DNA of 64,000 bases from Phycisphaerae bacterium (lineage in GTDB: Bacteria; Planctomycetota; Phycisphaerae; UBA1845; Fen-1342): NCBI GenBank assembly GCA_017999985.1, contig JAGNKU010000009.1:124001-188000 (forward strand), written 5' to 3'. Each line of letters begins with the position of its first letter. Positions within the stretch are counted from its first letter, which is position 1. The notes beneath the pieces are model-generated. The model ran no database searches, was not told the DNA's origin, and worked only from the letters and a program-made list of their open reading frames with translations. Shown here piece after piece: positions 1 through 64,000 of this stretch. A program made the position numbers and the translations under genes.

Positions 1-73
1 CGGCCCGGCGTGCACGACAACCCTCGCCCGTCCGCGTACCATGCCGCCCAGCACAACCAGGAGATGCCCCGCC

Positions 74-1327
74 ATGCGCGACCTACACCGCTCACTGCCG
101 CTCACGTTGTTGATCATCGCACTGGCCGCCCACGTCGCCGCCGAGACGCGCCCTGTCCAGTTCGTCGTCATCACCCCCGACCGCGCCGCCGATCAGCCGC
201 CGCGCATTTTCCTTTCCTCCTCCGCCGACAACTGGAACGAGCAGGGCCGCCCGCTCGACAAGATCGCCCCCGGCGTCTACAGCGCCACGTTCAACTTCGA
301 TGCCGGCGTGACCCTCGAATACAAGTTCACCCGCGCCGGCTCCTGGTCCACCGTCGAAAAGGCCGCCAACGCCGACGAACGCCCCAACCGCGCGCTCCTC
401 GTCGACGCCGACGCTGCCGAGCACACGGTCGTGGACATCGTCGCCCGCTGGGCCGACCGCGTGCCGCCCGACGACCGCCGCATCCTCGCCGGCGAGCGCC
501 CCGCGTCCTCCGAGCCCGCCAGTCGCCCCAGCACGCTGACCGGCACGATCCGCTACCACCACCTCTTCCATTCGCCGCAGCTCCACAACGACCGCACGCT
601 CATCGTCTATCTCCCGCCCGGCTACGACGACCACCCCGACCAGCGCTACCCCGTCCTCTACCTGCACGACGGCAACAACGTCTTCGACGCCCGAACGTCC
701 TTCCTCGGCAGCGCATGGCGCGCCGACGAAACCGCTGAGCGCCTCATTCGTGAGCAACGCATGCCCCCGCTCATTATCGTCGGCATCTACAACACGCCGG
801 AGCGCATGGACGAGTACACGCCGTTTCGCGACGAACAGCGCGGCGGCGGCCAGGGCGACACCTATCTCGCGTTCATCGTCGAGACGGTCAAGCCGTACAT
901 CGACCAGACCTACCGCACGCGCCCTGAGCGCGAGCACACGGCCATCGGCGGCTCATCGCTCGGCGGGCTGATCTCACTGTACGCGGCCTACCGCTATCCC
1001 GACGTGTTCAAATGCGCCGCCGCCATCTCGCCGACGCTCCCGTGGGCGGATGGCGCGGTGCTGCGCTACATCGCCGAGCACAAGCCCGCGCAGCCCCCGA
1101 AAATCTGGCTCGATATGGGCACGGAAGAATCAATCGGCGACGCGGACAACGCCTCGCCATTCCTGGCCGCCTGCGACAAGGCCGTCGAGGCATTCAAAGC
1201 CGCCGGCCTGCGCCCGGATGTCGATTTCCACTACGAAAAAGTCTCGGGCGGCCGCCACAACGAAGACGCCTGGGCCCGCCGCTTCGATCAGGTGCTGCTC
1301 TTTCTGTACGGCCAGCCGCAGCGCTGA
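74..1327 (+). CDS. Secreted esterase with N-terminal starch-binding-like domain
   Basis: Putative alpha/beta-hydrolase esterase of the esterase D / enterochelin-esterase-like family, exported. The start at 74 is preferred over the in-frame ATG at 41 because it begins a clean signal peptide (MRDLHRSLPLTLLIIALAAH, then AETRP). Residues about 25-125 resemble a CBM20/CBM48-type beta-sandwich (SADNWNEQGRPL, LEYKFTRAGSWSTVEK). The hydrolase domain follows: YPVLYLHDGNNVFD, the nucleophile elbow GGSSLGG, and a late histidine in GGRHNEDAW that fits the catalytic His. The family hydrolyses ester bonds of siderophores, acyl-sugars or feruloyl-polysaccharides; the carbohydrate-binding-like domain favours a polysaccharide ester, but the substrate is inference. 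It converges on the lipoprotein gene at 1336, with 8 bp between the stops. Confidence 0.85.
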   Translation: MRDLHRSLPLTLLIIALAAHVAAETRPVQFVVITPDRAADQPPRIFLSSSADNWNEQGRPLDKIAPGVYSATFNFDAGVTLEYKFTRAGSWSTVEKAANADERPNRALLVDADAAEHTVVDIVARWADRVPPDDRRILAGERPASSEPASRPSTLTGTIRYHHLFHSPQLHNDRTLIVYLPPGYDDHPDQRYPVLYLHDGNNVFDARTSFLGSAWRADETAERLIREQRMPPLIIVGIYNTPERMDEYTPFRDEQRGGGQGDTYLAFIVETVKPYIDQTYRTRPEREHTAIGGSSLGGLISLYAAYRYPDVFKCAAAISPTLPWADGAVLRYIAEHKPAQPPKIWLDMGTEESIGDADNASPFLAACDKAVEAFKAAGLRPDVDFHYEKVSGGRHNEDAWARRFDQVLLFLYGQPQR

Positions 1328-1335
1328 CGCAGCAC

Positions 1336-2376
1336 TTACGCGCCCCCGCCCGGAAGCTGGTACTCCACCGCCCCTCCCCCATTGATTGACACCCACACCG
1401 TCCCGTCCACCGGCGACGCAGTCGTGAACAGTACCTCAACGCTCACACCGAGCTCAGGCAAATCGAACGCGACCGTCCCGCCCGCCGGCACGAAGTTGCC
1501 GTGCGTGATCGGGTCGATCAGCAGATAGCTGAGCGTGGTTACATAGCTCGCCCCATCCTCGACGACGGCCAGCGAAGCCGACTCGAAGACATACGCCCCG
1601 CTCCGTTCGTACGCGATATCCACTGCGCCCGCTGCCGCCCCAATCCCCTCCGTCGTCACCATGCAGGAGCCCTCCAGGCCGGCTCCGTTCGACGACGTGG
1701 AAATGCGAACTTCCAGGTGCCCGGTTACGCCATGGCCCGCGATGCTGAACACGTTCCACTCCAGCACCGTGAAGCGCGTCGCGAGCGCCATGTACCCGGC
1801 GATATCGCCCTTGAAGAGCAGGCCCCCGGTGGCCGCACCGCTGCAGCCAGCGTCGCGCCCGAAATCCAGCGCGATCAGCCCCCACACGAAATCCGACGCA
1901 TAGCGCGTCACCGGACACGTGCCGTACTCGTACATCGTCCATTGACCGAAGTGAATCCGCTCGTCCGCCAGCCCCGCCGCCGCCCCCAACGCCGTCGCCG
2001 CGGTGATCACCTGCCGCGCCACGGCATCGATCTCCGCTGTCGGCAGACCGGCGGCCGCGTTCACATTAACTGGTGACTCATCGTCGTCATCCTCCGCCGC
2101 AGAGTCGTCCGCATCATCGTTGGGCGGATCCCAGCGCGGCAGGAAGGAGAAATCCTCCGAGTAGGACGGGATCGGCGTCGGCGCTGCATCCGCGGGCGTG
2201 TTTCCAGCTGTCGCCGGCGTGTCCGTATCGGCCGCGGCACCGGCCGGGTTGTCCGCAGCAGATTGCCCATCCGTCGTGGGATCCGTGACGGCCGGCTCTG
2301 GGGCGGGTTGCGGGCAACCCCCAAGCGCCAACAATGCCGAAATCGCAAAAAAGCAGACCCAGCCCGACCGCGGCAT
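1336..2376 (-). CDS. Lipoprotein of unknown function
   Basis: No family recognised. The first 21 residues form a lipoprotein signal with the lipobox LALGGC. An Asp/Glu-, Pro- and Ala-rich spacer follows (to about residue 110, including an acidic run DDADDSAAEDDDDES), and then a globular domain of about 230 residues rich in Gly, Val and Thr with several Cys (GTCPVTRY, GRDAGCSGA, EGSCMV), probably beta-rich. The acidic spacer suggests a surface tether. It is transcribed alone, convergent with the esterase and with the repeat-bearing gap 2377-2941 upstream. Confidence 0.75.
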   Translation of the reverse strand: MPRSGWVCFFAISALLALGGCPQPAPEPAVTDPTTDGQSAADNPAGAAADTDTPATAGNTPADAAPTPIPSYSEDFSFLPRWDPPNDDADDSAAEDDDDESPVNVNAAAGLPTAEIDAVARQVITAATALGAAAGLADERIHFGQWTMYEYGTCPVTRYASDFVWGLIALDFGRDAGCSGAATGGLLFKGDIAGYMALATRFTVLEWNVFSIAGHGVTGHLEVRISTSSNGAGLEGSCMVTTEGIGAAAGAVDIAYERSGAYVFESASLAVVEDGASYVTTLSYLLIDPITHGNFVPAGGTVAFDLPELGVSVEVLFTTASPVDGTVWVSINGGGAVEYQLPGGGA

Positions 2377-2578
2377 AGCATGGCCTCCTGTACCCGGACT
2401 CCAGGACGCTGCCGCTCAGCGGCCACGCTATTATGGGCGGCGAGTCAAGAAACACCATGTGCCCCCCGCGGCTCTCCCGGCTCCCCGTGCGGCCTTCGGC
2501 CAGCCCCCGCAGCACGCGCCGCACCCGGCGCGCACGTTTGGGTCCGCGCACCACGCGCCGCGTGTCATAAAGAGGAAG

Positions 2579-2757
2579 TGGGCGATACGACTAGAACCGG
2601 GCGTCGCAAACAGCATAGCGGTCATGGGCTTACGCCAACGGGCCAGCTCGCGCGCTGCAGATTTCGACGCATCGCGTCGCACGGGTGTGCTGGCGACAGG
2701 GTGGTTGATGGCACTGGGGCGGTTGGTGTCGCAGTGTCTCGGCGTGTGCCCGTAAGG
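2579..2757 (+). repeat. Repeat A: 180-bp repeat with perfect palindrome, copy 1
   Basis: This lies in the 565-bp gap between two minus-strand genes, where I see no gene. It is collinear with the copy at 13620-13802: both begin TGGGCG(A/T)TAC, share CTTACGNNAAC, then GCGCTGCANAT, then a perfect 6-bp palindrome CGACGC-ATC-GCGTCG (2665-2679; the other copy has AAC in the loop), and end with CCCGTAAGG after the same length. The middle is poorly conserved. The first 20 bases resemble the 3' end of the tRNA-Val gene at 17002. This is a possible element end or structured RNA remnant. The rest of the gap (2377-2578, 2758-2941) shows nothing definite. Confidence 0.6.
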
Positions 2758-2941
2758 CCGTGCGGGCGACCAACGTGCTGCGGTTCATGTCCCTGTCCTG
2801 CGCTTGATGCCGTGCTCGAATCGTCTTTCGCGCCCGTATTCCACCCGCCAAACCGCTCCTCGGCACCGGCAGCCGGTCCTTGACGCCCGCTCGAATGCGC
2901 CTGCCACTTCGGCCGCCCTGCACTCGTCCGCCGCGCTCGCG

Positions 2942-5900
2942 CTATTCAAGCCTGCCAGTTGGGACCGGCTCCTCCTCTGCCTCGATTGGGAACAGTGCCT
3001 CCAGCCGTGCCAGGCGCGCCCGGAAGTCGGGCCGCAGGACCAGACGGTGCTGCGCCGCGAACCGGCGAATATCCTCCGGTCCGATCCACCCATCGCCATC
3101 CAGATCCGCCGCCGGGGCGCCTGGGATACCCAGCGCCGCCACCGGCATGCGCACCGCCAGCGGTTCCACTGCCACCTCGGGCACCATTTGGTTCTGCTGC
3201 TGCGCAAGGGTCCCACAGCCGCTCGGCGGATCGCTGATCTGACCGAAGTTGATCTGGATCACCGTGAAGTCGCCTGTGCCCTGCCAGCCGTCCCCGGTGG
3301 CGTCAGCGAGCGAGCCGAGATTGGGGTCGACCGGGTCATTCCAGTAAATTGCCAATATCGCGAAATCGACGATGTCAACGAGGTCGTCCTGGAGGACCGA
3401 CGGCGGGTTTGAAAAATCGCCCGAGCGCAAGTGATTGTCGCCCGTGAAACTGACGGTCGCGCTGCAATCGACCCCGAATTGCAGGGGCAGCAGCGTACCG
3501 AGCGTGTGGCCCTCCCGGGCCTGGATCCAGTCCGCCGTCGTGTCGATCCCGGGCAGCACGATCGTGACCGGGTTCGCGGTGAACGTGACGTCGACCGCGA
3601 TCGTCTCCTGGTGGCTGGTCACACAATCCGTCGTGATGAACGTCACCGTGCGAGTCACAGGCGGGTTGTACACGCCCAGTCCTTCGACGTGCAGGGTGAC
3701 ATTGATAATCCCGTTGTGGTCGCAGGCAGACTGGAATTCGTATGCCCCCATGTCCACGACGGCTGGGTAGTCGGGCAGGTCGGGGAGACCCGTGTCGCCT
3801 GTGCCCGGCTCGTCCACGAAACGCGGCAGTCCGTCCAGATCGAACGGCATCCGCTCCGTGGTGTCGCCGTCGCCGTCGAGGTCGAGTGTGTCCAGCGGGA
3901 CTGCGGCGTTATTGCCCGCGTCGATGCAGGGCGAACCCGGTTGCAGATGGTAATTACCGACCACAAAAACGTCGTCTGATACGTCAGGCGTACCATTGTC
4001 GTCCCAGTAACCTGGGTCTTCGAACAACGGCTCCAAGCCGATATTGCCCGGCTGTGAGGCAAACAGGTCGAGCCCCGCGATGGCACTATAGCTCACGGCA
4101 ACCTGGCCCCCCGTGATTGTTATCTGACTCGCTTCGTCAGCTCCAGCGGCATTTCGATTGTCCCAGAAAATGCAGTTTGTCACCATCGCGGCGCCGACAT
4201 AGTTTCGCAGCCCCCCCGCGCCGTCGTCACTCGTGCGGTTACCGATCAGCGTGCAGCCAGTCAGAGTAATGCTGCTTCCAGAACTAAATATTGCACCTGC
4301 GAGGTAGTCTGCTCTGTTACCAACGAATATGCAATCGTTCAAGGTGCAGTCCCCCTGACCGTGGTAAAGGGCACCTGTGTTCTGGCCATAATTGTTAATA
4401 AATTTGCAGTTCGTTAACACTCCATCGTCACCAATAATCAAGGCACCGCCATCATCCCACGAATAGTTATCGCTGAAGATGCAGCCGTACAGCTCGGCAT
4501 GGCCTCCCCAAATGACGGCTGCGCCATAATTCGTGGCGGCGTTGTACTCGATCCGACAGGAACTGAGCACAATACCGCTGTTAGTACTGTACAGAGCACC
4601 TCCGTTGCAGGCGACGTTTCTTACAAGACGACAATCCACCAACGTAGCGTCGGACTGTAGGAGCACTATGCCTCCGCCCTCCCGAGAGTATGCGTTCCCG
4701 GCGGTAATGACGATCCCATCGAGCAGCACCGAGTGGGCACTGTCCGCCCTCGCGACGCCATAACAGTTGTCGGACAACGTCGGGCCCCACGGAAAGTCCG
4801 CTTCAAGGTCGTCACCGTTGAGATCTCCGCTCAGGATGGTCTCGTACAGGGCGATCTCCCGAGCATCGGGGGCAGGCTGCCCGCATCCGGCATAGCCGCC
4901 CTTGATCGCAACACCGCTCAGAAGTTGAAAGACGGCCTGACGATCACCAGGTGTCTGACCTTCCCCTTGATCTGGCTTGTACGTGCCTTGGGCTATTCGA
5001 ATTTCGGTCGCCACTCCACCGGCGGCGGCTGCCATCGCATCCTGCAAGTAGTTGTATGCATCGCACCAGGTCGAGCCGTCATTGGCGCCGGTGGCCGAGT
5101 CGTCCACGTAGATGACCCTTTGGAACTCGTACGCCCCCATGTCAACGGTTGCGGTCCCATCCTGATCGCCGTCACGAACGCGCGGGTTGCCGTCGAGGTC
5201 CGTCAAAGCTGTCACCGGCGTGTTGTCACCAGAGTCGATACAGGGCGACGTTGGAGAAAGACGAAAATTGTTATCCTGGCAGGTATTCGGATCATCATCC
5301 GGCCCGTCGGGATCGACGAAGAGTGGATCGTCACCGATGTTGCCGATGCCCCCCAGGTTGCCGGTCCAGCCCTGAATGCAGTTGTAACTGTGTGTGCATT
5401 GCCCAAAGCACTCGATTTGGGCGCCCTCTCCTGAGCCTGTCGAGTCGCTGTTACCCCACAGGACACAGTTCACGAAATCCCCCACCTCCATATAAACGCC
5501 ACCGAATAGTGATGACGCAGTATTGTTGGTGAAAGTGCAGTTGATGGCACCGAGATAGCTTGAGTCGTCGTCATAGTTTGTCGCACCGCCGCTCACGGCG
5601 TGGTTGCCATTGAACAGGCAGTTGATCATCAACGTATTGGAGCTTTCACCATTGAGCCAACCCCCACCCAACAGTGCGGTGTTACCAAAGAATTTGCAGT
5701 CGATGACAAGCGGAGCGGAGTCGGAGCAAGTGGACGCGACGCCGCCGCCCCTCTGGCCGGCTGCGTTGTCCATGAACGTGCAGCGCTCCAGTGTGAAATC
5801 ACCGGCAAAGTAGAACAAGCCCCCTCCATCCACATCGGCCCAGTTTTCGGCGATAGTGCAATTCTCGATCGTTGCATCAGCAGTATCGAGATACAGCCCC

Positions 5901-8900
5901 CCTCCCGAAGTGCTGAATACACCATCCGCGTTGCCGCCTCGTATGGTAAAGCCATCTAGCCGTGCCGACGGGCCAACTAACGTGGCGCGGATAACGTGGT
6001 ACGCGTTCTCATCGTTATGTGCGAAGTCCGGGCCATCATCGCCGCTCAGGTCACCGCTGAGGATGGTCTCGTAGCTGTCCACGTCATGAGCGTCAGGATC
6101 TGGCGCCCCACACCCGGCGTAGCCGCCCTCCACGGTCACGCCATCTACGAGTTCAAACGTAGCGTCCCGTGGATCGGCCAATGCGGCCGGGTTCGGCGTG
6201 TAGATACCATCGGCAACGTGAATTGTCGTGCCACTGGTCGCGATGGCGAGGGCCTCGTCGAGCGTTCTCAAGGCGGTGCACCACGCGGTTCCATCGAACT
6301 CGGGACCCACCGCAGCCGCGTCCACGTAAATCACGGCCGTACTCCGCAGCTCGGGCAGCATGAGGAAGTCGGAACTGGAGAGCGAGCGGTTGTGCACCTG
6401 GACGGCGAGCACATTCGTGCCCGCCACGAGCTGGTCGATGAAGCCGCTGAGGTCCACCGCCACCGGCGGACACGGCCCGGCCGGCGGGCTCGTCCCGCAG
6501 CAGGCCTCATGATCGCCCGTGGTGGCCGGCTGGTCATGGGTCGGGGGATTGGGCGCAAACTGGGCATCCACCTGCACACCGTTGAGGTAGGCGATGTAGC
6601 CATCGTCCCAGTCCATGGTGAACCCGAGGCTGGTCAGCTGGGCCGGATTCTCGATGTGGAACGCGCGGCGCGCATAGACGCTCATGTAGTTGTTCTGCAT
6701 GTCGGGCAGGTTGGTAGCGATGCAGCCCTCATAGCCGGTGGCCGCCTCGTAGCCGATGGGCGTCGGCCCGGCCAGCCAGGTCGAGTCGTCGAAGAAGACG
6801 TCCTTCCAATCCGCCGGCGGCTCCTCGATGCCCTTGAAGTACAGCCACCCGTCACCCTCTACGATCGGCAGCAGCGGGGCAAACTCGTAAGCGCCCATGT
6901 CGACGGTGCGGTTAACGATTCGGGGGTTGCCCTCCAAATCCGTACTTCGCGTAACAACCGAGTTATTACCCGCATCAATGCACGGAGAGCTGGTAGACAA
7001 TCGTAGGTCGTCATCGTCGGTGCCGGGGATGTCATCAGGCCCGTCAGCATCAACGAACAATGGGTCAGCGTCGATGTTCCCTGCGCCGGTCCAGCCTCCC
7101 TGGACGTCGCAGTAGGTGACAACGGGCGCGCCCTGAGACAAGTAGATCTCTTGCCCGTTGTCGCCCCACAGGACGCAGTTGGTCAAGTTCGGGCTGGAGC
7201 CGTAACCGCAGACCACGCCGCCGCCCCCGTCGGCGGCCGTGTTCCCGCTGATCGTGCAGCCGGTCAGCGTGGGGCTGGAAGAGTTGTAGCAGCACACGCC
7301 GCCGCCGTATTCGGCCGTGTTCCCGCTGATCGTGCAGTTGGTCAGCGTAGGGCTGGAGTACTCCTGGCAGGACACGCCTCCGCCGTCCTCGGCTGTGTTG
7401 CCTGTGACCGTGCAGTTCGTTAGCGTCGGGTTAGAGTTGTCGTCACAAGACACGCCTCCGCCTTTGCCCACGGCCGTGTTGCCTGTGATCGTGCAGTTGG
7501 TCAGCATTGGGCTGGAGTGGTCTTGGAAGTACACGCCGCCGCCGCTCCAGCCGGCTGTATTGCCCGTGATGGTGCAGTTGGTCAGCGTCGGGCTGGAAAC
7601 GTCGCAGTACACACCGCCGCCATTGCTCACGGCCGTGTTGCCGCTGATCGTGCAGTTGGTCAGACTGGAGTGGGAGCCGCCGCTGGAGCCGCAGGACACG
7701 CCGCCGCCGGCGCGGTAGGTGGCCGTGTTGCCCGTGATCATGCAGTTGGTCAGCGTCGGGCTGCCGTGCACGCCGCCACCGGCGTTGTCGCTGATCGTGC
7801 AGTTGATCAGCGTTGGGCTGCCGCCGTCCACGCCGCCACCGCCGTAGGTGGCCGTGTTGCCCGTGATCATGCAGTTGGTCAGCGTCGGGCTGGAGGACCA
7901 GCCGCAGTACACGCCGCCGCCGCTCCAGCCGGCTGTATTGCCCGTGATGGTGCAGTTGGTCAGCGTCGGGCTGGAACTATCGCAGTACACGCCACCTCCA
8001 TCGCCCGTGCCCGTAATACTCCCGTTCCGTATGGTCATTCCCTGCACGACCGAGGTAGCGATTTCACCACTGTGGAAGTAAAACCCCCGCCCGCTGCCCC
8101 CGCAGTCGATGATGCACGTGGCTGGATCGCCGCTGGCGGAGCGGACGGTGATCGCCTTGCCGCCGAAGTCGAGGTCCTTATTGCCAACCCCCGTGTACAC
8201 ACCATCGGCGATCACGACCTCGTCGCCGGGGACCGCCGCATCGATCGCCGCCTGAATGGTCGCAAACTCGCCGGGCACCTCCAGAACACCGTCACACGCG
8301 TCACCGACGCCGTCGCCGTCGGAGTCGGCCTGATCGGGGTTGGGCACGTCGGGGCAGTTGTCGGCCGCGTCAGGCACACCGTCGCCGTCCGAATCCGGAG
8401 GGAGGAAGGCGACACGGAACCCTAAGCTGGAGTACTCATCTGTCGGAGGCTTGTTGCTCCGGTTTGAGGCATGCAGGTGCAGATGTTCGTGGCTATCGAA
8501 GACAAACGCCCCGCCCCGCATGCCGCGCTCCGAGCCGCTGACCAGCGTCTCGTTCCACTCCCACACGTTGCCGCCCTGATCGAACGTGCCGTACGGACTG
8601 TCGGACAGCTCGAAAAACCCCACATTTATGCGCCAGTATGGGCCTCCGATCGTGTAGTCGCCGTCGAAGAAGTTTGCCGAATTTCCTGTATCGCCTTCCG
8701 GATTACCGTTGTTCGGGATCTCGTTAGTTCCCGTCGGGTAGTCCCAGTAGTTGCCCGTGACGCCGTCGTTCTTGTGATATGCCGCCTTGTACCACTCGTC
8801 CTCGCTCGTCACGGACCACTGCCAACCGGGGTTGCGCTGAATCTCGTAACCATCTGGCCCGTTGTAGCCGTTGAGCGTGTACGCCCCGGTCTCCGTCGTG

Positions 8901-9367
8901 CCCGGCCCCTGCGCGCCCGTCGGCTGGCCGTTGTGCAGCCAGTTGGCGAACCGGCATGAGTCCCAGTAGCTCACGTAGTTCACCGGGCGGTTCGCCCAGT
9001 AGCCGCCGGTGGCGTCATCGGCCACGCGGTACTGATACGGGTTGGCGGGAGTGCCGTCGCCGGCGTAACGCTCGATCTTGCAGCCATAGCTGTCCGACCA
9101 CATGGACGTGTTGTACAGCCCGTACGTGTCCACGCCCGCCACGGCGTTCAGAAACGCCGTGTACTGTCCGGCCGTCACCTCGTACTCGCCGACGTTGTAC
9201 GTGTAGCCCACGCCGCCGAAACTGGCCACCTCGCCGTCCGGATACCGCGTGTCCCCGGGGTTACCCGGGTTGCCCACCGGGAGGGCTTCGATGATAGTCG
9301 CTGGGTGTGCGTGGACCGCGCAGGCAGCGACCGCGAGTGCCATCAGAACCTTGCTCGTTCGATCCAT
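2942..9367 (-). CDS. Giant secreted protein: FGE-like, TSP3, three beta-helix blocks, dockerin-like end
   Basis: 2141 residues, exported. The start at 9367 is chosen because it opens a signal peptide (MDRTSKVLMALAVAACAVHA) and has AGAGGAGG just upstream. Domain order (approximate residues): sulfatase-modifying-factor/FGE-like fold 24-319 (GNVWEWNE, MRGGAF, LGFRVAF); thrombospondin type 3 calcium repeats 323-361 (DSDGDGVPDAADNCPD); right-handed beta-helix 365-756 built of SSPTLTNCTITGNTA units; jelly-roll-like domain 832-1010 (NGVQVDAQFAPN); second and third helix blocks 1016-1880, each opened by IYVD; C-terminal region with dockerin-like loops (DATGDGWQGTGD, DLDGDGWIGPED). The FGE-like part lacks the catalytic cysteines, so it is probably a binding fold and not a formylglycine generator. 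A surface adhesin or scaffold role is likely. It sits 53 bp downstream of a paralogue on the same strand. Confidence 0.85.
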   Translation of the reverse strand: MDRTSKVLMALAVAACAVHAHPATIIEALPVGNPGNPGDTRYPDGEVASFGGVGYTYNVGEYEVTAGQYTAFLNAVAGVDTYGLYNTSMWSDSYGCKIERYAGDGTPANPYQYRVADDATGGYWANRPVNYVSYWDSCRFANWLHNGQPTGAQGPGTTETGAYTLNGYNGPDGYEIQRNPGWQWSVTSEDEWYKAAYHKNDGVTGNYWDYPTGTNEIPNNGNPEGDTGNSANFFDGDYTIGGPYWRINVGFFELSDSPYGTFDQGGNVWEWNETLVSGSERGMRGGAFVFDSHEHLHLHASNRSNKPPTDEYSSLGFRVAFLPPDSDGDGVPDAADNCPDVPNPDQADSDGDGVGDACDGVLEVPGEFATIQAAIDAAVPGDEVVIADGVYTGVGNKDLDFGGKAITVRSASGDPATCIIDCGGSGRGFYFHSGEIATSVVQGMTIRNGSITGTGDGGGVYCDSSSPTLTNCTITGNTAGWSGGGVYCGWSSSPTLTNCMITGNTATYGGGGVDGGSPTLINCTISDNAGGGVHGSPTLTNCMITGNTATYRAGGGVSCGSSGGSHSSLTNCTISGNTAVSNGGGVYCDVSSPTLTNCTITGNTAGWSGGGVYFQDHSSPMLTNCTITGNTAVGKGGGVSCDDNSNPTLTNCTVTGNTAEDGGGVSCQEYSSPTLTNCTISGNTAEYGGGVCCYNSSSPTLTGCTISGNTAADGGGGVVCGYGSSPNLTNCVLWGDNGQEIYLSQGAPVVTYCDVQGGWTGAGNIDADPLFVDADGPDDIPGTDDDDLRLSTSSPCIDAGNNSVVTRSTDLEGNPRIVNRTVDMGAYEFAPLLPIVEGDGWLYFKGIEEPPADWKDVFFDDSTWLAGPTPIGYEAATGYEGCIATNLPDMQNNYMSVYARRAFHIENPAQLTSLGFTMDWDDGYIAYLNGVQVDAQFAPNPPTHDQPATTGDHEACCGTSPPAGPCPPVAVDLSGFIDQLVAGTNVLAVQVHNRSLSSSDFLMLPELRSTAVIYVDAAAVGPEFDGTAWCTALRTLDEALAIATSGTTIHVADGIYTPNPAALADPRDATFELVDGVTVEGGYAGCGAPDPDAHDVDSYETILSGDLSGDDGPDFAHNDENAYHVIRATLVGPSARLDGFTIRGGNADGVFSTSGGGLYLDTADATIENCTIAENWADVDGGGLFYFAGDFTLERCTFMDNAAGQRGGGVASTCSDSAPLVIDCKFFGNTALLGGGWLNGESSNTLMINCLFNGNHAVSGGATNYDDDSSYLGAINCTFTNNTASSLFGGVYMEVGDFVNCVLWGNSDSTGSGEGAQIECFGQCTHSYNCIQGWTGNLGGIGNIGDDPLFVDPDGPDDDPNTCQDNNFRLSPTSPCIDSGDNTPVTALTDLDGNPRVRDGDQDGTATVDMGAYEFQRVIYVDDSATGANDGSTWCDAYNYLQDAMAAAAGGVATEIRIAQGTYKPDQGEGQTPGDRQAVFQLLSGVAIKGGYAGCGQPAPDAREIALYETILSGDLNGDDLEADFPWGPTLSDNCYGVARADSAHSVLLDGIVITAGNAYSREGGGIVLLQSDATLVDCRLVRNVACNGGALYSTNSGIVLSSCRIEYNAATNYGAAVIWGGHAELYGCIFSDNYSWDDGGALIIGDDGVLTNCKFINNYGQNTGALYHGQGDCTLNDCIFVGNRADYLAGAIFSSGSSITLTGCTLIGNRTSDDGAGGLRNYVGAAMVTNCIFWDNRNAAGADEASQITITGGQVAVSYSAIAGLDLFASQPGNIGLEPLFEDPGYWDDNGTPDVSDDVFVVGNYHLQPGSPCIDAGNNAAVPLDTLDLDGDGDTTERMPFDLDGLPRFVDEPGTGDTGLPDLPDYPAVVDMGAYEFQSACDHNGIINVTLHVEGLGVYNPPVTRTVTFITTDCVTSHQETIAVDVTFTANPVTIVLPGIDTTADWIQAREGHTLGTLLPLQFGVDCSATVSFTGDNHLRSGDFSNPPSVLQDDLVDIVDFAILAIYWNDPVDPNLGSLADATGDGWQGTGDFTVIQINFGQISDPPSGCGTLAQQQNQMVPEVAVEPLAVRMPVAALGIPGAPAADLDGDGWIGPEDIRRFAAQHRLVLRPDFRARLARLEALFPIEAEEEPVPTGRLE
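7150..8040 (-). repeat. Tandem coding repeats of the first beta-helix block
   Basis: On the plus strand the phrase GTGCAGTTGGTCAGCGT recurs about every 75-90 bp with variable sequence between, because each helix turn is coded by nearly the same DNA (peptide unit SSPTLTNCTITGNTA plus a GGGVYC turn). Identity between units and with the paralogous gene (9900-10660) is high at the DNA level, which favours unequal recombination and gene conversion. Confidence 0.85.
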
Positions 9368-9420
9368 GTCACGGCCTCCTCTTCTGTCACGATGTGCACT
9401 CGCGCGCCGAACCCACAGAG

Positions 9421-11019
9421 TCAACCGCCCGCGAGCAGCGTCACGAACGGGTTGATGTCGGCGAAGCTCACGTACCCGTCGCCGTTGATGTCGGCCAGCA
9501 TGATGTCGCAGTTCGGGTACTGCTCCTGGTAACCGCCCCAGCTTGTCAGCGCGAGCACGAATGGATTGATGTCGCCGAAGTCGATCTCGCCGTCACAGTT
9601 GAGGTCACCGTAGGCGTGTGAGCCGAACTCGTAGGCCCCCATGTCGACGATCGCCGTCCCGTCGCCGTTGCCGTCCCAGACGCGTTGATTGCCGTCCAGG
9701 TCGGTCTCGCCCGGCGTGGGCACGAAGTTCGGGTCGCCGGCGTCGATGCAGGGCGAACTGGACTGCACGCGGAAATCGTCGTTGTCAGGTTCGACGAAGA
9801 GCGGATTGCTGTTGATGTTTCCCGTCCCGGCATAGCCGCCTTGAACGTCGCAGTAGGTCACGACGGGGCTGCCCGAAGAGACGTAGATTTCCTGAGGCGT
9901 GTTGGCCCAGAGAATGCAGTTGGTCAGCGTCGGACTGGAGGTGGAGGTGCAGTACACGCCGCCACCGTAGAGGCTGGCTGTGTTCTCTGCGATCGTGCAA
10001 TTGGTCAGCGCCGGGCTGGAGTACGAGCAGTACACGCCGCCGCCAGCCCCGAGCGACGTGTTTCCACTGATCGTGCAGTTAGCAAGCGTCATGCTGGAAC
10101 CTTCCTCCGAGGCCACCCCGCCGCCAGCGCCGAGCGATGTGTTTTCACTGATCGTGCAGTTAATCAGCGTCGCGCGGGAGTACTCCCAGCAGCGCACGCC
10201 ACCGCCACCACCATTATCCGTGATCGTGCAGTGGGTGAGCACCAGGTCGCATGATTCGCACCCCACGCCCCAGGCGTTCTGCGTGATCGTGCACTGGGTC
10301 AGCGTCGCGTTGGAGGCTTCGAAGTAAACGCCACTCCCATCGTTACCCACGATCGTGCAGCAGGTCAGCATCGGGCTGGAAAACGAGATGTCCGCGCCAT
10401 TGCCGTTGCCCATGATCGTGCAGTTGGTCAGCGTCGGGCTGGAGAACTCGCCACTCACACCGTTGCCGTTGCCGGTGATGGTGCAGTTTGTCAACGTCGG
10501 GCTGGAGTTGTAGCAACACACGCCTGACCAGTAGTTACCGGTGATCGTGCAATTGGTCAGCGCCGGGCTGGAGCCATAGCAGTACACGCCGCCGCCGGTG
10601 TTGCCCGTGATGGTGCAGTTGGTCAGCGTCGGGCTAGAGGAGTCGCAGTACACGCCGCCGCCGGCGTCCATGTTCCCGTTGCTGATCGTCAGACCCTGCA
10701 CGATCGCAGCAGCGCTTTCCCCGCTATGGAAGTAGAAGCCGCGCCCGCTATTCTCGCAGTCGATGATGCACAGGGCCGGGTTCCCGCTCGCCGAGCGCAC
10801 CGTGATCGCCTTGCCGCCGAAGTCCAGGTCCTTGTTACCCAGTCCGGTGTAGATTCCATCGGCTACCAGGATCTCGTCGCCGGGAACCGCCGCATCGATC
10901 GCGGCCTGAATCGTCGGGTATTGGCCGGGGACGTGTCGCTCCGTCGCCCACGCCGGCAGACTCACCGATCCGACGAGAATCAACGCCGGAAAAACCAAGC
11001 CAATTCGCGGTCTTTTCAT
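9421..11019 (-). CDS. Secreted right-handed beta-helix protein with dockerin-like C terminus
   Basis: 532 residues. The start at 11019 has a purine-rich Shine-Dalgarno (GGAAAGGGTGG) and opens a signal peptide (MKRPRIGLVFPALILVGSVS). Residues about 30-115 (PTIQAAIDAAVPGDE, NKDLDFGGKAITVRSASG) nearly repeat the opening of the first helix of the neighbouring giant protein. About twelve helix turns (SSPTLTNCTI type) follow, a DLDGNQRV / VDMGAYEF closing motif, and two dockerin-like calcium loops (DLNCDGEIDFGDINPFV; DINGDGYVSFADINPFV). Function unknown; surface binding or polysaccharide contact is the usual guess for this fold. It lies directly upstream of the giant gene and is probably its duplicate without the FGE-like and later helix blocks; the two may be co-transcribed. 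Confidence 0.85.
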   Translation of the reverse strand: MKRPRIGLVFPALILVGSVSLPAWATERHVPGQYPTIQAAIDAAVPGDEILVADGIYTGLGNKDLDFGGKAITVRSASGNPALCIIDCENSGRGFYFHSGESAAAIVQGLTISNGNMDAGGGVYCDSSSPTLTNCTITGNTGGGVYCYGSSPALTNCTITGNYWSGVCCYNSSPTLTNCTITGNGNGVSGEFSSPTLTNCTIMGNGNGADISFSSPMLTCCTIVGNDGSGVYFEASNATLTQCTITQNAWGVGCESCDLVLTHCTITDNGGGGGVRCWEYSRATLINCTISENTSLGAGGGVASEEGSSMTLANCTISGNTSLGAGGGVYCSYSSPALTNCTIAENTASLYGGGVYCTSTSSPTLTNCILWANTPQEIYVSSGSPVVTYCDVQGGYAGTGNINSNPLFVEPDNDDFRVQSSSPCIDAGDPNFVPTPGETDLDGNQRVWDGNGDGTAIVDMGAYEFGSHAYGDLNCDGEIDFGDINPFVLALTSWGGYQEQYPNCDIMLADINGDGYVSFADINPFVTLLAGG

Positions 11020-12226
11020 TGTCGCCACCCTTTCCTTTCGCCCCATGGCGCAGATGTGCAGCTGTCACGGTGAAACACCGCGCCACCCTCATCGGGCACG
11101 CTCATGTTCATCTTCTGACAGCGTTATGGCGGTCAGTGTACCGCCGGGCCTCCCGGGCTGCAACGAAAAACAGCCGGCGCACCAGCCAAGCGGGGCGTGC
11201 TCGCATCCCACGAGGCTGCCTGGCCGCGGTGGCGCCCACGTCGAACGAGAGTTCGGCTCGGCCCGTTCAGTCCGCGCGCGCATCGCGTGTGCTGAGCGCT
11301 CCAACGCGCCAGAATCCGTGTATCACGATACTCCCGCGGCCACTCGATGCGGGACCATTCACCGCGCAGCGGACGGGTTCGGACTGGAAGTGGCGCTTGA
11401 CGATGTTGGATCTCCGCTGCGTGCCGCGCAGATACGACCGCACGCGCGCGGTTTTTCGGCCCGCGTCGCGGAACTTCTCGTCGGGCGCCATGAAGCCCAG
11501 CTCGCCGCGCATGGTAACCGTCGACGTCACATTGCAGCGGAACCGTTGCTCCGCGCCGAGGATCAGGTTTCCAGAAGTCCCACCGCCTTGAACACGGTCA
11601 GGATATTCTCGGCTCCCGTATCCGGGGGCATGGCAACGACGATCCACGTTTCCTGCCTCGTTCGCCTCACACGCAGGAGGCGGCCACGAGGCTCGTGCTT
11701 GAGCAGGCGGAAGTGCTTTGCGAGAGCATGGCGGCGTGAGGCACGTCCGGCGGCATGCCAGATGTTGCTGCGACTCGGCCGACGGAAACACGGCTCCCGT
11801 ATCAAACCACACACATCGCGGGGGCGCACACGGCGCCGTCACCGTGGATTGGAGTCGCGCGACCGCGACGTCGGAGAACGAGCTATCAGCGTGTATCTGC
11901 GCCTGCGCGACCCGGGGGGAGTGATTCAGATCCCGGATTCGGTTTGGGGCCCCGTTGGCGCTTCCGGGACTCCTAACGTGGCCGCTGGCGTGTCGCCGGG
12001 GCCGCCGCCGCGCGGCGTGCGGCGCGCAGAATCAACGCAACGGCGCAGGGTGGGCAGGGTGGTGCGAACCGATTCGGGTTTTGCCCGTTTTGGCGACTGC
12101 GCCGTCGTTCGTGGTGCCTTCCCTAGCTCGGGGGGGACCGTCCCGGCCCCGGTGGCGCCGGAGGTCGCACCCCACGCCACGCAGGAGTCGGGCGAAATCG
12201 GCCGGGGCACTCCCGGCCGTCGCGGA
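11020..12226. other. 1.2-kb stretch without a convincing gene; possible decayed DNA
   Basis: Several long open frames exist on both strands, but all have the Arg/Ala/Pro-rich composition expected of non-coding frames in high-GC DNA. The only stretch that looks protein-like is the minus-strand end at 11563-11700 (MPPDTGAENILTVFKAVG), with an overlapping minus frame at 11267-11500 (GELGFMAPDEKF). Neither has a ribosome-binding site or a domain I recognise. Together with the neighbouring recombinase this suggests gene remnants at the edge of an island. Confidence 0.4.
12200..12218 (-). terminator. Stem-loop just after the recombinase gene
   Basis: GGCCGGG (12200-12206), loop GCACT, CCCGGCC (12212-12218): a perfect 7-bp stem 8 bp beyond the stop codon of the minus-strand recombinase. 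There is no T-run, so it may be a weak or factor-dependent terminator. Confidence 0.4.
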
Positions 12227-13501
12227 TCAGCCGATGCGCTGGGCGACCTCGATTGCGAGTGCCCGGTCGCGCTCGGCGTACAGTTGCGACGTCTCCAGCT
12301 TGCTGTGCCCGAGACAGGCGCCGACCTGCTCCAGCCCGTACTGCCGGCGGACGGCGGTCGCGAACGCGTGCCGAATCTGATTCGGTGCCCACGTGTGCTC
12401 ACGGCGCCACGTTCGGCGTTCATCGTCGGCGAGACCCGCAGGGGCGGGGAATGCCAGGTCGCACGCCCGCCGGATCGCCCGGGCGTAGCTCATGGTCGTG
12501 TAACGCTCGTGGGGCCGGCGGCGCGGATTCGCCCGGCGGTTGGTCCCGGGGCGGTTGCCACATGATGCCGGGGTCTTGCGTGCCTTGTGCATGGCATCGC
12601 GGCGCTCGGCTTCGGCTTCGCGCGGATCGAATAGGTAGGCGTTCACGTCCGCGCGCATGAACCGCCGGATCACGTCCTGCCCCTTGGGGCCGATGGCGAC
12701 AACGCGCTCCGTGCCGCGCCAGTCCAGCTTGAGTTCGGTCACCTTCCAGAGCCACACGGGACCGCTCATGTCGATATCGACCGCCCGGCAGCGGACCGCT
12801 TCACCGGGGCGACAGCCCGTGAAGCGCTGGAGTTCGATCAGGCCCCACACCTGCCGCGACACGTGCGGCTGGACAGCATCTACCAGCGCGTCGGGCACCG
12901 GGCGGACCGGTTCGGTCTCGGGGGCATCGGTGCGGCCGCGCTTCAGACCTTCAAAAGCGGTCAGAGCATGATGCACGCTCGGCGGGACCAGTTCGCGGGC
13001 GACGCCCCACTTGAACACGTGGCGCACGCGGGCGACGTAGCGGTTGACGGTGGGGCGGGACAGTCCCTCAGACACGAGCCGCGCCTGCACGAGTTCCAGC
13101 TTGCGGGGACCGAATTCGGCGGCGGGTGTCAGACCGTACAGTACGCGCAGGGGCCGCAAGACGCGTTCGATGTTCGCGATTCGCGCCGCATTCATCCCGC
13201 CGTCTCGGTCGCGATAGTACGACTCGGCGTACTCCAGGTACCGCAGGATCAGTTCGGACACGACCAGGGCGGGGCGCTCGGGCTCGGGGGCACGCCGGCC
13301 GTTGGCGAGCCATGCTGCGACGGCCGCGTTGTACTTCTCGATGCTCGCAGCAGTGGCGTAGTCGCCGAGATACACGTCGTGGCGGTCGATCGTCACGACG
13401 GCGTAGACGCGGCGGTTGACGACCTTGCGACGGTAAGCCGGGACGCCGGGCTGTTTTGGGGGGACGGCGGGAAGTGGCGTTTTTGACGTTCTGCGGGGCA
13501 T
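12227..13501 (-). CDS. Tyrosine recombinase / phage-type integrase (first of two)
   Basis: 424 residues from the ATG at 13501, chosen because earlier in-frame starts run into non-coding sequence. The N-terminal half (about 20-200) is a SAM-like core-binding domain (LSRPTVNRYVARVRHVFKWG). The catalytic half carries the first Arg in TGCRPGEAV, the Arg box NQIRHAFAT with Asn in place of the usual first His, and the nucleophile Tyr in LGHSKLETSQLYAE. It cuts and rejoins DNA at att sites. A loop rich in Arg/Pro before the Arg box (RRANPRRRPHERY) is an insertion relative to the minimal fold. It points away from the other island genes, which lie on the plus strand beyond the 620-bp repeat-rich gap. 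It is not closely similar to the second recombinase at 15747. Confidence 0.88.
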   Translation of the reverse strand: MPRRTSKTPLPAVPPKQPGVPAYRRKVVNRRVYAVVTIDRHDVYLGDYATAASIEKYNAAVAAWLANGRRAPEPERPALVVSELILRYLEYAESYYRDRDGGMNAARIANIERVLRPLRVLYGLTPAAEFGPRKLELVQARLVSEGLSRPTVNRYVARVRHVFKWGVARELVPPSVHHALTAFEGLKRGRTDAPETEPVRPVPDALVDAVQPHVSRQVWGLIELQRFTGCRPGEAVRCRAVDIDMSGPVWLWKVTELKLDWRGTERVVAIGPKGQDVIRRFMRADVNAYLFDPREAEAERRDAMHKARKTPASCGNRPGTNRRANPRRRPHERYTTMSYARAIRRACDLAFPAPAGLADDERRTWRREHTWAPNQIRHAFATAVRRQYGLEQVGACLGHSKLETSQLYAERDRALAIEVAQRIG

Positions 13502-13619
13502 TTGTGCGACCTCCGATCGACCGCGACGGTAAATTACCGTCCGTTCCCGGTCTCTCAGGCCGCACCGCCCCACGCGGGCGGGTACGCTAAGTTGTGCGTT
13601 CGGCAGAACTTACGTCCAC

Positions 13620-13802
13620 TGGGCGTTACAGGACTCGAAGCTCAAATCGTAAGCTGTATACGTGCCAAGCTCTTACGAAAACAGCTCCCTGGCGGCGCTG
13701 CAAATCCGACGCAACGCGTCGCAAAGGTGGCGTGTTCCCCGGCTGGCCGGTTGTCGGATTCGGCCACGCCGCGCAGCAGGGCCTCGGCCGATGCCCGTAA
13801 GG
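13620..13802 (+). repeat. Repeat B: 180-bp repeat with perfect palindrome, copy 2
   Basis: Homologous to 2579-2757, same orientation and length. It starts TGGGCGTTACAGGACTCGAA, which matches the antisense of the tRNA-Val 3' end (17002-17021) at 17 of 20 positions. The palindrome CGACGC-AAC-GCGTCG lies at 13707-13721. It ends CCCGTAAGG and runs within a few bases into the promoter module at 13808. It could be a degenerate attachment-site arm of the island; coding is unlikely. Confidence 0.6.
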
Positions 13803-13807
13803 AGTCT

Positions 13808-14001
13808 GGTTTGTGTAATGTTAGCAAGTTATGATGAAAAACCAGCGTTGTCGCCGCTTCTGCACAGCCCGTAGCGTTTCGGAGACATCAAACCGCAACC
13901 AATTGTAAATCATCGAGTTGAGACAAATTGAATTCTCAACACGAATGCCTTTGACGTCCACAACATCTTGGGCTATATTAATGGTTGCCCCCTAGATGTG
14001 G
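13808..14001 (+). repeat. Promoter module, island copy (also found upstream of nrdJ)
   Basis: About 195 bp, shared with 32408-32605 in inverted orientation. A 33-nt block (13845-13877) is identical in both copies and a 69-nt block (13933-14001) differs at one position; the AT-rich DNA between them is clearly more diverged. A short inverted pair GGTTT/AAACC brackets the left end in both. The 69-nt block contains a near-consensus promoter and an imperfect stem CCAC/GTGG, ATCT/AGAT, GGG/CCC (13958-14001). Similarity stops sharply after 14001. It lies 122 bp before the first gene of the island operon. Confidence 0.85.
13951..13979 (+). promoter_or_regulatory. Sigma-70-type promoter of the island operon
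   Basis: TTGACG, 17-bp spacer, TATATT, with the predicted start near 13986, giving a leader of about 138 nt to the ATG at 14124. The same hexamers and spacer occur upstream of nrdJ. It is embedded in the imperfect hairpin 13958-14001, so binding of a regulator or DNA structure could control it. Confidence 0.75.
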
Positions 14002-14123
14002 TCCCCACATTAACGACGCGATCGACTCCGCTGTCGTCGCGGCCACGTGTGAATGCCGTCTGTCTTGGCGGCCCCCCCTTTTCGGCGGAAGCGTCTTTAC
14101 ACGCTACACGCCAGGGTGAACAC

Positions 14124-14324
14124 ATGCCAGAGAAGCTGTTGTCGGTCGGCGCCATCGCGCGCGCGCTGGCGGTGCCTGTGCACCGCGTGAAATACTTGAT
14201 TCAAAGCCGGCGGATTCAGCCGGCGGGACGCGTCGGCAACGCCTGGGCATATCCGGTCGAGGTGCTCTCGCGAATCCGCACGCTGCTGGAGCACGGCGGA
14301 TCGGGCAGGGAGCGCGACCTGTGA
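14124..14324 (+). CDS. Small helix-turn-helix DNA-binding protein (excisionase-like)
   Basis: 66 residues. The start at 14124 is chosen because upstream in-frame codons lie in the shared promoter leader. The sequence LLSVGAIARALAVPVHRVKYLIQSRRIQPAGRVGNAWAY, given here in outline, has the MerR/excisionase winged-helix layout: helix, turn, recognition helix (VHRVKYLI), then a wing with a Gly-Asn. Proteins of this type bend DNA at att sites or act as small repressors. Its stop overlaps the next gene by 4 bp (GTGA), so the two are translationally coupled. Confidence 0.72.
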   Translation: MPEKLLSVGAIARALAVPVHRVKYLIQSRRIQPAGRVGNAWAYPVEVLSRIRTLLEHGGSGRERDL

Positions 14325-14704
14325 GCCTCATGAGTCGGCTGCGGTCTGCGGACCGCGCGGCCGCTCGGCGGCGAGAACGCGAGGGCTGCGGGCTCAAGTG
14401 CCCGATGTGCGGCGGGTGGCTCCGTGGGCGCGTCAGCAGCCTAACGGGGCGCGGGTTTCTGGGGTGCGAACGCTGGCCCGACTGCACTTTCACGATGACC
14501 TATGGCGAGGCGAGGGCGCTGCCGACAGTGCGCAGACGCTCAAAGAAGCGTCCTAGCCGACCGGTTGGAACTGTGCACATGGTGGCGTGCGAGCGGTGCG
14601 GGTCGGCGTTCCCGATTCGGTCAAAAGAGGTGCCGCCGCCGCCGCTGATCTGCACACGCTGCACGATGATGGCGCCGACACGGACAAGCCAACGATGGGT
14701 CTAG
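14321..14704 (+). CDS. Zinc-finger protein with topoisomerase-type C4 motif
   Basis: 127 residues with a GTG start overlapping the stop of the upstream gene; an ATG at 14330 is the alternative. Two Cys4 modules are visible: CPMCGGWLRGR...GCERWPDC (residues about 27-55), which matches the zinc ribbon found at the end of type IA topoisomerases, and CERCGSAF...CTRC (about 90-115). The N terminus is Arg-rich. Likely a nucleic-acid-binding accessory protein of the island; there is no catalytic domain. Confidence 0.65.
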   Translation: MSLMSRLRSADRAAARRREREGCGLKCPMCGGWLRGRVSSLTGRGFLGCERWPDCTFTMTYGEARALPTVRRRSKKRPSRPVGTVHMVACERCGSAFPIRSKEVPPPPLICTRCTMMAPTRTSQRWV

Positions 14705-14871
14705 CGTGCCCACCGTGCGACGCGGACGGTCGGCTGGTACTGGCGGTGCGGCCGTCCGCGCCACGGGGCCGGCGGGTCCTTCCGCGCGCGGATCGAAACT
14801 GGACTCGCGTCGGATGAATCACACATAAGGGTTGATTTGTATGATATATTACACTGAAAGCCAGCGGGCCT

Positions 14872-15510
14872 ATGGTTGACGCAGATCACGCGTCCGGCTC
14901 GCGCTGGCGGACGTTTAACCGGTTCTGCGACGGGTGCCTGCCCGGTCTGTCGCGGGGCGCGCTGGTGACGTGGTGCATCCTGTTTCGGCACGCGAAGCCA
15001 GACGGAAAAGTGCGGTTGTCCCAGGCGCGTTTGGGACGGACGGGCGGTATGAGCGTGGCAACGGTGCGGCGGGCGATTCGGGAGCTTGAGCGGCGTGGGC
15101 TGCTTGTCACGGTCACGCGTGGGGATCGCAACAGCGGGCCGAGCTGGTACATCGTCCATGCGCGTGAACGGGTTCCAACCGCTGACAACGAGTGCCCATC
15201 GGGTAGCGCCGATGAGCGCTTTACGGGGCGCGTGTGTGATTGCCTTGCGGCTAGCGCCGGTGAGCGGCATTACAGAAGAAACAGAGGATCGGGCAAGCAC
15301 TGGCGCTTGAGCGGTCGCGCTGGCGTAGCCCCCAGCGAAGCCACCGCGACCGCGCCCCCAGCTCGTGGCACACGGGGCTGCGGAGCTTGCGGGGACGATC
15401 GATCCGGCCAAGGGCGTTTGACGGCGCATGGAACCGGGGGCACAGTAAATGAGCGTCGGCGAGCTGCCGGCGTGACACACGAACACGCGGCAAAGCGCCG
15501 CAGGCGGTGA
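14872..15510 (+). CDS. Winged-helix protein, replication-initiator-like N terminus
   Basis: 212 residues. Residues about 10-95 look real: FNRFCDGCLPGLSRGALVTW and GGMSVATVRRAIRELERRGL form the HTH_36-like winged helix found in plasmid and phage replication proteins and GntR-type regulators. From about residue 105 the sequence becomes Arg/Gly/Thr-rich without recognisable structure, so a frameshift or decayed C terminus is possible. An AT-rich segment just upstream (TATGATATATTACACT, 14840-14855) may carry its own promoter. It is followed by a GTG start one base after its stop. Confidence 0.55.
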   Translation: MVDADHASGSRWRTFNRFCDGCLPGLSRGALVTWCILFRHAKPDGKVRLSQARLGRTGGMSVATVRRAIRELERRGLLVTVTRGDRNSGPSWYIVHARERVPTADNECPSGSADERFTGRVCDCLAASAGERHYRRNRGSGKHWRLSGRAGVAPSEATATAPPARGTRGCGACGDDRSGQGRLTAHGTGGTVNERRRAAGVTHEHAAKRRRR

Positions 15511-15511
15511 A

Positions 15512-15742
15512 GTGTGGAACGAAAAGATGGGCGTCAACGAATGGGTGCCGGGCGGGGACGTTGCCCCGCTGGCGCTGCGGCCGCGCGAGGCGGCACGGGC
15601 GCTCGGCGTGTCCGAGCGGACCTTGTGGGCACTGACAAAACGTGGCGACGTGCCACACGTGCGGATCGGGCGCAGTGTGTTATACCCGTTGGACCTGTTG
15701 CGTACCTGGCTCGCGGAGCGGGCGACAGCAAAGGCAGGGTAG
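15512..15742 (+). CDS. Excisionase-family helix-turn-helix protein
   Basis: 76 residues from GTG 15512; ATG 15527 is an alternative. The core LRPREAARALGVSERTLWAL followed by TKRGDVPHVRIGRSVLYP and LDLLRTWL is the classic HTH_17 / AlpA-like excisionase fold. It sits 4 bp before the recombinase start at 15747, the usual arrangement for a recombination directionality factor and its integrase. Confidence 0.85.
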   Translation: MWNEKMGVNEWVPGGDVAPLALRPREAARALGVSERTLWALTKRGDVPHVRIGRSVLYPLDLLRTWLAERATAKAG

Positions 15743-15746
15743 ATGC

Positions 15747-17069
15747 ATGGCGAGCATAACGACACATGACGGCCGACGTGCGATTCAATTCACAGGCGCG
15801 GACGGCCGGCGCAAGACCTTGCGGCTCGGCGTGATTTCCCAACGCGACGCCGAGAGCGTGCGCGGCCACGTTGAACGGCTGTTGCAGGCAGCTCAGTTGG
15901 GAACGGCTGCCCCGCCGGACGTGCTCGCGTGGGTGGCGACGCTCGGAGACTCTCCCTACAGCCGGCTGGCTCGCGTGGGGCTAGTGGCGTCGCGTGAGAA
16001 CGCAACGCTTGGAGCATTCGTCAATCGGGTGCGCGACAACATGACGGGCAAGGAATCGACGCGCACATCAGACGGACACACACTGCGGAACCTCGCGGAC
16101 TACTTCAGCGACGGGAAACGGCTACGCGATATCGCGCCGGCAGACGCCGATGCGTGGCGTGTGTGGCTCGTGGAGCATGAGAAGCTATCCCAGCCGACGA
16201 TTGCGCGGCGTGTGGTTGCGTGTCGGACGCTCTGGCGTCGGGCTATCCGCTGGGGACTCGCATCGGTCAATCCATTTGTGGGCGTGAAAGCCGGGCACCA
16301 AGCGAACGAAGCTCGCAAGGCGTTTGTGCCGCGTGAAACTATCGACCGCGTACTCGCTCAGGTACCCGACACTGAGTGGCGAGTTATTATCGCGTTGTCG
16401 CGGTACGGCGGACTGCGGTGCCCGTCCGAGATATACGCGCTGCGCTGGGGCGACCTGGATTGGGAGCGCGGGGCTCTTCGGGTTCCATGTCCGAAGCTCG
16501 CTCATATCGAGTCGTGCGCGTTCCGCACCGTGCCGCTGTTTCCCGAACTCCGCGTGCCACTACTGGAGCTGTTCGCGGAAGCTGAGCCGGGCACGGAGCA
16601 CGTTATCACGCGGCACCGGCTCGGGTGTGAGAATCTGCGGCAACAGCTCATGCGCTTCATAACGCGAGCCGGCCTGAAGCCGTGGCCCAAGCTGTTCCAC
16701 AATTTGCGAGCAAGCCGGGAAACCGAGCTGATGCGTGAATACGACCTCGCGACCGTCTGCAAGTGGATCGGCAACAGCCCAGCAATAGCGGCTAAGCACT
16801 ACGCCATGTCCATCGACCTTAACGCCGACTTCGCACGGGCTACGGGGGGCACAGTAGAAGCGACGCAAAAAGCGACGCAGCAAGCGTCCGCATTGGCTCG
16901 CACGGCGCAACCGCCGAAAACGGCTCATGGCGATAACACAAGCGATTGCGAACACTTGCGGGACAGTGCGGAGAAGTGCGAAAACGGACAACCATATCCA
17001 ATGGGCGATACTGGGCTCGAACCAGTGACCTCGTGCATGTCGAGCACGCGCTCTAGCCAACTGAGCTAA
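15747..17069 (+). CDS. Tyrosine recombinase (second), ending inside a tRNA gene
   Basis: 440 residues. The start at 15747 (MASITTHDGRRAIQF) is preferred over earlier in-frame codons that overlap the excisionase. The N-terminal part is an arm-binding/SAM-like region; the catalytic domain shows Arg in GGLRCPSEIYALRWGDL, the box LFHNLRASRETEL and Tyr in WIGNSPAIAAKHYAM. The last 22 residues (GDTGLEPVTSCMSS...) are the antisense translation of the tRNA-Val gene, with the stop at 17067-17069. Integrases whose att site is a tRNA 3' end often finish this way, so the tRNA is the probable attachment site. The Tyr is about 85 residues before the end, so the tRNA-derived tail should be dispensable. Confidence 0.9.
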   Translation: MASITTHDGRRAIQFTGADGRRKTLRLGVISQRDAESVRGHVERLLQAAQLGTAAPPDVLAWVATLGDSPYSRLARVGLVASRENATLGAFVNRVRDNMTGKESTRTSDGHTLRNLADYFSDGKRLRDIAPADADAWRVWLVEHEKLSQPTIARRVVACRTLWRRAIRWGLASVNPFVGVKAGHQANEARKAFVPRETIDRVLAQVPDTEWRVIIALSRYGGLRCPSEIYALRWGDLDWERGALRVPCPKLAHIESCAFRTVPLFPELRVPLLELFAEAEPGTEHVITRHRLGCENLRQQLMRFITRAGLKPWPKLFHNLRASRETELMREYDLATVCKWIGNSPAIAAKHYAMSIDLNADFARATGGTVEATQKATQQASALARTAQPPKTAHGDNTSDCEHLRDSAEKCENGQPYPMGDTGLEPVTSCMSSTRSSQLS

Positions 17070-17075
17070 TCGCCC
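17002..17075 (-). tRNA. tRNA-Val (anticodon GAC), probable attachment site
   Basis: Cloverleaf on the minus strand: acceptor GGGCGAT/ATCGCCC, D-stem GCTC/GAGC, anticodon stem CGTGC/GCACG with loop TCGACAT, T-stem ACTGG/CCAGT with TTCGAAC, discriminator A, CCA not encoded. The anticodon is GAC. Position 33 is C where U is almost universal. The 3' half is overlapped antisense by the integrase gene. Confidence 0.88.
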
Positions 17076-17270
17076 GGCACCGGCACGTCCGAATGGACTT
17101 ACGGCCCGGACCACTAATATTGCCCCTCAGCCACGCGTGTGTCAAGCCGCCTCCGCCCACAGCGCCACCCGTACCTGCCCAGCTCACGCCGTTTGCCTAT
17201 TCTCCCAGCGTTTTGAATACTCCCTCAGGGCGACCCGACAGCCAAACGCGCGACCAGCGCAGGATCGCCT

Positions 17271-18500
17271 ATGAGCACACTGACTCCACAAACCACCGTC
17301 TCGAACCGTCCGACCATTCCTCCCGCCGGTCCGCGGTTCCGGCTCTCAACCGCCGGCCCCAGCGGACATGCACAGTGCGAGACCACCCAACCCGTCCTGC
17401 TCATCGGCAGTCGCCGCGATTGCGATCTGCCGCTGAACGACCCGGAGGTCTCCAAGATCCACTGTGCCGTCATCCACACCGGCCGCGGACTGCTCGTTTG
17501 CGACCTCTGCAGCCGCAGCGGCACCTACCTCAACGGCGCCGCCGTACGCGTCGCCGCGCTGCGTGCCGGCGATGCCCTCCGGATCGGCGGCGCGAACATC
17601 ACACTCGAAGCCCTGCCCGCCCCTGCTCAGCACGCCGAGCAGCCGATTTCACGCGCGGATACTCCCGCGCCACGGCTGACACTCGGCGCGCACACGGTGG
17701 ATCTCACCGCGGGCGTCGTCGTCGTCGGTCGCCGGCGCACCTGCGACCTCGTCCTCGACACGCCCGATACCTCGCTTGCACACGCCCTGATCTTCGTCTT
17801 CGACGGCTATCCTGCGGTCTGCGACCTCGGCAGCCGCAGTGGCACCTTCGTCAACGGCGAGCGGGCACAGCTCGCCTGGATACGCGGCGGCGATCACCTC
17901 GTGATCGGCGGCGAAACCCTCGCCGTGGCGTGCGAGTCCGGGGCTCCTGCAGCGCCACCTGCGAGGACGACGGCGTCACTTCAGGAGACCACCGCGTCCG
18001 TCACGCCGCAGGCTCATCCTCCTGCCTCCGCCGCCAGCGATTCACGCACCATCGAGCACTGGCTCCGCGCCGCGCTGAGCGATCTCGCGGTCTCCCGCCA
18101 GAAGGCCCAGGACCGCGCGCTACGCCTCGACCGCCGCGCGGCCGAGCTCGAGACGCTCGCCACGCTGCTCGACGTGCAATCGGCGCATCTCGAACGCACA
18201 AAGGCCGAGCTCGCCAAGCGCGCCGCAGAAGTCGAACAGGCGGCCAACGAGGCCCGCGACCGCCTGGCCCTCGCACTCAGCCACGAACAGGCGGTGACCG
18301 CCGCGTGGGAGGAGCTGGACCGCTGGCACGCCCGACGCGAAGCCGCGTTCCAGGATCACCTGGCGTCCCTTCCGCCGGCACCCCGCCCGAAGCGGCCGGG
18401 TGCCGACCTGCCCGGGCTGCCCGATGCACCCCCTGTAGCGCGCCCGTTCCCGCGGGCCGACACACCGCCCCCCACCGCACCGGGTGCCGGCAACGCCTGA
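17271..18500 (+). CDS. Double FHA-domain protein with coiled coil
   Basis: 409 residues, no signal peptide, cytoplasmic. FHA domain 1 covers about 28-110 (GSRRDCDLPLNDPEVSKIHC, CSRSGTYLNG) and FHA 2 about 125-210 (GRRRTCDLVLDTPDTSLAHA, GSRSGTFVNG). FHA domains bind phosphothreonine peptides; here both keep the Arg, Ser, His/Ala and SxSGTxxNG features, though the second has HA instead of the usual RHA. Residues about 245-345 are Ala/Glu/Arg-rich heptads typical of a coiled coil, and the tail is Pro-rich. Probably a scaffold reading Ser/Thr kinase signals. No kinase is adjacent. Confidence 0.85.
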   Translation: MSTLTPQTTVSNRPTIPPAGPRFRLSTAGPSGHAQCETTQPVLLIGSRRDCDLPLNDPEVSKIHCAVIHTGRGLLVCDLCSRSGTYLNGAAVRVAALRAGDALRIGGANITLEALPAPAQHAEQPISRADTPAPRLTLGAHTVDLTAGVVVVGRRRTCDLVLDTPDTSLAHALIFVFDGYPAVCDLGSRSGTFVNGERAQLAWIRGGDHLVIGGETLAVACESGAPAAPPARTTASLQETTASVTPQAHPPASAASDSRTIEHWLRAALSDLAVSRQKAQDRALRLDRRAAELETLATLLDVQSAHLERTKAELAKRAAEVEQAANEARDRLALALSHEQAVTAAWEELDRWHARREAAFQDHLASLPPAPRPKRPGADLPGLPDAPPVARPFPRADTPPPTAPGAGNA

Positions 18501-18511
18501 ACCCGCCACGA

Positions 18512-18532
18512 CGCCACCCTCCCTGTCAGGGA
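18512..18532 (+). terminator. Stem-loop after the FHA gene
   Basis: CCCTCCCT followed within three bases by AGGGAGGG, just after the FHA stop codon. A compact GC stem without a clear T-run; a likely but not certain terminator. Confidence 0.5.
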
Positions 18533-18645
18533 GGGCGTAGGTCGCATCCGCCGGCGTCCCGCACGCGCGGGCTCAGACGCCGGCTCCGTGCGCGGCGCTT
18601 CATGATCGCACCGAGCGCGCCGCAGCGGCGCTTGTGCAACGCCGG

Positions 18646-18675
18646 TTGGCCCTGCGGGTCCAATCGGCGTATACT
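18646..18675 (+). promoter_or_regulatory. Promoter of tmRNA
   Basis: TTGGCC, 18-bp spacer, TATACT. The expected start near 18682 gives a precursor leader of about 55 nt before the mature tmRNA 5' end. Confidence 0.6.
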
Positions 18676-18736
18676 TTGATACGAACGTCTGGCGTCGTGC
18701 CGGCGAATGATCTTTGACAACTGGCTGGCGGTTTCT

Positions 18737-19093
18737 GGGGGCGATTGGCTTCGACCGGGCAGGTTGAGGCTTGGGTGGCATGTCGAGGTGGTCAGGAGGC
18801 CTCGTTAAACACCTGGCAAAACCCTTAAATGCCAATGATGGCTACAGACTGGCTGCCTAACAACTAGGTAGCCCGTCGGCCGGCGACACCTGCTAGCCGG
18901 TCCCGACGCTGACAGCAGGCTGGCACACACGTTCCCGTCGGGCGGCGTGCGTGCGAGAAATAGCCGGGCTCGGCGCGCGGATGACCTGTCGGCCGGTCTG
19001 CCAAGCGCTTAAAGCAGTCAAATCAGCCGACTAAACATGTAGAGGCCCAGGCTGAAATGCTTCGGGACGGGGGTTCGATTCCCCCCGCCTCCA
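18737..19093 (+). ncRNA. ssrA: tmRNA
   Basis: 357 nt. The 5' end GGGGGCGATTGGCTTCGAC pairs with the 3' end (GGGGGCG with CGCCTCC, discriminator A at 19093; CCA not encoded). The T-arm GGGTTCGATTCCCC is at the 3' end. The tag reading frame follows TTAAAT: codons 18831-18857 give ANDGYRLAA, then TAA (18858-18860) with a nearby TAG. With the charged alanine the tag is A-ANDGYRLAA, which keeps the LAA ending read by ClpXP-type proteases but has Arg where most tags have Ala. It rescues stalled ribosomes. One-piece form, not permuted. Confidence 0.95.
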
Positions 19094-19281
19094 ATCGAAC
19101 AGCTCCGGCGTGTGCGGGCTGAACAAGCGCTCGCGTCGCCGGAGCTTTTTTCTTCCGCCGGGCCGGGAGCGCCGGGTCCGCGCCGCGCGACCAATCAGAG
19201 CCCTAATCGCCAGCGAGCGGGTCCGCGCAGGAAGCGCGGCAAACCGGATATCGGGGCCAATGTCGGCCTAGGGAACCAGCC

Positions 19282-20337
19282 GTGCCGCGCCATATGCAAC
19301 GCACATCGACACCCGCGCGCCTGATCATCGGCCTGCTCTACGTGCTCTCGATGAACGTGCCACCCGGTGTGGCGTTCGTCGATGCCGACGAACCCACGCC
19401 CGCGGCGGCCTGGGAGCTGCGCGTGCTCGGCGTGAACGAGCCTGCCAAGCTCGACCAACTGCGTGCGCAGCCGAAAGTGCGTTGCGTTCGACTCGCGATC
19501 GTGGGCCAGAGCGGCGTTTCCGCCAAGCACCTCAGGCCGCTACTCACCTCCGGCAACAGTCTGGTTTACCACGACTGCATCGACCCCGACACCAATTCGC
19601 ATGACACGCAGATGGCGCGCGTGATCCTGGAACTCACACGCCCGCTCGGCGTGGTGCTTGAACTGCACGTGTGGCAGGCCAGCCCGTCGCTTTCGGATTA
19701 CGCGGACAAGTTCCGTCAGGCAGCCAAGGTCGCCCAAATCGTCGCGCTCTACAATTCCTTCTGGGGTGAGAAGGCCGCTGCCATCACCCAGGCCATCCGC
19801 GAGTCGCCGACGGCGTTGTTCATCTCGCCCTACGTCGAGCACGGCGGCCGCCCCACGAGTGAAACGCCGCAGGGCAGCGCGTGTAAACCGTGGGCCGCCG
19901 ACAGCATTCCGCACTTTATCACCGTGGTGCCGCTGGCCCGCCAGCAGTCTCAGGGCGGGCTGCTGACGCCGGCGGATCGTGGTCCCACCGATTCCGAGGC
20001 CATCAACCTCATCGCACCGTCATACCATGCCAACGGCCCCGGCGGGACCTGTCCCTCGGCCGCCACCGCAGCGGCCTGCGCCGCCTACCTCTACGCCGTC
20101 TTGCCAAAGGAACCGCCCCCGACGGATGCGGTCGACCGCTTGCGTGCGATCTCCCGCATCGACCAAGCCGCCTTGACCTCGGCTGAGGAATTTGACGCCG
20201 CCGCGATCGGCCGCTTGGAAAAGCAAATCGAGACCCTGCGGCAAGCGGCAGCGGACAGGCAGCGCAAGCTCGACGCCCAGGGTGTGCTCAACCTCTACGA
20301 GGCGTGGCGAAGCCTCCCCGCCGCGGATGGACAGTGA
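19282..20337 (+). CDS. Secreted protein with a degenerate subtilase-like fold
   Basis: 351 residues; the start may be the first ATG or the ATG at 19294. A hydrophobic signal region follows (ARLIIGLLYVLSMNVPPGVA). Parts resemble the S8 subtilase core: VRLAIVGQSGVS where the family has the catalytic Asp, SHDTQMARVI at the His site, and GPGGTCPSAATAAACAAYLYA at the Ser site. The Asp is absent and the Ser position reads Cys (GTC-PSA), so it is probably not an active serine protease. A short coiled-coil stretch near the C terminus (LEKQIETLRQAAADRQRKL) is visible. The subtilase relation is inference from motif order. Confidence 0.6.
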   Translation: MPRHMQRTSTPARLIIGLLYVLSMNVPPGVAFVDADEPTPAAAWELRVLGVNEPAKLDQLRAQPKVRCVRLAIVGQSGVSAKHLRPLLTSGNSLVYHDCIDPDTNSHDTQMARVILELTRPLGVVLELHVWQASPSLSDYADKFRQAAKVAQIVALYNSFWGEKAAAITQAIRESPTALFISPYVEHGGRPTSETPQGSACKPWAADSIPHFITVVPLARQQSQGGLLTPADRGPTDSEAINLIAPSYHANGPGGTCPSAATAAACAAYLYAVLPKEPPPTDAVDRLRAISRIDQAALTSAEEFDAAAIGRLEKQIETLRQAAADRQRKLDAQGVLNLYEAWRSLPAADGQ

Positions 20338-20502
20338 TACCGCCTGTGCGGTAGCCATGCTGAAGAGATCGGTGACGACTCAGCGACGACCGGCAGAGCC
20401 GGCGGGCCGTCAGTTGGAGCCCAACCCGCTCGAGATGGCCGTCGACCGGGTTGTCTCTATCGCGCCGCGCCGGCCTGGACCTGCCGCTCCAGGTTCTGCA
20501 AA

Positions 20503-21222
20503 TCAGCGCCTTCTCGCCCGCCGTGTGAACGCCGTCTGCAGCATCCGTGCCTCTTCCAGAAACTCCGCGATCCGCGACACGTTCACCCGCTTGCCATCCC
20601 GGTAAATCACCAGCCACTCGCCGTCGCTCTCGATGCTGATCCCCGGTGTATTCTCTACCGCCGTGATGATCGACTCGTCGAACGCGTCGCGGATCGCCTG
20701 TTCGTCCGCCCCGCGCACGAGATAGTGCTTCGAAAACCCCGGGTACAGCGCGAAGTCGATGTCCTGGTATCCGAACGCCGCCCCGATCTTGTGAAACACA
20801 TTTTCCGGCCGCAGCTCGAACCGCGGCAGCACCGGCCGCGCACCCAGCGAGAACGCCGCCACCGTCTGGCGGTGCGTGTGCCGGTTCTTGCCGTGGCCAA
20901 TCACGTACTGGTAGTCCAGCAGCAACGTCGTGTCCCGCCCGCGCGTGTCGCGCAGGCAGTTGCCGACGTGGCGACTGTGCCCCTGCCGGAACAAGTGGAG
21001 CCGCTCGCTGTCGAAGGGCATCCGCTCGGAAGCGCCGTCCATGTGCTCCATGCCGAGCTGTCCGGCGAGTTGCTGGAAGCCCTCGCGCCGCTGCCTTTCC
21101 GCCCGCCGCGTCAGGACGGTCACGACGATGACAAGGCCGACGAAGCCGAGCACCGCGCCTCCGAACACCAGAAACCCAAACGCCCCTTCGATCGTTTCGA
21201 TCGCTGCCATGTCCGCCACCAC
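20503..21222 (-). CDS. Membrane-anchored protein of unknown function
   Basis: 239 residues, or 235 if the ATG at 21210 is used. One N-terminal membrane segment (GFLVFGGAVLGFVGLVIVVTVL), then a basic stop-transfer (RRAERQRREGF) and a cytoplasmic domain of about 190 residues with the phrases LGMEHMDG, FELRPENVFHKIG, YQDIDF and FSKHYLVRGADE. I do not recognise a named family. It stands alone between two plus-strand secreted-protein genes. Confidence 0.7.
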   Translation of the reverse strand: MVADMAAIETIEGAFGFLVFGGAVLGFVGLVIVVTVLTRRAERQRREGFQQLAGQLGMEHMDGASERMPFDSERLHLFRQGHSRHVGNCLRDTRGRDTTLLLDYQYVIGHGKNRHTHRQTVAAFSLGARPVLPRFELRPENVFHKIGAAFGYQDIDFALYPGFSKHYLVRGADEQAIRDAFDESIITAVENTPGISIESDGEWLVIYRDGKRVNVSRIAEFLEEARMLQTAFTRRARRR

Positions 21223-21381
21223 CTCCAGCCTGAAACCGCGCCCAATCCTACGCCCCGCAGCGAAACCCGGCTACCGCCGCCGGCCGCGCGTGGAAATCAC
21301 GCCGACGTTGCCTATAGTCCCGGATGTCAGCGGGCCGAACGCGGCGCCGATCATCGTCGCCACCACCAAAGGAGGAAAAAC

Positions 21382-22065
21382 ATGGGCCGATTCGCACCGT
21401 CATTGGTTTTCGTCTGCGCGGCACTGGGGAGCACCGCCGCACAAGCCGATGTCTTTCACGACTACGAGGACCTCACTGAAGGCTTCCTCGGCACGTCGTT
21501 GAGCCACGCCGCCGTCACGTATCGCGACGCGAACACCGTCAGCGGCTTCTATCCCGACGGCAACCCCTTCAACGATACCGAACTGGGCAACCAGTTCATT
21601 ATTGAAAACGCCACCCTCTTTTATAACGACTTCCCCGGCTACGGCAGCCCCGTGAACTCGCTCACCTTCGGCAGCGCCTACATCCCCGGCACGAATCTCA
21701 CCATCGGCGCGCTCGCGTCGGCGTGGATGGACCTCGACATCCCGGGCACCGCCGCCAGCCTTGATCTCGCGTACTACGAGAACGGCCCGTGGGGCGGCAT
21801 CGAGTACATCCTCGCCGCCGTGCAGGGCGGCAACGTCGTCGCCACCGACTCGTTCGTCATCAGCGACCTCGGCGGGCGCGACAACCCGACCTATGCGACG
21901 CTGTCCGTCAGCGGCGTCGAGTTCGATTCGCTGCACCTGTACGCCTGGCTGAACGGCGCCTACACCGCGCCGCGCGGCATGATCGACAACCTCTCCATCA
22001 CCAGCATCCCCGAGCCGACCGCACTGCTTGGTCTCGCGTTGCTGGCTGCCCTCCGCCGGCGTTAG
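21382..22065 (+). CDS. PEP-CTERM-sorted secreted protein
   Basis: 227 residues. The start at 21382 is fixed by an excellent ribosome-binding site (AAAGGAGGAAAAAC) and by a signal peptide (MGRFAPSLVFVCAALGSTAA). The body is a beta-rich domain (YRDANTVSGFYPDGNPF, SLTFGSAYIPGTNL) of the kind seen in extracellular matrix proteins of planctomycetes and cyanobacteria. The C terminus IPEPTALLGLALLAALRRR has the PEP motif, a hydrophobic segment and a basic end, the signal for exosortase processing. No exosortase gene lies in the window. Confidence 0.85.
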   Translation: MGRFAPSLVFVCAALGSTAAQADVFHDYEDLTEGFLGTSLSHAAVTYRDANTVSGFYPDGNPFNDTELGNQFIIENATLFYNDFPGYGSPVNSLTFGSAYIPGTNLTIGALASAWMDLDIPGTAASLDLAYYENGPWGGIEYILAAVQGGNVVATDSFVISDLGGRDNPTYATLSVSGVEFDSLHLYAWLNGAYTAPRGMIDNLSITSIPEPTALLGLALLAALRRR

Positions 22066-22284
22066 CAAAGCCATCAGAGCCCCGAGCGCGAGCGCGCCGG
22101 TTTCCGGAACCTCGTCACCCGTCCGGCCGCCGCGCGCTTGCGCCACGGGCTCCGTCCGCGCGCCAGCCACAGCGCCGGCCACGCGGCCCAACGGACGCGC
22201 ACCGTAAGCCGCCGGACGTTACACTACGTGCCCGCCAACCGTCGCGGCGCGCAGTGCCTCGCGGTGCGGCAGGAGCACGGTGCC

Positions 22285-23010
22285 ATGCGTCGATTGGCCC
22301 TGAAGATCCACGGCTGGGCGCGCAACATCGAGCCCGTCGTGCTGCTTTCGCTGCTCGTCGTCGTCGCGGGCGTCTGGGGTTTTGTCAGCCTGGCGGACTA
22401 CGTGCTCGAGGGCAAGACGCAGGCCTTCGATGAGCGGATGCTGACCGCCCTGCGTCGGCCGGACAACCCGGCCCAGCCGATTGGACCGGTCTGGCTGGCC
22501 GAGGTCGGCCGCGACATCACCGCGCTCGGCGGCGTCGCGGTTCTGGTCCTGGCAACCACCGCGGTGATCGGTTTTCTCTGGCTGCGCCGGCAGTTCGGCA
22601 TGTTGACCTTCGTGCTGATCGCAACGCTGGGCGGGCTGGGGCTCGGCGCGCTACTGAAGGCCGTCTTCGCGCGCCCGCGTCCGGCCATCGTCCCCCACTT
22701 GTCGCAGGCCTACACGAGCAGCTTCCCGAGCGGGCATTCGCTGATGTCGGCGGTCGTCTACCTCACGCTGGGCGCGCTCGTCGCCGCGGTTGTTTCGCAG
22801 CAGCGGCTGAAGATCTACGTGCTGGCCGTCGCGCTGTCCGTGACCGGGCTCGTAGGCCTCAGCCGCGTTTACATGGGCGTGCACTACCCGACGGACGTGC
22901 TCGCGGGCTGGATGACCGGGCTGGCCTGGGCCGCGCTGTGCTGGCTCGCCGCGCGCTGGCTCCAGCGGCGCGGAGCGGTCGAGGCGCCCGCGAATGGGGA
23001 CCTGCTCTGA
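22285..23010 (+). CDS. PAP2-family membrane phosphatase
   Basis: 241 residues. The start at 22285 has AGGAG nine bases upstream; longer in-frame starts code for Arg-rich non-membrane sequence. Five to six membrane segments. The three PAP2 motifs are complete: KAVFARPRP (KX6RP type), FPSGHS, and SRVYMGVHYPTD with the catalytic His. It dephosphorylates lipid phosphates such as undecaprenyl pyrophosphate, phosphatidic acid or phosphatidylglycerophosphate; the substrate cannot be read from sequence. A single gene, convergent with the lipoprotein at 23029. Confidence 0.9.
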   Translation: MRRLALKIHGWARNIEPVVLLSLLVVVAGVWGFVSLADYVLEGKTQAFDERMLTALRRPDNPAQPIGPVWLAEVGRDITALGGVAVLVLATTAVIGFLWLRRQFGMLTFVLIATLGGLGLGALLKAVFARPRPAIVPHLSQAYTSSFPSGHSLMSAVVYLTLGALVAAVVSQQRLKIYVLAVALSVTGLVGLSRVYMGVHYPTDVLAGWMTGLAWAALCWLAARWLQRRGAVEAPANGDLL

Positions 23011-23028
23011 CGCCGGCCGCGCGCCGCC

Positions 23029-24093
23029 TCATTGCAGCACAAACGACACCACGTCCCGCGCGGCACTCACGAGATCGTGCACGACAAGCGCGTTGGGCAG
23101 CGATGACAGCCAGTACACGCGGTCACCCTCAAGGCGCGGGTTGAGCGTGCTGGTGAAGATGCCGGTCTGCTCAGTCAGCGTCGTCCGTGCGCCGGTCGCG
23201 CGGGTGATGACCTCCACGCGGTCACTCGCCAACGGATTCAGGTACTCCACGAGCACGCGGGTCTCATCGGCCCCGCACACGTAGACCGCGCGCGACGACA
23301 ACCGGCTCGGGGTGTACGCGTCATACGTCGCCCACGTTTCCCACGTCAGGTCATCCAGATCCAGGGCCAGAATCTCATTGCCGATCGCCAGGCCGTTCTC
23401 GTCGACCAAGCTGGCACCCGTGAAAAGCTCTTCGCCGACGATCGCGGCGTCGAAGAAAAGCGCCTGCCGGCCGGCCGGTTCCGCAGGGATCACGCGCGCC
23501 GCACCGGTGTCGAGCCGGACCAGCAGATGATCGCCGCTCGGCACCGAGTTGCGGGTTACCAGCGCCCAGTGTGCGTCCGCCGCCAGGATTTCGACGATCG
23601 GGTCGTCGACGGCTACCGTCCGTTCGATCGCGCGTGTTGCGAGGTCATATACGAGCAGGCCCGTCTCGGTGCGCGCCACGACCCGCGCGCCGGTCAGCAC
23701 GAACGCGCGATCGTAACGACCGCCGAGTGACACGTTGCGTTCGAGGATCGTCAGCTCAGCGCCGGTGCTGATCTGCACGGCGACAATCCGACTCGCGTGA
23801 TTGTCGTTCATCGGGCGCTCGGCGACGAAGTAATCGCCGGCAGCCTGCACGTCGTACTGCACGCGCGCCGCCTGGAGCTTCGTCGCATCGCCGGTGGACA
23901 GGTCAAGCCCCCAGAGGGTCGATGGCAGCGTCGTGTATCCCGAGTACGAGCCGAAGTTCTGCAGATAGACGGTGTCGCCCGCTGTGCCGACGAGGAACAG
24001 CGCGCTGTCGTCAAAGAGCGTGCCGCAGCCGGTGAGCGTCGCGAGCAGCACGCTGCTCAAGACCATCCGTCGCGCGGTCTGTAGTTTGACCAT
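23029..24093 (-). CDS. Lipoprotein, probable beta-propeller
   Basis: 354 residues. Lipobox at LATLTGC. GGAGG lies about 7 bases upstream of the ATG. The mature part has repeated strands of the type LWGLDLSTGDATKL, IVAVQISTGAELTIL, LLVYDLATRAIERT, LLVRLDTGAARVI and VEVITRATGARTTL, about 40 residues apart, which suggests a six- or seven-bladed propeller (PQQ/WD-like). Ligand or partner unknown. Divergent from the PEP-CTERM gene at 24398 across a 304-bp spacer in which I see no gene and only weak promoter-like hexamers (TTGACG at 24219). Confidence 0.75.
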   Translation of the reverse strand: MVKLQTARRMVLSSVLLATLTGCGTLFDDSALFLVGTAGDTVYLQNFGSYSGYTTLPSTLWGLDLSTGDATKLQAARVQYDVQAAGDYFVAERPMNDNHASRIVAVQISTGAELTILERNVSLGGRYDRAFVLTGARVVARTETGLLVYDLATRAIERTVAVDDPIVEILAADAHWALVTRNSVPSGDHLLVRLDTGAARVIPAEPAGRQALFFDAAIVGEELFTGASLVDENGLAIGNEILALDLDDLTWETWATYDAYTPSRLSSRAVYVCGADETRVLVEYLNPLASDRVEVITRATGARTTLTEQTGIFTSTLNPRLEGDRVYWLSSLPNALVVHDLVSAARDVVSFVLQ

Positions 24094-24397
24094 GCCGTGT
24101 CCTCCGTATGTTCTGTGTGACCCAGAATCGCGCCCGTTCTCACGCGATTGTAGCCCCAGGCGTCAAGCGGCCCGAGAGTCCTGCCGCGGCACGGTCAACG
24201 CCGTGCGGACGATTGGGGATTGACGCCGGCGCATACACTTGTTACGTACATTCGTCCGCGGCGCGTGCGCTGCGGAGCGGGAGGACAGCCGTGCGCACGG
24301 CGCAGCGGCGACCGCCGGGGACGTTTCAGAGTCGAAGCGCTGCGATAGACGTGGTTCTGTATCACGGTCTCGTTCTTGTCAGGTCAGGAGGAGACTC

Positions 24398-25195
24398 ATG
24401 CGCGCCTGCAGAGGGATTTGTGTGACATTGGTCGCCGTGTTCGCAACGTCAGCGATGGCGGCTGAGATCTGGACCGACTTCGGCGGAATGATCGCCCATT
24501 TCGATTCGGCGAACCCCACGATAATCACGAATGTCGGCCAGACCGGCGAGCTGCCCATGGACGGCATGGACTTCACGCCGGACGGGATCCTGTGGGGCGT
24601 TGCAGACCAGGAACTGTTTCGTATCAGCCAGGTGAACGGATCCGTGGAGAGGATCGGCGTGGCGACGCTGCCGCCCGGCGAGATCTACATGGACATCTCG
24701 TGGGATCCGAGCACGCACGCGATGTACGGGCTGGGCAGCGGCGCGAGTGGATTCCTCAACAACCTCTACACGATCGACCTGAACACGGGTGCGGCGACGC
24801 TGGTAACGACCTTCCTCACGCCGACGTGGAGCGGCGGGTTGGCGACCACCGCGGCCGGCGTGCGGTTCATCGACAACACGCTTATGGACGGCCCGAGCCG
24901 GATCGACGGGAACACGCTCACTTATCTCGGGCCGCAGGGCTTCGACTCCAACTTCTTTGGCGGAATGACCATTGATTGGTCGCGTGACGGCACGCTGTAC
25001 TACTGCACCTGGAATGCGGGAGCGGAGCGCACGGAAGTGTGGACGTTGAATACGACGACGGGGCAAGGCACGCTGCTCGGTCCGATCGGCCCGGACGGGC
25101 AGACGGTACTACTGAGCGCGGCGATCAAGCCCTTGCCCGAGCCGGGTGCCGGGGCTGCGCTGATCCTGCTGCTCGCGTGCCGCCGGATGCGCTAG
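24398..25195 (+). CDS. Secreted propeller-like protein with PEP-CTERM-like tail
   Basis: 265 residues. The start at 24398 has AGGAGGAG upstream and opens a signal peptide (MRACRGICVTLVAVFATSAM). The body has NHL/YncE-like strand units (GMDFTPDGILWGVAD, LFRISQVNGSVERIG, LYTIDLNTGAATLV, VWTLNTTTGQGTLLG). The tail LPEPGAGAALILLLACRRMR is a PEP-CTERM variant (PEP, hydrophobic, basic). It overlaps by 4 bp, end to end, the convergent phosphatase gene at 25192. Confidence 0.8.
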   Translation: MRACRGICVTLVAVFATSAMAAEIWTDFGGMIAHFDSANPTIITNVGQTGELPMDGMDFTPDGILWGVADQELFRISQVNGSVERIGVATLPPGEIYMDISWDPSTHAMYGLGSGASGFLNNLYTIDLNTGAATLVTTFLTPTWSGGLATTAAGVRFIDNTLMDGPSRIDGNTLTYLGPQGFDSNFFGGMTIDWSRDGTLYYCTWNAGAERTEVWTLNTTTGQGTLLGPIGPDGQTVLLSAAIKPLPEPGAGAALILLLACRRMR

Positions 25196-26439
25196 CGCTG
25201 CCGGCGGATCAGCAGCGCGGTCAGGTCGTCGGCCTGCGGAGCACCAGCCCGGAAGCGGCGCACCTCGGCATGCAGGCCCTGGATGAGACCCTCCAGCGGG
25301 ACGTCGCCGCAGCGCGCGAGAAACGCCGCGACGCGCTCCTCGCCGTATTCCGCGCCGGCGGCATCGAGCGTTTCGTAGAAACCGTCGGTGAGCAGCACGA
25401 CCGCCGCGCCGGGTGCGAAATCGAAATGCTCAGCCGCGAACTCGCAGTCATTCATGATCGCGAGCGGCAGCCCCCCGGCCCCGCGCACCTCCACGCCGGT
25501 TGGCGAAATGAACAGCAGCGGGCCCTGGCCGGCGGAGACGTAGTCCAGACGATGGCAACGCGGATCGAGCACCCCCACGACCGCCGTGACAAACCGGCCG
25601 TCGAGCAGGTCATGCGCCAGGAGCTGATTCACGCGCGTCGCGACCGCCACCAGGTCCTGCGTCACCGTCAGCATGGCGCGGACCAGTGAGCGGCACTGCG
25701 CGATGACGAGCGCGGCCCCGATGCCGTGCCCGGTCGCATCGGCCAGCAGAAACGCCAGGCGTCCGTCGCCGAGCGGCATGAAATCGTAGCAGTCTCCACC
25801 GGTCTCATCGGTGGGTCGGTTCCAGCCGGCGATGTCGTAGCCGGGCAGACTTGGGTTGGTGGCCGGGAACAGCGCCTGCTGAATCTTGCGGGCGAGTTCC
25901 AGGTCGCGTGCCATGCGCTGCTTCTCGGCGTACTGCTCCAGCAGGACGTAGCGATGCAGCGCGACGCCGGCCTGCGCGCTCAGCACGCGGGCCAGCTCCT
26001 CGTCGGCCGCATCGAACGGCCCGCCCGCGCGGTTGAGCGCCTGGAGCACCCCCATCAGCTCGCCATCCAGGTTTTCCAGCGGAAACGTCAGCAGATTGCG
26101 CGTGCGAAAACCCGTCTGGCGATCGATCTCCGGATTGAAACGGCTGTCCGCGTATGCCTCTGGCACGTTCACAACGACGCGCTGCTGCGCCGCCGCCCCC
26201 GCGATGCCGCGATCGGCCGGAAAGCGAATCGACTCGACGCCGGTCGCAACGCGGCTGAATAGCTCGTTGGTCGCGCGGTCGTACAGGAAGATGGTGGCCC
26301 GCTCGCAGTTCAGCACGGCGCGCGCCGCGTCCACGATGGTGCCCAGCAGTTGCGACAGGTCGGTCGTCGCGGCCATCTGCCGCGTCACGTCCAGCAACCG
26401 CCGGAGCTGCATGATCTGCTGGTTCGGGTCGGCCGTCAT
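25192..26439 (-). CDS. GAF-domain SpoIIE/PP2C phosphatase
   Basis: 415 residues from the ATG at 26439; a TTG 12 codons earlier is possible. The GAF sensor domain covers about 20-170 (TIVDAARAVLNCERATIFLY, GIAGAAA), then a short coiled linker (EKQRMARDLELARKIQQALF) typical of RsbU-like proteins, and the SpoIIE phosphatase domain about 205-415 with metal-binding Asp/Gly motifs (GGDCYDF, ADATGHGIGAAL, LLTDGFYE, QADDLTALL). It dephosphorylates an anti-anti-sigma factor or similar phosphoserine protein in a partner-switching pathway; no partner gene is adjacent. A second SpoIIE protein lies at 43805. Confidence 0.9.
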   Translation of the reverse strand: MTADPNQQIMQLRRLLDVTRQMAATTDLSQLLGTIVDAARAVLNCERATIFLYDRATNELFSRVATGVESIRFPADRGIAGAAAQQRVVVNVPEAYADSRFNPEIDRQTGFRTRNLLTFPLENLDGELMGVLQALNRAGGPFDAADEELARVLSAQAGVALHRYVLLEQYAEKQRMARDLELARKIQQALFPATNPSLPGYDIAGWNRPTDETGGDCYDFMPLGDGRLAFLLADATGHGIGAALVIAQCRSLVRAMLTVTQDLVAVATRVNQLLAHDLLDGRFVTAVVGVLDPRCHRLDYVSAGQGPLLFISPTGVEVRGAGGLPLAIMNDCEFAAEHFDFAPGAAVVLLTDGFYETLDAAGAEYGEERVAAFLARCGDVPLEGLIQGLHAEVRRFRAGAPQADDLTALLIRRQR

Positions 26440-26532
26440 GCCGTGTAGGGTATGTCCGGCGCACGGCGATGGCAACCGGACGCGGTAGCGCGCGGGAAAG
26501 CTGCCGCGGACAAAGTCGACGCCCGCAGCCCT

Positions 26533-28851
26533 TCACGGCTTCTCACGTTCGAGCTTGCGGACCGGGGCGTACTCGAGGATCAGCGTCTTTTCGCCGTAGC
26601 CGACGAACTTTAAGCCCGCCCGCGTCTGCCCCGGCGCCGGCTTGATCCAGAGCACCTGCCCGACGCCATAGCGCTCGTGCCGCACCAGCGTGCCCGGGCC
26701 CCAACCGGCAAATGGCGAATTCGAGGTGGACGCAGGCTCACTCGGTTCCGGCGCGCGGCGCCGCGCGGCCGGCTCAGGCTCCCCGCGCAGATCATCATCC
26801 GGCGTCGCCCGCAGTCGCCGCTTCGGAACCAGCCGCGCCGCCTCCTCCGGCGACAGGTCGTCAACCAGCGGCACCAAACCGTCGATCTTCTGCCAGGCCG
26901 GACCGCCGCGCAGCGTCTGGAAGTCCTCGCGTATCAGATGGCCATCGTCGAGCTCGCGGAGAAACTGCGACGGCGGGCGCGGCATCGGCCGCCCGCGAAT
27001 CAGCCGCTCGTGGGCCATCGACAGGTGCAACCGTTCGCGGGCGCGCGTCACGCCGACGAAGCATAGACGCCGCTCTTCCTCGACGTCGGCGTGCATCCCG
27101 AGCGCGCGTTCATGCGGCAACAAGCCCTGCTCCAGTCCGGCCAGGAACACCACCGGGAACTCCAGGCCCTTCGCCGCGTGCAGCGTCATCAGCATCACGC
27201 AGCCGGCCTTTTCATCGACGGCGTCCTGGTCGCTGACCAGGCTGATGCGGTTGAGGAAGTCGGCGAGGTTCGCCTCCTCGACTTCCTTCTCGTAGCGAAT
27301 GGCCGCTGTCACCAGTTCCTGCACGTTGGCCAGCCGGTCTTCACCGCCGGTGTCCTGTTCCGCGCGCAGCGCCGCCTCGAGTCCGGACGCGGTGAGGACC
27401 AGGCTCACGGCTTCCGAGACAGGCAGTTGCAGCGCGGGCTGCAGGCGCGCGAGCAGGTCCACGAACGCGCGCACCTTTCGGGCGGCGCTCTGCAGCGCGG
27501 GCACCTGCTCGACTTCGCGCAGGATGTCCATCAGCGGTTGGCCCGTCTCGTTGGCGTGCGTCCGCAGACGGTCGAGCGACGTCTTGCCGATGCCACGGGC
27601 CGGCGTGTTGATGATGCGCAGCAGCGCGACCTCGTCCGCCGGGTTCACCAGCACGCGCAGGTACGCGAGCACGTCGCGGATCTCGCGCCGGTTGTAGAAC
27701 TCGACGCCGCGCGCGATCCGATACGGAATCGCACGGGCCCGCAACGCGTCCTCGAACCCGCGTGACACCGCGTTGATGCGGTAGAAGATCGCGAAATCGT
27801 TCCAGGGGCGGCCCTGCGCGTGCAGGTCCGCGATCGTCTGCGCGATCCGCTCCGCCTCGTCCTCGCCGCCGGTGAATTGCCAGACGCGCACCGGCTCGCC
27901 GGTCGCGTTCTGCGTCCACAACTCCTTGGCCTTGCGCTTGCGATTGCGGGCGATCAGCCGGTCGGCGGCCTGCAGGATCAGGCCGGTGGAGCGGTAGTTC
28001 TGCTCGAGTCGCACCACGCGCGCGGACGGGAAATCCCGCTCGAACTCGAGGATGTTGCGGAGGTCGGCCCCGCGCCAGGCGTAAATGCTCTGGTCCGGGT
28101 CGCCGGTCGCACAGATGTTGCCGTGATGCTGCGCCAGCGAACGCGCGATCAGATACTGGGCGTGGTTCGTGTCCTGGTACTCGTCGATGAGCAGGTACTG
28201 GAAGCGCACGCTCAGCCGCTCGGAAATGTCGGGCTGATCGCGCAGGACCACCGCCACGCGCAGCAGCAGATCATCGAAGTCGACCGCGTTGCGCTGCCCC
28301 AGGAGGCGCTCGTACGTCTCGTAGACCCGGGCCGTCAGATCGTCGTGGAACCCGCGACTGATCTCCGCGAGTTCCTTCGGTCGCAGGAGGCGCCCCTTCG
28401 CGTCGCTGATCTTCTGGCGCGCCTGGTCGGCGGTGAGCAGCGCTTCGCTGACTTGCTCGATCTGCAGCGCCTCCTTGACCACCCGCAGGGCGTCGTCCTC
28501 GTCGTAGATCGAGAAGCCCGGCGCAACGTTCGCGAGCGCGCCGAACTCGCGCAGCAGGCGCACGCCCAGCGCGTGAAACGTGTAAACCCACATCCCCTGC
28601 TTGACGCCCAGCGCCTCGATCCGCCGCTTCATCTCGTCCGCGGCCTTGTTGGTGAACGTGATGGCCAGGATGTTGCGGGACGGCACGCCGGTGTGCACGA
28701 GATACGCCGCCCGCCGGGTAATGACCCGCGTCTTGCCGCTGCCCGGGCCGGCGATGACGAGCAGCGGGCCGTCGCGGTGCGTCACGGCCTGCAACTGGGG
28801 CTCGTTCAGGTCGGCGAGCAGGGCCGCTGTTCGGGCGTCGTTCGGTCTCAT
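26533..28851 (-). CDS. pcrA: UvrD/PcrA-type DNA helicase
   Basis: 772 residues, the usual family length. The start at 28851 is chosen because the open frame further upstream encodes Arg-rich nonsense and GAGGG precedes this ATG. SF1A motifs in order: Q-motif LNEPQLQAVTH, Walker A AGPGSGKT, motif Ia ITFTNKAADEMKRR, motif II LLIDEYQDTNH, motif III GDPDQSIYAWRGAD, motif IV LEQNYRS, motif V/VI LMTLHAAKGLEFP and VGVTRARERL. The C-terminal Tudor-like tail (GTLVRHERYGVGQVL) is the PcrA RNA-polymerase-binding type. It unwinds 3'-5' in repair and removal of recombinase or stalled polymerase. Transcribed alone. Confidence 0.95.
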   Translation of the reverse strand: MRPNDARTAALLADLNEPQLQAVTHRDGPLLVIAGPGSGKTRVITRRAAYLVHTGVPSRNILAITFTNKAADEMKRRIEALGVKQGMWVYTFHALGVRLLREFGALANVAPGFSIYDEDDALRVVKEALQIEQVSEALLTADQARQKISDAKGRLLRPKELAEISRGFHDDLTARVYETYERLLGQRNAVDFDDLLLRVAVVLRDQPDISERLSVRFQYLLIDEYQDTNHAQYLIARSLAQHHGNICATGDPDQSIYAWRGADLRNILEFERDFPSARVVRLEQNYRSTGLILQAADRLIARNRKRKAKELWTQNATGEPVRVWQFTGGEDEAERIAQTIADLHAQGRPWNDFAIFYRINAVSRGFEDALRARAIPYRIARGVEFYNRREIRDVLAYLRVLVNPADEVALLRIINTPARGIGKTSLDRLRTHANETGQPLMDILREVEQVPALQSAARKVRAFVDLLARLQPALQLPVSEAVSLVLTASGLEAALRAEQDTGGEDRLANVQELVTAAIRYEKEVEEANLADFLNRISLVSDQDAVDEKAGCVMLMTLHAAKGLEFPVVFLAGLEQGLLPHERALGMHADVEEERRLCFVGVTRARERLHLSMAHERLIRGRPMPRPPSQFLRELDDGHLIREDFQTLRGGPAWQKIDGLVPLVDDLSPEEAARLVPKRRLRATPDDDLRGEPEPAARRRAPEPSEPASTSNSPFAGWGPGTLVRHERYGVGQVLWIKPAPGQTRAGLKFVGYGEKTLILEYAPVRKLEREKP

Positions 28852-29034
28852 GCCCTCATATACCCGGTACAGCGATTGGCGTCCATCCGGCGGGGGTGCC
28901 GGTCGCGAGGCGGCCTCGCACAGGGAGTGGAAGCGTGTTCGGCGGCTTCCCGGGTAAAGCCGTGCCGGGCGTCGCTGCCGATAGAGAGGACTGGATCGGC
29001 CGCTGTCCGCAGGCGGCCCAACAAGGAGCACAAC

Positions 29035-29100
29035 ATGTTCTGGATCGCATTCTTTGCCCTGCTCGCCGCGCTGTTCGGCGGCTTCATCAGTTTCGCGTAA
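29035..29100 (+). CDS. 21-residue membrane peptide
   Basis: MFWIAFFALLAALFGGFISFA, transcribed opposite to its neighbours. AAGGAGC lies 8 bases before the ATG. It is almost wholly a single hydrophobic helix with aromatic residues at the N side and a GG kink. It has no positive charge. The stable hairpin 29175-29209 follows downstream, consistent with a short independent transcript. Function unknown; small membrane peptides often regulate a membrane partner. Confidence 0.55.
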   Translation: MFWIAFFALLAALFGGFISFA

Positions 29101-29174
29101 CAACCTGTTGTCGTGCCGTCGTCTCGGCGTTGGCCGTGGCGACCACCCTCCGGACAGCTCTCCTCCCATGAATG

Positions 29175-29209
29175 GGGCCTGCTTTCGCACTGACCGCGAA
29201 AGCAGGCCC
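29175..29209. terminator. Perfect 14-bp stem between opposing genes
   Basis: GGGCCTGCTTTCGC (29175-29188), loop ACTGACC, GCGAAAGCAGGCCC (29196-29209), then GTTCTT. It stands between the end of the 21-residue peptide gene (plus) and the end of nrdJ (minus), so it can serve both directions; only the plus side has a partial T-run. Confidence 0.8.
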
Positions 29210-29245
29210 GTTCTTAGGGAGTCCAGCTCCGCACGTCGGAAGAGT

Positions 29246-32200
29246 TCAGCAGGCCGCCCAGCCGCAGGCCTGGTTCGAGCACTTCCGACAGCCTTCCTGC
29301 AACATCAACGGGCTGCCGCACTCGGGGCACATGACCTTGTAGTGCGTCGCCGCGTCGTGCCGATGCGTGACGGTACCCAGCACCGCCGTGATGTCCGAAG
29401 CCGTTAACGCGCGCCGCTCGCTCGCCGTTGCTGCCGCGACCGGCGCCGCTGCGGTCACGGTCGCCTCCGTCCAGACGGCCTGCTCGGCCACGTACTCGGT
29501 TGTCGCCTCCTCGAGCTCTGCAATCGCGAGGGCCGTCTCCAGCGCCTGGTACCCGTCTCCGTGGCCGTTCCCGCTGTTGCCATTGCCGCCGTGAATGGCT
29601 TGCGGCGGGGCCGCGCGGGTCGAGCGCTGTGCCGCGCGCGCGGCCAGCACGTCGATCGGCCGATCGACACTCAGCGGTGCCGCGCGGACGCCGGCTTTGG
29701 GCGCATTGCCGAGGTCGGGCGTCACCGGCCGATCCACCGGCGTGGTTTGCGGGTGATGCGGGGGCGGGTTCGGGTTATCGAGCTCGCGGAGGTCGATCTC
29801 GCCCAGCAGCAGGCTGCGGAGGCCGAAGCGCTCCTTGGCCCGCAGGTACTTCTTGATCGCGCAGGCCAGCCCGTCGGGCAGGGACATGATGCGGCCGCTG
29901 CGGGTCGGGATTTGCAGCGAAGAGCCGATGCCCTCCCACTGCTTGATCAGCGGGCGGATGCCGCCGCCGGCCCGCAGCCAGAGCGACGCCGTTCGGCAGA
30001 TGGCCTCGAGGTCGCTGTTGGCGACATCGCCGCCCTTGCCGAGCTGGGCGAAGATCTCGATCTCGCGGTTCGTGCACGGATCAACGGTGATCTTGACGTG
30101 CATGTTGCCGAAGGGCGTCATCTGGCGGATGCGCAGGCCGGACACGATCTCGGGCAGATCCATGGGCTCGATCGGCGGCGGCACGGCCAGCGGCTTGCCG
30201 GAATCGCTGGCTGCCGCCGGCGCGGGGGCCGGAGACGGCGCAGTGCGCACCGGGACGGTTGCCGGTTCGCGCGCCGCGGCGCTGGCGGACGGCGCCGCGC
30301 CCGTCGCATCTTCCTCCTCTGCGTTATCCTGGGCCGGCGCCGCATGGCCCGCACAATCCTCCTGCGGCTTGAGCGACATCGGCTGCTGGGCGCGGCACTG
30401 ATCGCGGTAGACCGTCACGCCTTTGCAGCGCAGGCCGTACGCCAGGCTGTAGATCTGCTCGACGTCCGCGCGTGTGGCGTCCTTCGGGAAGTTGATCGTC
30501 TTGCTGATCGACGAATCGCAGTGCCGCTGGAAACCGGCCTGCATGCGCATGTGCCATTCGGGCGTGATGTCGTGCGCGCAGACGAAGACGCGTTTCACGT
30601 CCTCCGGCACCTCGTCGATGTGGGCCAGCGTGCCTTCGCGCGCGATCCGCTCCAGCAGCGCATCGCTCAGGAACCCGCGCCGCTGCGCGACCTCGCGGAA
30701 CGTCCCATTCACCTCGACCAGCGGCTTGTCACCCTGCACCTGGCCGCGCAGCACGTTGCGAATGAACGCCAGCGAGAACATCGGCTCGATGCCGCCGGAG
30801 CAGTCCGCGATGATGCTGATCGTGCCGGTGGGCGCGACGGTCGTGACCGCGGCGTTGCGCATCACGCGGTTGTGCTGCATGTGCCAGATGCTGCCCTTCC
30901 AGTTCGGGAAGCAGCCGCGCTCGCGGGCGAGCTCCTCGCTGCAGCGATGGGCCTCGTCATTCAGGAACTTCATGAAACGCTCGCCCCAGGCGACACCCTC
31001 ATCGCTGTTGTACGCTACGCCCAGCTTGAACAGCGCGTCGGCGAAGCCCATGACGCCGAGGCCGATCTTGCGGTTATCGTGGCAGATCCGCTCGATTTCG
31101 GGCAGCGGATAGTTGTTCGCGTCGATGACGTTGTCCAGGAAGCGCGTCGCGACGTGGATGTCCGCGCGCATCGCGTCCCAGTCCACGTCCGCCTCGGGCG
31201 TGCACGCGCTGCGCACGTACTTGCCCAGGTTGATGCTGCCGAGGTTGCAGGCCTCGTACGGCAACAGCGGCTGCTCGCCGCAGGGGTTCGTCGCCTCGAT
31301 GCGCCCCAGCGCCGGCGTAGGGTTGTGCTCGTTGATGCGATCGATGAACACCACGCCCGGCTCGCCGGTCTGCCACGCGTTGTGGACGATGATGTTCCAG
31401 ATGTCGCGCTTCGTGTAGACGCGGTCGCGCAGTGCCTCGGGCAACGGGCCGGTCAGCCGCGGCGAGCGATAGTAAGTCTCGCGTGTGTTCGGCGGTACCG
31501 GCTCGACGCAGTCCACCTCGGTCAGGTCACGCACCGTGTACTGCCAGATCTCCACGTCGCGCGGGATCACGAAGGCCTTGCCGTTGCGCGGGTTGCGCAC
31601 GACGTGCGGCGAGTCGGCGTCCGCCAGGAACTCGTCCATCCAGGCGTCCGTCACCTTCACCGAGATGTTGTAGTTGGTGAACTGATTCAAATCCTGCTTC
31701 GCGTGCAGGAACTTCAGGATGTCGGGGTGATGGATGTACATCATCCCCATGTTCGCCCCGCGACGGAACGCACCCTGCTGGATCGCGTTCGTCGCCTCGC
31801 TGAAGGCGCGCCAGAAGCTGATCGGGCCGCTGGTCGTGCCGCCGCTGGACTTGATGAAGTCACCCGTCGGCCGCAGCTCGTCAAACGCGAAACCGGTCCC
31901 ACCACCGGCCTTCTGAATCAGCGCGGTGTGCTTGATGCTGTTGAAAATGTCCACGATGGAATCGCGGACCGGCAGCACGAAGCACGCCGACAGCATGCCC
32001 ATCTCGCGCCCCGCGTTCATCAGCGTGGGCGAGTTTGGCATGAAGCCGCCGCCAGTCATCAGCTTGTAGAAGCGGTCCTCCCAGCGGCGGCGGTCGATCT
32101 CCGTCGCGCCGTAGAGCGTCTCGACATTGGCGATGGTCCGCGCGACGCGGTGAAACAACTCGCCGGGCCCCTCCACGCAACGCCCGGACTCGTCCTTTTT

Positions 32201-32290
32201 GAGGTAACGGGCCTCGAGCACCTTGCGCGCATTTTCCGTCAGATCGGGCTCATCCATGAAGGGCGCATTGGCGCAGTCCACAACTGCCAT
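29246..32290 (-). CDS. nrdJ: Class II (adenosylcobalamin-dependent) ribonucleotide reductase
   Basis: 1014 residues. It reduces ribonucleotides to deoxyribonucleotides with a B12-generated thiyl radical. Visible: substrate-site Cys in LSACFVLP, the loop QKAGGGTGFAFDELRP, the NPCGEQPLLPYEACNLGSIN motif with the thiyl Cys, Asn and Glu of the finger loop, PTGTIS phosphate loop, and GVTVYRDQCR at the end of the barrel. A Pro/Ala/Ser-rich linker of about 75 residues (650-725) leads to a TSCPD domain (about 735-840: TVDPCTNREIEIF), then another flexible linker and a C-terminal zinc ribbon (CPECGSPLMLQEGCRKC, ending CGWAAC) carrying the redox cysteines. The leader is about 133 nt from a promoter module shared with the island. 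Confidence 0.95.
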   Translation of the reverse strand: MAVVDCANAPFMDEPDLTENARKVLEARYLKKDESGRCVEGPGELFHRVARTIANVETLYGATEIDRRRWEDRFYKLMTGGGFMPNSPTLMNAGREMGMLSACFVLPVRDSIVDIFNSIKHTALIQKAGGGTGFAFDELRPTGDFIKSSGGTTSGPISFWRAFSEATNAIQQGAFRRGANMGMMYIHHPDILKFLHAKQDLNQFTNYNISVKVTDAWMDEFLADADSPHVVRNPRNGKAFVIPRDVEIWQYTVRDLTEVDCVEPVPPNTRETYYRSPRLTGPLPEALRDRVYTKRDIWNIIVHNAWQTGEPGVVFIDRINEHNPTPALGRIEATNPCGEQPLLPYEACNLGSINLGKYVRSACTPEADVDWDAMRADIHVATRFLDNVIDANNYPLPEIERICHDNRKIGLGVMGFADALFKLGVAYNSDEGVAWGERFMKFLNDEAHRCSEELARERGCFPNWKGSIWHMQHNRVMRNAAVTTVAPTGTISIIADCSGGIEPMFSLAFIRNVLRGQVQGDKPLVEVNGTFREVAQRRGFLSDALLERIAREGTLAHIDEVPEDVKRVFVCAHDITPEWHMRMQAGFQRHCDSSISKTINFPKDATRADVEQIYSLAYGLRCKGVTVYRDQCRAQQPMSLKPQEDCAGHAAPAQDNAEEEDATGAAPSASAAAREPATVPVRTAPSPAPAPAAASDSGKPLAVPPPIEPMDLPEIVSGLRIRQMTPFGNMHVKITVDPCTNREIEIFAQLGKGGDVANSDLEAICRTASLWLRAGGGIRPLIKQWEGIGSSLQIPTRSGRIMSLPDGLACAIKKYLRAKERFGLRSLLLGEIDLRELDNPNPPPHHPQTTPVDRPVTPDLGNAPKAGVRAAPLSVDRPIDVLAARAAQRSTRAAPPQAIHGGNGNSGNGHGDGYQALETALAIAELEEATTEYVAEQAVWTEATVTAAAPVAAATASERRALTASDITAVLGTVTHRHDAATHYKVMCPECGSPLMLQEGCRKCSNQACGWAAC

Positions 32291-32407
32291 CCTAGAACTC
32301 CTGTTTCCGGGATGCGACGTTTATCTCTAGTGCCAATCAGGACCGACGTGCCGGCGAATGGAACAGCGACGCCGAATCGATGCCCCACCCAGGTCGGACC
32401 GAGATGG

Positions 32408-32605
32408 CCACATCTAGGGGGCAACCATTAATATAGCCCAAGATGTTGTGGCCGTCAAAGGCATTCGTGTTGAGAATTTGATTTCTCTTAAATCGAGTAT
32501 ATACAATGGGTTGTGGTTTTGTGTCGCCGAGACGCTACGGGCTGTGCAGAAGCGGCGACAACGCCGGTTTCTCATCACATTTCGCTAACATTACGCAAAC
32601 AAACC
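32408..32605 (-). repeat. Promoter module, nrdJ copy
   Basis: Inverted copy of 13808-14001. The 33-nt block lies at 32532-32564 (identical), the 69-nt block at 32408-32476 (one difference). The variable stretch between keeps its length and AT-richness but not its sequence. It fills most of the 380-bp gap between nrdJ and the zinc-ribbon gene; the remaining 32291-32407 is the nrdJ leader and 32606-32670 shows nothing. Confidence 0.85.
32430..32458 (-). promoter_or_regulatory. Sigma-70-type promoter of nrdJ
   Basis: Reading the minus strand: TTGACG (32458-32453), 17-bp spacer, TATATT (32435-32430), start expected near 32423. It lies within the imperfect stem CCAC/GTGG, ATCT/AGAT, GGG/CCC at 32408-32451. 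No B12 riboswitch box is seen in the leader. Confidence 0.75.
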
Positions 32606-32670
32606 GTCCCCCTCCCCACCCTGAAGAGTCCCAAGTCTCGGGCTCCAAAGGGCCTTCGCGTTCGAACGCC

Positions 32671-32871
32671 CTACTCGGGGAAGAGATCACCGCAGTCTTC
32701 GGTGTACCCGCAGTTCGGACACGTCACCTTGCACTGCCGCGCGGTCATGGCGGCTCCGCAGATCGGGCACCCGCCGGGCGGGCGGCGGACCGGCTCGACC
32801 GGCCTCTCAGGAGCCGGCTCTGGGCCGGGCTCCGGCGGCTTCTGTCCGTCCGGCGTCGCACTCGCGATCAT
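32671..32871 (-). CDS. Small zinc-ribbon protein
   Basis: 66 residues. Pro/Glu-rich N-terminal half (KPPEPGPEPAPERPVEPV) and a C-terminal Cys4 ribbon (CPICGAAMTARQCKVTCPNC, then GYTEDCGDLF). Its ATG overlaps the stop of the amidohydrolase gene (ATGA), so translation is coupled. Role unknown; the tight coupling suggests it acts with the amidohydrolase or is a general metal or RNA-binding helper. Confidence 0.75.
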   Translation of the reverse strand: MIASATPDGQKPPEPGPEPAPERPVEPVRRPPGGCPICGAAMTARQCKVTCPNCGYTEDCGDLFPE

Positions 32872-34058
32872 CGCTCCGTCTCCGCGTCGAGGGCCAGTTG
32901 GGTCAGCAGGGCTACCCCCAGCGGCAGCACAGCCTCGTCAATGTCGAAGAGGGCGTGGTGGTGCGGGTACTTGCACCCCTTGGCTTCGTTTCGCGCTCCG
33001 AGGAACAGAAACGCGCCCGGGACTTGCTGCAAATAGTAGGCAAAATCCTCGCCGCCACCTTGCGCGGGCAAGGTGAGTAACTGGTCTTCCGTGAACCCCA
33101 GTCGGCGAGCCGTCGCCAGTGCCCGTTCCACCGCCCCCGCATCGTTCACCAGGACGGGATAGCCCTCCTCGACTGTCGCCTCGGCCGTCGCGCCGTACGC
33201 GCCGGCGATCCCTTGGGCGAGCTCGCCGATCCGCCGGACGATTGTCGCCCGCGTCGCCATGTTCAACGTGCGCACGGTCCCGGCAAGTTCGGCGGTCTCA
33301 GGAATGATGTTGGTCGCCGACCCGGCCTGGACGCGGGTGACGGAAACGACCGCACTGTCGGTCATGGCAATGTTACGGCTGACGACCGTCTGGAGCGCGA
33401 CGACCAGTTGGGCCGCAACGACGACGGGATCGACGCACTGGTGGGGCATGGCCGCGTGGCCACCCCTGCCGCGGACGGTTATCCGCAGGGGGTTGGTGCT
33501 GGACATGAACGGGCCGACCCGCGTGCCCAGCGTCCCGAGCGGCATCTCCGACCAGACGTGTAGACCGAAAATGCGCTGCACGTCGGCGAGCACGCCACCC
33601 GCAACCAGCAACTCCGCTCCGCCACCGCCTTCCTCCGCCGGCTGGAAGATCAGCCGGACGGATTGGCGGAGGTCCGCCTTCCGCTCGGCGAGCATCCGTG
33701 CGACGCCGAGCAACATGGCCATATGGGCATCGTGCCCGCAGGCGTGCATGACGCCGGCGTTCTGCGACGTGTAAGCGGCCCCGGTCAGCTCGGTGATCGG
33801 CAGGCCGTCCATGTCGGCCCGGAGCGCAACGAATGGCCGGCCGGGCACGACAAGGTCGGCGCTCAGGCCGCAGGTGCCGCCGATACGCTCGCGCGGCTCG
33901 CAGCCCAGCTTGCGCAGCTCCTCCGCAATGAACGCGGCGGTCTGCTCCTCCTGTCCGCTCAGCTCGGGATGTGCATGAAAGTGTCGTCGCCACGCCGTGA
34001 GCTGCTCCGCAAGCTGCCCCGCAGCGGCCCGTGTGGTGGACGGAGAGTCGTCTCGCAT
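32868..34058 (-). CDS. M20D-family amidohydrolase
   Basis: 396 residues. The ATG at 34058 (MRDDSPSTTRAAAG) is chosen; the longer frame would read through the palindromic repeat at 34152. Two-domain M20 metallopeptidase: metal ligands in ACGHDAHMAML and the PAEEGGGGAE segment, a dimerisation domain (about 190-300, GRGGHAAMPHQCVDP), and the late ligand in YPHHHALFDIDE. The family (hippurate hydrolase, N-acyl amino acid amidohydrolase, IAA-amide hydrolase) removes acyl groups from amino acids in the cytoplasm. Coupled to the zinc-ribbon gene downstream. Confidence 0.9.
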   Translation of the reverse strand: MRDDSPSTTRAAAGQLAEQLTAWRRHFHAHPELSGQEEQTAAFIAEELRKLGCEPRERIGGTCGLSADLVVPGRPFVALRADMDGLPITELTGAAYTSQNAGVMHACGHDAHMAMLLGVARMLAERKADLRQSVRLIFQPAEEGGGGAELLVAGGVLADVQRIFGLHVWSEMPLGTLGTRVGPFMSSTNPLRITVRGRGGHAAMPHQCVDPVVVAAQLVVALQTVVSRNIAMTDSAVVSVTRVQAGSATNIIPETAELAGTVRTLNMATRATIVRRIGELAQGIAGAYGATAEATVEEGYPVLVNDAGAVERALATARRLGFTEDQLLTLPAQGGGEDFAYYLQQVPGAFLFLGARNEAKGCKYPHHHALFDIDEAVLPLGVALLTQLALDAETER

Positions 34059-34151
34059 GGTGCCGCTATCATAAGCGCGTCGCTGGCGAATGTCCGCGCG
34101 GCGCGGAGGAAGGCGGTGGCCACTGCGCTGCCTCAGAATTGCCCCCACCAC

Positions 34152-34207
34152 GGGTGGTGCGGGCGTCTTGCCCGTCCGCACGACGGGCGGGACGCCCGTA
34201 CCACCCC
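34152..34207. repeat. REP-like palindrome, copy 1
   Basis: A near-perfect inverted repeat with 25-bp arms. The left arm starts GGGTGGTGCGGGCGTCTTGC, the spacer is CGCAC, the right arm ends GACGCCCGTACCACCC. It lies in the 236-bp spacer between divergent genes (amidohydrolase minus, radical SAM plus). The same family occurs at 50302 and, truncated, inside the gene at 59503. Confidence 0.85.
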
Positions 34208-34294
34208 TCCAAGCGGTAACTTTCGAGGCGGCAGCACGCCGGCACTGCTCCAGAGCAGTGGCACGGCGACGGGTGCGCCGACACAATACCGTCC

Positions 34295-35941
34295 ATGATC
34301 GCAGCGGAACCACGCCGGCGGCCGCGGATTCGGTTCATCAATCCGAATTCGCCGCTGTCGAACATCACGATGCCGGACGTGATCCGGAACATGACTTCGC
34401 CGCTGGGGCGCTATACGCCGGCAGCGCTGCGGCGCGTGCAGTTCACGCGTAAGGCGCTGTTCGCGCCGACCGGGCTGATGATCGCCGCCGCCGTCGTGCC
34501 GCCGCATTGGGACGTCGAGCTGGTCGACGAATGCACACTCGACCGGCCGCACCAGCCGCGGGCGGACGTGGACCTCGTCGGCATCTCGGCCATGACCACG
34601 CAGGCCCGGCGGGCATACACCATCGCGGATGAGTACCGCCGACTCGGCGTGACCGTCGTCATGGGCGGCATCCACCCCAGCGCCCTGCCCGACGAAGCGT
34701 TGCAGCACTGCGACGCCGTGTGCCAGGGTGACGCGGAATCGACGCTGCCGCACCTGCTGGCGGACTACGAAGAGAAGCTGTCAGCTTCCAGCAGTCAGCG
34801 ATCAGCCGGAAAAGACACGGGCCTGCGGCGCGTCTATGACTGGGCGGCGTTCGAGACCGCGCCCATCGCGACGCCGCGCAAGGACATCATCAACTCCGCC
34901 GACTACCTGGTCGCGAACCCGATTCAGACGACGCGCGGCTGTCCGCACAACTGCAATTTCTGCACGACGCCGGCGGTGTTCGGCCGCAAGTTCCGCCAGC
35001 GCGCGGTCGCGGACATCGTGGAGGAGATTCGCGCGGCGCACGAGCGGCACCACGCGTGGTGCTACATCTTTGCGGACGACAATTTCGCCGGGAACCAGCA
35101 ATGGGCGCTGGAGCTGTGCGAAGCGCTGCGGCCACTCAAGGTCGCGTGGGCGACGCAGTGCGATGTGCTCATCAGCAAGAACGAGCGCCTGATGCGCGCC
35201 ATGCGCGAGAGCGGCTGTGTCGGCCTGATCCTCGGCCTGGAAAGCCCGAAGCAGGACACGCTGGCGGAAGCCGGCAAGAAGTTCGTCCGCAGCGATTCGT
35301 ACGAGTGGCGGATCCGGAAGATCCAGAGCTTCGACATCGGGCTGTGGGGGGCGTTCATCTTCGGCTTCGACCACGACACCTGGCAGGACTGCATGTTCGC
35401 CTGCCGGTTCGCGCAACGCATGAACCTGGCGATGAGCTGCTATCCGATCCTCACGCCCTACCCGGGCACCGAGTTCTTCCGCCAGTTCGAGCGCGAGGGG
35501 CGCTTGCGCACGCGCGACTGGGAGAAGTACAACGGTGCAACGGTGGTTTTCGAGCCACGGCAGATGACGGTGAAGCAGCTCCGGCACGCACAGATGGCGG
35601 CGTTCGCGGAGTTCTTCGCGCCGCGGTCGGCGCTGCGGCGGCTGGGGGCGTGGCCGCTCAAGGGGCGGTCGTGGGTCGCGAACCTCGCGATCTGGAAGGG
35701 TATTCGCTACTACTACGCGAAGAAACGCCGGCACGTGCCACTCTTCCGGGATTTCCTCAACCCCGACGCGCCGGCGTGGAACTACGCGGACGATGCCTGG
35801 ACGCACGAACGCGCCGAAGCGGATGTGCGCTGCGCGGAAGTCGCACGTCTGGCCGGCGTCGTCCGCGCGGCGAGCGATCCGCTGGTGCAGGCCGCGCTGG
35901 CGCTGACCGCGCCCGACAGCCCGGGCGCCACCGAGAGGTGA
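34295..35941 (+). CDS. B12-binding-type radical SAM protein
   Basis: 548 residues. The N-terminal part (about 10-145) has the cobalamin-binding-like Rossmann fold (VDLVGISAMTTQARRAYTIA, VVMGGIHPSALPDEA), but the DxHxxG cobalamin signature is not seen. The radical SAM core starts with TTRGCPHNCNFCTTP (CxxxCxxC binding the 4Fe-4S cluster) near residue 210 and ends near 440 (ILTPYPGTEFF). A C-terminal part of about 100 residues holds KGIRYYYAKKRRHVPLFRDF. Such proteins methylate or rearrange lipids, hopanoids or other metabolites. Between the two domains lies a five-unit heptamer repeat (34776-34810) translated in frame as a Ser-rich loop. It ends 3 bp before the YjbQ gene. Confidence 0.85.
   Translation: MIAAEPRRRPRIRFINPNSPLSNITMPDVIRNMTSPLGRYTPAALRRVQFTRKALFAPTGLMIAAAVVPPHWDVELVDECTLDRPHQPRADVDLVGISAMTTQARRAYTIADEYRRLGVTVVMGGIHPSALPDEALQHCDAVCQGDAESTLPHLLADYEEKLSASSSQRSAGKDTGLRRVYDWAAFETAPIATPRKDIINSADYLVANPIQTTRGCPHNCNFCTTPAVFGRKFRQRAVADIVEEIRAAHERHHAWCYIFADDNFAGNQQWALELCEALRPLKVAWATQCDVLISKNERLMRAMRESGCVGLILGLESPKQDTLAEAGKKFVRSDSYEWRIRKIQSFDIGLWGAFIFGFDHDTWQDCMFACRFAQRMNLAMSCYPILTPYPGTEFFRQFEREGRLRTRDWEKYNGATVVFEPRQMTVKQLRHAQMAAFAEFFAPRSALRRLGAWPLKGRSWVANLAIWKGIRYYYAKKRRHVPLFRDFLNPDAPAWNYADDAWTHERAEADVRCAEVARLAGVVRAASDPLVQAALALTAPDSPGATER
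34776..34810. repeat. Heptamer tandem repeat inside the radical SAM gene
   Basis: Five 7-bp units AGCTGTC, AGCTTCC, AGCAGTC, AGCGATC, AGCCGGA. In frame it codes for a short Ser-rich loop (LSASSSQRSAG). The reverse complement is of the same family as the repeat at 46042-46076. Confidence 0.8.
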
Positions 35942-35944
35942 GCT

Positions 35945-36364
35945 GTGAAAGCCCATCGTCAGGAACTGTGGTTCGAGACGCCAACACGCCGGGCGTTCAT
36001 CAACATCACGTCGCAGATCGAGGACGCGGTCCGCGCGAGCGGCGTTCAGGAGGGCCTCTGCCTCGTGAATGCGATGCACATCACCGCCAGCGTGTTCATC
36101 AACGACGATGAGCCCGGCCTGCACCGCGACTACGACGCGTGGCTGGAGCAACTCGCGCCGCACGAGCCCACCGCGCGCTACCAGCACAACCGCACCGGCG
36201 AAGACAACGGCGACGCGCACCTCAAGCGGCAGATCATGGGCCGCGAGGTCGTCGTCGCCATCACGGGCGGCCGATTGGATTTCGGACCCTGGGAGCAGAT
36301 CTTCTACGGCGAGTTTGACGGGCGCCGCCGAAAACGCGTGCTGGTCAAAGTGATCGGAACGTGA
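35945..36364 (+). CDS. YjbQ-family (UPF0047) protein
   Basis: 139 residues, GTG start 3 bp after the radical SAM stop, so a two-gene operon. Conserved YjbQ features: [52 protein letters not shown] and [19 protein letters not shown], including the His and Asp/Glu cluster. E. coli YjbQ has weak thiamine-phosphate-synthase activity in suppressor tests; the physiological reaction is unknown. The length is typical. Confidence 0.92.
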
Positions 36365-36526
36365 CTTGGCCGAGTGGTCGGCCCTGGCGCGCTCCCGGAG
36401 GCACACCGGAGATTGCGGCCCTCGAACGTCCGAGAACGATGGCCCGCCAGACACTGGGGGACATAACTTCATTATCAAGAGCCATTTACCTGGCGGTCGA
36501 ATCCGGCGCGGCGGTGCAAAAAAGCG

Positions 36527-36556
36527 TTGACCTCCGCGCGCCGGTTCGCATATACT
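36527..36556 (+). promoter_or_regulatory. Sigma-70-type promoter with a long leader
   Basis: TTGACC, 18-bp spacer, TATACT; start near 36563, about 305 nt before the ATG at 36870. The spacer 36365-36869 contains no gene; the leader is purine-rich near its end (AGGAGAAGGAGAAAGGG) and could hold a structured regulator, but I recognise no riboswitch class. Confidence 0.7.
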
Positions 36557-36869
36557 CAGCGTGGAGGAGTGAGTGAAGGGAAAAGAGGAGCGCAAGCACT
36601 TCCCACCACCTCACTTTCCAGGCCGTCGGATTCGTCTAGCCCGACGCAGCCGCGCTGGCGGCAAAGAGTCGCCCTGAGAGGCAATCGACGCAACACGTCT
36701 GATCGCCGTCTTCCAGGCGAACCAACAAGCGGCCATAGACGATCGCGACGCGGGCGACCTGAGGAGTGATCGCCGCGGCAGGCCTGAATTTGTGGAAGAG
36801 GAGGTCTTGGGTCGGTCCCGGGCCGAATCGGCAATCTCACGTCACGTTTCTTAGGAGAAGGAGAAAGGG

Positions 36870-37577
36870 ATGAAACGAACTTTGGTTGTGTTGGCAGTAA
36901 TGGCACTGGTGGTGCCGGCACTGGCAGGCACGCTGACGGCCGACCCGGGCCGTCCGCTGTACGCCGGTGGTCAGCAGGCAACGTCGCGCGGGATCACGGT
37001 GTATGACAACACCGTCAATGGCCCCACCGGTGCGTTTTCGCAGTTGCCGGGCGCCATTATCGGCGATGAGCTGATCCTGCTGCAGGGCGGCATTCTCGAT
37101 GACCTGTCGTTTGCGATCTACAACAGCAGCTCCGCCACGACGATCATGGACTCGCTCGACGTTGACATCAATATTTACAACTACGATGCCGACACCGGCA
37201 GCTTCGTCTTTGCGGGCATGGTTCAGTTCCCCGGCCTGACGCCGGGGCTGTTCCCGGGTTATTTCACCACGTACTATGCGGATGGCCTGGCGACCGAGAA
37301 CATCGTCATCACCGATGACATCCTCATCACGATTGAGATGTACAACACGCAAGCGGGCGTCCGCCCCGGTCAGGTGATGTACGACCCGCCAGTCGTCGGC
37401 ATGAGCAGCAACGATTTCTACCTTGACAACACGCCTGCCGGCGGGACGAACGTCGGCTGGTACTGGTTCGGCGGCAGCCCGGTTGCCAACTTCTACTGGG
37501 GCGTGAGCGTGGTTCCTGAGCCCGCTTCACTCGCCCTGCTGGCCCTCGGCGGCCTCGCGCTGCTCCGTCGGCGCTAA
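36870..37577 (+). CDS. PEP-CTERM-sorted secreted protein
   Basis: 235 residues. Very strong Shine-Dalgarno (AGGAGAAGGAG) and a signal peptide (MKRTLVVLAVMALVVPALAG). The body is a beta-rich domain with many Tyr, Asn and Asp (INIYNYDADTGSFVF, PGYFTTYYADGL, NVGWYWFGGS). The tail VPEPASLALLALGGLALLRRR is a textbook PEP-CTERM signal. Strong promoter, long leader, strong start and a clear terminator all point to a highly expressed surface or matrix protein. Confidence 0.88.
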   Translation: MKRTLVVLAVMALVVPALAGTLTADPGRPLYAGGQQATSRGITVYDNTVNGPTGAFSQLPGAIIGDELILLQGGILDDLSFAIYNSSSATTIMDSLDVDINIYNYDADTGSFVFAGMVQFPGLTPGLFPGYFTTYYADGLATENIVITDDILITIEMYNTQAGVRPGQVMYDPPVVGMSSNDFYLDNTPAGGTNVGWYWFGGSPVANFYWGVSVVPEPASLALLALGGLALLRRR

Positions 37578-37612
37578 TCGCAGCATAGTCTGACGCTCAT
37601 TGCTTCCTCACC

Positions 37613-37647
37613 CCCGGCGGGTCTCTCACCCCGCCGGGGTTCTTTTT
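37613..37647 (+). terminator. Intrinsic terminator of the PEP-CTERM gene
   Basis: CCCCGGCGGG (37613-37622), loop of 8, CCCGCCGGGG (37631-37640), then TTCTTTTT. Perfect 10-bp stem with T-run. Confidence 0.93.
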
Positions 37648-37732
37648 GGGCGCCGCGCGTCGCGCACATGCGGACACCCGCCCAACCCTGCACACCCGTC
37701 AGTACCCCCGTGCGAAAACCGCAAGTGGTTGT

Positions 37733-38578
37733 TCAACGCCGGGCGAGACCCGCAAACGCCGCGCTGGCCGCGATGCACGGCAGCTCCTGGCCCGCGTAGC
37801 CGCTGACATCGAGCGGAAACAAGGGCTGTCCGTCCGGCGTAGTCAGGGTACCCCCGGACGCGTACAGCAGCGCCCATCCGGCCGCGACGTCCCACAGCCG
37901 CGGATTGTCGGCCAGGGCGGCGTCGAGCTCCCCGGTCGCGACCAGCAGCAGATGCAGGGCCGTCGAACCTAGGCTGCGACAGACATAGCGGTCGAGCCAG
38001 TCGTGGGCAATCGAAGCCACGACGCCGGGGCTGGAGGGAATCGCGACGACCGGCTTGGGGTTGAAGCCCGCGGGGCGGGCCGCGGCGGGGCCGCGCGCCG
38101 GCTGCGGCTGACCGTCCACCAGCAGGGCGCCCGGATGCGTGGCAGAATATAGTCGATCGTGCTCCGGGACGCAGATCGCCCCGCAGATCGGCCGGCCATC
38201 CAGCATAGCCGCCACGCAGCACGCATACAGCGGGATGCCGCGCACGAAATTGCGCGTACCGTCGATCGGATCGATGACCCAGCACACCCGGTCGGCGGTC
38301 GGCGGGGGCGGCACGGCGGCGCCATCCGGCAGGCGCAGGGTCTCCTCGGCGATGAACGCATCGTGCGGCCGATGGGTGCGAATCACACTCACCACCGCGA
38401 CCTGCGCGGCCTCGTCAGCGTCGCTGACCTCGCTGCGGTCGGCCTTCAGGCGCACCCCGCAGTCGGTGCGGAACGCACGCCGGGCGACTTCCCCGCCGGC
38501 GCGGGCGGCCTGCTCGGCGATATGCCGTAGCGCCAGCCGTTCCGCGGGCGCGCGGGACTGGGGAGGGACCGGCGGCAT
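37733..38578 (-). CDS. Inositol monophosphatase family protein
   Basis: 281 residues. The start at 38578 shares one base with the yidC stop (TGATG). Metal-dependent phosphatase motifs: FIAEETL, WVIDPIDGTRNFVRGIP (DPxDGTxNF) and LWDVAAGWALLYASGG. The family acts on inositol phosphates, fructose-1,6-bisphosphate or 3'-phosphoadenosine phosphate; I cannot separate these. It is the third gene of the Gfo/Idh-yidC operon. Confidence 0.92.
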   Translation of the reverse strand: MPPVPPQSRAPAERLALRHIAEQAARAGGEVARRAFRTDCGVRLKADRSEVSDADEAAQVAVVSVIRTHRPHDAFIAEETLRLPDGAAVPPPPTADRVCWVIDPIDGTRNFVRGIPLYACCVAAMLDGRPICGAICVPEHDRLYSATHPGALLVDGQPQPARGPAAARPAGFNPKPVVAIPSSPGVVASIAHDWLDRYVCRSLGSTALHLLLVATGELDAALADNPRLWDVAAGWALLYASGGTLTTPDGQPLFPLDVSGYAGQELPCIAASAAFAGLARR

Positions 38579-40761
38579 CAGGGCTTCCCTTTGCCGCTCT
38601 TCCTGCGGGGATCGTCGCTCTTGGCGAGCTCGTCGGCCTTCTTCTGCAGTTGCTCGGCCTGGGCCGCGACGTGCTTGAAAAACCGACTGATGATTCCGCC
38701 GCGCGGCGGGCGCGGGCCCTCGCGCTCGCGGCGGGCCTTCTCCTCGGCGATCTGTTTGCGGATGATCAGCGACTCGCCGATGCCGAAGACGGTGGTGGCG
38801 AGCCAGTAGAGATTCAGGCCCGAGGGCATCTTGTAGAACAGAAGCGGCATGAGGATCGCCATCATGTAGGCCATGATCTGCTGCTGGCGGAGCTGGTCCT
38901 CGGGCGACATCCCGGACTTGGGCTTGCTGCCCGCGGCGGCCTGCTGGCGAGCGGCGTCCAGCTTGGCCTTCATGTGCGGCTTGGGCATGTACTTCTGCTG
39001 GAGCCACATGCCCAGGCCCATGACGATCGGCAGGAGGTTGAGCGAGACGATGTTGGAGAACACGCTGCCCAGCAGCGGGATCTGGCCGAGGATCGGGATG
39101 GTCACTGGCGGGTTGAACGTCAGGAACGCGTCGGGCGCCGACAGGTCCACGATCCACCAGCCGTCGAACGGCGCGTGCCGCAGGTTCACGTTGGTGTTCA
39201 GGGCCGTCCAGAGCGCCACCAGAATCGGCATCTGGATGAACAGGGGCAGGAACGACACCATGCTGGCGGCCGGGTTCACGCCCTCCTCGCCCCAGACCTT
39301 CATCATTTCCTGGTTCAGCCGGACCTTGTCATTGGCGTAGCGCTCCTTGATGGCGTCCATCTTCGGCTGGATGCGCGCCATCGACTCCTGCATGCGGAAC
39401 ATCGACTTCTGCTGCCAAACGCTCAGCGGATGCAGCAGCCCGCGAATGATTACGACCAGGATCATGATCACGACGCCGTAGTTCCGCACGAGCAGATGGA
39501 TCTTCTCCATCAGCCAGACCATCAGCTCTTCAAGCCACAGGAACGTGCAGAAGCAACGGGTGTCGGCCGACTGCGCGAGCTGGTAGTACAGCTTCGTCTT
39601 GTCGGCGTAGACCGGGTTCACCTGCTCGAGGTGCTCGGCATCCTTGGGGCCGGCGTAGATCTCGAATGGGAAACGCAACACACCGCCGGGCGTCACGACC
39701 ATGGGTCTCGTCGCCAGCCGCGCGACGAGGTCTCCGCGGGCCAGCAGGTCGGCGGGATCCGTGAGCAGGTCAGGGGCGGCCACCTGGCCTGTCGCAGCGA
39801 TTACGTAGTCCTGCGCCGCGCCCGTCAGGGGCAGCGGCCGGGTGAAGACGGCGAAGTACTTGTTGGCCAGGGCCGTCCACAGCAGCGGACCCTTCTCGGG
39901 CGCGACCAGGCGCACCGGCTCGCCCCGCTGCGTCGCCTTCTGCAGGTCGCTGTAAACGTAGCCGCGCCCGAGCTGGATGCCGCTGGTCGTCATCTGGGCC
40001 CCCAGCAGGCGGCGCATGTCGTACTGCTGATTCTCCTGCCGAATCCCCAGCGGCCCGTCCTGCTCGACGGTCAGCTTCAGCGGGCTGCCGCCGGCGTTCT
40101 CAATCTGCAGTTCGAGGTCGATGACCGGCTTGTTCGGATGCAGCGTGTACGTCTTCGTCAGGCGCAACAGCTCGCCGCCCGGCGCGCCGCTGCCCAGCGT
40201 CGTCGCGAACACGGCGCGCCGCGGCGACTGTTCAATCACGGTCCACACGACATCGGCCAGGCTCCAATGCCGCGCGTATTCCTCGATCCAGATCCGCGCG
40301 GTCGCGAAGGAATAGTGCATCCGCGTGCCGTCGTCGAGCGGCGCGAGCAACTGGTACGGGGCCTCTTCGTCCGGCTTCGTGCGATGGACGAAACGGCCCT
40401 TCTTGTTCCGGGCGAAGAACTCCAGCGTGGCCAGCCCCGCGCTGCGCGGATTGAGCGTGATCCGCAAGGCATCGCCGGTTTCGCCGCCGAGCGTCAGCGG
40501 CGTGGTGTCCGCGTTGGATGTGAACGCGAGCTCGGCCCGCGGCGCCGTCGCCGGCGCAGGGCCCGGGGCCGGCTGGGCACCTTCCGGAGCCTCGGCAAGA
40601 ACCGGCCCGCTCGCGGGCGCAGCCGTCTCGGGCTGCGTCGTGGCGACCTGCGCCGGTTGTTGTCGCGGCGGAAAGAACCTGTTGACGAGGTAGTTGTATG
40701 CCAACAGCACCGCCATTGCGATGAACATGGCCATCATGATGCGGCGCGTATCAGATTGCAT
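38578..40761 (-). CDS. yidC: Membrane protein insertase YidC
   Basis: 727 residues, Gram-negative type and on the long side. N-terminal membrane anchor (MMAMFIAMAVLLAYNYLVNR), an Ala/Pro-rich stretch, a large periplasmic beta-domain (about 95-430), then the five-helix Oxa1 core (about 450-670: VVIMILVVIIRGLLHPLSVW, MVSFLPLFIQMPILVALWTA, LPIVMGLGMWLQQKYMP, YKMPSGLNLYW). The C terminus is basic (SDDPRRKSGKGKP), which fits ribosome contact. It inserts membrane proteins with or without SecYEG. The usual neighbours rpmH-rnpA-mnmE are absent; here an oxidoreductase gene ends 2 bp upstream. Confidence 0.95.
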   Translation of the reverse strand: MQSDTRRIMMAMFIAMAVLLAYNYLVNRFFPPRQQPAQVATTQPETAAPASGPVLAEAPEGAQPAPGPAPATAPRAELAFTSNADTTPLTLGGETGDALRITLNPRSAGLATLEFFARNKKGRFVHRTKPDEEAPYQLLAPLDDGTRMHYSFATARIWIEEYARHWSLADVVWTVIEQSPRRAVFATTLGSGAPGGELLRLTKTYTLHPNKPVIDLELQIENAGGSPLKLTVEQDGPLGIRQENQQYDMRRLLGAQMTTSGIQLGRGYVYSDLQKATQRGEPVRLVAPEKGPLLWTALANKYFAVFTRPLPLTGAAQDYVIAATGQVAAPDLLTDPADLLARGDLVARLATRPMVVTPGGVLRFPFEIYAGPKDAEHLEQVNPVYADKTKLYYQLAQSADTRCFCTFLWLEELMVWLMEKIHLLVRNYGVVIMILVVIIRGLLHPLSVWQQKSMFRMQESMARIQPKMDAIKERYANDKVRLNQEMMKVWGEEGVNPAASMVSFLPLFIQMPILVALWTALNTNVNLRHAPFDGWWIVDLSAPDAFLTFNPPVTIPILGQIPLLGSVFSNIVSLNLLPIVMGLGMWLQQKYMPKPHMKAKLDAARQQAAAGSKPKSGMSPEDQLRQQQIMAYMMAILMPLLFYKMPSGLNLYWLATTVFGIGESLIIRKQIAEEKARREREGPRPPRGGIISRFFKHVAAQAEQLQKKADELAKSDDPRRKSGKGKP

Positions 40762-40763
40762 GG

Positions 40764-41828
40764 CTACCGGCTGCGGCGGCGTGCCCCGGACCCGGAGCGC
40801 GGCGCGTATTCGTCGTTGATCTTGATCACTCGGCCGGTCCGTGCCGAACGCCGCACCGCGTCCAGCACACGCATCAGCCGTAACGTCTCACGCGGTTCGA
40901 TCGCGGGCCGGGCCCGGCCGGCGAGCACCGCACGGAGATTTTGATACAGGATGTCCCAGTCCGGGCGCGCATTCCTGATCGGCCGTACGATCGCACGCCC
41001 GCGGCCGTTGTGCGAGTACAAGGAACTGCGTTTTTCCTCATACCGGAACCCGGCGTCCCGGCCATTCACCGCCCAGTCCACCTGGATGGGCACGTGCGCG
41101 TTCTGCGAGTACTCGACCTGCGCGACCACCCCGTCCGTCGTCCGCAGGATCGCCAGGAACTGGTCGTCCGCGTCCCGCGTCCAGCGCCGGCCGCGCAGAT
41201 CGCCGAAAACCGTCTCGATCCGGCCCGGCAGGAGCTGGAGCAATTGGTCGAAATAGTGCGCTCCGAAGTCGAGCAGCGTGCCGCCACCGTAGGCCGCCTC
41301 GCTCCGCCAGCCCGGACGATAGCTCCTGGCACCGAACGTCCGCATGATGTCCGTAAAGCCCCACCGCACCACGCGGATGTCGCACAGCGGGCCCAGCCGG
41401 CCCGACGCCACCACGTCGCGGACGGTCCGGAAGTCTGAGTCCCCCCGGCGGTTCTGAAACGCCATCAGCGCGCGGCCCGCGCGCCGGGCGGCGGCGAACA
41501 TGCGCCGCGCCTCGGCCTCGGTCCGGGCCAGCGGCTTCTCGCACAAGACGTGCTTGCCGGCACGTAACGCGGCCACGGTCGGACGCTCATGCGCATGCGA
41601 GGGCGTTGCCACGACGACCAGGTCGAGCCGGTCATCCGACAGGAACTCGGCCAGGTCGGCGTACGCCCGGCAGCCGTACTCCCGCTCGGCCAGCCGGCGC
41701 TGGGCCGGCGTGATGTCACACACGCTGTGCAGGGCAAACCCGGGCAGCCGGCGCGCGCGGTCGGCGTGCCAGACGCCCATCGCCCCCAAACCCACGATGC
41801 CCACACGGATCGCCACTGCCGTACTCAC
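40764..41828 (-). CDS. Gfo/Idh/MocA-family oxidoreductase
   Basis: 354 residues from the GTG at 41828; an ATG at 41921 would add an unlikely Arg-rich leader. Rossmann NAD(P) site IRVGIVGLGAMGVWHADRA, the family signature HVLCEKPLARTEAEARR with catalytic Lys, and the C-terminal sheet domain with GGTLLDFGAHYFDQLLQLL. It oxidises or epimerises a sugar or cyclitol; the substrate is unknown. First gene of an operon with yidC and an inositol-monophosphatase-family gene. The pairing of a possible inositol dehydrogenase with a possible inositol phosphatase could mean a shared cyclitol substrate, but this is inference. Confidence 0.88.
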   Translation of the reverse strand: MSTAVAIRVGIVGLGAMGVWHADRARRLPGFALHSVCDITPAQRRLAEREYGCRAYADLAEFLSDDRLDLVVVATPSHAHERPTVAALRAGKHVLCEKPLARTEAEARRMFAAARRAGRALMAFQNRRGDSDFRTVRDVVASGRLGPLCDIRVVRWGFTDIMRTFGARSYRPGWRSEAAYGGGTLLDFGAHYFDQLLQLLPGRIETVFGDLRGRRWTRDADDQFLAILRTTDGVVAQVEYSQNAHVPIQVDWAVNGRDAGFRYEEKRSSLYSHNGRGRAIVRPIRNARPDWDILYQNLRAVLAGRARPAIEPRETLRLMRVLDAVRRSARTGRVIKINDEYAPRSGSGARRRSR

Positions 41829-41977
41829 CAAGCCCCGAACCGGGAGCCTCCCCCGCGCATCCCGGCCGGAATCGAGGCATTGTAGGGCGTCGGGCGGGTT
41901 CTGCAACGCGCGCGTTTGCATCGCCGTGCAGGGCTGGGCACAATGGCGGTCTTGACGCGATCCCGGAGAGGCGTGCG

Positions 41978-43753
41978 ATGCACTGGCGAAACTACTTCAT
42001 CCCCACCACCAAGGAAACCCCCAAGGACGCGACCGCCGCGTCGCACATCCTCATGCTGCGGGCCGGGCTCGTGCGGCAACTGGCGGCCGGCGTCTACACC
42101 TACCTGCCGCTGGGATTCCGGGTGCTGCGCAAGGTCGAGGCAATCGTGCGCGCCGAAATGGACCGGGCCGGGGCCATCGAGCTGCGCATGCCCGCGCTCA
42201 CGCCGTGGTCGCTCTGGGAGGAGACCGGCCGCAGCCAGACGATGGGCGACGTCCTGCTCCGCATCGCCGGGGCGCCGAATGACTGGCGCTCGGGGCTCGT
42301 GCTGGGGCCGACGCACGAGGAGATCATCACCGAGATTGCCCGCGCCTACCTGAAGAGCTACAAGCAGCTTCCGGTCAACCTCTACCAGATCCAGCTCAAA
42401 TTCCGCGGCGAGGCCCGGCCGAAGAGCGGCGTGCTGCGGACGCGCGAGTTCCTGATGAAGGACGCATACTCGTTCCACTTCGACAAGCCGTCGCTGGATC
42501 GCGAGTACGAGAACATGTACGCCGCCTACTGCCGCGTGTTCGGCCGGTCGGGGCTGCCGTACACCGCGGTCGAGGCCGAGAGCGGGGCCATGGGCGGCGA
42601 CTCGTCGCACGAGTTCATGGTCCTCACCGACGCCGGCGAAGACCAGGTGGCCATCAGTGAGAATCGCGATTATGCCGCGAACCTGGAGCGCGCCACGGCG
42701 GCGGCCCCGGGGCCGGCCCCGGACGTGCCGCTGCGCGGCGTGTCGGAGGTGCACACGCCCGGCGCCGGCCGCATCGATGACGTCTGCGCGGTCCTCGGCA
42801 CGCAGCCGCGCGAAATGATCAAGACACTGATCTATACGTCGGTGGTGGAGCCGGGATCCAGGGAGCGCCCACAGCGCGTCGTCGCTCTCGTCCGCGGCGA
42901 TCACGAAATCAATGAGCACAAGCTGGGCAAAGCCGCCGGCCTGCCACTGGTGCTGGCGGAGCCGGGGGTCATCGAGGAAGTGACCGGGGCGGTCGTGGGT
43001 TTCGCCGGCCCGCAGGGCATCGTCGACCGCGTGGACAAGCTGCTCATCGATCGCGACGTGGCGGTCATGCGCAACGCCGCCACCGGCGCGAACAAGAGCG
43101 ACTATCACGTCGTCGGCGTGAACCCGGGTCGCGACTTCCCGCTCAGCGGCAACAAGGTCACGGTGGCCGATCTCCGGAGCGTGGTCGATGGCGACCTGTC
43201 GCCGACCGGCAGCGGCAGCCCGCTCCACCTGCGCACCGCGATCGAAATCGGCCACGTGTTCAAGCTCGGCACGAAATACAGCGACGCGATGGGCGCGACG
43301 TACCTCGACCAGAACGGCAAGGCCCAGCCGCTGATCATGGGCTGCTACGGCATCGGGCTCAACCGCATCATGGCGGCGGCGGTCGAAGCCCATCACGACG
43401 CCGACGGCATCATCTGGCCGATGTCAATCGCCCCGTTCGAAGTCCTGGTGATCAACCTCGATCCGAAGGACGAGGCGGCCATGCAGGTCGGCACGCGGAT
43501 CCACGACCAGCTCGCGGCCGCCGGGATCGACGTCCTGTTCGACGATCGCGACGAGCGCGCCGGCTTCAAGTTCAAGGACGCCGACCTGATCGGCGTGCCG
43601 CTACGCATCGTCGTGGGCAAGAAGAGCCTGGCGGCGGGTGGCGTCGAGGTAAGCACGCGCGGCGTCGAGGGCAAAACCGTCATGGCACCGGCGGCCGCGG
43701 TTGAGCACGTCGTCGCGCGCGTGCGGGCCGAGTTGGCCCGGCTGGCCTCGTAG
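41978..43753 (+). CDS. proS: Proline--tRNA ligase, bacterial type
   Basis: 591 residues. Class II synthetase motifs: motif 1 (QLAAGVYTYLPLGFRVLRKV), motif 2 (FRGEARPKSGVLRTREFLMKDAYSF), motif 3 (GCYGIGLNRIMAA). The YbaK-like editing insertion lies at about 235-390 (VRGDHEINEHKLGK), and the anticodon-binding domain from about 480 (FEVLVINLDPKDEAAM). It charges tRNA-Pro. The gene is divergent from the oxidoreductase and followed after 51 bp by the membrane phosphatase on the same strand. Confidence 0.96.
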   Translation: MHWRNYFIPTTKETPKDATAASHILMLRAGLVRQLAAGVYTYLPLGFRVLRKVEAIVRAEMDRAGAIELRMPALTPWSLWEETGRSQTMGDVLLRIAGAPNDWRSGLVLGPTHEEIITEIARAYLKSYKQLPVNLYQIQLKFRGEARPKSGVLRTREFLMKDAYSFHFDKPSLDREYENMYAAYCRVFGRSGLPYTAVEAESGAMGGDSSHEFMVLTDAGEDQVAISENRDYAANLERATAAAPGPAPDVPLRGVSEVHTPGAGRIDDVCAVLGTQPREMIKTLIYTSVVEPGSRERPQRVVALVRGDHEINEHKLGKAAGLPLVLAEPGVIEEVTGAVVGFAGPQGIVDRVDKLLIDRDVAVMRNAATGANKSDYHVVGVNPGRDFPLSGNKVTVADLRSVVDGDLSPTGSGSPLHLRTAIEIGHVFKLGTKYSDAMGATYLDQNGKAQPLIMGCYGIGLNRIMAAAVEAHHDADGIIWPMSIAPFEVLVINLDPKDEAAMQVGTRIHDQLAAAGIDVLFDDRDERAGFKFKDADLIGVPLRIVVGKKSLAAGGVEVSTRGVEGKTVMAPAAAVEHVVARVRAELARLAS

Positions 43754-43804
43754 CGGCCGGCGCCGCGCCGACATCACGTCCACTGGGGTGCGCGAGGTCG
43801 AACC

Positions 43805-45937
43805 ATGCGTATCCGCTGGAAGCTGTTGCTGCTCCTGCTGGGCATCGCGCTGATTCCGCTCGGCGTGACCGGCTGGCTGGAGAACCGCGCGCTCGAGCGC
43901 ATGGGGCACGAGCTCGGCGCGCAGACCCGAGATGCGCTCATCGACCGCGCCGGCCGCCAGTTGGCACAACTGGCCGGCGAATACGGCACGCTCGTCCGGC
44001 GCGAGCGCGAGACCATTCAGGTCGCACTCCAGGCCCAAGCCCGCGAAGTGGAGCACTGCCTCGCCATGCCTGTGCCCGTGCCCGCGCCGCGCGTGCTCTG
44101 GGCGGCCGATTACGAGACCGACACGCCTCCGGCCGGGGCCACGCGCTCCGAGAAGCTCCTTCGCCCGACCCCCGACGGCCGCCAGGAACCCATGCTCGTC
44201 ACGCTCGACGAGCCCGCCCTGTACTTGGCACCCGGCGTGACGCGGGCGGCCGTGGCGGACGACGTCGCGCGGCTCGCCAGTCTGCGCGCGGGGTACCAGT
44301 TCCTCCGCCAGGGCCACCCCAAGCTGATCTGCTGGCAATACACGACCCTCGCGAGTGGCGTGCACTCGGCGTACCCCGGTCACGGCGAGTATCCAGTCGA
44401 TTTCGACCCGCGCCAGCGGCCGTGGTACCGCCGTGCGGTCGAGCAGGGCGATCTGACCTGGAATCCCCCCCTGATCGACGCCTCGACGCGCGAGGTCATG
44501 ATCGCCGTGACGATGCCCGTGCGCGACCCCGCCGGCAGAATCGTCGGCGTGACCGGCATCGACATGATGCTGCGCGACCTGTTCCAGGGCGTGCAGGTGC
44601 CGGTCGCGTGGTCACGCGACGCCCACACGCTGATCATCACCGCCAGGGACGCGCCGCGCGCTGACCACCCCGGCCTGCTGGTCATCGGGGAAAAGACGTA
44701 CCTGGCCGCCGGGCAGCACTGGGATGTGCCGATCGAGGTGGACTGGCTGGAGTCCGGCGATACGGTGCAGTTGCAGCAACTGGCGGACGACGTACGCGCC
44801 CGGCGTCCGGGGCTGCGTGAAATGCCCTACGACGGGCGCAACAGCCTGTGGGCCTACGGGGCTGCCGACGCCCAAAACGCCTGCGTCCTGCTGGTCGTGC
44901 CCTATGACGAGCTCGTCGCGCAGGCCGCCACGGCGGAGAACCAAGTTTTGCAGCGCACGCAGCATCAATTGCGCCTGACCGGCATCACGGTCGTCGTAGT
45001 CGCAGTCCTGGTCTTCCTGGTGGCGTTCTTCGGCTCCCGCACCGTCACGCGGCCGATCGCGGAGCTGGCGGAGGTGGCCCACCGCGTGGCCCGCGGCGAT
45101 CTCGCGGTGCGCACCCACATCCGCACCCGCGACGAGCTGGGCGAGCTCGGGCGCACCGTGAACCGCATGATTCCGCAGCTCGCGGACCGCATGCGCATGC
45201 GCCACTCGCTCGCGCTGGCGATGGAAGTGCAGCAACGCCTGCTGCCGGAGTCGGCCCCGCACATCGAGGGCCTCGACGTCGCCGGGCGCAGCATCTACTG
45301 CGACGAGACCGGCGGCGATTACTACGACTTCCTGCAGCTCGACGCGATGGGGCCGCGGCAGCTCGGCGTCACCGTCGGCGATGTCACGGGCCACGGCATC
45401 GCCGCCGCGCTGCTGATGGCCACCGGCCGGGCGCTCCTGCGCAGCCGGCTGCATATCCCGGGCAATCTCGCCCAGGTCATCACCGACATCAACCGGCAAC
45501 TGTCAGCGGATACCGACGCCGGCCGCTTCATGACGCTCGTCTACGTGCTGATCGACACGGCCGCGCGCACGCTGCGCTGGGTCTCCGGCGGACACGATGC
45601 GCCGCTCACGTACGACCCCACGACGGGCCAGTTCGGCGAGCTCGGGGGCGGCGGACTACCGCTGGGAATCGAGGCCCATTGGCAGTACGAAGAATACAGT
45701 GCGCCGCTGCTGCCCGCCGGCGCAGTCATCGTCCTCGGCACGGACGGGATCTGGGAGGCCCGCAGCCCGTCCGGCGAGATGTTCGGCAAGGACCGGCTCC
45801 GCGAGGTCATGCGCGCCAACGCGCAGCGCAGCGCCGACGACATCAGCGCCGCAATCACGACCGCGGTCGCCGCCTTCCGCGCCGGCGCCGCGCAAGAAGA
45901 CGACATCACACTCGTCGTCGTGAAGATCCTCCCGTAG
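43805..45937 (+). CDS. Membrane sensor phosphatase: Cache-HAMP-SpoIIE
   Basis: 710 residues. Membrane helix 1 at about 7-24 (LLLLLLGIALIPLGVTGWL), extracytoplasmic Cache-like sensor about 30-390 (YPVDFDPRQRPWYRRAVEQG, GVTGIDMMLRDL), helix 2 about 397-418 (GITVVVVAVLVFLVAFFGS), HAMP about 419-470, then a linker and the SpoIIE phosphatase about 475-710 (DETGGDYYDFLQL, VGDVTGHGIAAALLM, VLGTDGIWEARS, QEDDITLVV). It senses an external small molecule and dephosphorylates a partner-switching protein inside the cell. It may be co-transcribed with proS. Confidence 0.93.
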   Translation: MRIRWKLLLLLLGIALIPLGVTGWLENRALERMGHELGAQTRDALIDRAGRQLAQLAGEYGTLVRRERETIQVALQAQAREVEHCLAMPVPVPAPRVLWAADYETDTPPAGATRSEKLLRPTPDGRQEPMLVTLDEPALYLAPGVTRAAVADDVARLASLRAGYQFLRQGHPKLICWQYTTLASGVHSAYPGHGEYPVDFDPRQRPWYRRAVEQGDLTWNPPLIDASTREVMIAVTMPVRDPAGRIVGVTGIDMMLRDLFQGVQVPVAWSRDAHTLIITARDAPRADHPGLLVIGEKTYLAAGQHWDVPIEVDWLESGDTVQLQQLADDVRARRPGLREMPYDGRNSLWAYGAADAQNACVLLVVPYDELVAQAATAENQVLQRTQHQLRLTGITVVVVAVLVFLVAFFGSRTVTRPIAELAEVAHRVARGDLAVRTHIRTRDELGELGRTVNRMIPQLADRMRMRHSLALAMEVQQRLLPESAPHIEGLDVAGRSIYCDETGGDYYDFLQLDAMGPRQLGVTVGDVTGHGIAAALLMATGRALLRSRLHIPGNLAQVITDINRQLSADTDAGRFMTLVYVLIDTAARTLRWVSGGHDAPLTYDPTTGQFGELGGGGLPLGIEAHWQYEEYSAPLLPAGAVIVLGTDGIWEARSPSGEMFGKDRLREVMRANAQRSADDISAAITTAVAAFRAGAAQEDDITLVVVKILP

Positions 45938-46041
45938 GGTGGGCACCACCCACCTCCCCGGGGAGAGCGAAGCCCTTGCTGAGCCGCGCACATGGGAACG
46001 CAGGCCCCGTCGGGGGAGTTGAGCCGAGACGGCCGGCTCTG

Positions 46042-46076
46042 GCTGACTGCTGACCGGTGACCACTGATAGCTGGAT
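46042..46076. repeat. Heptamer tandem repeat, intergenic
   Basis: Units GCTGACT, GCTGACC, GGTGACC, ACTGATA, GCTGGAT in the spacer between the phosphatase and pgpA stops. Same family, opposite orientation, as 34776-34810. Confidence 0.8.
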
Positions 46077-46114
46077 CCGAGGGCGACGCTCCCGCCGATT
46101 CGCGCGCGGCATCA

Positions 46115-46651
46115 TCACACGCCCAACATCCCCGCCAACGGCGTCACCCGCCAAATCACCTGCCCCACCAGATTCGCATACACCCCCGCAATCAGGTCAT
46201 CGGTCAGAATACCCCACCCCGCCGGCAGCGCCTCCGCCTGGCGCGCGGGCGGCGGCTTCACCACGTCAAACACGCGAAACAGCAGGAACTGGCCGACCAG
46301 CACGCCCGCCACTGCCCATCCGCCGGACGCGTACGTCAGCGGCAGCATCAACATCCCGACCCACTGCCCGGCGAACTCGTCCAGCACGAACGGCTTCGGG
46401 TCGCTCCGCCCGAAACGCGCAATCGCCCAACCCCCCCACCGCACCGACATCCAGCTCGCCGCCACGATGCCGGCGAGCGTCACCACTTCCAGCGCGCCGC
46501 GGGGCGCCGTAGTCGCAACCGCCGCCAGCCACAGCACGGCGAACGCCAGCGTCGCCACCAGCGAGCCCCACGTCCCGGGCGCAAGCGGCATGAACCCGCT
46601 CCCCAGCACGGTGATGCATGTCGTCTTGAGCGGATCGCCCCGGCCCGTCAC
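46115..46651 (-). CDS. pgpA: Phosphatidylglycerophosphatase A
   Basis: 178 residues. GTG start at 46651 overlapping the pgsA stop (GTGA), so coupled. Signature TVLGSGFMPLAPGTWGSLVA near the N terminus, KPFVLDEFAGQWVGM with the acidic pair, FRVFDVVKPPPARQAEALP and GILTDDLIAGVYANLV; these are the PgpA metal-dependent active-site segments. It removes phosphate from phosphatidylglycerophosphate, the step after PgsA, giving phosphatidylglycerol. Confidence 0.93.
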   Translation of the reverse strand: MTGRGDPLKTTCITVLGSGFMPLAPGTWGSLVATLAFAVLWLAAVATTAPRGALEVVTLAGIVAASWMSVRWGGWAIARFGRSDPKPFVLDEFAGQWVGMLMLPLTYASGGWAVAGVLVGQFLLFRVFDVVKPPPARQAEALPAGWGILTDDLIAGVYANLVGQVIWRVTPLAGMLGV

Positions 46652-47322
46652 GCGGGTCCTCCCGGCGGCGGTTCGGATGGCTGTGGTTTGGCGTCTTCCG
46701 GCAGCGGCGTCCCGCCGAGTGCCGCGCTGGTGAGCAGGAAGGACCGGGCGCGGTGGACGTAGGAAATCGCCGACAAAGCCGTCACGGCCACGGTGAGCCA
46801 GACGCACGCCGTCCGCACCGGCTGTAGCGCATCGAGCTGCCAGGCGAGCTGGCCGAGGATGAAGCACACGGTAGCCGATTGGATGAACATCTTGACCTTG
46901 CCGAACCACGACGCGCCGAACTCCTGCCCGGTCGATTCCGCGTGCGAACGGACGGCCGAGACGAGCAGCTCGCGGGTCAGGATCACGACGACCATCCAGG
47001 GCTGCACATCGGTGATGTTGACATTGGCGCGGCTGTCCCAGAAGTGCCGGCTGGCAAACAGGACAAAAGCGCCGCAGACCATAACCTTGTCGACGACGGG
47101 GTCGAGGATGCGGCCGAACGAGGTAACCGACTTCAGCATGCGGGCCAGCAGCCCGTCGACGATGTCGGTCAGCGCCGCAACCAGGAAGATCCAGAATGAG
47201 ACATGCAGCAGCCAGCGCAGGTTGTCGATGCGTGCCGCATCGAAGCAGGAGAGCAGCGCGAAGAACACGACCGCCAGGCCCAGCCGGGCAAGCGTGATCT
47301 GGTTGGGGATGTTGATGGTCAT
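46648..47322 (-). CDS. pgsA: CDP-diacylglycerol--glycerol-3-phosphate phosphatidyltransferase
   Basis: 224 residues. CDP-alcohol phosphatidyltransferase motif D(I)VDG...AR...GRILDPVVDK is visible (DIVDGLLARMLK, then FGRILDPVVDKVMV). Several membrane helices. It makes phosphatidylglycerophosphate from CDP-diacylglycerol and glycerol-3-phosphate. A Pro-rich tail of about 20 residues (LPEDAKPQPSEPPPGGPA) is an extension. Its stop overlaps the pgpA start, so the two successive enzymes of phosphatidylglycerol synthesis are coupled. Confidence 0.94.
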   Translation of the reverse strand: MTINIPNQITLARLGLAVVFFALLSCFDAARIDNLRWLLHVSFWIFLVAALTDIVDGLLARMLKSVTSFGRILDPVVDKVMVCGAFVLFASRHFWDSRANVNITDVQPWMVVVILTRELLVSAVRSHAESTGQEFGASWFGKVKMFIQSATVCFILGQLAWQLDALQPVRTACVWLTVAVTALSAISYVHRARSFLLTSAALGGTPLPEDAKPQPSEPPPGGPA

Positions 47323-47488
47323 CGACTCTGCCTGCCGCCTCGCCCCGCGACGACAACTCGACTGACGATCAGAGGTCCGCAGGGCGCATCAGCAGGCGCT
47401 GCGGCGGTCACGGATTCTCAAGGCGTGCAGCGCCGGATGGCCCGCAGTGGTTGCGAACCACGCCCGCCGCGCACCCGCACGTCCGCCA

Positions 47489-47590
47489 TCACGCCCCGGC
47501 CGCGTTACGGGCCTGGTCGAGGGCGATGATCACGAACGCGCCCAGGAAATTGAGGATCTCATAGATAATGAAGAACCACCAGAATGGCAT
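47489..47590 (-). CDS. 33-residue single-span membrane protein
   Basis: The start at 47590 (MPFWWFFIIYEILNFLGAFV) has GGGAG 8 bases upstream; longer in-frame starts exist at 47638 and 47671. One membrane helix rich in aromatics and a short polar end (LDQARNAAGA). It lies 166 bp upstream of pgsA on the same strand and may share its transcript. Function unknown. Confidence 0.6.
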   Translation of the reverse strand: MPFWWFFIIYEILNFLGAFVIIALDQARNAAGA

Positions 47591-47838
47591 TATCGGGCTC
47601 CCGATTCCGAATTCGCCTGCCCAGCGGACATTACGCATGATTAAGCGTATCGCCCGCCGCACTCGCCGCAAAGACCTGCCCGGCGGAAACCTGCCCGGAC
47701 CGCCGACGGGGGCCGTGCGTCACGGCCGCCAGACCAAGGCCGAATTTTGCGGTTCTGCGGCCGGCGGCCACCCGCTATTATACGGTGGAAGCTGAGTCTT
47801 GTGTGCAGCGGCGGGGGAACGGAGTGAGGGCGCACGCC

Positions 47839-48915
47839 ATGTCCGCAGTCCATCGCCACGGCGTACTTGTGAAACTGTCGATCCTGCTGACCGCGCTGGG
47901 TTTCGTCCAGACCGCAGCGGCCCAGGAGCGCCCGATGCCGGCGGGTACGCCCCTGCCGGATTATGCCCAAGTCCGGCCGACGGACGGCGGCGCCGGATTG
48001 GCCCTGCGCGCGGGCCTCGTGGACAACAACCTGCCCAACATCATGCTCACGGGCTACTGGCCGCCGACCAACGAGATGCTCCGTCGCTTCAGCCCCAGCC
48101 TGACCCAGAACCCGGAGGGCTGGATCGGCGAGAACTGGGAAGGGCGCGGCTACAACATCTATGCCTTCTTCCCCGAGTTCCCCAATGGGATGGGCAAGGG
48201 CGAGGGCGACTTCGAGGTCGATTACCAGGACACGTCCGCGGACTTCTGGTACTACACCGCCGCGCTGCAGCCCATCGCGGTGATGACGTACGGCCGCGCT
48301 GCCGATGACACGACCTGGCAGGTGGAAATGCGGCAGCGCAACCTCCCCTGGCACATGTGGCTCGACGACTACCTGGCCCCGGTGAAACCAACGCCGGCGC
48401 CGCCCGACAGTTCCGCCCCGCCCAGCTATGTGCGCTATTCCAGTCTCCCGGTTGACGACATCGCGGCTGCGGTGAACGCCGCCAACCTGGGGATCACCGC
48501 CTACGTCGACACCGTGGATTTCTGCGGCGAGTTTCTGTGTGAGTACGTGGCGTATCACGGCGTGTGGTACCACGGGCTGCATATGGACCCGCTCGATCCG
48601 GCGTCGGTCTGGGCCGCCGGGCACATCCACGTCGGCGGGCTGGTCAGCCTGGCCGGCGCGACCGAGGCCGCGAAAATCAGTCTGCGGCAGACGATCGCGT
48701 CGATTGACTGGCAGCGCTACCTGCCAGGCGATCTGAATTGCGACCTGATGGCGGATTTTGGAGACATCAACCCGTTCGTGCTGCGGTTGAGCAACCCCGA
48801 CGCGTACCAGGCCCTGTACCCGCGCTGCCTGAACGCCAACGGCGACATCAACGCGGATGGCGCCGTCAACTTCGGCGACATCAACCCGTTCGTGACGCTG
48901 CTCACAAACCCGTAA
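47839..48915 (+). CDS. Secreted pyroglutamyl-peptidase-like protein with dockerin-like end
   Basis: 358 residues from the ATG at 47839; GTG 47824 or ATG 47785 are alternatives. A signal peptide (HRHGVLVKLSILLTALGFVQ) follows. The core opens NIMLTGYWPPTNEMLRRFSP, where C15 peptidases have TGFEPFGG..NPS, and contains DTVDFCGEFLCEYVAYHGVW, which matches the C15 cysteine segment (AGxYLCNxxFY). If so the active Cys is the one in FLCEYV. The C terminus has two calcium loops, DLNCDLMADFGDINPFV and DINADGAVNFGDINPFV, as in the 9421 gene, so it may dock to the same surface partner. Family assignment is inference from motif similarity. Confidence 0.65.
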   Translation: MSAVHRHGVLVKLSILLTALGFVQTAAAQERPMPAGTPLPDYAQVRPTDGGAGLALRAGLVDNNLPNIMLTGYWPPTNEMLRRFSPSLTQNPEGWIGENWEGRGYNIYAFFPEFPNGMGKGEGDFEVDYQDTSADFWYYTAALQPIAVMTYGRAADDTTWQVEMRQRNLPWHMWLDDYLAPVKPTPAPPDSSAPPSYVRYSSLPVDDIAAAVNAANLGITAYVDTVDFCGEFLCEYVAYHGVWYHGLHMDPLDPASVWAAGHIHVGGLVSLAGATEAAKISLRQTIASIDWQRYLPGDLNCDLMADFGDINPFVLRLSNPDAYQALYPRCLNANGDINADGAVNFGDINPFVTLLTNP

Positions 48916-49007
48916 CGCGGCCCCAATTGCGGCACCGCCCACGGGTCATCATCCAGCTGAGCGCCGACGGCAGACGTGCGAAAACGTCTCGTCGAGCGTG
49001 ATCCGCG

Positions 49008-50237
49008 CTACTTCTCCTTCCCCCAGAGCTGCGCCAGCTCGATCAGCACCTTCACCGACGTCTCCATCTCCTCCAGGCACGCGAACTCCAGCGGCGAATG
49101 GAAGTTGTGCATGCCCGTCGAGATGTTCGGCGTCGGCAGGCCCATTTCGCTGAGCCGTGAGCCGTCCGTGCCGCCGCGGATCGACGCGTACTTCGGCTCG
49201 ATGCCGAGCTTGCGATACGCCTCGGCCGCCAGCGTGACCGCGCGCGGCTCCTTCTCCAGGTGCTCGATCATGTTCCGGTACTGCTTCGTGACGTTCACAT
49301 CAATCTTGGCTCGCGGGTGCTCGGCGGCCACCGACGCGGCAATCGTCCGCACCAGTTCGGCCTGCTGCGCCAGCTCCGCGGTCACGAAGCTGCGCAGCAG
49401 GATCTTGATTTTCACTTCCGGCACGCCGCCTTCGATCACGTACGGATGCAGGAAGCCGTCGCGCTTCTCGGTCGTCTCCGGCGCCAAGCGGTGCCACGGC
49501 AGCCGCGTGATGAACTGGCCGGCCAGCCGGATCGCGTTCACCATCTTGCCCGTCGCCAGCCCGGGGTGAATGTTCACGCCGGTGATCGTCACCGTCGCCA
49601 GATCGGCGGAGAAAGTCTCATTCTCCAGCTCGCCGGAAGCTTCGCCGTCGAGCGTATACGCGGCCGTCGCGTTGATCTTGCCGATGTCGACCTTGTCGGT
49701 CCCGCGGCCGACTTCCTCGTCGACGGTGAAGACCACGCGGATCGGGCCGTGCTTCAGCGCGGGCTTGCTCTGCAACTCGGCGGCAGCGGTCATGATCACG
49801 GCGATGCCGGCCTTGTCGTCCGCGCCCAGCAGCGTCGTGCCGTCCGACGTGATGATCGTTTTGCCCTTGAGCGCGGCCAGGCCCGGCGTCTCGTTGACCT
49901 TGATCACCTTCGACGGATCCCCCGCCAGCACGATGTCCTGCCCGTTGTAGTTCTTATGGAGCGTCGGCTTGACATTCTTGCCGCTGGCCTCCGGCGACGT
50001 GTCCTGGTGCGCGAGCCAGGCGATCGTCGGCGCGCCCGGCACGTTGCCCGGAATCGTGCCCATGACGATGCCGTGCTCGCTGACGTTCACGTCCGTGAGC
50101 TTCAGCGCCCGCAGCTCATCGGCCAGCATCCGGCCCAGCTCGAGCTGCCCGGGCGAGCTCGGCGCCTTGTCCGTGTCCTCGACCGCGGTGGTCTCAACCT
50201 TCACGTAGCGGCAAAAGCGATCCAGCAACGTATCCAC
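49008..50237 (-). CDS. pepT: Peptidase T (tripeptide aminopeptidase)
   Basis: 409 residues, standard length. M20B metallopeptidase: first metal ligand in WLAHQDTSPEASG, bridging Asp in LLGADDKAGIAV, Glu pair in FTVDEEVGRGTDKV, late His in ISTGMHNFHSPLEFA, and the substrate motif IRGGTDGSRLSEMGLPTPN. It removes the N-terminal residue of tripeptides in the cytoplasm. Transcribed alone; a REP-like palindrome lies upstream. Confidence 0.95.
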   Translation of the reverse strand: MDTLLDRFCRYVKVETTAVEDTDKAPSSPGQLELGRMLADELRALKLTDVNVSEHGIVMGTIPGNVPGAPTIAWLAHQDTSPEASGKNVKPTLHKNYNGQDIVLAGDPSKVIKVNETPGLAALKGKTIITSDGTTLLGADDKAGIAVIMTAAAELQSKPALKHGPIRVVFTVDEEVGRGTDKVDIGKINATAAYTLDGEASGELENETFSADLATVTITGVNIHPGLATGKMVNAIRLAGQFITRLPWHRLAPETTEKRDGFLHPYVIEGGVPEVKIKILLRSFVTAELAQQAELVRTIAASVAAEHPRAKIDVNVTKQYRNMIEHLEKEPRAVTLAAEAYRKLGIEPKYASIRGGTDGSRLSEMGLPTPNISTGMHNFHSPLEFACLEEMETSVKVLIELAQLWGKEK

Positions 50238-50301
50238 AACACGCCTCCGTCAGCGTCTTCCCAAGAGCCCGTGACCCGCGCGGGGCACGCCCCAATTACC
50301 C

Positions 50302-50356
50302 GGGTGGTACGGGCATCTTGCCCGTCGCCGTGGCGGGCGGGACGCCCGCACCACCC
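50302..50356. repeat. REP-like palindrome, copy 2
   Basis: Same family as 34152-34207: left arm GGGTGGTACGGGCATCTTGC, right arm ending GACGCCCGCACCACCC. It sits in the spacer between the pepT start and the end of the protease gene. Confidence 0.85.
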
Positions 50357-50436
50357 TCCCAAAGGCACCGCCTCCCCACGGCGGTGCCGTAGTCTGCACC
50401 GGCGCCACGCCGGTCGCAAGCGCCGGCCGCAACGGC

Positions 50437-53400
50437 CTACGGCATCCCGGCCTTCTTACTCTTGTCGGGGTACGGCGGCGGCGACGGCAGCTCAAACGGC
50501 TGCTCCGCAATCCGCTTCATCACGTTCTCGATCGCCGCGTCGAGCTGCGCGTCCTTGCCCTGCAGCACGTCGCCCGGCATGTTTTGCACCTCGATGTCCG
50601 GGACCACGCCCGTGCCCTCGATCAACCACTGGCGGTCGAGGCCGTACAGGCCGAATTGGGGCGGGGTGACCGTGCCGCCGTCCACCAGGTCCTGGTGCGG
50701 CTCGATGCCGATCGCGCCGCCCCAGGTCCGCATCCCGATCACCGGCGCCAGCTTGCGGATCTTGATGGCCTCCGCAAAGAACTCGCCGTTCGAGCCCGTG
50801 TCCTCGTTGATCAGCACGGCCCAGTGCCCGGCGAAGACGCACTCCGGCGTCGGCAGCGGCTTGCCTTCGCGCGGCTTCGTGACGCTCCACATCTGGCGCT
50901 CCAGTCGGTCGATGATCATGTCCGCCGTGAAGCCGCCGCCGTTGTAGCGCTCGTCGACGATGATGCCCTGCTTGTAGTGCTGCGGATACCAGGCCTTCGC
51001 AAACTCGATGCAGCCGGCGGCGCCCATGTCCGGAAGATGGAGGTAGCCGACCTGCCCCTTGGTCTTCTCGGCCACGTATGCCCGGTTCCGCGCCACCCAC
51101 TCGCGGTAGCGGATCGTCGACTCGCCGGCGATCGTCCGCACGCGATAGGTCTTGGCCCCGTCCGGCGACGGCTGGTCGTTGTACGTCAGCGTCACGACCG
51201 TGTCGGCCTTGTTCTGCAGATGCTTGTAGACCTCCGCGTCCGTGGTCACCGTCACGCCGTCGATCGCGATCAGGTAATTCCCGGCCTTGATCGGGCACCC
51301 CGGCTCGTCCAGCGGCGAGCGCCCGTCCGGATCGCCCGGCGTGCCCGGGATGATCCGGCTGATCTTGTAGTACTTCGCGCCGGGCTCGAGCGCGAACTCC
51401 GCGCCCAGCATGCCCGTCGAGACGCGCCGGCCGCGCGAAGCAATGTCGCCGCCCGACACGTACGTGTGCCCGATGTTCAGTTCGCCGAGCATCTCCCCGA
51501 TCAGGTAATTCAAATCGCTGCGGTCGCCGCAAAACGGCACGAACTTGCCGTACTGCGCCCGCATCGCCGCCCAGTCCACGCCGTGCATGTTCGGGTCGTA
51601 GAACCAGTCGCGCTGAATGCGCCAGGCCTCGTTGAAGATCTGCGTGAATTCCGCGATGCGGTCGATTTCGAGCCGCACCGCGCCGAGATTGACGCGCCCG
51701 TCACCGACATTCGCCGACGCGCCCGCATCCACGACGCCGTACGTGCTGCCCGCGCGATAAATGAGCTTCTTGCGGTCGGCGGACAGGTGGTAGTTGGCGA
51801 TGCCAGCCAGGACCCGCTTCGGCTCCTTCTTCTCCAAGTCATAGTGGTGCAGGTCCAGGCTGCCGCCCGTGTGGTCCGTCACTACCTGGTACTTCTCAAA
51901 CTCGTTCTCGGTCTTGGCCAGGTAGAGGAAACCCTTCTCCGTCGCTTCGAGCCGGAAATAGTTGCCCGCCGGCACGTTCTCCGCCACCAGGATCCGGCGC
52001 TCCAAACCTTCCAGATCGATCTTTGTCTTCTTCTCGTCGCCGTTCTTCTGGTCCGGCTTGTCCTTCTTCTTGTCTTGGTCGCCCTTCTCCTGCGGCTCGT
52101 CGCGCTGCGGTTCCGCGCCGGCTTCCGGCTCGGCCTTCTTCTCCGCCTCCTTCACTTCCTCGGCGGAGTCCTTGGGCGCGAACGGCGACGGCGTGTCCGC
52201 CGCCAGCAACACGATGTACGGCTGCGCCATCTCCAGGAACACGTGGTTCTGATCCACGAACCCCATCACCGGGTTGAACGTCCGGTTCGACAGGAAATAC
52301 AGGTATTTCCCGTCCGGCGAAAACGACGGGCTCCAGTCCTCGGTCTGATCGTCCGTCAGGCGATACGACTTCTTCTCCTCCAGCGAATACAGGAAGATGG
52401 CGTCGAACATCGACTGCTCCATCTTCGTGTACGCGATCCACCGGCTGTCCGGCGACCAGACGTAATCCTGAATGCCCCAGCGCTCCCAGGCGTCGTCGTA
52501 GTCGCTCTGGTCCAGCACGGTCCGTGTGCCGCTCTCGACCTCCACCAGGTTCAGCTTCATGAACTTGTCGGAGAACAGCAGGTACTTGCTGTCCGGCGAC
52601 CAGACCAGGTGCATCCGGAAGCCCAGCCCGCCCTGCGTGAGCTGCCGCCACTCCTTTTCCCCCTTCTGATCGACCAGGTAGATCTCCTCTTCACCGGTCT
52701 TGTCGGAGATGAACGCGATCCAGCGGCCATCCGGCGACCACGCCGTGTTCTTCTCGCGCGAACCCGACGCGCGGGTCAGGTTGATCGGCTCACCATCCTT
52801 CGCGGGCAGATTCAGAATCTCGCCCCGCGCTTCGATCAACACACGCACGCCCGTCGGCGACAGGCCGAACGAGCCCCTCGTCGGCTCGACACGCTCGAAG
52901 GCCGGCCGCACCGCGATGAGATCGCTTGGAATCTCGACCGGCACCGCATGCGACTTGCCCGTCGCGAGGTCGAGCAGATGCAGCGTCTCGCCGTACTGAT
53001 ACACGATGTGCTTCGGACCGAGCGACGGGTACTTCACGTCGTAGTCCTGGTACGCCGTCAGCGGCGTCACCTGCTTGGTCTTGACGTCGTACTTGTACAG
53101 GTTCAGCGTCCCGAACTGCCGGTCCGACACGAAGTAGATGGCGTCGCCGTGCCACATCGGGTAGTTGTCGCTGCCGACCCAGTCGGTAATCTTCTGATAG
53201 TCGCGCTTCTCCAGGCTCCCCATCCAGAGATCCTGCGCATCGCCGCCCACGTGCCGCTTCCACGTCGCCGACTCGCGCGAGATGCGGTTGTACGCGATCA
53301 TCTTCCCGTCCGGTGACACGGTCGTCAGGCCGGCCCGATCCACCGGCAGCCGCTCCGGCGGGCCGCCCTCGACCGACACGCGATAGACCTCCTCGCCGCG

Positions 53401-53796
53401 GAACGGATACTCGCGGACCGCGCGGAACAGGATCCACTTGCCGTCCGGCCACCACCCCAGCACGCGGTCCATCGACGGGTGGTACGTCAGCCGCCGCGGC
53501 ACGCCGCCCCTCGCGTCCATCACGTACACGTCCGTCCCGCCGTCATACTGAGCGGTGAACGCGAGCAGGCTCCCGTCCGGCGAGAACCGGGCCCACGTCT
53601 CCGTACCCGGGTCATTGGTGATCCGCCGGGCCGTGCCGCCCGTGATCGGGACGAGCCAGAGGTCGTCTTCGTACGTAAAGACGATCTGGTCGCTGGAGAC
53701 GTTGGCGATACGCATCAGGTGGCTTTCGGCGGAGGCGCCAGCGGCCAGCGTCGCCGCCGCCAGGAACAGCGCGAGTCGCAGAGTTCGGGTGCGCAT
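50437..53796 (-). CDS. Tricorn-type S41 protease, secreted
   Basis: 1119 residues. The start at 53796 is preferred over 53820 because AAGGAGAA precedes it and it opens a signal peptide (MRTRTLRLALFLAAATLAAG). Propeller repeats (PD40 type: ARFSPDGSLLAFTAQYDGGT, PSFSPDGKYLYFLS) cover about 25-520. A charged Lys/Glu linker about 535-600 is unusual in length. Then the C1 helical domain, a PDZ domain (about 775-870) and the S41 core (YLHLPDMG, VDERYNGGGFTADMIID, then the nucleophile Ser in EDTGSNGEFFAEAIK). It degrades peptides in the periplasm or outside; the propeller gates access. Transcribed alone. Confidence 0.93.
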   Translation of the reverse strand: MRTRTLRLALFLAAATLAAGASAESHLMRIANVSSDQIVFTYEDDLWLVPITGGTARRITNDPGTETWARFSPDGSLLAFTAQYDGGTDVYVMDARGGVPRRLTYHPSMDRVLGWWPDGKWILFRAVREYPFRGEEVYRVSVEGGPPERLPVDRAGLTTVSPDGKMIAYNRISRESATWKRHVGGDAQDLWMGSLEKRDYQKITDWVGSDNYPMWHGDAIYFVSDRQFGTLNLYKYDVKTKQVTPLTAYQDYDVKYPSLGPKHIVYQYGETLHLLDLATGKSHAVPVEIPSDLIAVRPAFERVEPTRGSFGLSPTGVRVLIEARGEILNLPAKDGEPINLTRASGSREKNTAWSPDGRWIAFISDKTGEEEIYLVDQKGEKEWRQLTQGGLGFRMHLVWSPDSKYLLFSDKFMKLNLVEVESGTRTVLDQSDYDDAWERWGIQDYVWSPDSRWIAYTKMEQSMFDAIFLYSLEEKKSYRLTDDQTEDWSPSFSPDGKYLYFLSNRTFNPVMGFVDQNHVFLEMAQPYIVLLAADTPSPFAPKDSAEEVKEAEKKAEPEAGAEPQRDEPQEKGDQDKKKDKPDQKNGDEKKTKIDLEGLERRILVAENVPAGNYFRLEATEKGFLYLAKTENEFEKYQVVTDHTGGSLDLHHYDLEKKEPKRVLAGIANYHLSADRKKLIYRAGSTYGVVDAGASANVGDGRVNLGAVRLEIDRIAEFTQIFNEAWRIQRDWFYDPNMHGVDWAAMRAQYGKFVPFCGDRSDLNYLIGEMLGELNIGHTYVSGGDIASRGRRVSTGMLGAEFALEPGAKYYKISRIIPGTPGDPDGRSPLDEPGCPIKAGNYLIAIDGVTVTTDAEVYKHLQNKADTVVTLTYNDQPSPDGAKTYRVRTIAGESTIRYREWVARNRAYVAEKTKGQVGYLHLPDMGAAGCIEFAKAWYPQHYKQGIIVDERYNGGGFTADMIIDRLERQMWSVTKPREGKPLPTPECVFAGHWAVLINEDTGSNGEFFAEAIKIRKLAPVIGMRTWGGAIGIEPHQDLVDGGTVTPPQFGLYGLDRQWLIEGTGVVPDIEVQNMPGDVLQGKDAQLDAAIENVMKRIAEQPFELPSPPPYPDKSKKAGMP

Positions 53797-54059
53797 GCTG
53801 GGTTCTCCTTTCTGTCTCACGGGCCGGGCGCGGCGAGTTCAGCCCGCCACGCCGGCAACGAAGGTTGCGTCCGGGACGGGACCGCCTGGCCATCCCGCGC
53901 CCCACCCGGTCCGAGCGGACCCCCGGGGGGCGGTGAAAGCGGTATCGTAACTCGACGTCCCCGCGCTGGGAAACCACCTCTGACAACTATCAACGGCATG
54001 GCAACCCTGGAATTGAGGCCGGAAGCGGCGACTCATGAAGAAATTTCGCCTGCGGCGCG

Positions 54060-54089
54060 TTGCGCCGGGTCCGCGCCGGCGACTATAGG
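54060..54089 (+). promoter_or_regulatory. Promoter-like sequence before a structured region
   Basis: TTGCGC, 18-bp spacer, TATAGG, with the predicted start near 54096, exactly where a series of stable stems begins. The rest of the gap 53797-54059 shows no gene. Confidence 0.45.
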
Positions 54090-54095
54090 AAAGTC

Positions 54096-54349
54096 GGCGC
54101 TCCGTGGTGGAGCCTGTCATCTGGTTGCTCCGGCCCGGGTGGATGACAGGCCCCCGGAGCGGCCGCGAGACATCGGTGCGGAGCCTCCTGCCGATGTGCT
54201 CCGGCGCGCAGAACCCGGTGCCATGTCACGTGCAGGCGTGGGGGACCACGTCGACGCGGGGCTGGCACCGGGTCTGCGGCCGCACCTGTGGGGATCAGCA
54301 GCGCATTACCAGAACAGCCCAACGGTGCGCAGCTTCAGCCACGCTGTGC
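54096..54349 (+). ncRNA. Candidate structured RNA of unknown class
   Basis: Four consecutive hairpins in a spacer without coding sequence: 54099-54160 (GCTCCG/CGGAGC outer, CCTGTCATC/GATGACAGG inner 9 bp); 54170-54197 (ACATCGG/CCGATGT); 54208-54277 (GCAG, one bulge, then an 11-bp perfect stem ACCCGGTGCCA/TGGCACCGGGT, with an inner GCGTGG-GGGA-CCACGT hairpin closed by a GNRA-type loop); 54327-54349 (GCGCAGC/GCTGTGC). A promoter-like sequence ends just before the first stem. It is downstream of tRNA-Arg, which runs on the minus strand, so the stems could instead act on that transcript. I recognise no known family. Confidence 0.4.
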
Positions 54350-54391
54350 TTACGGGCGGGTGGGAGTACATTCAGCCAGACAGGGGCAGAC

Positions 54392-54465
54392 CGCGCCGCG
54401 GGGGATTCGAACCCTCAACCTTCGGCTCCGTAGGCCGACGCTCTATCCAGTTGAGCTAGCAGCGC
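54392..54465 (-). tRNA. tRNA-Arg (anticodon ACG)
   Basis: Acceptor GCGCTGC/GCGGCGC with one G-U pair, D-stem GCTC/GAGC, anticodon stem TCGGC/GCCGA with loop CTACGGA, T-loop TTCGAAT, discriminator G, CCA not encoded. The T-stem GAGGG/CCCCC has one A-C mismatch. Confidence 0.9.
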
Positions 54466-54518
54466 TCGCGCTCAGCCGCCGCGCCAACCACCGACGCCGC
54501 GGCACAACTCTCACTTCA

Positions 54519-54603
54519 TGCCCGGAACTGGATTCGAACCAGCACGAGGTTAACCCTCACCAGGCCCTCAACCTGGCGCGTCTGCCAATTCCGCCACCCG
54601 GGC
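54519..54603 (-). tRNA. tRNA-Leu (anticodon GAG)
   Basis: 85 nt with the long variable arm of class II tRNAs (TGAGGGTTAACCTCGTG region). Acceptor GCCCGGG/TCCGGGC, anticodon stem CCAGG/CCTGG with loop TTGAGGG, T-arm CTGG-TTCGAAT-CCAG, discriminator A. It lies 53 bp upstream of tRNA-Arg on the same strand; probably one transcript. Confidence 0.92.
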
Positions 54604-54735
54604 GAATTCAGGGTCCACAAGCCCGGACCCCGGAACCCAACAGGCTACGAGGCCGGCCCGCCGGCGTCAAGAGGAATCGCCGTTTGCTCGCGCGCGGGAC
54701 CGCCCGACACGAGCGCCGGTTTTGCCGTCCGCGGG

Positions 54736-54764
54736 TTGCGCGCGCGCGACCCATCCGCTATATT
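54736..54764 (+). promoter_or_regulatory. Promoter giving a probable leaderless mRNA
   Basis: TTGCGC, 17-bp spacer, TATATT; the last base of the -10 box is only 7 bp before the ATG at 54772, and no Shine-Dalgarno fits between. Transcription should start at or one base before the start codon. Confidence 0.6.
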
Positions 54765-54771
54765 GGGCTCC

Positions 54772-56040
54772 ATGCGAACATTGCTCTGCATATCTGGGGT
54801 GCTGATCGTCGTGAGCGTTTGGGGTCCGTGGGCCTGCCAGCGCGCCCAGCGCGAGACGCCCCCACCCGACGCCCGCCGACCCGAAATCAGGTCCGCCACC
54901 GAGCTGGCCGCCGAGCGTGAAGCCCGCATCCGCTCCGGCGAGGTCGTGCCGACCAGCGCGCCGGCGCTGTTGTCGCCCGCGCGGGCCATTACGTCGCGGC
55001 CCGCGCCACCGCCGCCCCCGCCGCCCAACGCCATCGCGGCCGACATCCTGATCGTCAACAGCACCGTCCTGACCATTCCGGAGATCCTCTATCCGCTGCG
55101 GCCGAGCCTCGAGGAAATCCGCCGCACGCGGACGCGCACCGGGTTCATGGACGAGGCCCGCCGGCTCATCCGCCGCCGCGTGCAGGAAGAGATCGGCAGC
55201 GTGTTGATCTATGCCGAGGCGGTCGCGAAACTCCAGGACGACCACAAGAAATCGCTGGACGCGTCGGTGGACAAGGAAGTCGCCGGCATGCTGGCGCGCG
55301 AGTTCGAGGGCAGCGAGGCCAAGCTCGACGCCCACCTGCGCGAATACGGGCTGACCAGGGAGCAGTTTCGCAGCAACGTCAAGCGCAGTCTCGTCGTCCG
55401 GCAGTACACGCGCGAGAAGATGATGCCGCAGGTGCAGATCCGGCGCGATGAGCTGCTGGCCGAGTATCGGCGGAACATTGCGCGGTACAGTACGCCGGCC
55501 ACGCGCGAGCTGCTGCTGATCGAGTTGCCGTTCGAGCAGTTCCTGCCCGAGGGACTGACTTGGGCCAAGGCGTCGCCGCCGGAAAAGGCCGCCGCCAAGC
55601 TGAAGGCGCTGCGGCAGGCACGCGAGGCGCACGCCGCGCTGGCGCAACAGTCGTTCGCGGACGTCGCCCGCGCGTATTCGCTCGGTCTGCACGCGGACAC
55701 GGGCGGCTCGTGGGGCATGATCAGCCGCCCGCTGCAGGCGCCGTATGACCAGCTCAGCAAGCCGATCTTCGAGTTCAGCTCCGGGCAGGTCAGCGAGCCG
55801 ATCGAGACCGATACGGGCTGGTACATCGTCGGGTGCGGGGCCATCGAGCCGGAGCAGCAGCGCTCGTTCGCCGAGGTGCAGGACCAGATCCGCGCCCAGT
55901 TGATGGAAAAACGCTTCAGCCGGCTGTCTGCCGATTACGTGGTGCGCCTCGCCGAGAAGGCCACGATCACGGCACTGGAGCCGTTCGTCGCCGCGGCCCT
56001 GCGCCGCGCCGACCAACTGACCGCCGTCGCGGCGCGCTGA
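54772..56040 (+). CDS. Parvulin-type peptidyl-prolyl isomerase lipoprotein
   Basis: 422 residues. The ATG at 54772 opens a lipoprotein signal (MRTLLCISGVLIVVSVWGPW, then AC). A Pro-rich spacer, a SurA/PrsA-like helical chaperone region (about 90-255: FMDEARRLIRRRVQEEIGSV, LREYGLTREQFRSNVKRSLV) and one parvulin domain (about 275-385: FADVARAYSLGLHADTGGSW, FSSGQVSEPIETDTGWYIVG). It should assist folding of exported proteins at the outer side of the cytoplasmic membrane or in the periplasm. The second parvulin repeat of SurA is absent. Confidence 0.9.
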   Translation: MRTLLCISGVLIVVSVWGPWACQRAQRETPPPDARRPEIRSATELAAEREARIRSGEVVPTSAPALLSPARAITSRPAPPPPPPPNAIAADILIVNSTVLTIPEILYPLRPSLEEIRRTRTRTGFMDEARRLIRRRVQEEIGSVLIYAEAVAKLQDDHKKSLDASVDKEVAGMLAREFEGSEAKLDAHLREYGLTREQFRSNVKRSLVVRQYTREKMMPQVQIRRDELLAEYRRNIARYSTPATRELLLIELPFEQFLPEGLTWAKASPPEKAAAKLKALRQAREAHAALAQQSFADVARAYSLGLHADTGGSWGMISRPLQAPYDQLSKPIFEFSSGQVSEPIETDTGWYIVGCGAIEPEQQRSFAEVQDQIRAQLMEKRFSRLSADYVVRLAEKATITALEPFVAAALRRADQLTAVAAR

Positions 56041-56147
56041 CCCCGCGCGCCACGGGTAGCCAATTCGTAGCCGATTCCCTCGTCAGGCAGCCTATTCACA
56101 CGCAGCACGGACGGACGCGGTGTACAGGTCCGATCTCCACCGGGCGT

Positions 56148-56999
56148 TCACTTGATGATGACGCGGATGTCCGGCGGCGGCGGCAATTCGATGAAGATGT
56201 CGAGCAGCGGCACCGACTCCACCCGGATGGTCACCTCGCCGAGCAGCGCGGCGAACATGAACAGCGGCCAGAATGCCGCCACGACCGCCGCCTGGAACGC
56301 GACGGTCACCGCGGCGAATACCGCCGTCATCAACTGGCCCATGATCACAATCATCAAGTGACTGAGCGCCAGCATCGGCACCACCAGGAGCACCTGCAAC
56401 AGCGGGCCCAGCGCGCGCTGGCTCAGCTTGGCCGTGTCCGCCGGCGCGGTCGGCAACTCCAGCGTCCGCCCCGTCACGGACTCCACCAGGGCGGCCACTT
56501 CGGTCGCGGTCTTCTGCAGATCGACCTCCGCTTCGGCCGTCTCAGTGGTCTGCGTCACCGCGTCGTACACCACAACCGTCGCCTGCAGGCGCTGCAACGA
56601 GACCTCGTTGTACGTGATGCGTGCGTAGCTACCATCCGGTCCCTCGAGGTACACCGGCCGCCCAAGCTCAAACACGATCAACGCCTCCTGGCCAGCCGCC
56701 GTCCGGATCAGGATCGACTCGACCTCGCCCACCGCGCCACCCACGGCGCGCGCGCCGTACACGTAGAAGGCGTCGCCGGCGGCGTTGCGCCCGGCCACCA
56801 TGAGCGGGTCGCTGGTGTCCTCATTCAGGAACATGCCCGCCGTGTGCGTGTCCAGGCTGTCCCCGTCCGTGTTGTCCGAGCCACCGTCGATGATCGACTG
56901 GATCTGGCAGCCGAACGGCGCGATCACGAGGGCAAGCGCGAGCAGCGTGACGAGCCACTCACGCGCCAGTTGGCGAACAAGCCTTCGATCTGACATCAT
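56148..56999 (-). CDS. Lipoprotein with hydrophobic C-terminal segment, unknown
   Basis: 283 residues. Signal with lipobox VIAPFGC. The middle is a soluble domain (AGRNAAGDAFYVYGARAVGG, YLEGPDGSYARITYNEVSL), and residues about 200-255 are strongly hydrophobic (LLQVLLVVPMLALSHLMIVI, then AAVVAAFWPLFMFAALLG), so it may be anchored at both ends. No family recognised. Its ATG overlaps the stop of the upstream gene (ATGA): the two form a coupled pair. Confidence 0.7.
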   Translation of the reverse strand: MMSDRRLVRQLAREWLVTLLALALVIAPFGCQIQSIIDGGSDNTDGDSLDTHTAGMFLNEDTSDPLMVAGRNAAGDAFYVYGARAVGGAVGEVESILIRTAAGQEALIVFELGRPVYLEGPDGSYARITYNEVSLQRLQATVVVYDAVTQTTETAEAEVDLQKTATEVAALVESVTGRTLELPTAPADTAKLSQRALGPLLQVLLVVPMLALSHLMIVIMGQLMTAVFAAVTVAFQAAVVAAFWPLFMFAALLGEVTIRVESVPLLDIFIELPPPPDIRVIIK

Positions 57000-58870
57000 T
57001 GTCCTCCTGGCCCGGAGGCCTGGCCTTCCGGCTTCGATTGCACCAGCGTGAACTGCACGCCCTGCGGAACGGTCGCGATCGTCAGCACGGTCTGCGCCGC
57101 GTACCGCGTCAGGCGCACGCCGTTCGTCGTGCCCGCATCACCGGCCAAATCCGCCAGCAGCAGCGCGCCCAACTGCACACCGCCCGGCTGGCTGGCAGTC
57201 CCGCCCTGCCCGGCCTCGCGCGCCAGCCGGCGATCCACATACCACGTAAACCACGTCTCAGCGGGCACGCACGCCGCGAGGTGCTGCCACGCGGAACATG
57301 CGCTCGTCGCCGCCGGCGTTACTGCGCCGCAAGCCGCCTCCACCGCCCCGCCATCTCCGAGATACAGCCGGTCGGCCGTCACGCCCAGCGCCAAGCCCGG
57401 CGGCAGCAGCAACTCCGGCAGCGCCAGCAATTCGAACACGCGCCCACCAACCGCCGCACGCCGCTGAAGCAGGTCTTGCGCGGCCAGCTCGCCCAGGAAC
57501 AGCGTGACCGCCTCCACGTCGCGCTGCCCGACGCCCAGCAGGAACTCCGCGCCACGGGCACCTGCCGGCACCCGCAGGCTCAGCGTCACGGGGCTCTCCA
57601 GGTAGTCCAGCAGATCGCGCCGCCAATCGAGCGACTCATCGCCCGGCCGTCGCATCGGCAGCGCAGTCCGAAAACGCTCGGCCACGTCCGGATCGGCGGC
57701 ACGCAGCAGCGCTTCCACCTCATCCAACACGGCCGGCACACGCACGCTGCAATGCCCGTACAGACACGTGTCACCCGTCAACGTTGGCGCCGGCGGGCCG
57801 TTTGTCCGGCTGAGCAGCCCGACCAGCCCCACGCGCGGACCGACCAGCAGCATGTCCGCCTGCCAGTCACACGCCCCTGCGCCCGGTGCGACGCGGCCCA
57901 CGATGCCGGCGAGCGGCTCCAGGCCCGCGAGCTTGATCTGCCGGGTGAATTCGTCCCGGGCACGACCGGCCAGCGCCGCGCGCGTCCGTTCGAACAGCCG
58001 TGGCACGTTGATGAGCACCTCGATCCCCCCGGGCGGCCCAAGCGCCTGTCGCAGCACGTGATGCAACTCGGTGGTCGAGAGCGCCTCGGCGGTCTTCTCG
58101 CTCCAGAGCAGCGTGCGGACGCGCTCCGGCGTGTCGGCTACAACCAGCCGCCCGCGCGACAAGCACAGCGCCAAACGCGGTGGAACGCCCTGTCCGGACA
58201 GGATGCCGCCCAGCCCGTGTCTCAGCAGCGCGCCGAATGGCTCCGGCAGCGCCGAGCGCTCCGCATCCAGCGCGCTGAATTCGTCGTCTTCGAGCGCCTC
58301 CGGCGTGCGCGCGGCTGCCTCCTGGGCCCCCGCAAACACGTCGATGCTGTCCACGCCCGCCATCACCGTTTCGTGCCGTCCCTGCGTCTTCAGCTTGGCA
58401 ACCAGCGTGTCGTAATACGTCTTCGCCAGGTCCGCGTCACCGATCCCCGCGACCAGGCCCACCTCCGCGTTTCCGGCCCCCGGCGGCGCGACGACGTACA
58501 AAGTCAGCGGACCAGCAAGCGGGTTACGTAACTGCTCCGCGGGCACCCCAAGCGTCCGGGCCAGCCGGCCGCGTAGCTCCGCGAGCACCGCCGCCAGCGG
58601 ATTGAGCGACCACAGCGAATTCGCCGCTGCCGGATCGTTCAGCACTGCCACGGCGGTCGTCTGCCCAAGGTCACCGAGCACGCGTCCGGCGTCAGCGATG
58701 CCCACATAAAGTAGCGCGTCCGCCGGCGCAAAGTCCGCCGGCTGCGGGCCGGCCGGTTGCGCGGGCTGCGTTGTCGGTTCCGACGGCGCCGTGGCCGGCG
58801 TCTGCGCCATCGCACCCCACGCCGCGCTGAGTAGTACCAGGACCGCAAGGCGGACCGTCATGCGTTGCAT
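56996..58870 (-). CDS. Secreted protein of unknown function (DUF3352-like style)
   Basis: 624 residues. The start at 58870 has GGAGAGG upstream and opens a signal peptide (MQRMTVRLAVLVLLSAAWGA). A Pro/Gln/Thr spacer is followed by PADALLYVGIADAGRVLGDL, a phrase typical of planctomycete proteins with repeated alpha/beta units built around LYVGV-type strands (TLYVVAPPGAGNAEVGLVAG, RLALCLSRGRLVVADTPERV, LALGVTADRLYLGDGGAVEA). The resemblance to DUF3352 is a judgement by eye. It is coupled to the lipoprotein gene downstream, which suggests a joint envelope function. Confidence 0.65.
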   Translation of the reverse strand: MQRMTVRLAVLVLLSAAWGAMAQTPATAPSEPTTQPAQPAGPQPADFAPADALLYVGIADAGRVLGDLGQTTAVAVLNDPAAANSLWSLNPLAAVLAELRGRLARTLGVPAEQLRNPLAGPLTLYVVAPPGAGNAEVGLVAGIGDADLAKTYYDTLVAKLKTQGRHETVMAGVDSIDVFAGAQEAAARTPEALEDDEFSALDAERSALPEPFGALLRHGLGGILSGQGVPPRLALCLSRGRLVVADTPERVRTLLWSEKTAEALSTTELHHVLRQALGPPGGIEVLINVPRLFERTRAALAGRARDEFTRQIKLAGLEPLAGIVGRVAPGAGACDWQADMLLVGPRVGLVGLLSRTNGPPAPTLTGDTCLYGHCSVRVPAVLDEVEALLRAADPDVAERFRTALPMRRPGDESLDWRRDLLDYLESPVTLSLRVPAGARGAEFLLGVGQRDVEAVTLFLGELAAQDLLQRRAAVGGRVFELLALPELLLPPGLALGVTADRLYLGDGGAVEAACGAVTPAATSACSAWQHLAACVPAETWFTWYVDRRLAREAGQGGTASQPGGVQLGALLLADLAGDAGTTNGVRLTRYAAQTVLTIATVPQGVQFTLVQSKPEGQASGPGGQ

Positions 58871-59080
58871 TACGTTGCCCTCTCCACCCGGCCGCACACC
58901 GTGCCCGCTCGGCACGCGCGCCATGTACGTCCGGCCGGAAGGCATCCTAGAACCAGCCCAAGTGGGCGACAAGTGCGGCCCAGTTCCATGTGCCGGCGTG
59001 ACCGGTTCAGCGCCCGCCGGTACGATGCGCGGCGGTGCAGGCCGGCGTACTCACCGTCTAACCAACCGGAGGTGCAAGTT

Positions 59081-59506
59081 ATGAGCGAGCCGGAACCGAA
59101 TCCACCTGTGCGGTACGCGCGCGCCACCGGCGACGGCGGTGGCGACATCGTGCTGTCGCTGGTCTCCGCCGGGTTGTTCCTGTACGTCGGATACGTGCTC
59201 CTGGGTGGTACCGGTGATCCCGTGTACGTCGGCTCCATCAAAGCACTCAAATGGGGTGCGTGCGTTGTCGGCGTCGGCATTCTGTTGACCCTGGGCATGA
59301 CGCTCGCGCGCATCCCCGGTGCAGCGCTGCTCGACGTGGCCATCAGCGCGCTCGCTACCGCACTATGCCTCGTGGTCGGCGTGATCTGGCTTATCTTCAG
59401 CGACACCGACGGCATACTTCTGCTGCTGTTCGCCTTGCTCAACGGCGGCGCGACGCGCTCCGCCTGGTATCGCTGGCGCCGGCAGCGACGCCCGTCGGAG
59501 AGATGA
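59081..59506 (+). CDS. Small membrane protein, unknown
   Basis: 141 residues. GGAGGTGCAAGTT precedes the ATG. Cytoplasmic N terminus of about 20 residues, then four membrane segments (DIVLSLVSAGLFLYVGYVLL; WGACVVGVGILLTLGMTLA; LLDVAISALATALCLVVGVI; a last one around GILLLLFALLNGG) and a basic end (RWRRQRRPSER). Its stop overlaps the ATG of the E1-like gene (ATGA), so the two are translationally coupled; the functional link is unknown. Confidence 0.8.
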   Translation: MSEPEPNPPVRYARATGDGGGDIVLSLVSAGLFLYVGYVLLGGTGDPVYVGSIKALKWGACVVGVGILLTLGMTLARIPGAALLDVAISALATALCLVVGVIWLIFSDTDGILLLLFALLNGGATRSAWYRWRRQRRPSER

Positions 59507-60669
59507 ACCCCATGCCGCGCGATGCCGACCTCGATCCCGAACTCGCCCGCTACAGCCGCCAGCTGCTGTTTGCCCCGCTTGGCGTCGCCGGCCAGCGCCG
59601 CCTGCGCCAGGCCACGGTGACGCTCATCGGCTGCGGCGCCCTCGGCTCGGCGCTCGCCAACCTACTCGTCCGCGCCGGCGTCGGCGCGCTCCGCATCGTC
59701 GATCGCGATTTCATCGAGCTGAACAACCTCCAGCGCCAGACGCTCTTCGACGAGCACGACATCGCCCAGAATCTGCCCAAGGCCGAGGCCGCCGTCCGCA
59801 AGCTCCACAAGATCAACTCCGCGGTCGAGCTCGAGGGCCTCGTATCCGATGTGCACGCCGGCAACATCGCCGACCTGTGCCGCGCTGCGGACCTGATCCT
59901 CGACGGGACTGACAACCTGGAGACGCGCTACCTCATCAACGACTTCGCCGTGCGCGCGGATATCCCGTGGGTCTACGGGGCGTGTCTCGCGGCGTCGGGG
60001 CTCGTGCTGCCCGTCCGCCCCCATCAGACGCCGTGCCTGCGCTGTCTCTGGGAAAACCCGCCGGCCCCCGGCACCACGCCAACGTGCGACACGGCCGGCA
60101 TCCTGGCCGCCACCGCGAACATCGTCGCCAGCCTGCAGGCCACAGAAGCCATGAAATTACTGGTCGGCAGCGGGCAACCCCCGATTCGGCCGGCGGATGC
60201 AGCACGCAGCGCACCGACCGGCGGCCGCCTGTTCACGATCGACGTGTGGGCCGGCCGCATGCGCACTGTCAATGTGCAGGCTGCATTCGACGAAGGTGAT
60301 TGCCCGTGCTGTCGGCAGGGCCGCTACGAGTTTCTCAGCGGCGCGCGCACCGCGGCCAGCACCACCCTCTGCGGCCGCGACGCCGTGCAGATCCTCCCCG
60401 CAGACACGGGTGGCACGAGCGTCTCGGGTGGTGCAGGAGTCTCGGGTGGTACGGGCGTCTCGCCCGTCGCGGATGCAAAGAAGCTGAGCTTCAAGGCCAT
60501 CGCCGACCGGCTCCCCCCACGCTCGAACCCCAAGTGGAACGAATTCATGCTGAAGTTCACGGTCGAGGGGTTCGCTGTGACCCTCTTCCCCGACGGCCGC
60601 GCGATCATCCAAGGCACCAGTGACCCCGCCATCGCCCGCGGCGTCTACGCGAAATACATCGGCATCTGA
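59503..60669 (+). CDS. ThiF/MoeB/HesA-family E1-like adenylyltransferase
   Basis: 388 residues. E1 fold: RYSRQLLFAPLGVAGQRRLR, ATP site TLIGCGALGSALANLLVRAG, IVDRDFIELNNLQRQTLFDE, DGTDNLETRYLINDFAV with the adenylating Asp, and a zinc site from CLRCLW and CPCC. The C-terminal 60 residues (FTVEGFAVTLFPDGRAIIQG) are a short extra domain seen in some MoeB/ThiF homologues. It activates the C-terminal Gly of a ubiquitin-like sulfur carrier (MoaD or ThiS type); no carrier gene is adjacent. Residues about 303-325 (TGGTSVSGGAGVSGGTGVSP) come from a repeat inserted in frame at 60408. Coupled to the membrane protein upstream. Confidence 0.9.
   Translation: MNPMPRDADLDPELARYSRQLLFAPLGVAGQRRLRQATVTLIGCGALGSALANLLVRAGVGALRIVDRDFIELNNLQRQTLFDEHDIAQNLPKAEAAVRKLHKINSAVELEGLVSDVHAGNIADLCRAADLILDGTDNLETRYLINDFAVRADIPWVYGACLAASGLVLPVRPHQTPCLRCLWENPPAPGTTPTCDTAGILAATANIVASLQATEAMKLLVGSGQPPIRPADAARSAPTGGRLFTIDVWAGRMRTVNVQAAFDEGDCPCCRQGRYEFLSGARTAASTTLCGRDAVQILPADTGGTSVSGGAGVSGGTGVSPVADAKKLSFKAIADRLPPRSNPKWNEFMLKFTVEGFAVTLFPDGRAIIQGTSDPAIARGVYAKYIGI
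60408..60470. repeat. Truncated REP-like units inserted in the E1-like gene
   Basis: Three tandem left-arm units of the family at 34152 and 50302: GGGTGGCACGAGCGTCTC, GGGTGGTGCAGGAGTCTC, GGGTGGTACGGGCGTCTC, the last continuing to GCCCGTCG. The right arm of the palindrome is missing. The length keeps the reading frame and codes for a Gly/Ser/Val linker. Confidence 0.85.
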
Positions 60670-60719
60670 GCCCGGCCGTCCACGGCCTGGCTTCGCCAGA
60701 CCCCAGCCGGCGGCACTCC

Positions 60720-60767
60720 CCTTGTCACCTTGTCACGTTGTTACCTTGTTGCCTGCTCAGGTTGTTA
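60720..60767. repeat. Octamer tandem repeat, left of the cupin gene
   Basis: Six 8-bp units: CCTTGTCA, CCTTGTCA, CGTTGTTA, CCTTGTTG, CCTGCTCA, GGTTGTTA. It lies between the stops of the E1-like gene and the cupin gene. Confidence 0.85.
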
Positions 60768-60780
60768 CCACGGAGCGCGT

Positions 60781-61215
60781 TCAATGCTCGTGCCCCGGCG
60801 CGTCATACGCCGGCGCAACCACATAGATGTACCGCATCAACGCCGTCCCCGTGTTGAACACGTTGTGCCGCAGGTCCGGCGGATTGTACGCGTACTGCCC
60901 GGCAGTGATCGGGCGGCGACCAGTGCCCTCGGTCTCGACCTCGCCCGCGCCTGCCAGGCAGATGATCAGCTCTTCATAATTGTCCGTGCTGTGCCAGCCG
61001 CAGTCCTTCCCCGGCTCGAGCGTCACGAGCCCCGACCGCATGCGCACGCCTTCTTCTTTGCTGAGCAGCCGCGCATATTCGTGCGTCTCCGGCAGCGGAC
61101 GCACGAACGCCGCGCGCTGCGGCACCGCATGCGCCGCGCCGCCCGCCGTGCAACCTGTGTTCAGCATGATCGCCAAGACTCCACAGATGAAGGAACCAAC
61201 CACGATCCGGCTCAT
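60781..61215 (-). CDS. Cupin-domain lipoprotein
   Basis: 144 residues. AGGAGAGG precedes the ATG at 61215. Lipoprotein signal (MSRIVVGSFICGVLAIMLNT, then GC). Single cupin barrel: GKDCGWHSTDNYEELIICLA supplies His and Glu metal ligands and PPDLRHNVFNTGT the last His. Only one His is clear in the first motif where many cupins have two. Such small cupins bind a metal and a small ligand; the reaction is unknown. Octamer repeats of the same family lie on both sides. Confidence 0.8.
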   Translation of the reverse strand: MSRIVVGSFICGVLAIMLNTGCTAGGAAHAVPQRAAFVRPLPETHEYARLLSKEEGVRMRSGLVTLEPGKDCGWHSTDNYEELIICLAGAGEVETEGTGRRPITAGQYAYNPPDLRHNVFNTGTALMRYIYVVAPAYDAPGHEH

Positions 61216-61271
61216 CCGAACCTCTCCTGCGACCCGGCTGCGCCAGACCGCGCGCCGGCGCCAATACGGCC

Positions 61272-61313
61272 CCCATTGTTGCCTTCTCACCTTGTTACGT
61301 TGCCACGCTGCTG
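61272..61313. repeat. Octamer tandem repeat, right of the cupin gene
   Basis: Units CCATTGTTG, CCTTCTCA, CCTTGTTA, CGTTGCCA, CGCTGCTG. Same family and orientation as 60720-60767; it abuts the stop of the acyl-CoA synthetase gene. Confidence 0.8.
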
Positions 61314-61315
61314 GC

Positions 61316-64000
61316 CTACGCCGGCTGTGCGATCCTGCCCGGCACTTCGGCTGCAACCACGCCCGCCGCGTCCATCGTCGCGATCCGGCCCTGTTGGATC
61401 CGCACCCGCTGGCACATGTAACGCCCCAGCGCCCGCACCGCCTGGTCCGCCGAGCGGAACACCGGCACGCCCGCCGCCCGCAGCGCCCGCACCATCGCCT
61501 CGTACAGCGGCCCCGAATCGATGTTCACCACGATCGGCTTCGTCGCCGCCGCAAACAGCTTCGGCAGCCGCGCGACCAGCGACCCCGGCTTGCCGATCTC
61601 GTCCGGCGTCGTCAGCATCGCGGGCGTCAGCGGCACGAACGACAAGACCAGCGCGTCGACCTCCGGGCTTTCCAGTATGACCCGCGCCGCATCCTCGTAC
61701 GCCTCGTCCGTCGCCATCGGCGTCAGGTCCAGCGGGTTCCGCGCGTTCACCAGCTTGTCGAGTTTGTGCGCCGCCAGCACCTTGCCCAATTGCTGCTTGC
61801 ACGCGTCCGGCAGCATCGCCATCTCGACGTGATAGTCCGCGCCGATCGTGCAGTCCGCCATCCCAACCGTCTCGAACCCGGCGTTGCTCATCGCGCCCAG
61901 CCGCAAACCGTGCACCGGCTTGCTGTGCAAGGCCGTCGCCAGGTCGACGAGCTGCTCGAATTCCTTGAACGTCTCCACGACGAGCGCCCCGGCATTCGCC
62001 GCCGCCGCCGTGCACACGTCGTAATCGCCCGCCACCGACGCCGTATGTCCGGCGGCGGCGGAGCGTCCAGACGGCGTGCGGCCGGCCTTGTAGAAGACGA
62101 CGGTCTTGCCCGCCGTCGTCACGCGCCGCACCGCCCGCACGAAGTCCAGCCCGTCGAGATTGGTGAAGCCTTCCGCGTACACGCCGATCACGTCGATGTC
62201 GTTGCGGACGCCGACCGCCTGCACCAGGTCCGCCAGGCTCAGGTCGATCTGGTTGCCCAGCGAGATGGTCAACGCCGGGTCGAGCGTCTCCAGGTTGCTC
62301 AGCCGGCTGACGATGAACGCCCCGCTCTGCGACACCAGCGCCACGCGCCGCGCCGGCGCGCTCCAGCGCGTGTCGAGCTTGGACTGTGGAATGAAGAACG
62401 TGTCGTAGCGCCCCGGCCGCGACTGGATGCCCATGCAGTTCGGGCCCAGGAACACCGGCCCGCCGTCCTTCTGCTCGCGGCCGGTCGCAATCGCCAGGCG
62501 AATCTGCTTCTCGATCTCCTCGGAGCCCTCCGTCTCACCGAGCCCGCCCGGGATCGTGATGGCCGCGCCCACCTTGCCGCTCGCCACCACGTCGCGCGTG
62601 ATCTGCGGCATGCTGGTGGCCGGCGCGGCGATCACCAGCATGTCCACGAATTCCGGCAGGTCCTTGACGGTCGGCACGCAGGCGATGCCGTCGATCTTCT
62701 TCTCGTTTTCCTTGATGACATGCAGATGCTTCGTATCGAACCCGCACTGCTTGATGTTGTTGAGGATGATCCGGCCGAAGTTCATTGCCGTACTCGACAC
62801 GCCCAGCACCGCGATCGCCCGCGGCTCGAGCAGGCGGTGCACCTTCTCGATCGGCCGCGGCAACGGCCGCTTCGCCGCCGTGCCCAGCCGCCCGCGCCCG
62901 TCGAGCGGCACCATGCGCTGCTGGCGGAACGCGAACGGGTTCACTTCCAGCTCCGCCACGTCCGGCCCCTCCGCGCCGCGATCGGTGCAGAAGTGCCGCG
63001 CCAGCGAGATGAACGCCCGGAAGCACCGCAGCAACTCGCCATCCGAGACGATCCGGTGATGGCCGCGCGCCTGTCCCGCCAGAAAGTCGTACGCCGCGGT
63101 CTGCTTGAACAGCTCGAGGAACTCTTCGGCGGACGTGTCCGTCGCGCAGGCCTTCGCCACCGCGATGCCCGGCCGCATCTTCGCCGCGAGATATTCCGTG
63201 TCCACGCCGCCCAGCCCGGCCGCGATGACCGGGCCAAACTCGCGCGTCGCCCGCACGCCGACGAACAACTCCTGACCGAACCCCGACCCCGCCCGCTCCA
63301 CGCACTCCACCACCAGCGTCCCCGCCACCCGCGACGTGGCGGTGTGACGCCCGACCATCCGCTCCATCTCGCGCCGCACGGCGTCATAGTCCTTCGGCAC
63401 GAATACCACGCCCCCCGCGTCGCTCTTGTGCGTCACGTCCTGCGACACCAGCTTCAACACCACGCGCTCGCCGGGGAAGTGCTCCAGCGCCTCGTGCGAG
63501 AGCAGGCTGTCCTTCGGCACGAACACGTACCGCGGCGGCGAGATCGCCCCCAGCAGCTCCACGAGCATGTAGATCTCGTGTTCGTACAGCGGCCGGCGGC
63601 CTTCCTCGTAGGCCCGCAACAGCGTCCGCTCGAACGCCGTCGCCTCCGCCCCTGTCAGCCGGTTCTCCACCAGGTCCACGTCGTCGAACTTCGGCGGCAT
63701 CGGCGGCTCCGGCTGCATCAGCTGTTCGGGCTTCAGGCCGTCGATCCAACTGCGCACCGCCCGCGACGTGCCGCCCCGCTGCAGACCGTCGCGATACGCC
63801 GCCGCCGCATTCCGCCCGAGCTGAAACGCGCGGCGGTTGACCTGCACGATCTTCTCGCCCTTGGCCGCGAACATCTCCGCGACCGCGTCTTCCAGCTCGC
63901 CCGCGTCCAGTTCCAGGAACAGCGAGCCCGCCCCCAGCGTCACGATGTTCGCGCTCAGCACTGAGCCGGCCGCCTTGGCCAGCCGATCGGCGTCCAGCAG
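61316..64000 (-). CDS. ADP-forming acyl-CoA synthetase, 5' end beyond the window, with N-terminal oxidoreductase-like part
   Basis: At least 894 residues; the frame is open to the window edge with no convincing start. Numbering from the GTG at 63961: 1-60 (SANIVTLGAG, KGEKIVQVNRRAFQLG) resembles the end of the gamma/IorB-type domain of pyruvate or indolepyruvate:ferredoxin oxidoreductase. Then an ATP-grasp domain (about 120-370) with phospho-His in VSQDVTHKSDAGGVVF, a CoA-binding Rossmann domain (about 385-490: PRAIAVLGVSSTAMNFGRII), and the succinyl-CoA-synthetase-like ligase domain with the catalytic His in AAAGHTASVAGDYDV. The family turns acyl-CoA, ADP and phosphate into acid, CoA and ATP. 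The beta-alpha domain order is reversed from the usual fused enzyme. Confidence 0.88.
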   Translation of the reverse strand: MLDADRLAKAAGSVLSANIVTLGAGSLFLELDAGELEDAVAEMFAAKGEKIVQVNRRAFQLGRNAAAAYRDGLQRGGTSRAVRSWIDGLKPEQLMQPEPPMPPKFDDVDLVENRLTGAEATAFERTLLRAYEEGRRPLYEHEIYMLVELLGAISPPRYVFVPKDSLLSHEALEHFPGERVVLKLVSQDVTHKSDAGGVVFVPKDYDAVRREMERMVGRHTATSRVAGTLVVECVERAGSGFGQELFVGVRATREFGPVIAAGLGGVDTEYLAAKMRPGIAVAKACATDTSAEEFLELFKQTAAYDFLAGQARGHHRIVSDGELLRCFRAFISLARHFCTDRGAEGPDVAELEVNPFAFRQQRMVPLDGRGRLGTAAKRPLPRPIEKVHRLLEPRAIAVLGVSSTAMNFGRIILNNIKQCGFDTKHLHVIKENEKKIDGIACVPTVKDLPEFVDMLVIAAPATSMPQITRDVVASGKVGAAITIPGGLGETEGSEEIEKQIRLAIATGREQKDGGPVFLGPNCMGIQSRPGRYDTFFIPQSKLDTRWSAPARRVALVSQSGAFIVSRLSNLETLDPALTISLGNQIDLSLADLVQAVGVRNDIDVIGVYAEGFTNLDGLDFVRAVRRVTTAGKTVVFYKAGRTPSGRSAAAGHTASVAGDYDVCTAAAANAGALVVETFKEFEQLVDLATALHSKPVHGLRLGAMSNAGFETVGMADCTIGADYHVEMAMLPDACKQQLGKVLAAHKLDKLVNARNPLDLTPMATDEAYEDAARVILESPEVDALVLSFVPLTPAMLTTPDEIGKPGSLVARLPKLFAAATKPIVVNIDSGPLYEAMVRALRAAGVPVFRSADQAVRALGRYMCQRVRIQQGRIATMDAAGVVAAEVPGRIAQPA

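Follow-up and report, generated by a model that had tools for sequence, protein, structure and literature searches.

The window, by which we mean the whole stretch of 64,000 nucleotides analysed here, comes from a Phycisphaerae bacterium and contains one regulatory sequence twice, in opposite orientations. One copy faces the compact four-gene operon of an integrase island, and the other lies upstream of nrdJ, the gene for a B12-dependent ribonucleotide reductase (RNR). The two sites comprise the following features, with bit scores of the copies referring to the model R1 described below.

13809 to 14001, plus strand: island copy of the nrdJ regulatory module (59.2 bits with R1)
14124 to 14324, plus strand: island gene 1, 66-aa HTH_17 protein (Xis/MerR-like); a second island of the genome has a homologue before its HTH_36 gene
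14321 to 14704, plus strand: island gene 2, topoisomerase-type C4 zinc ribbon (E 7e-8), overlapping gene 1 by 4 bp
14872 to 15510, plus strand: island gene 3, HTH_36/replication-initiator-like (Pfam HTH_36; PHROG replication initiation, E 5e-9)
15747 to 17069, plus strand: island gene 4, tyrosine integrase, 3' end running into tRNA-Val; the ORF is open from 15642
17002 to 17075, minus strand: tRNA-Val(gac), presumed attachment gene, its 3' end next to the integrase gene
29246 to 32290, minus strand: nrdJ, B12-dependent ribonucleotide reductase, 1014 aa (TIGR02504, 679 bits, cut-off 400)
32408 to 32600, minus strand: host nrdJ copy of the module (60.4 bits with R1)

The island is probably a tRNA-Val integrase element, perhaps immobile today. 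A preliminary description of this DNA had called it mobile, which agrees with its gene content, but no exact att repeat (at least 12 bp) of the tRNA end was found within 31 kb upstream. Related cassettes of HTH_36 gene, integrase gene and tRNA gene are present in other Phycisphaerae at Met, Leu, Ala, Gly, and Thr tRNA genes. A search for a defence role of the island genes returned nothing beyond a weak HTH match, and this role was rejected; a 528-aa ORF neighbouring the island had no usable homologue in the family. A second tyrosine integrase gene (12227-13573, minus strand) is divergent from the island operon and lies 0.5 kb from the promoter module. Elsewhere in the window, positions 7232-10672 hold many 60- to 90-bp repeats within two long ORFs of 2160 and 541 aa on the minus strand, which probably encode repetitive beta-helix-type surface proteins, and a palindromic repeat family, GGGTGGTRCGGGC...GCCCGTACCACCC, occurs in inverted and direct copies at intergenic-looking positions (34151-34212, 50301-50362, and 60443-60470).

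Two copies of the nrdJ regulatory module

The two copies form a gap-free inverted repeat of 193 bp (13809-14001, plus strand, against 32408-32600, minus strand) with 22 mismatches, corresponding to 89% identity. The preliminary description had placed the repeat at coordinates 1 and 5 bases away from these, and its estimate of about 120 bp to the start codons is close to the measured distances of 122 bp at the island copy (ATG at 14124) and 117 bp at the nrdJ copy (ATG at 32290). A search of the genome (5.23 Mb, 31 contigs) yielded no third copy. Pairwise alignment of the two copies also bore out the mosaic conservation described earlier, with two conserved blocks.

13845 to 13877, plus strand: left block, 33 bp without a mismatch
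13931 to 14001, plus strand: right block, 70 of 71 positions identical

The 53 bp separating the blocks have the same length in both copies and contain 14 mismatches (26% divergence). Under random placement of the mismatches, a near-identical run of 71 bases with one mismatch has P ~0.006, and a clean run of 33 bases in the left part of the repeat has P ~0.013. The core carried 1 mismatch in 71 positions compared with 21 in 122 outside it (Fisher P 0.0006, for a partition into core and flanks chosen post hoc, after inspection of the data).

A DNA search of the family detected weaker matches to the repeat in eight other genomes, each directly upstream of nrdJ. We gathered the nrdJ upstream regions across the order, aligned those of the family members and built the model R1 (54 positions) from 18 family nrdJ upstream regions, leaving out both copies of the window. 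R1 recognized both window copies with 59-60 bits and gave no further match above 5 bits in the window, confirming the earlier proposal that the island carries the host promoter for dNTP synthesis. Within the family (27 genomes), only the genome of the window had two strong matches and the others had at most one. The search of 397 genomes of the class resulted in 25 matches from 24 genomes; by their positions relative to the nrdJ genes, 24 of the matches lie upstream of nrdJ, including the nrdJ copy of the window; the exception is the island copy. Consistent with this, a degenerate exact-pattern scan of GTDB genomes retrieved nine loci in Phycisphaerae, each of them before nrdJ. The module was not present at any other island in the 27 family genomes or the 397 class genomes. 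Thus, the earlier suggestion that the blocks recur elsewhere holds for the nrdJ genes of relatives, but not for replication genes or for other integrase islands of the class. These searches identify the repeat as the entire cis-regulatory module of the host nrdJ, with its predicted NrdR boxes included.

Predicted operator and core promoter

NrdR has been described as a repressor specific to RNR genes. The box A sequences of 22 relatives served to construct a weight matrix, whose mean score we followed along the nrdJ upstream regions. Relative to box A the score peaked at 0, +31/+32, -65, and -96/97. At p<0.003, all 22 relatives had a box at +31/32, 16 had one at -65 and 10 had one at -96/97, whereas control offsets gave 0-1 of 22. 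The module combines a sigma-70-like promoter with a proximal pair of predicted NrdR boxes (A and B), a distal pair (D2 and D1) and a direct repeat at the left edge.

13809 to 13825, plus strand: conserved direct repeat GTTTG-N5-TGTTAGC with 11-bp period, left module edge; putative factor site
13862 to 13877, plus strand: predicted NrdR box D2 (GCACAGCCCGTAGCGT), outermost, degenerate here (p 0.011 in both window copies; 10 of 22 relatives)
13893 to 13908, plus strand: predicted NrdR box D1 (CCGCAACCAATTGTAA) (p 0.0009; 16 of 22 relatives)
13951 to 13979, plus strand: core promoter TTGACG-N17-TATATT (10 of 12 matches; conserved in relatives)
13958 to 13973, plus strand: predicted NrdR box A (CCACAACATCTTGGGC), between -35 and -10; best scoring, in all relatives
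13989 to 14004, plus strand: predicted NrdR box B (CCCCTAGATGTGGTCC), 31 bp centre-to-centre from A with a 15-bp spacer (22 of 22 relatives at +31/32)
32405 to 32420, minus strand: nrdJ copy, predicted box B (weight-matrix offset scan)
32436 to 32451, minus strand: nrdJ copy, predicted box A (weight-matrix offset scan)
32501 to 32516, minus strand: nrdJ copy, predicted box D1 (CCACAACCCATTGTAT) (weight-matrix offset scan)
32532 to 32547, minus strand: nrdJ copy, predicted box D2 (weight-matrix offset scan)

The predicted boxes form two tandem pairs, each with the canonical spacer of 15-16 bp. The spacer of NrdR sites has been measured as 15-16 bp (PMC12051234), and the 31/32-bp period of the boxes corresponds to it, which supports their identity as NrdR boxes. 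When the island copy was compared with the NrdR consensus acaCwAtATaTwGtgt, two boxes matched, A strongly and B with p 8.5e-5; D1 and D2 scored weakly. A and B lie on the same helical face, with A between the -35 and -10 elements and B immediately after the predicted start, which places the proximal pair around the -10 and start region; the distal pair is 65-96 bp upstream of box A. Within the aligned segment, the -35 and -10 elements and boxes A and B did not differ between the two copies. The promoter TTGACG-N17-TATATT is present in the right block where the preliminary description had seen it. Its reading of the left block as a regulator site can be made more specific: the 33-bp identical block contains the outermost position of the second pair of NrdR boxes, D2, but that box is degenerate in this species.

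A TGTTAG-type match precedes nrdJ in 16 of the 22 relatives, in most of them between -139 and -143 relative to box A. The direct repeat, some 140 bp before box A, has the consensus [AG]TT[AC]G-N5/6-TGTTAG[GC]. Its 11-bp spacing is reminiscent of OmpR/PhoB-type sites. The copied segment extends from this outermost conserved motif on the left to the end of box B on the right.

Genome-wide, there were three tandem pairs with at most one mismatch, two of them the window copies, and none with a reversed-pattern control. The third pair is perfect (C7:275903-275943; L120:1501) and lies before an ORF for a collagen-like lipoprotein, just after a tRNA gene; it may be due to chance. None of 13 related island loci had a tandem NrdR pair. 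A second island of the same family (C8:238500-249500; L100) has HTH_17/MerR-like, HTH_36, and integrase genes and no NrdR boxes.

The genome encodes an intact NrdR (C1:485325-485768; 177 bits against a cut-off of 125). The two best boxes upstream of nrdR itself are 32 bp apart, and one relative has a tandem box pair 68 bp before nrdR, both of which fit autoregulation of nrdR. The comparisons establish the identity and completeness of the module, the grammar of its predicted operator, the presence of NrdR and the position of the island copy before the operon.

Possible control of the island by dATP

NrdR requires dATP together with ATP (or ADP) to bind DNA and repress, and it is released when dATP falls (PMC9110341). 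We propose that the complete NrdR-controlled promoter and operator of nrdJ was copied before the island operon, so that NrdR silences the island and a fall in dATP derepresses it; we assign this reading a probability of roughly 0.7. Loaded with ATP and dATP, NrdR would occupy the tandem boxes over the -10 and start region, with the second pair upstream, and keep the island silent. DNA synthesis during active replication, repair or phage infection would drain dATP and release NrdR, and nrdJ would then be transcribed together with the Xis-like, initiator-like, and integrase genes of the island. Because lytic phage infection raises the NrdR regulon in pneumococcus (PMC6755750), phage attack would be a plausible trigger of island expression. 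We infer NrdR binding, repression, transcription of the island and any effect on its excision or replication.

We considered whether the module reached the island by passive capture. Recombination could have put the nrdJ promoter before the island, which would be transcribed from it, with NrdR control bringing no benefit and being under no selection; the block pattern would then reflect a recent origin plus chance, or divergence of two real nrdJ promoters before the transfer. We regard this as unlikely, although it is the most probable of the alternatives. The island is the single such case among 397 genomes, the clustering of mismatches has modest P values (0.006-0.013) and the changes that could be polarised are evenly distributed (6 in the island copy, 5 in the nrdJ copy, 11 without clear polarity), all of which passive capture would accommodate. 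It accounts less well for the ends of the segment, which coincide exactly with the edges of the module, and for the aligned parts of the -35, the -10, and boxes A and B, which are the same in both copies, against 26% divergence in the middle. Moreover, if the island copy had drifted alone, about 6 changes would be expected in the core and 1 was observed (P 0.013, post hoc). This suggests that selection acted on the island copy of the module in particular. The preliminary description had suggested selection on the two blocks; the core comparison points that way for the island copy but, being post hoc, does not prove it, and the conservation of the blocks could be older than the capture and date from a time when both copies were nrdJ promoters.

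Two other explanations fared worse. nrdJ genes often have cobalamin riboswitches, and the preliminary description had noted an imperfect hairpin around the promoter, both of which would suit an RNA element (a leader, hairpin or riboswitch) in the blocks. However, no Rfam family was found at the site and the putative hairpin in the right block, whose arms are the two NrdR boxes and which leaves the -35 element outside, folds no better than shuffled sequences (z -0.23), so the hairpin was abandoned. Conservation also stops near the predicted transcription start, and therefore most of the module would stay untranscribed. We rejected the RNA element as very improbable. The idea that the repeat is a dispersed or transposable non-coding element with no regulatory role is still less probable: two similar copies in opposite orientation would suit such an element, but there are two copies only in 5.2 Mb, and across the class the element is otherwise always single and before nrdJ. 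One of the outcomes that the preliminary description had named as refuting its proposal, a plain dispersed repeat, thus did not hold, and this explanation was rejected on the genome and class searches.

As a carrier of the host nrdJ operator module, the island would be, to our knowledge, the first integrative element tied to the dATP/ATP sensor instead of SOS.

NrdR-type box pairs in viral contigs and comparison with known systems

We scanned viral contigs for two strict NrdR boxes (CACWANATNTWGTG) at NrdR spacing, together with phase-shifted controls. At NrdR spacing, the two forms of the first box gave 115 and 114 stretches, respectively, in overlapping sets. The controls gave 9 when half a turn out of phase, 21 when one turn longer and 0 with a changed box centre, so that the pairs are strongly enriched and depend strongly on helical phase. 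There were 136 distinct viral pair sites among the loci examined (for example L271:10345, L242:2854, L127:2821, L185:2245, and L153:5114, from the viral loci L123-L275), and 15 of 156 viral pairs fell inside a long ORF. When we classified the 20 largest unrelated proteins adjoining viral pairs, 13 belonged to head and packaging functions (6 portal, 3 large terminase, 2 small terminase, 1 scaffold, and 1 head protease), 4 were a DNA ligase, a ParB/methyltransferase, a repair exonuclease, and an antirepressor, and 3 had no assigned function; none of the 20 was an RNR. The temperate phage Javan536 has one pair before its antirepressor gene. Phage Naby, related to one viral group by its portal gene, has no NrdR pair before that gene, so the pair does not count as an ancestral trait of portal operons. 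We also searched the viral contigs for the planctomycete promoter pattern in its exact form and obtained no match. We found no published description of NrdR pairs before phage genes within a literature coverage that was partial.

Together with the island, these sites raise the possibility that co-option of the host NrdR operator to gauge dNTPs is common among mobile elements and phages. NrdR would keep their genes for excision, replication or late packaging off at high dATP and release them upon dATP drain. The island of the window would then be one case, by a captured promoter, of the same co-option; we give this combined reading an even chance. The viral enrichment is a lead rather than a demonstrated mechanism. 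Some of the contigs with pairs may be host-derived, and the viral pairs may instead be the operator of a phage repressor with an NrdR-like operator grammar. If the enrichment holds, the lifting of NrdR by dNTP drain would be how some phages and islands sense ongoing replication, and any targeting or deletion of NrdR would have to take a wider regulon into account.

Among integrative elements, the three tRNA-targeting elements of Phycisphaerae that we compared (L102, L104, and L107) resemble the island in having an HTH_36 gene followed by an integrase gene that runs into a tRNA gene. Unlike it, all three encode a DnaB-like helicase, to which two of them add a primase, and they have no NrdR boxes; the island is shorter and has the nrdJ module. 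Prophages under LexA/SOS control and the ICE SXT are integrative elements controlled by a host signal. The predicted arrangement is alike in that an operon for excision or replication would be under a host stress or replication regulator, but the signal here would be the dATP/ATP ratio read by NrdR and not RecA/LexA. With the NrdR-controlled RNR promoters of Streptomyces coelicolor nrdRJ, E. coli nrdHIEF, and S. pneumoniae nrdHEF, the module shares paired palindromic boxes, a 15- to 16-bp spacer and an overlap with the RNA polymerase site; nrdR is present, and the host copy lies upstream of a class II RNR. It differs from them by two pairs, hence four box positions, by the additional direct repeat upstream and by a second copy that precedes an integrase island and not an RNR gene. 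The kind of regulator is already known, and what is new is its placement on a mobile element and the four-position operator.
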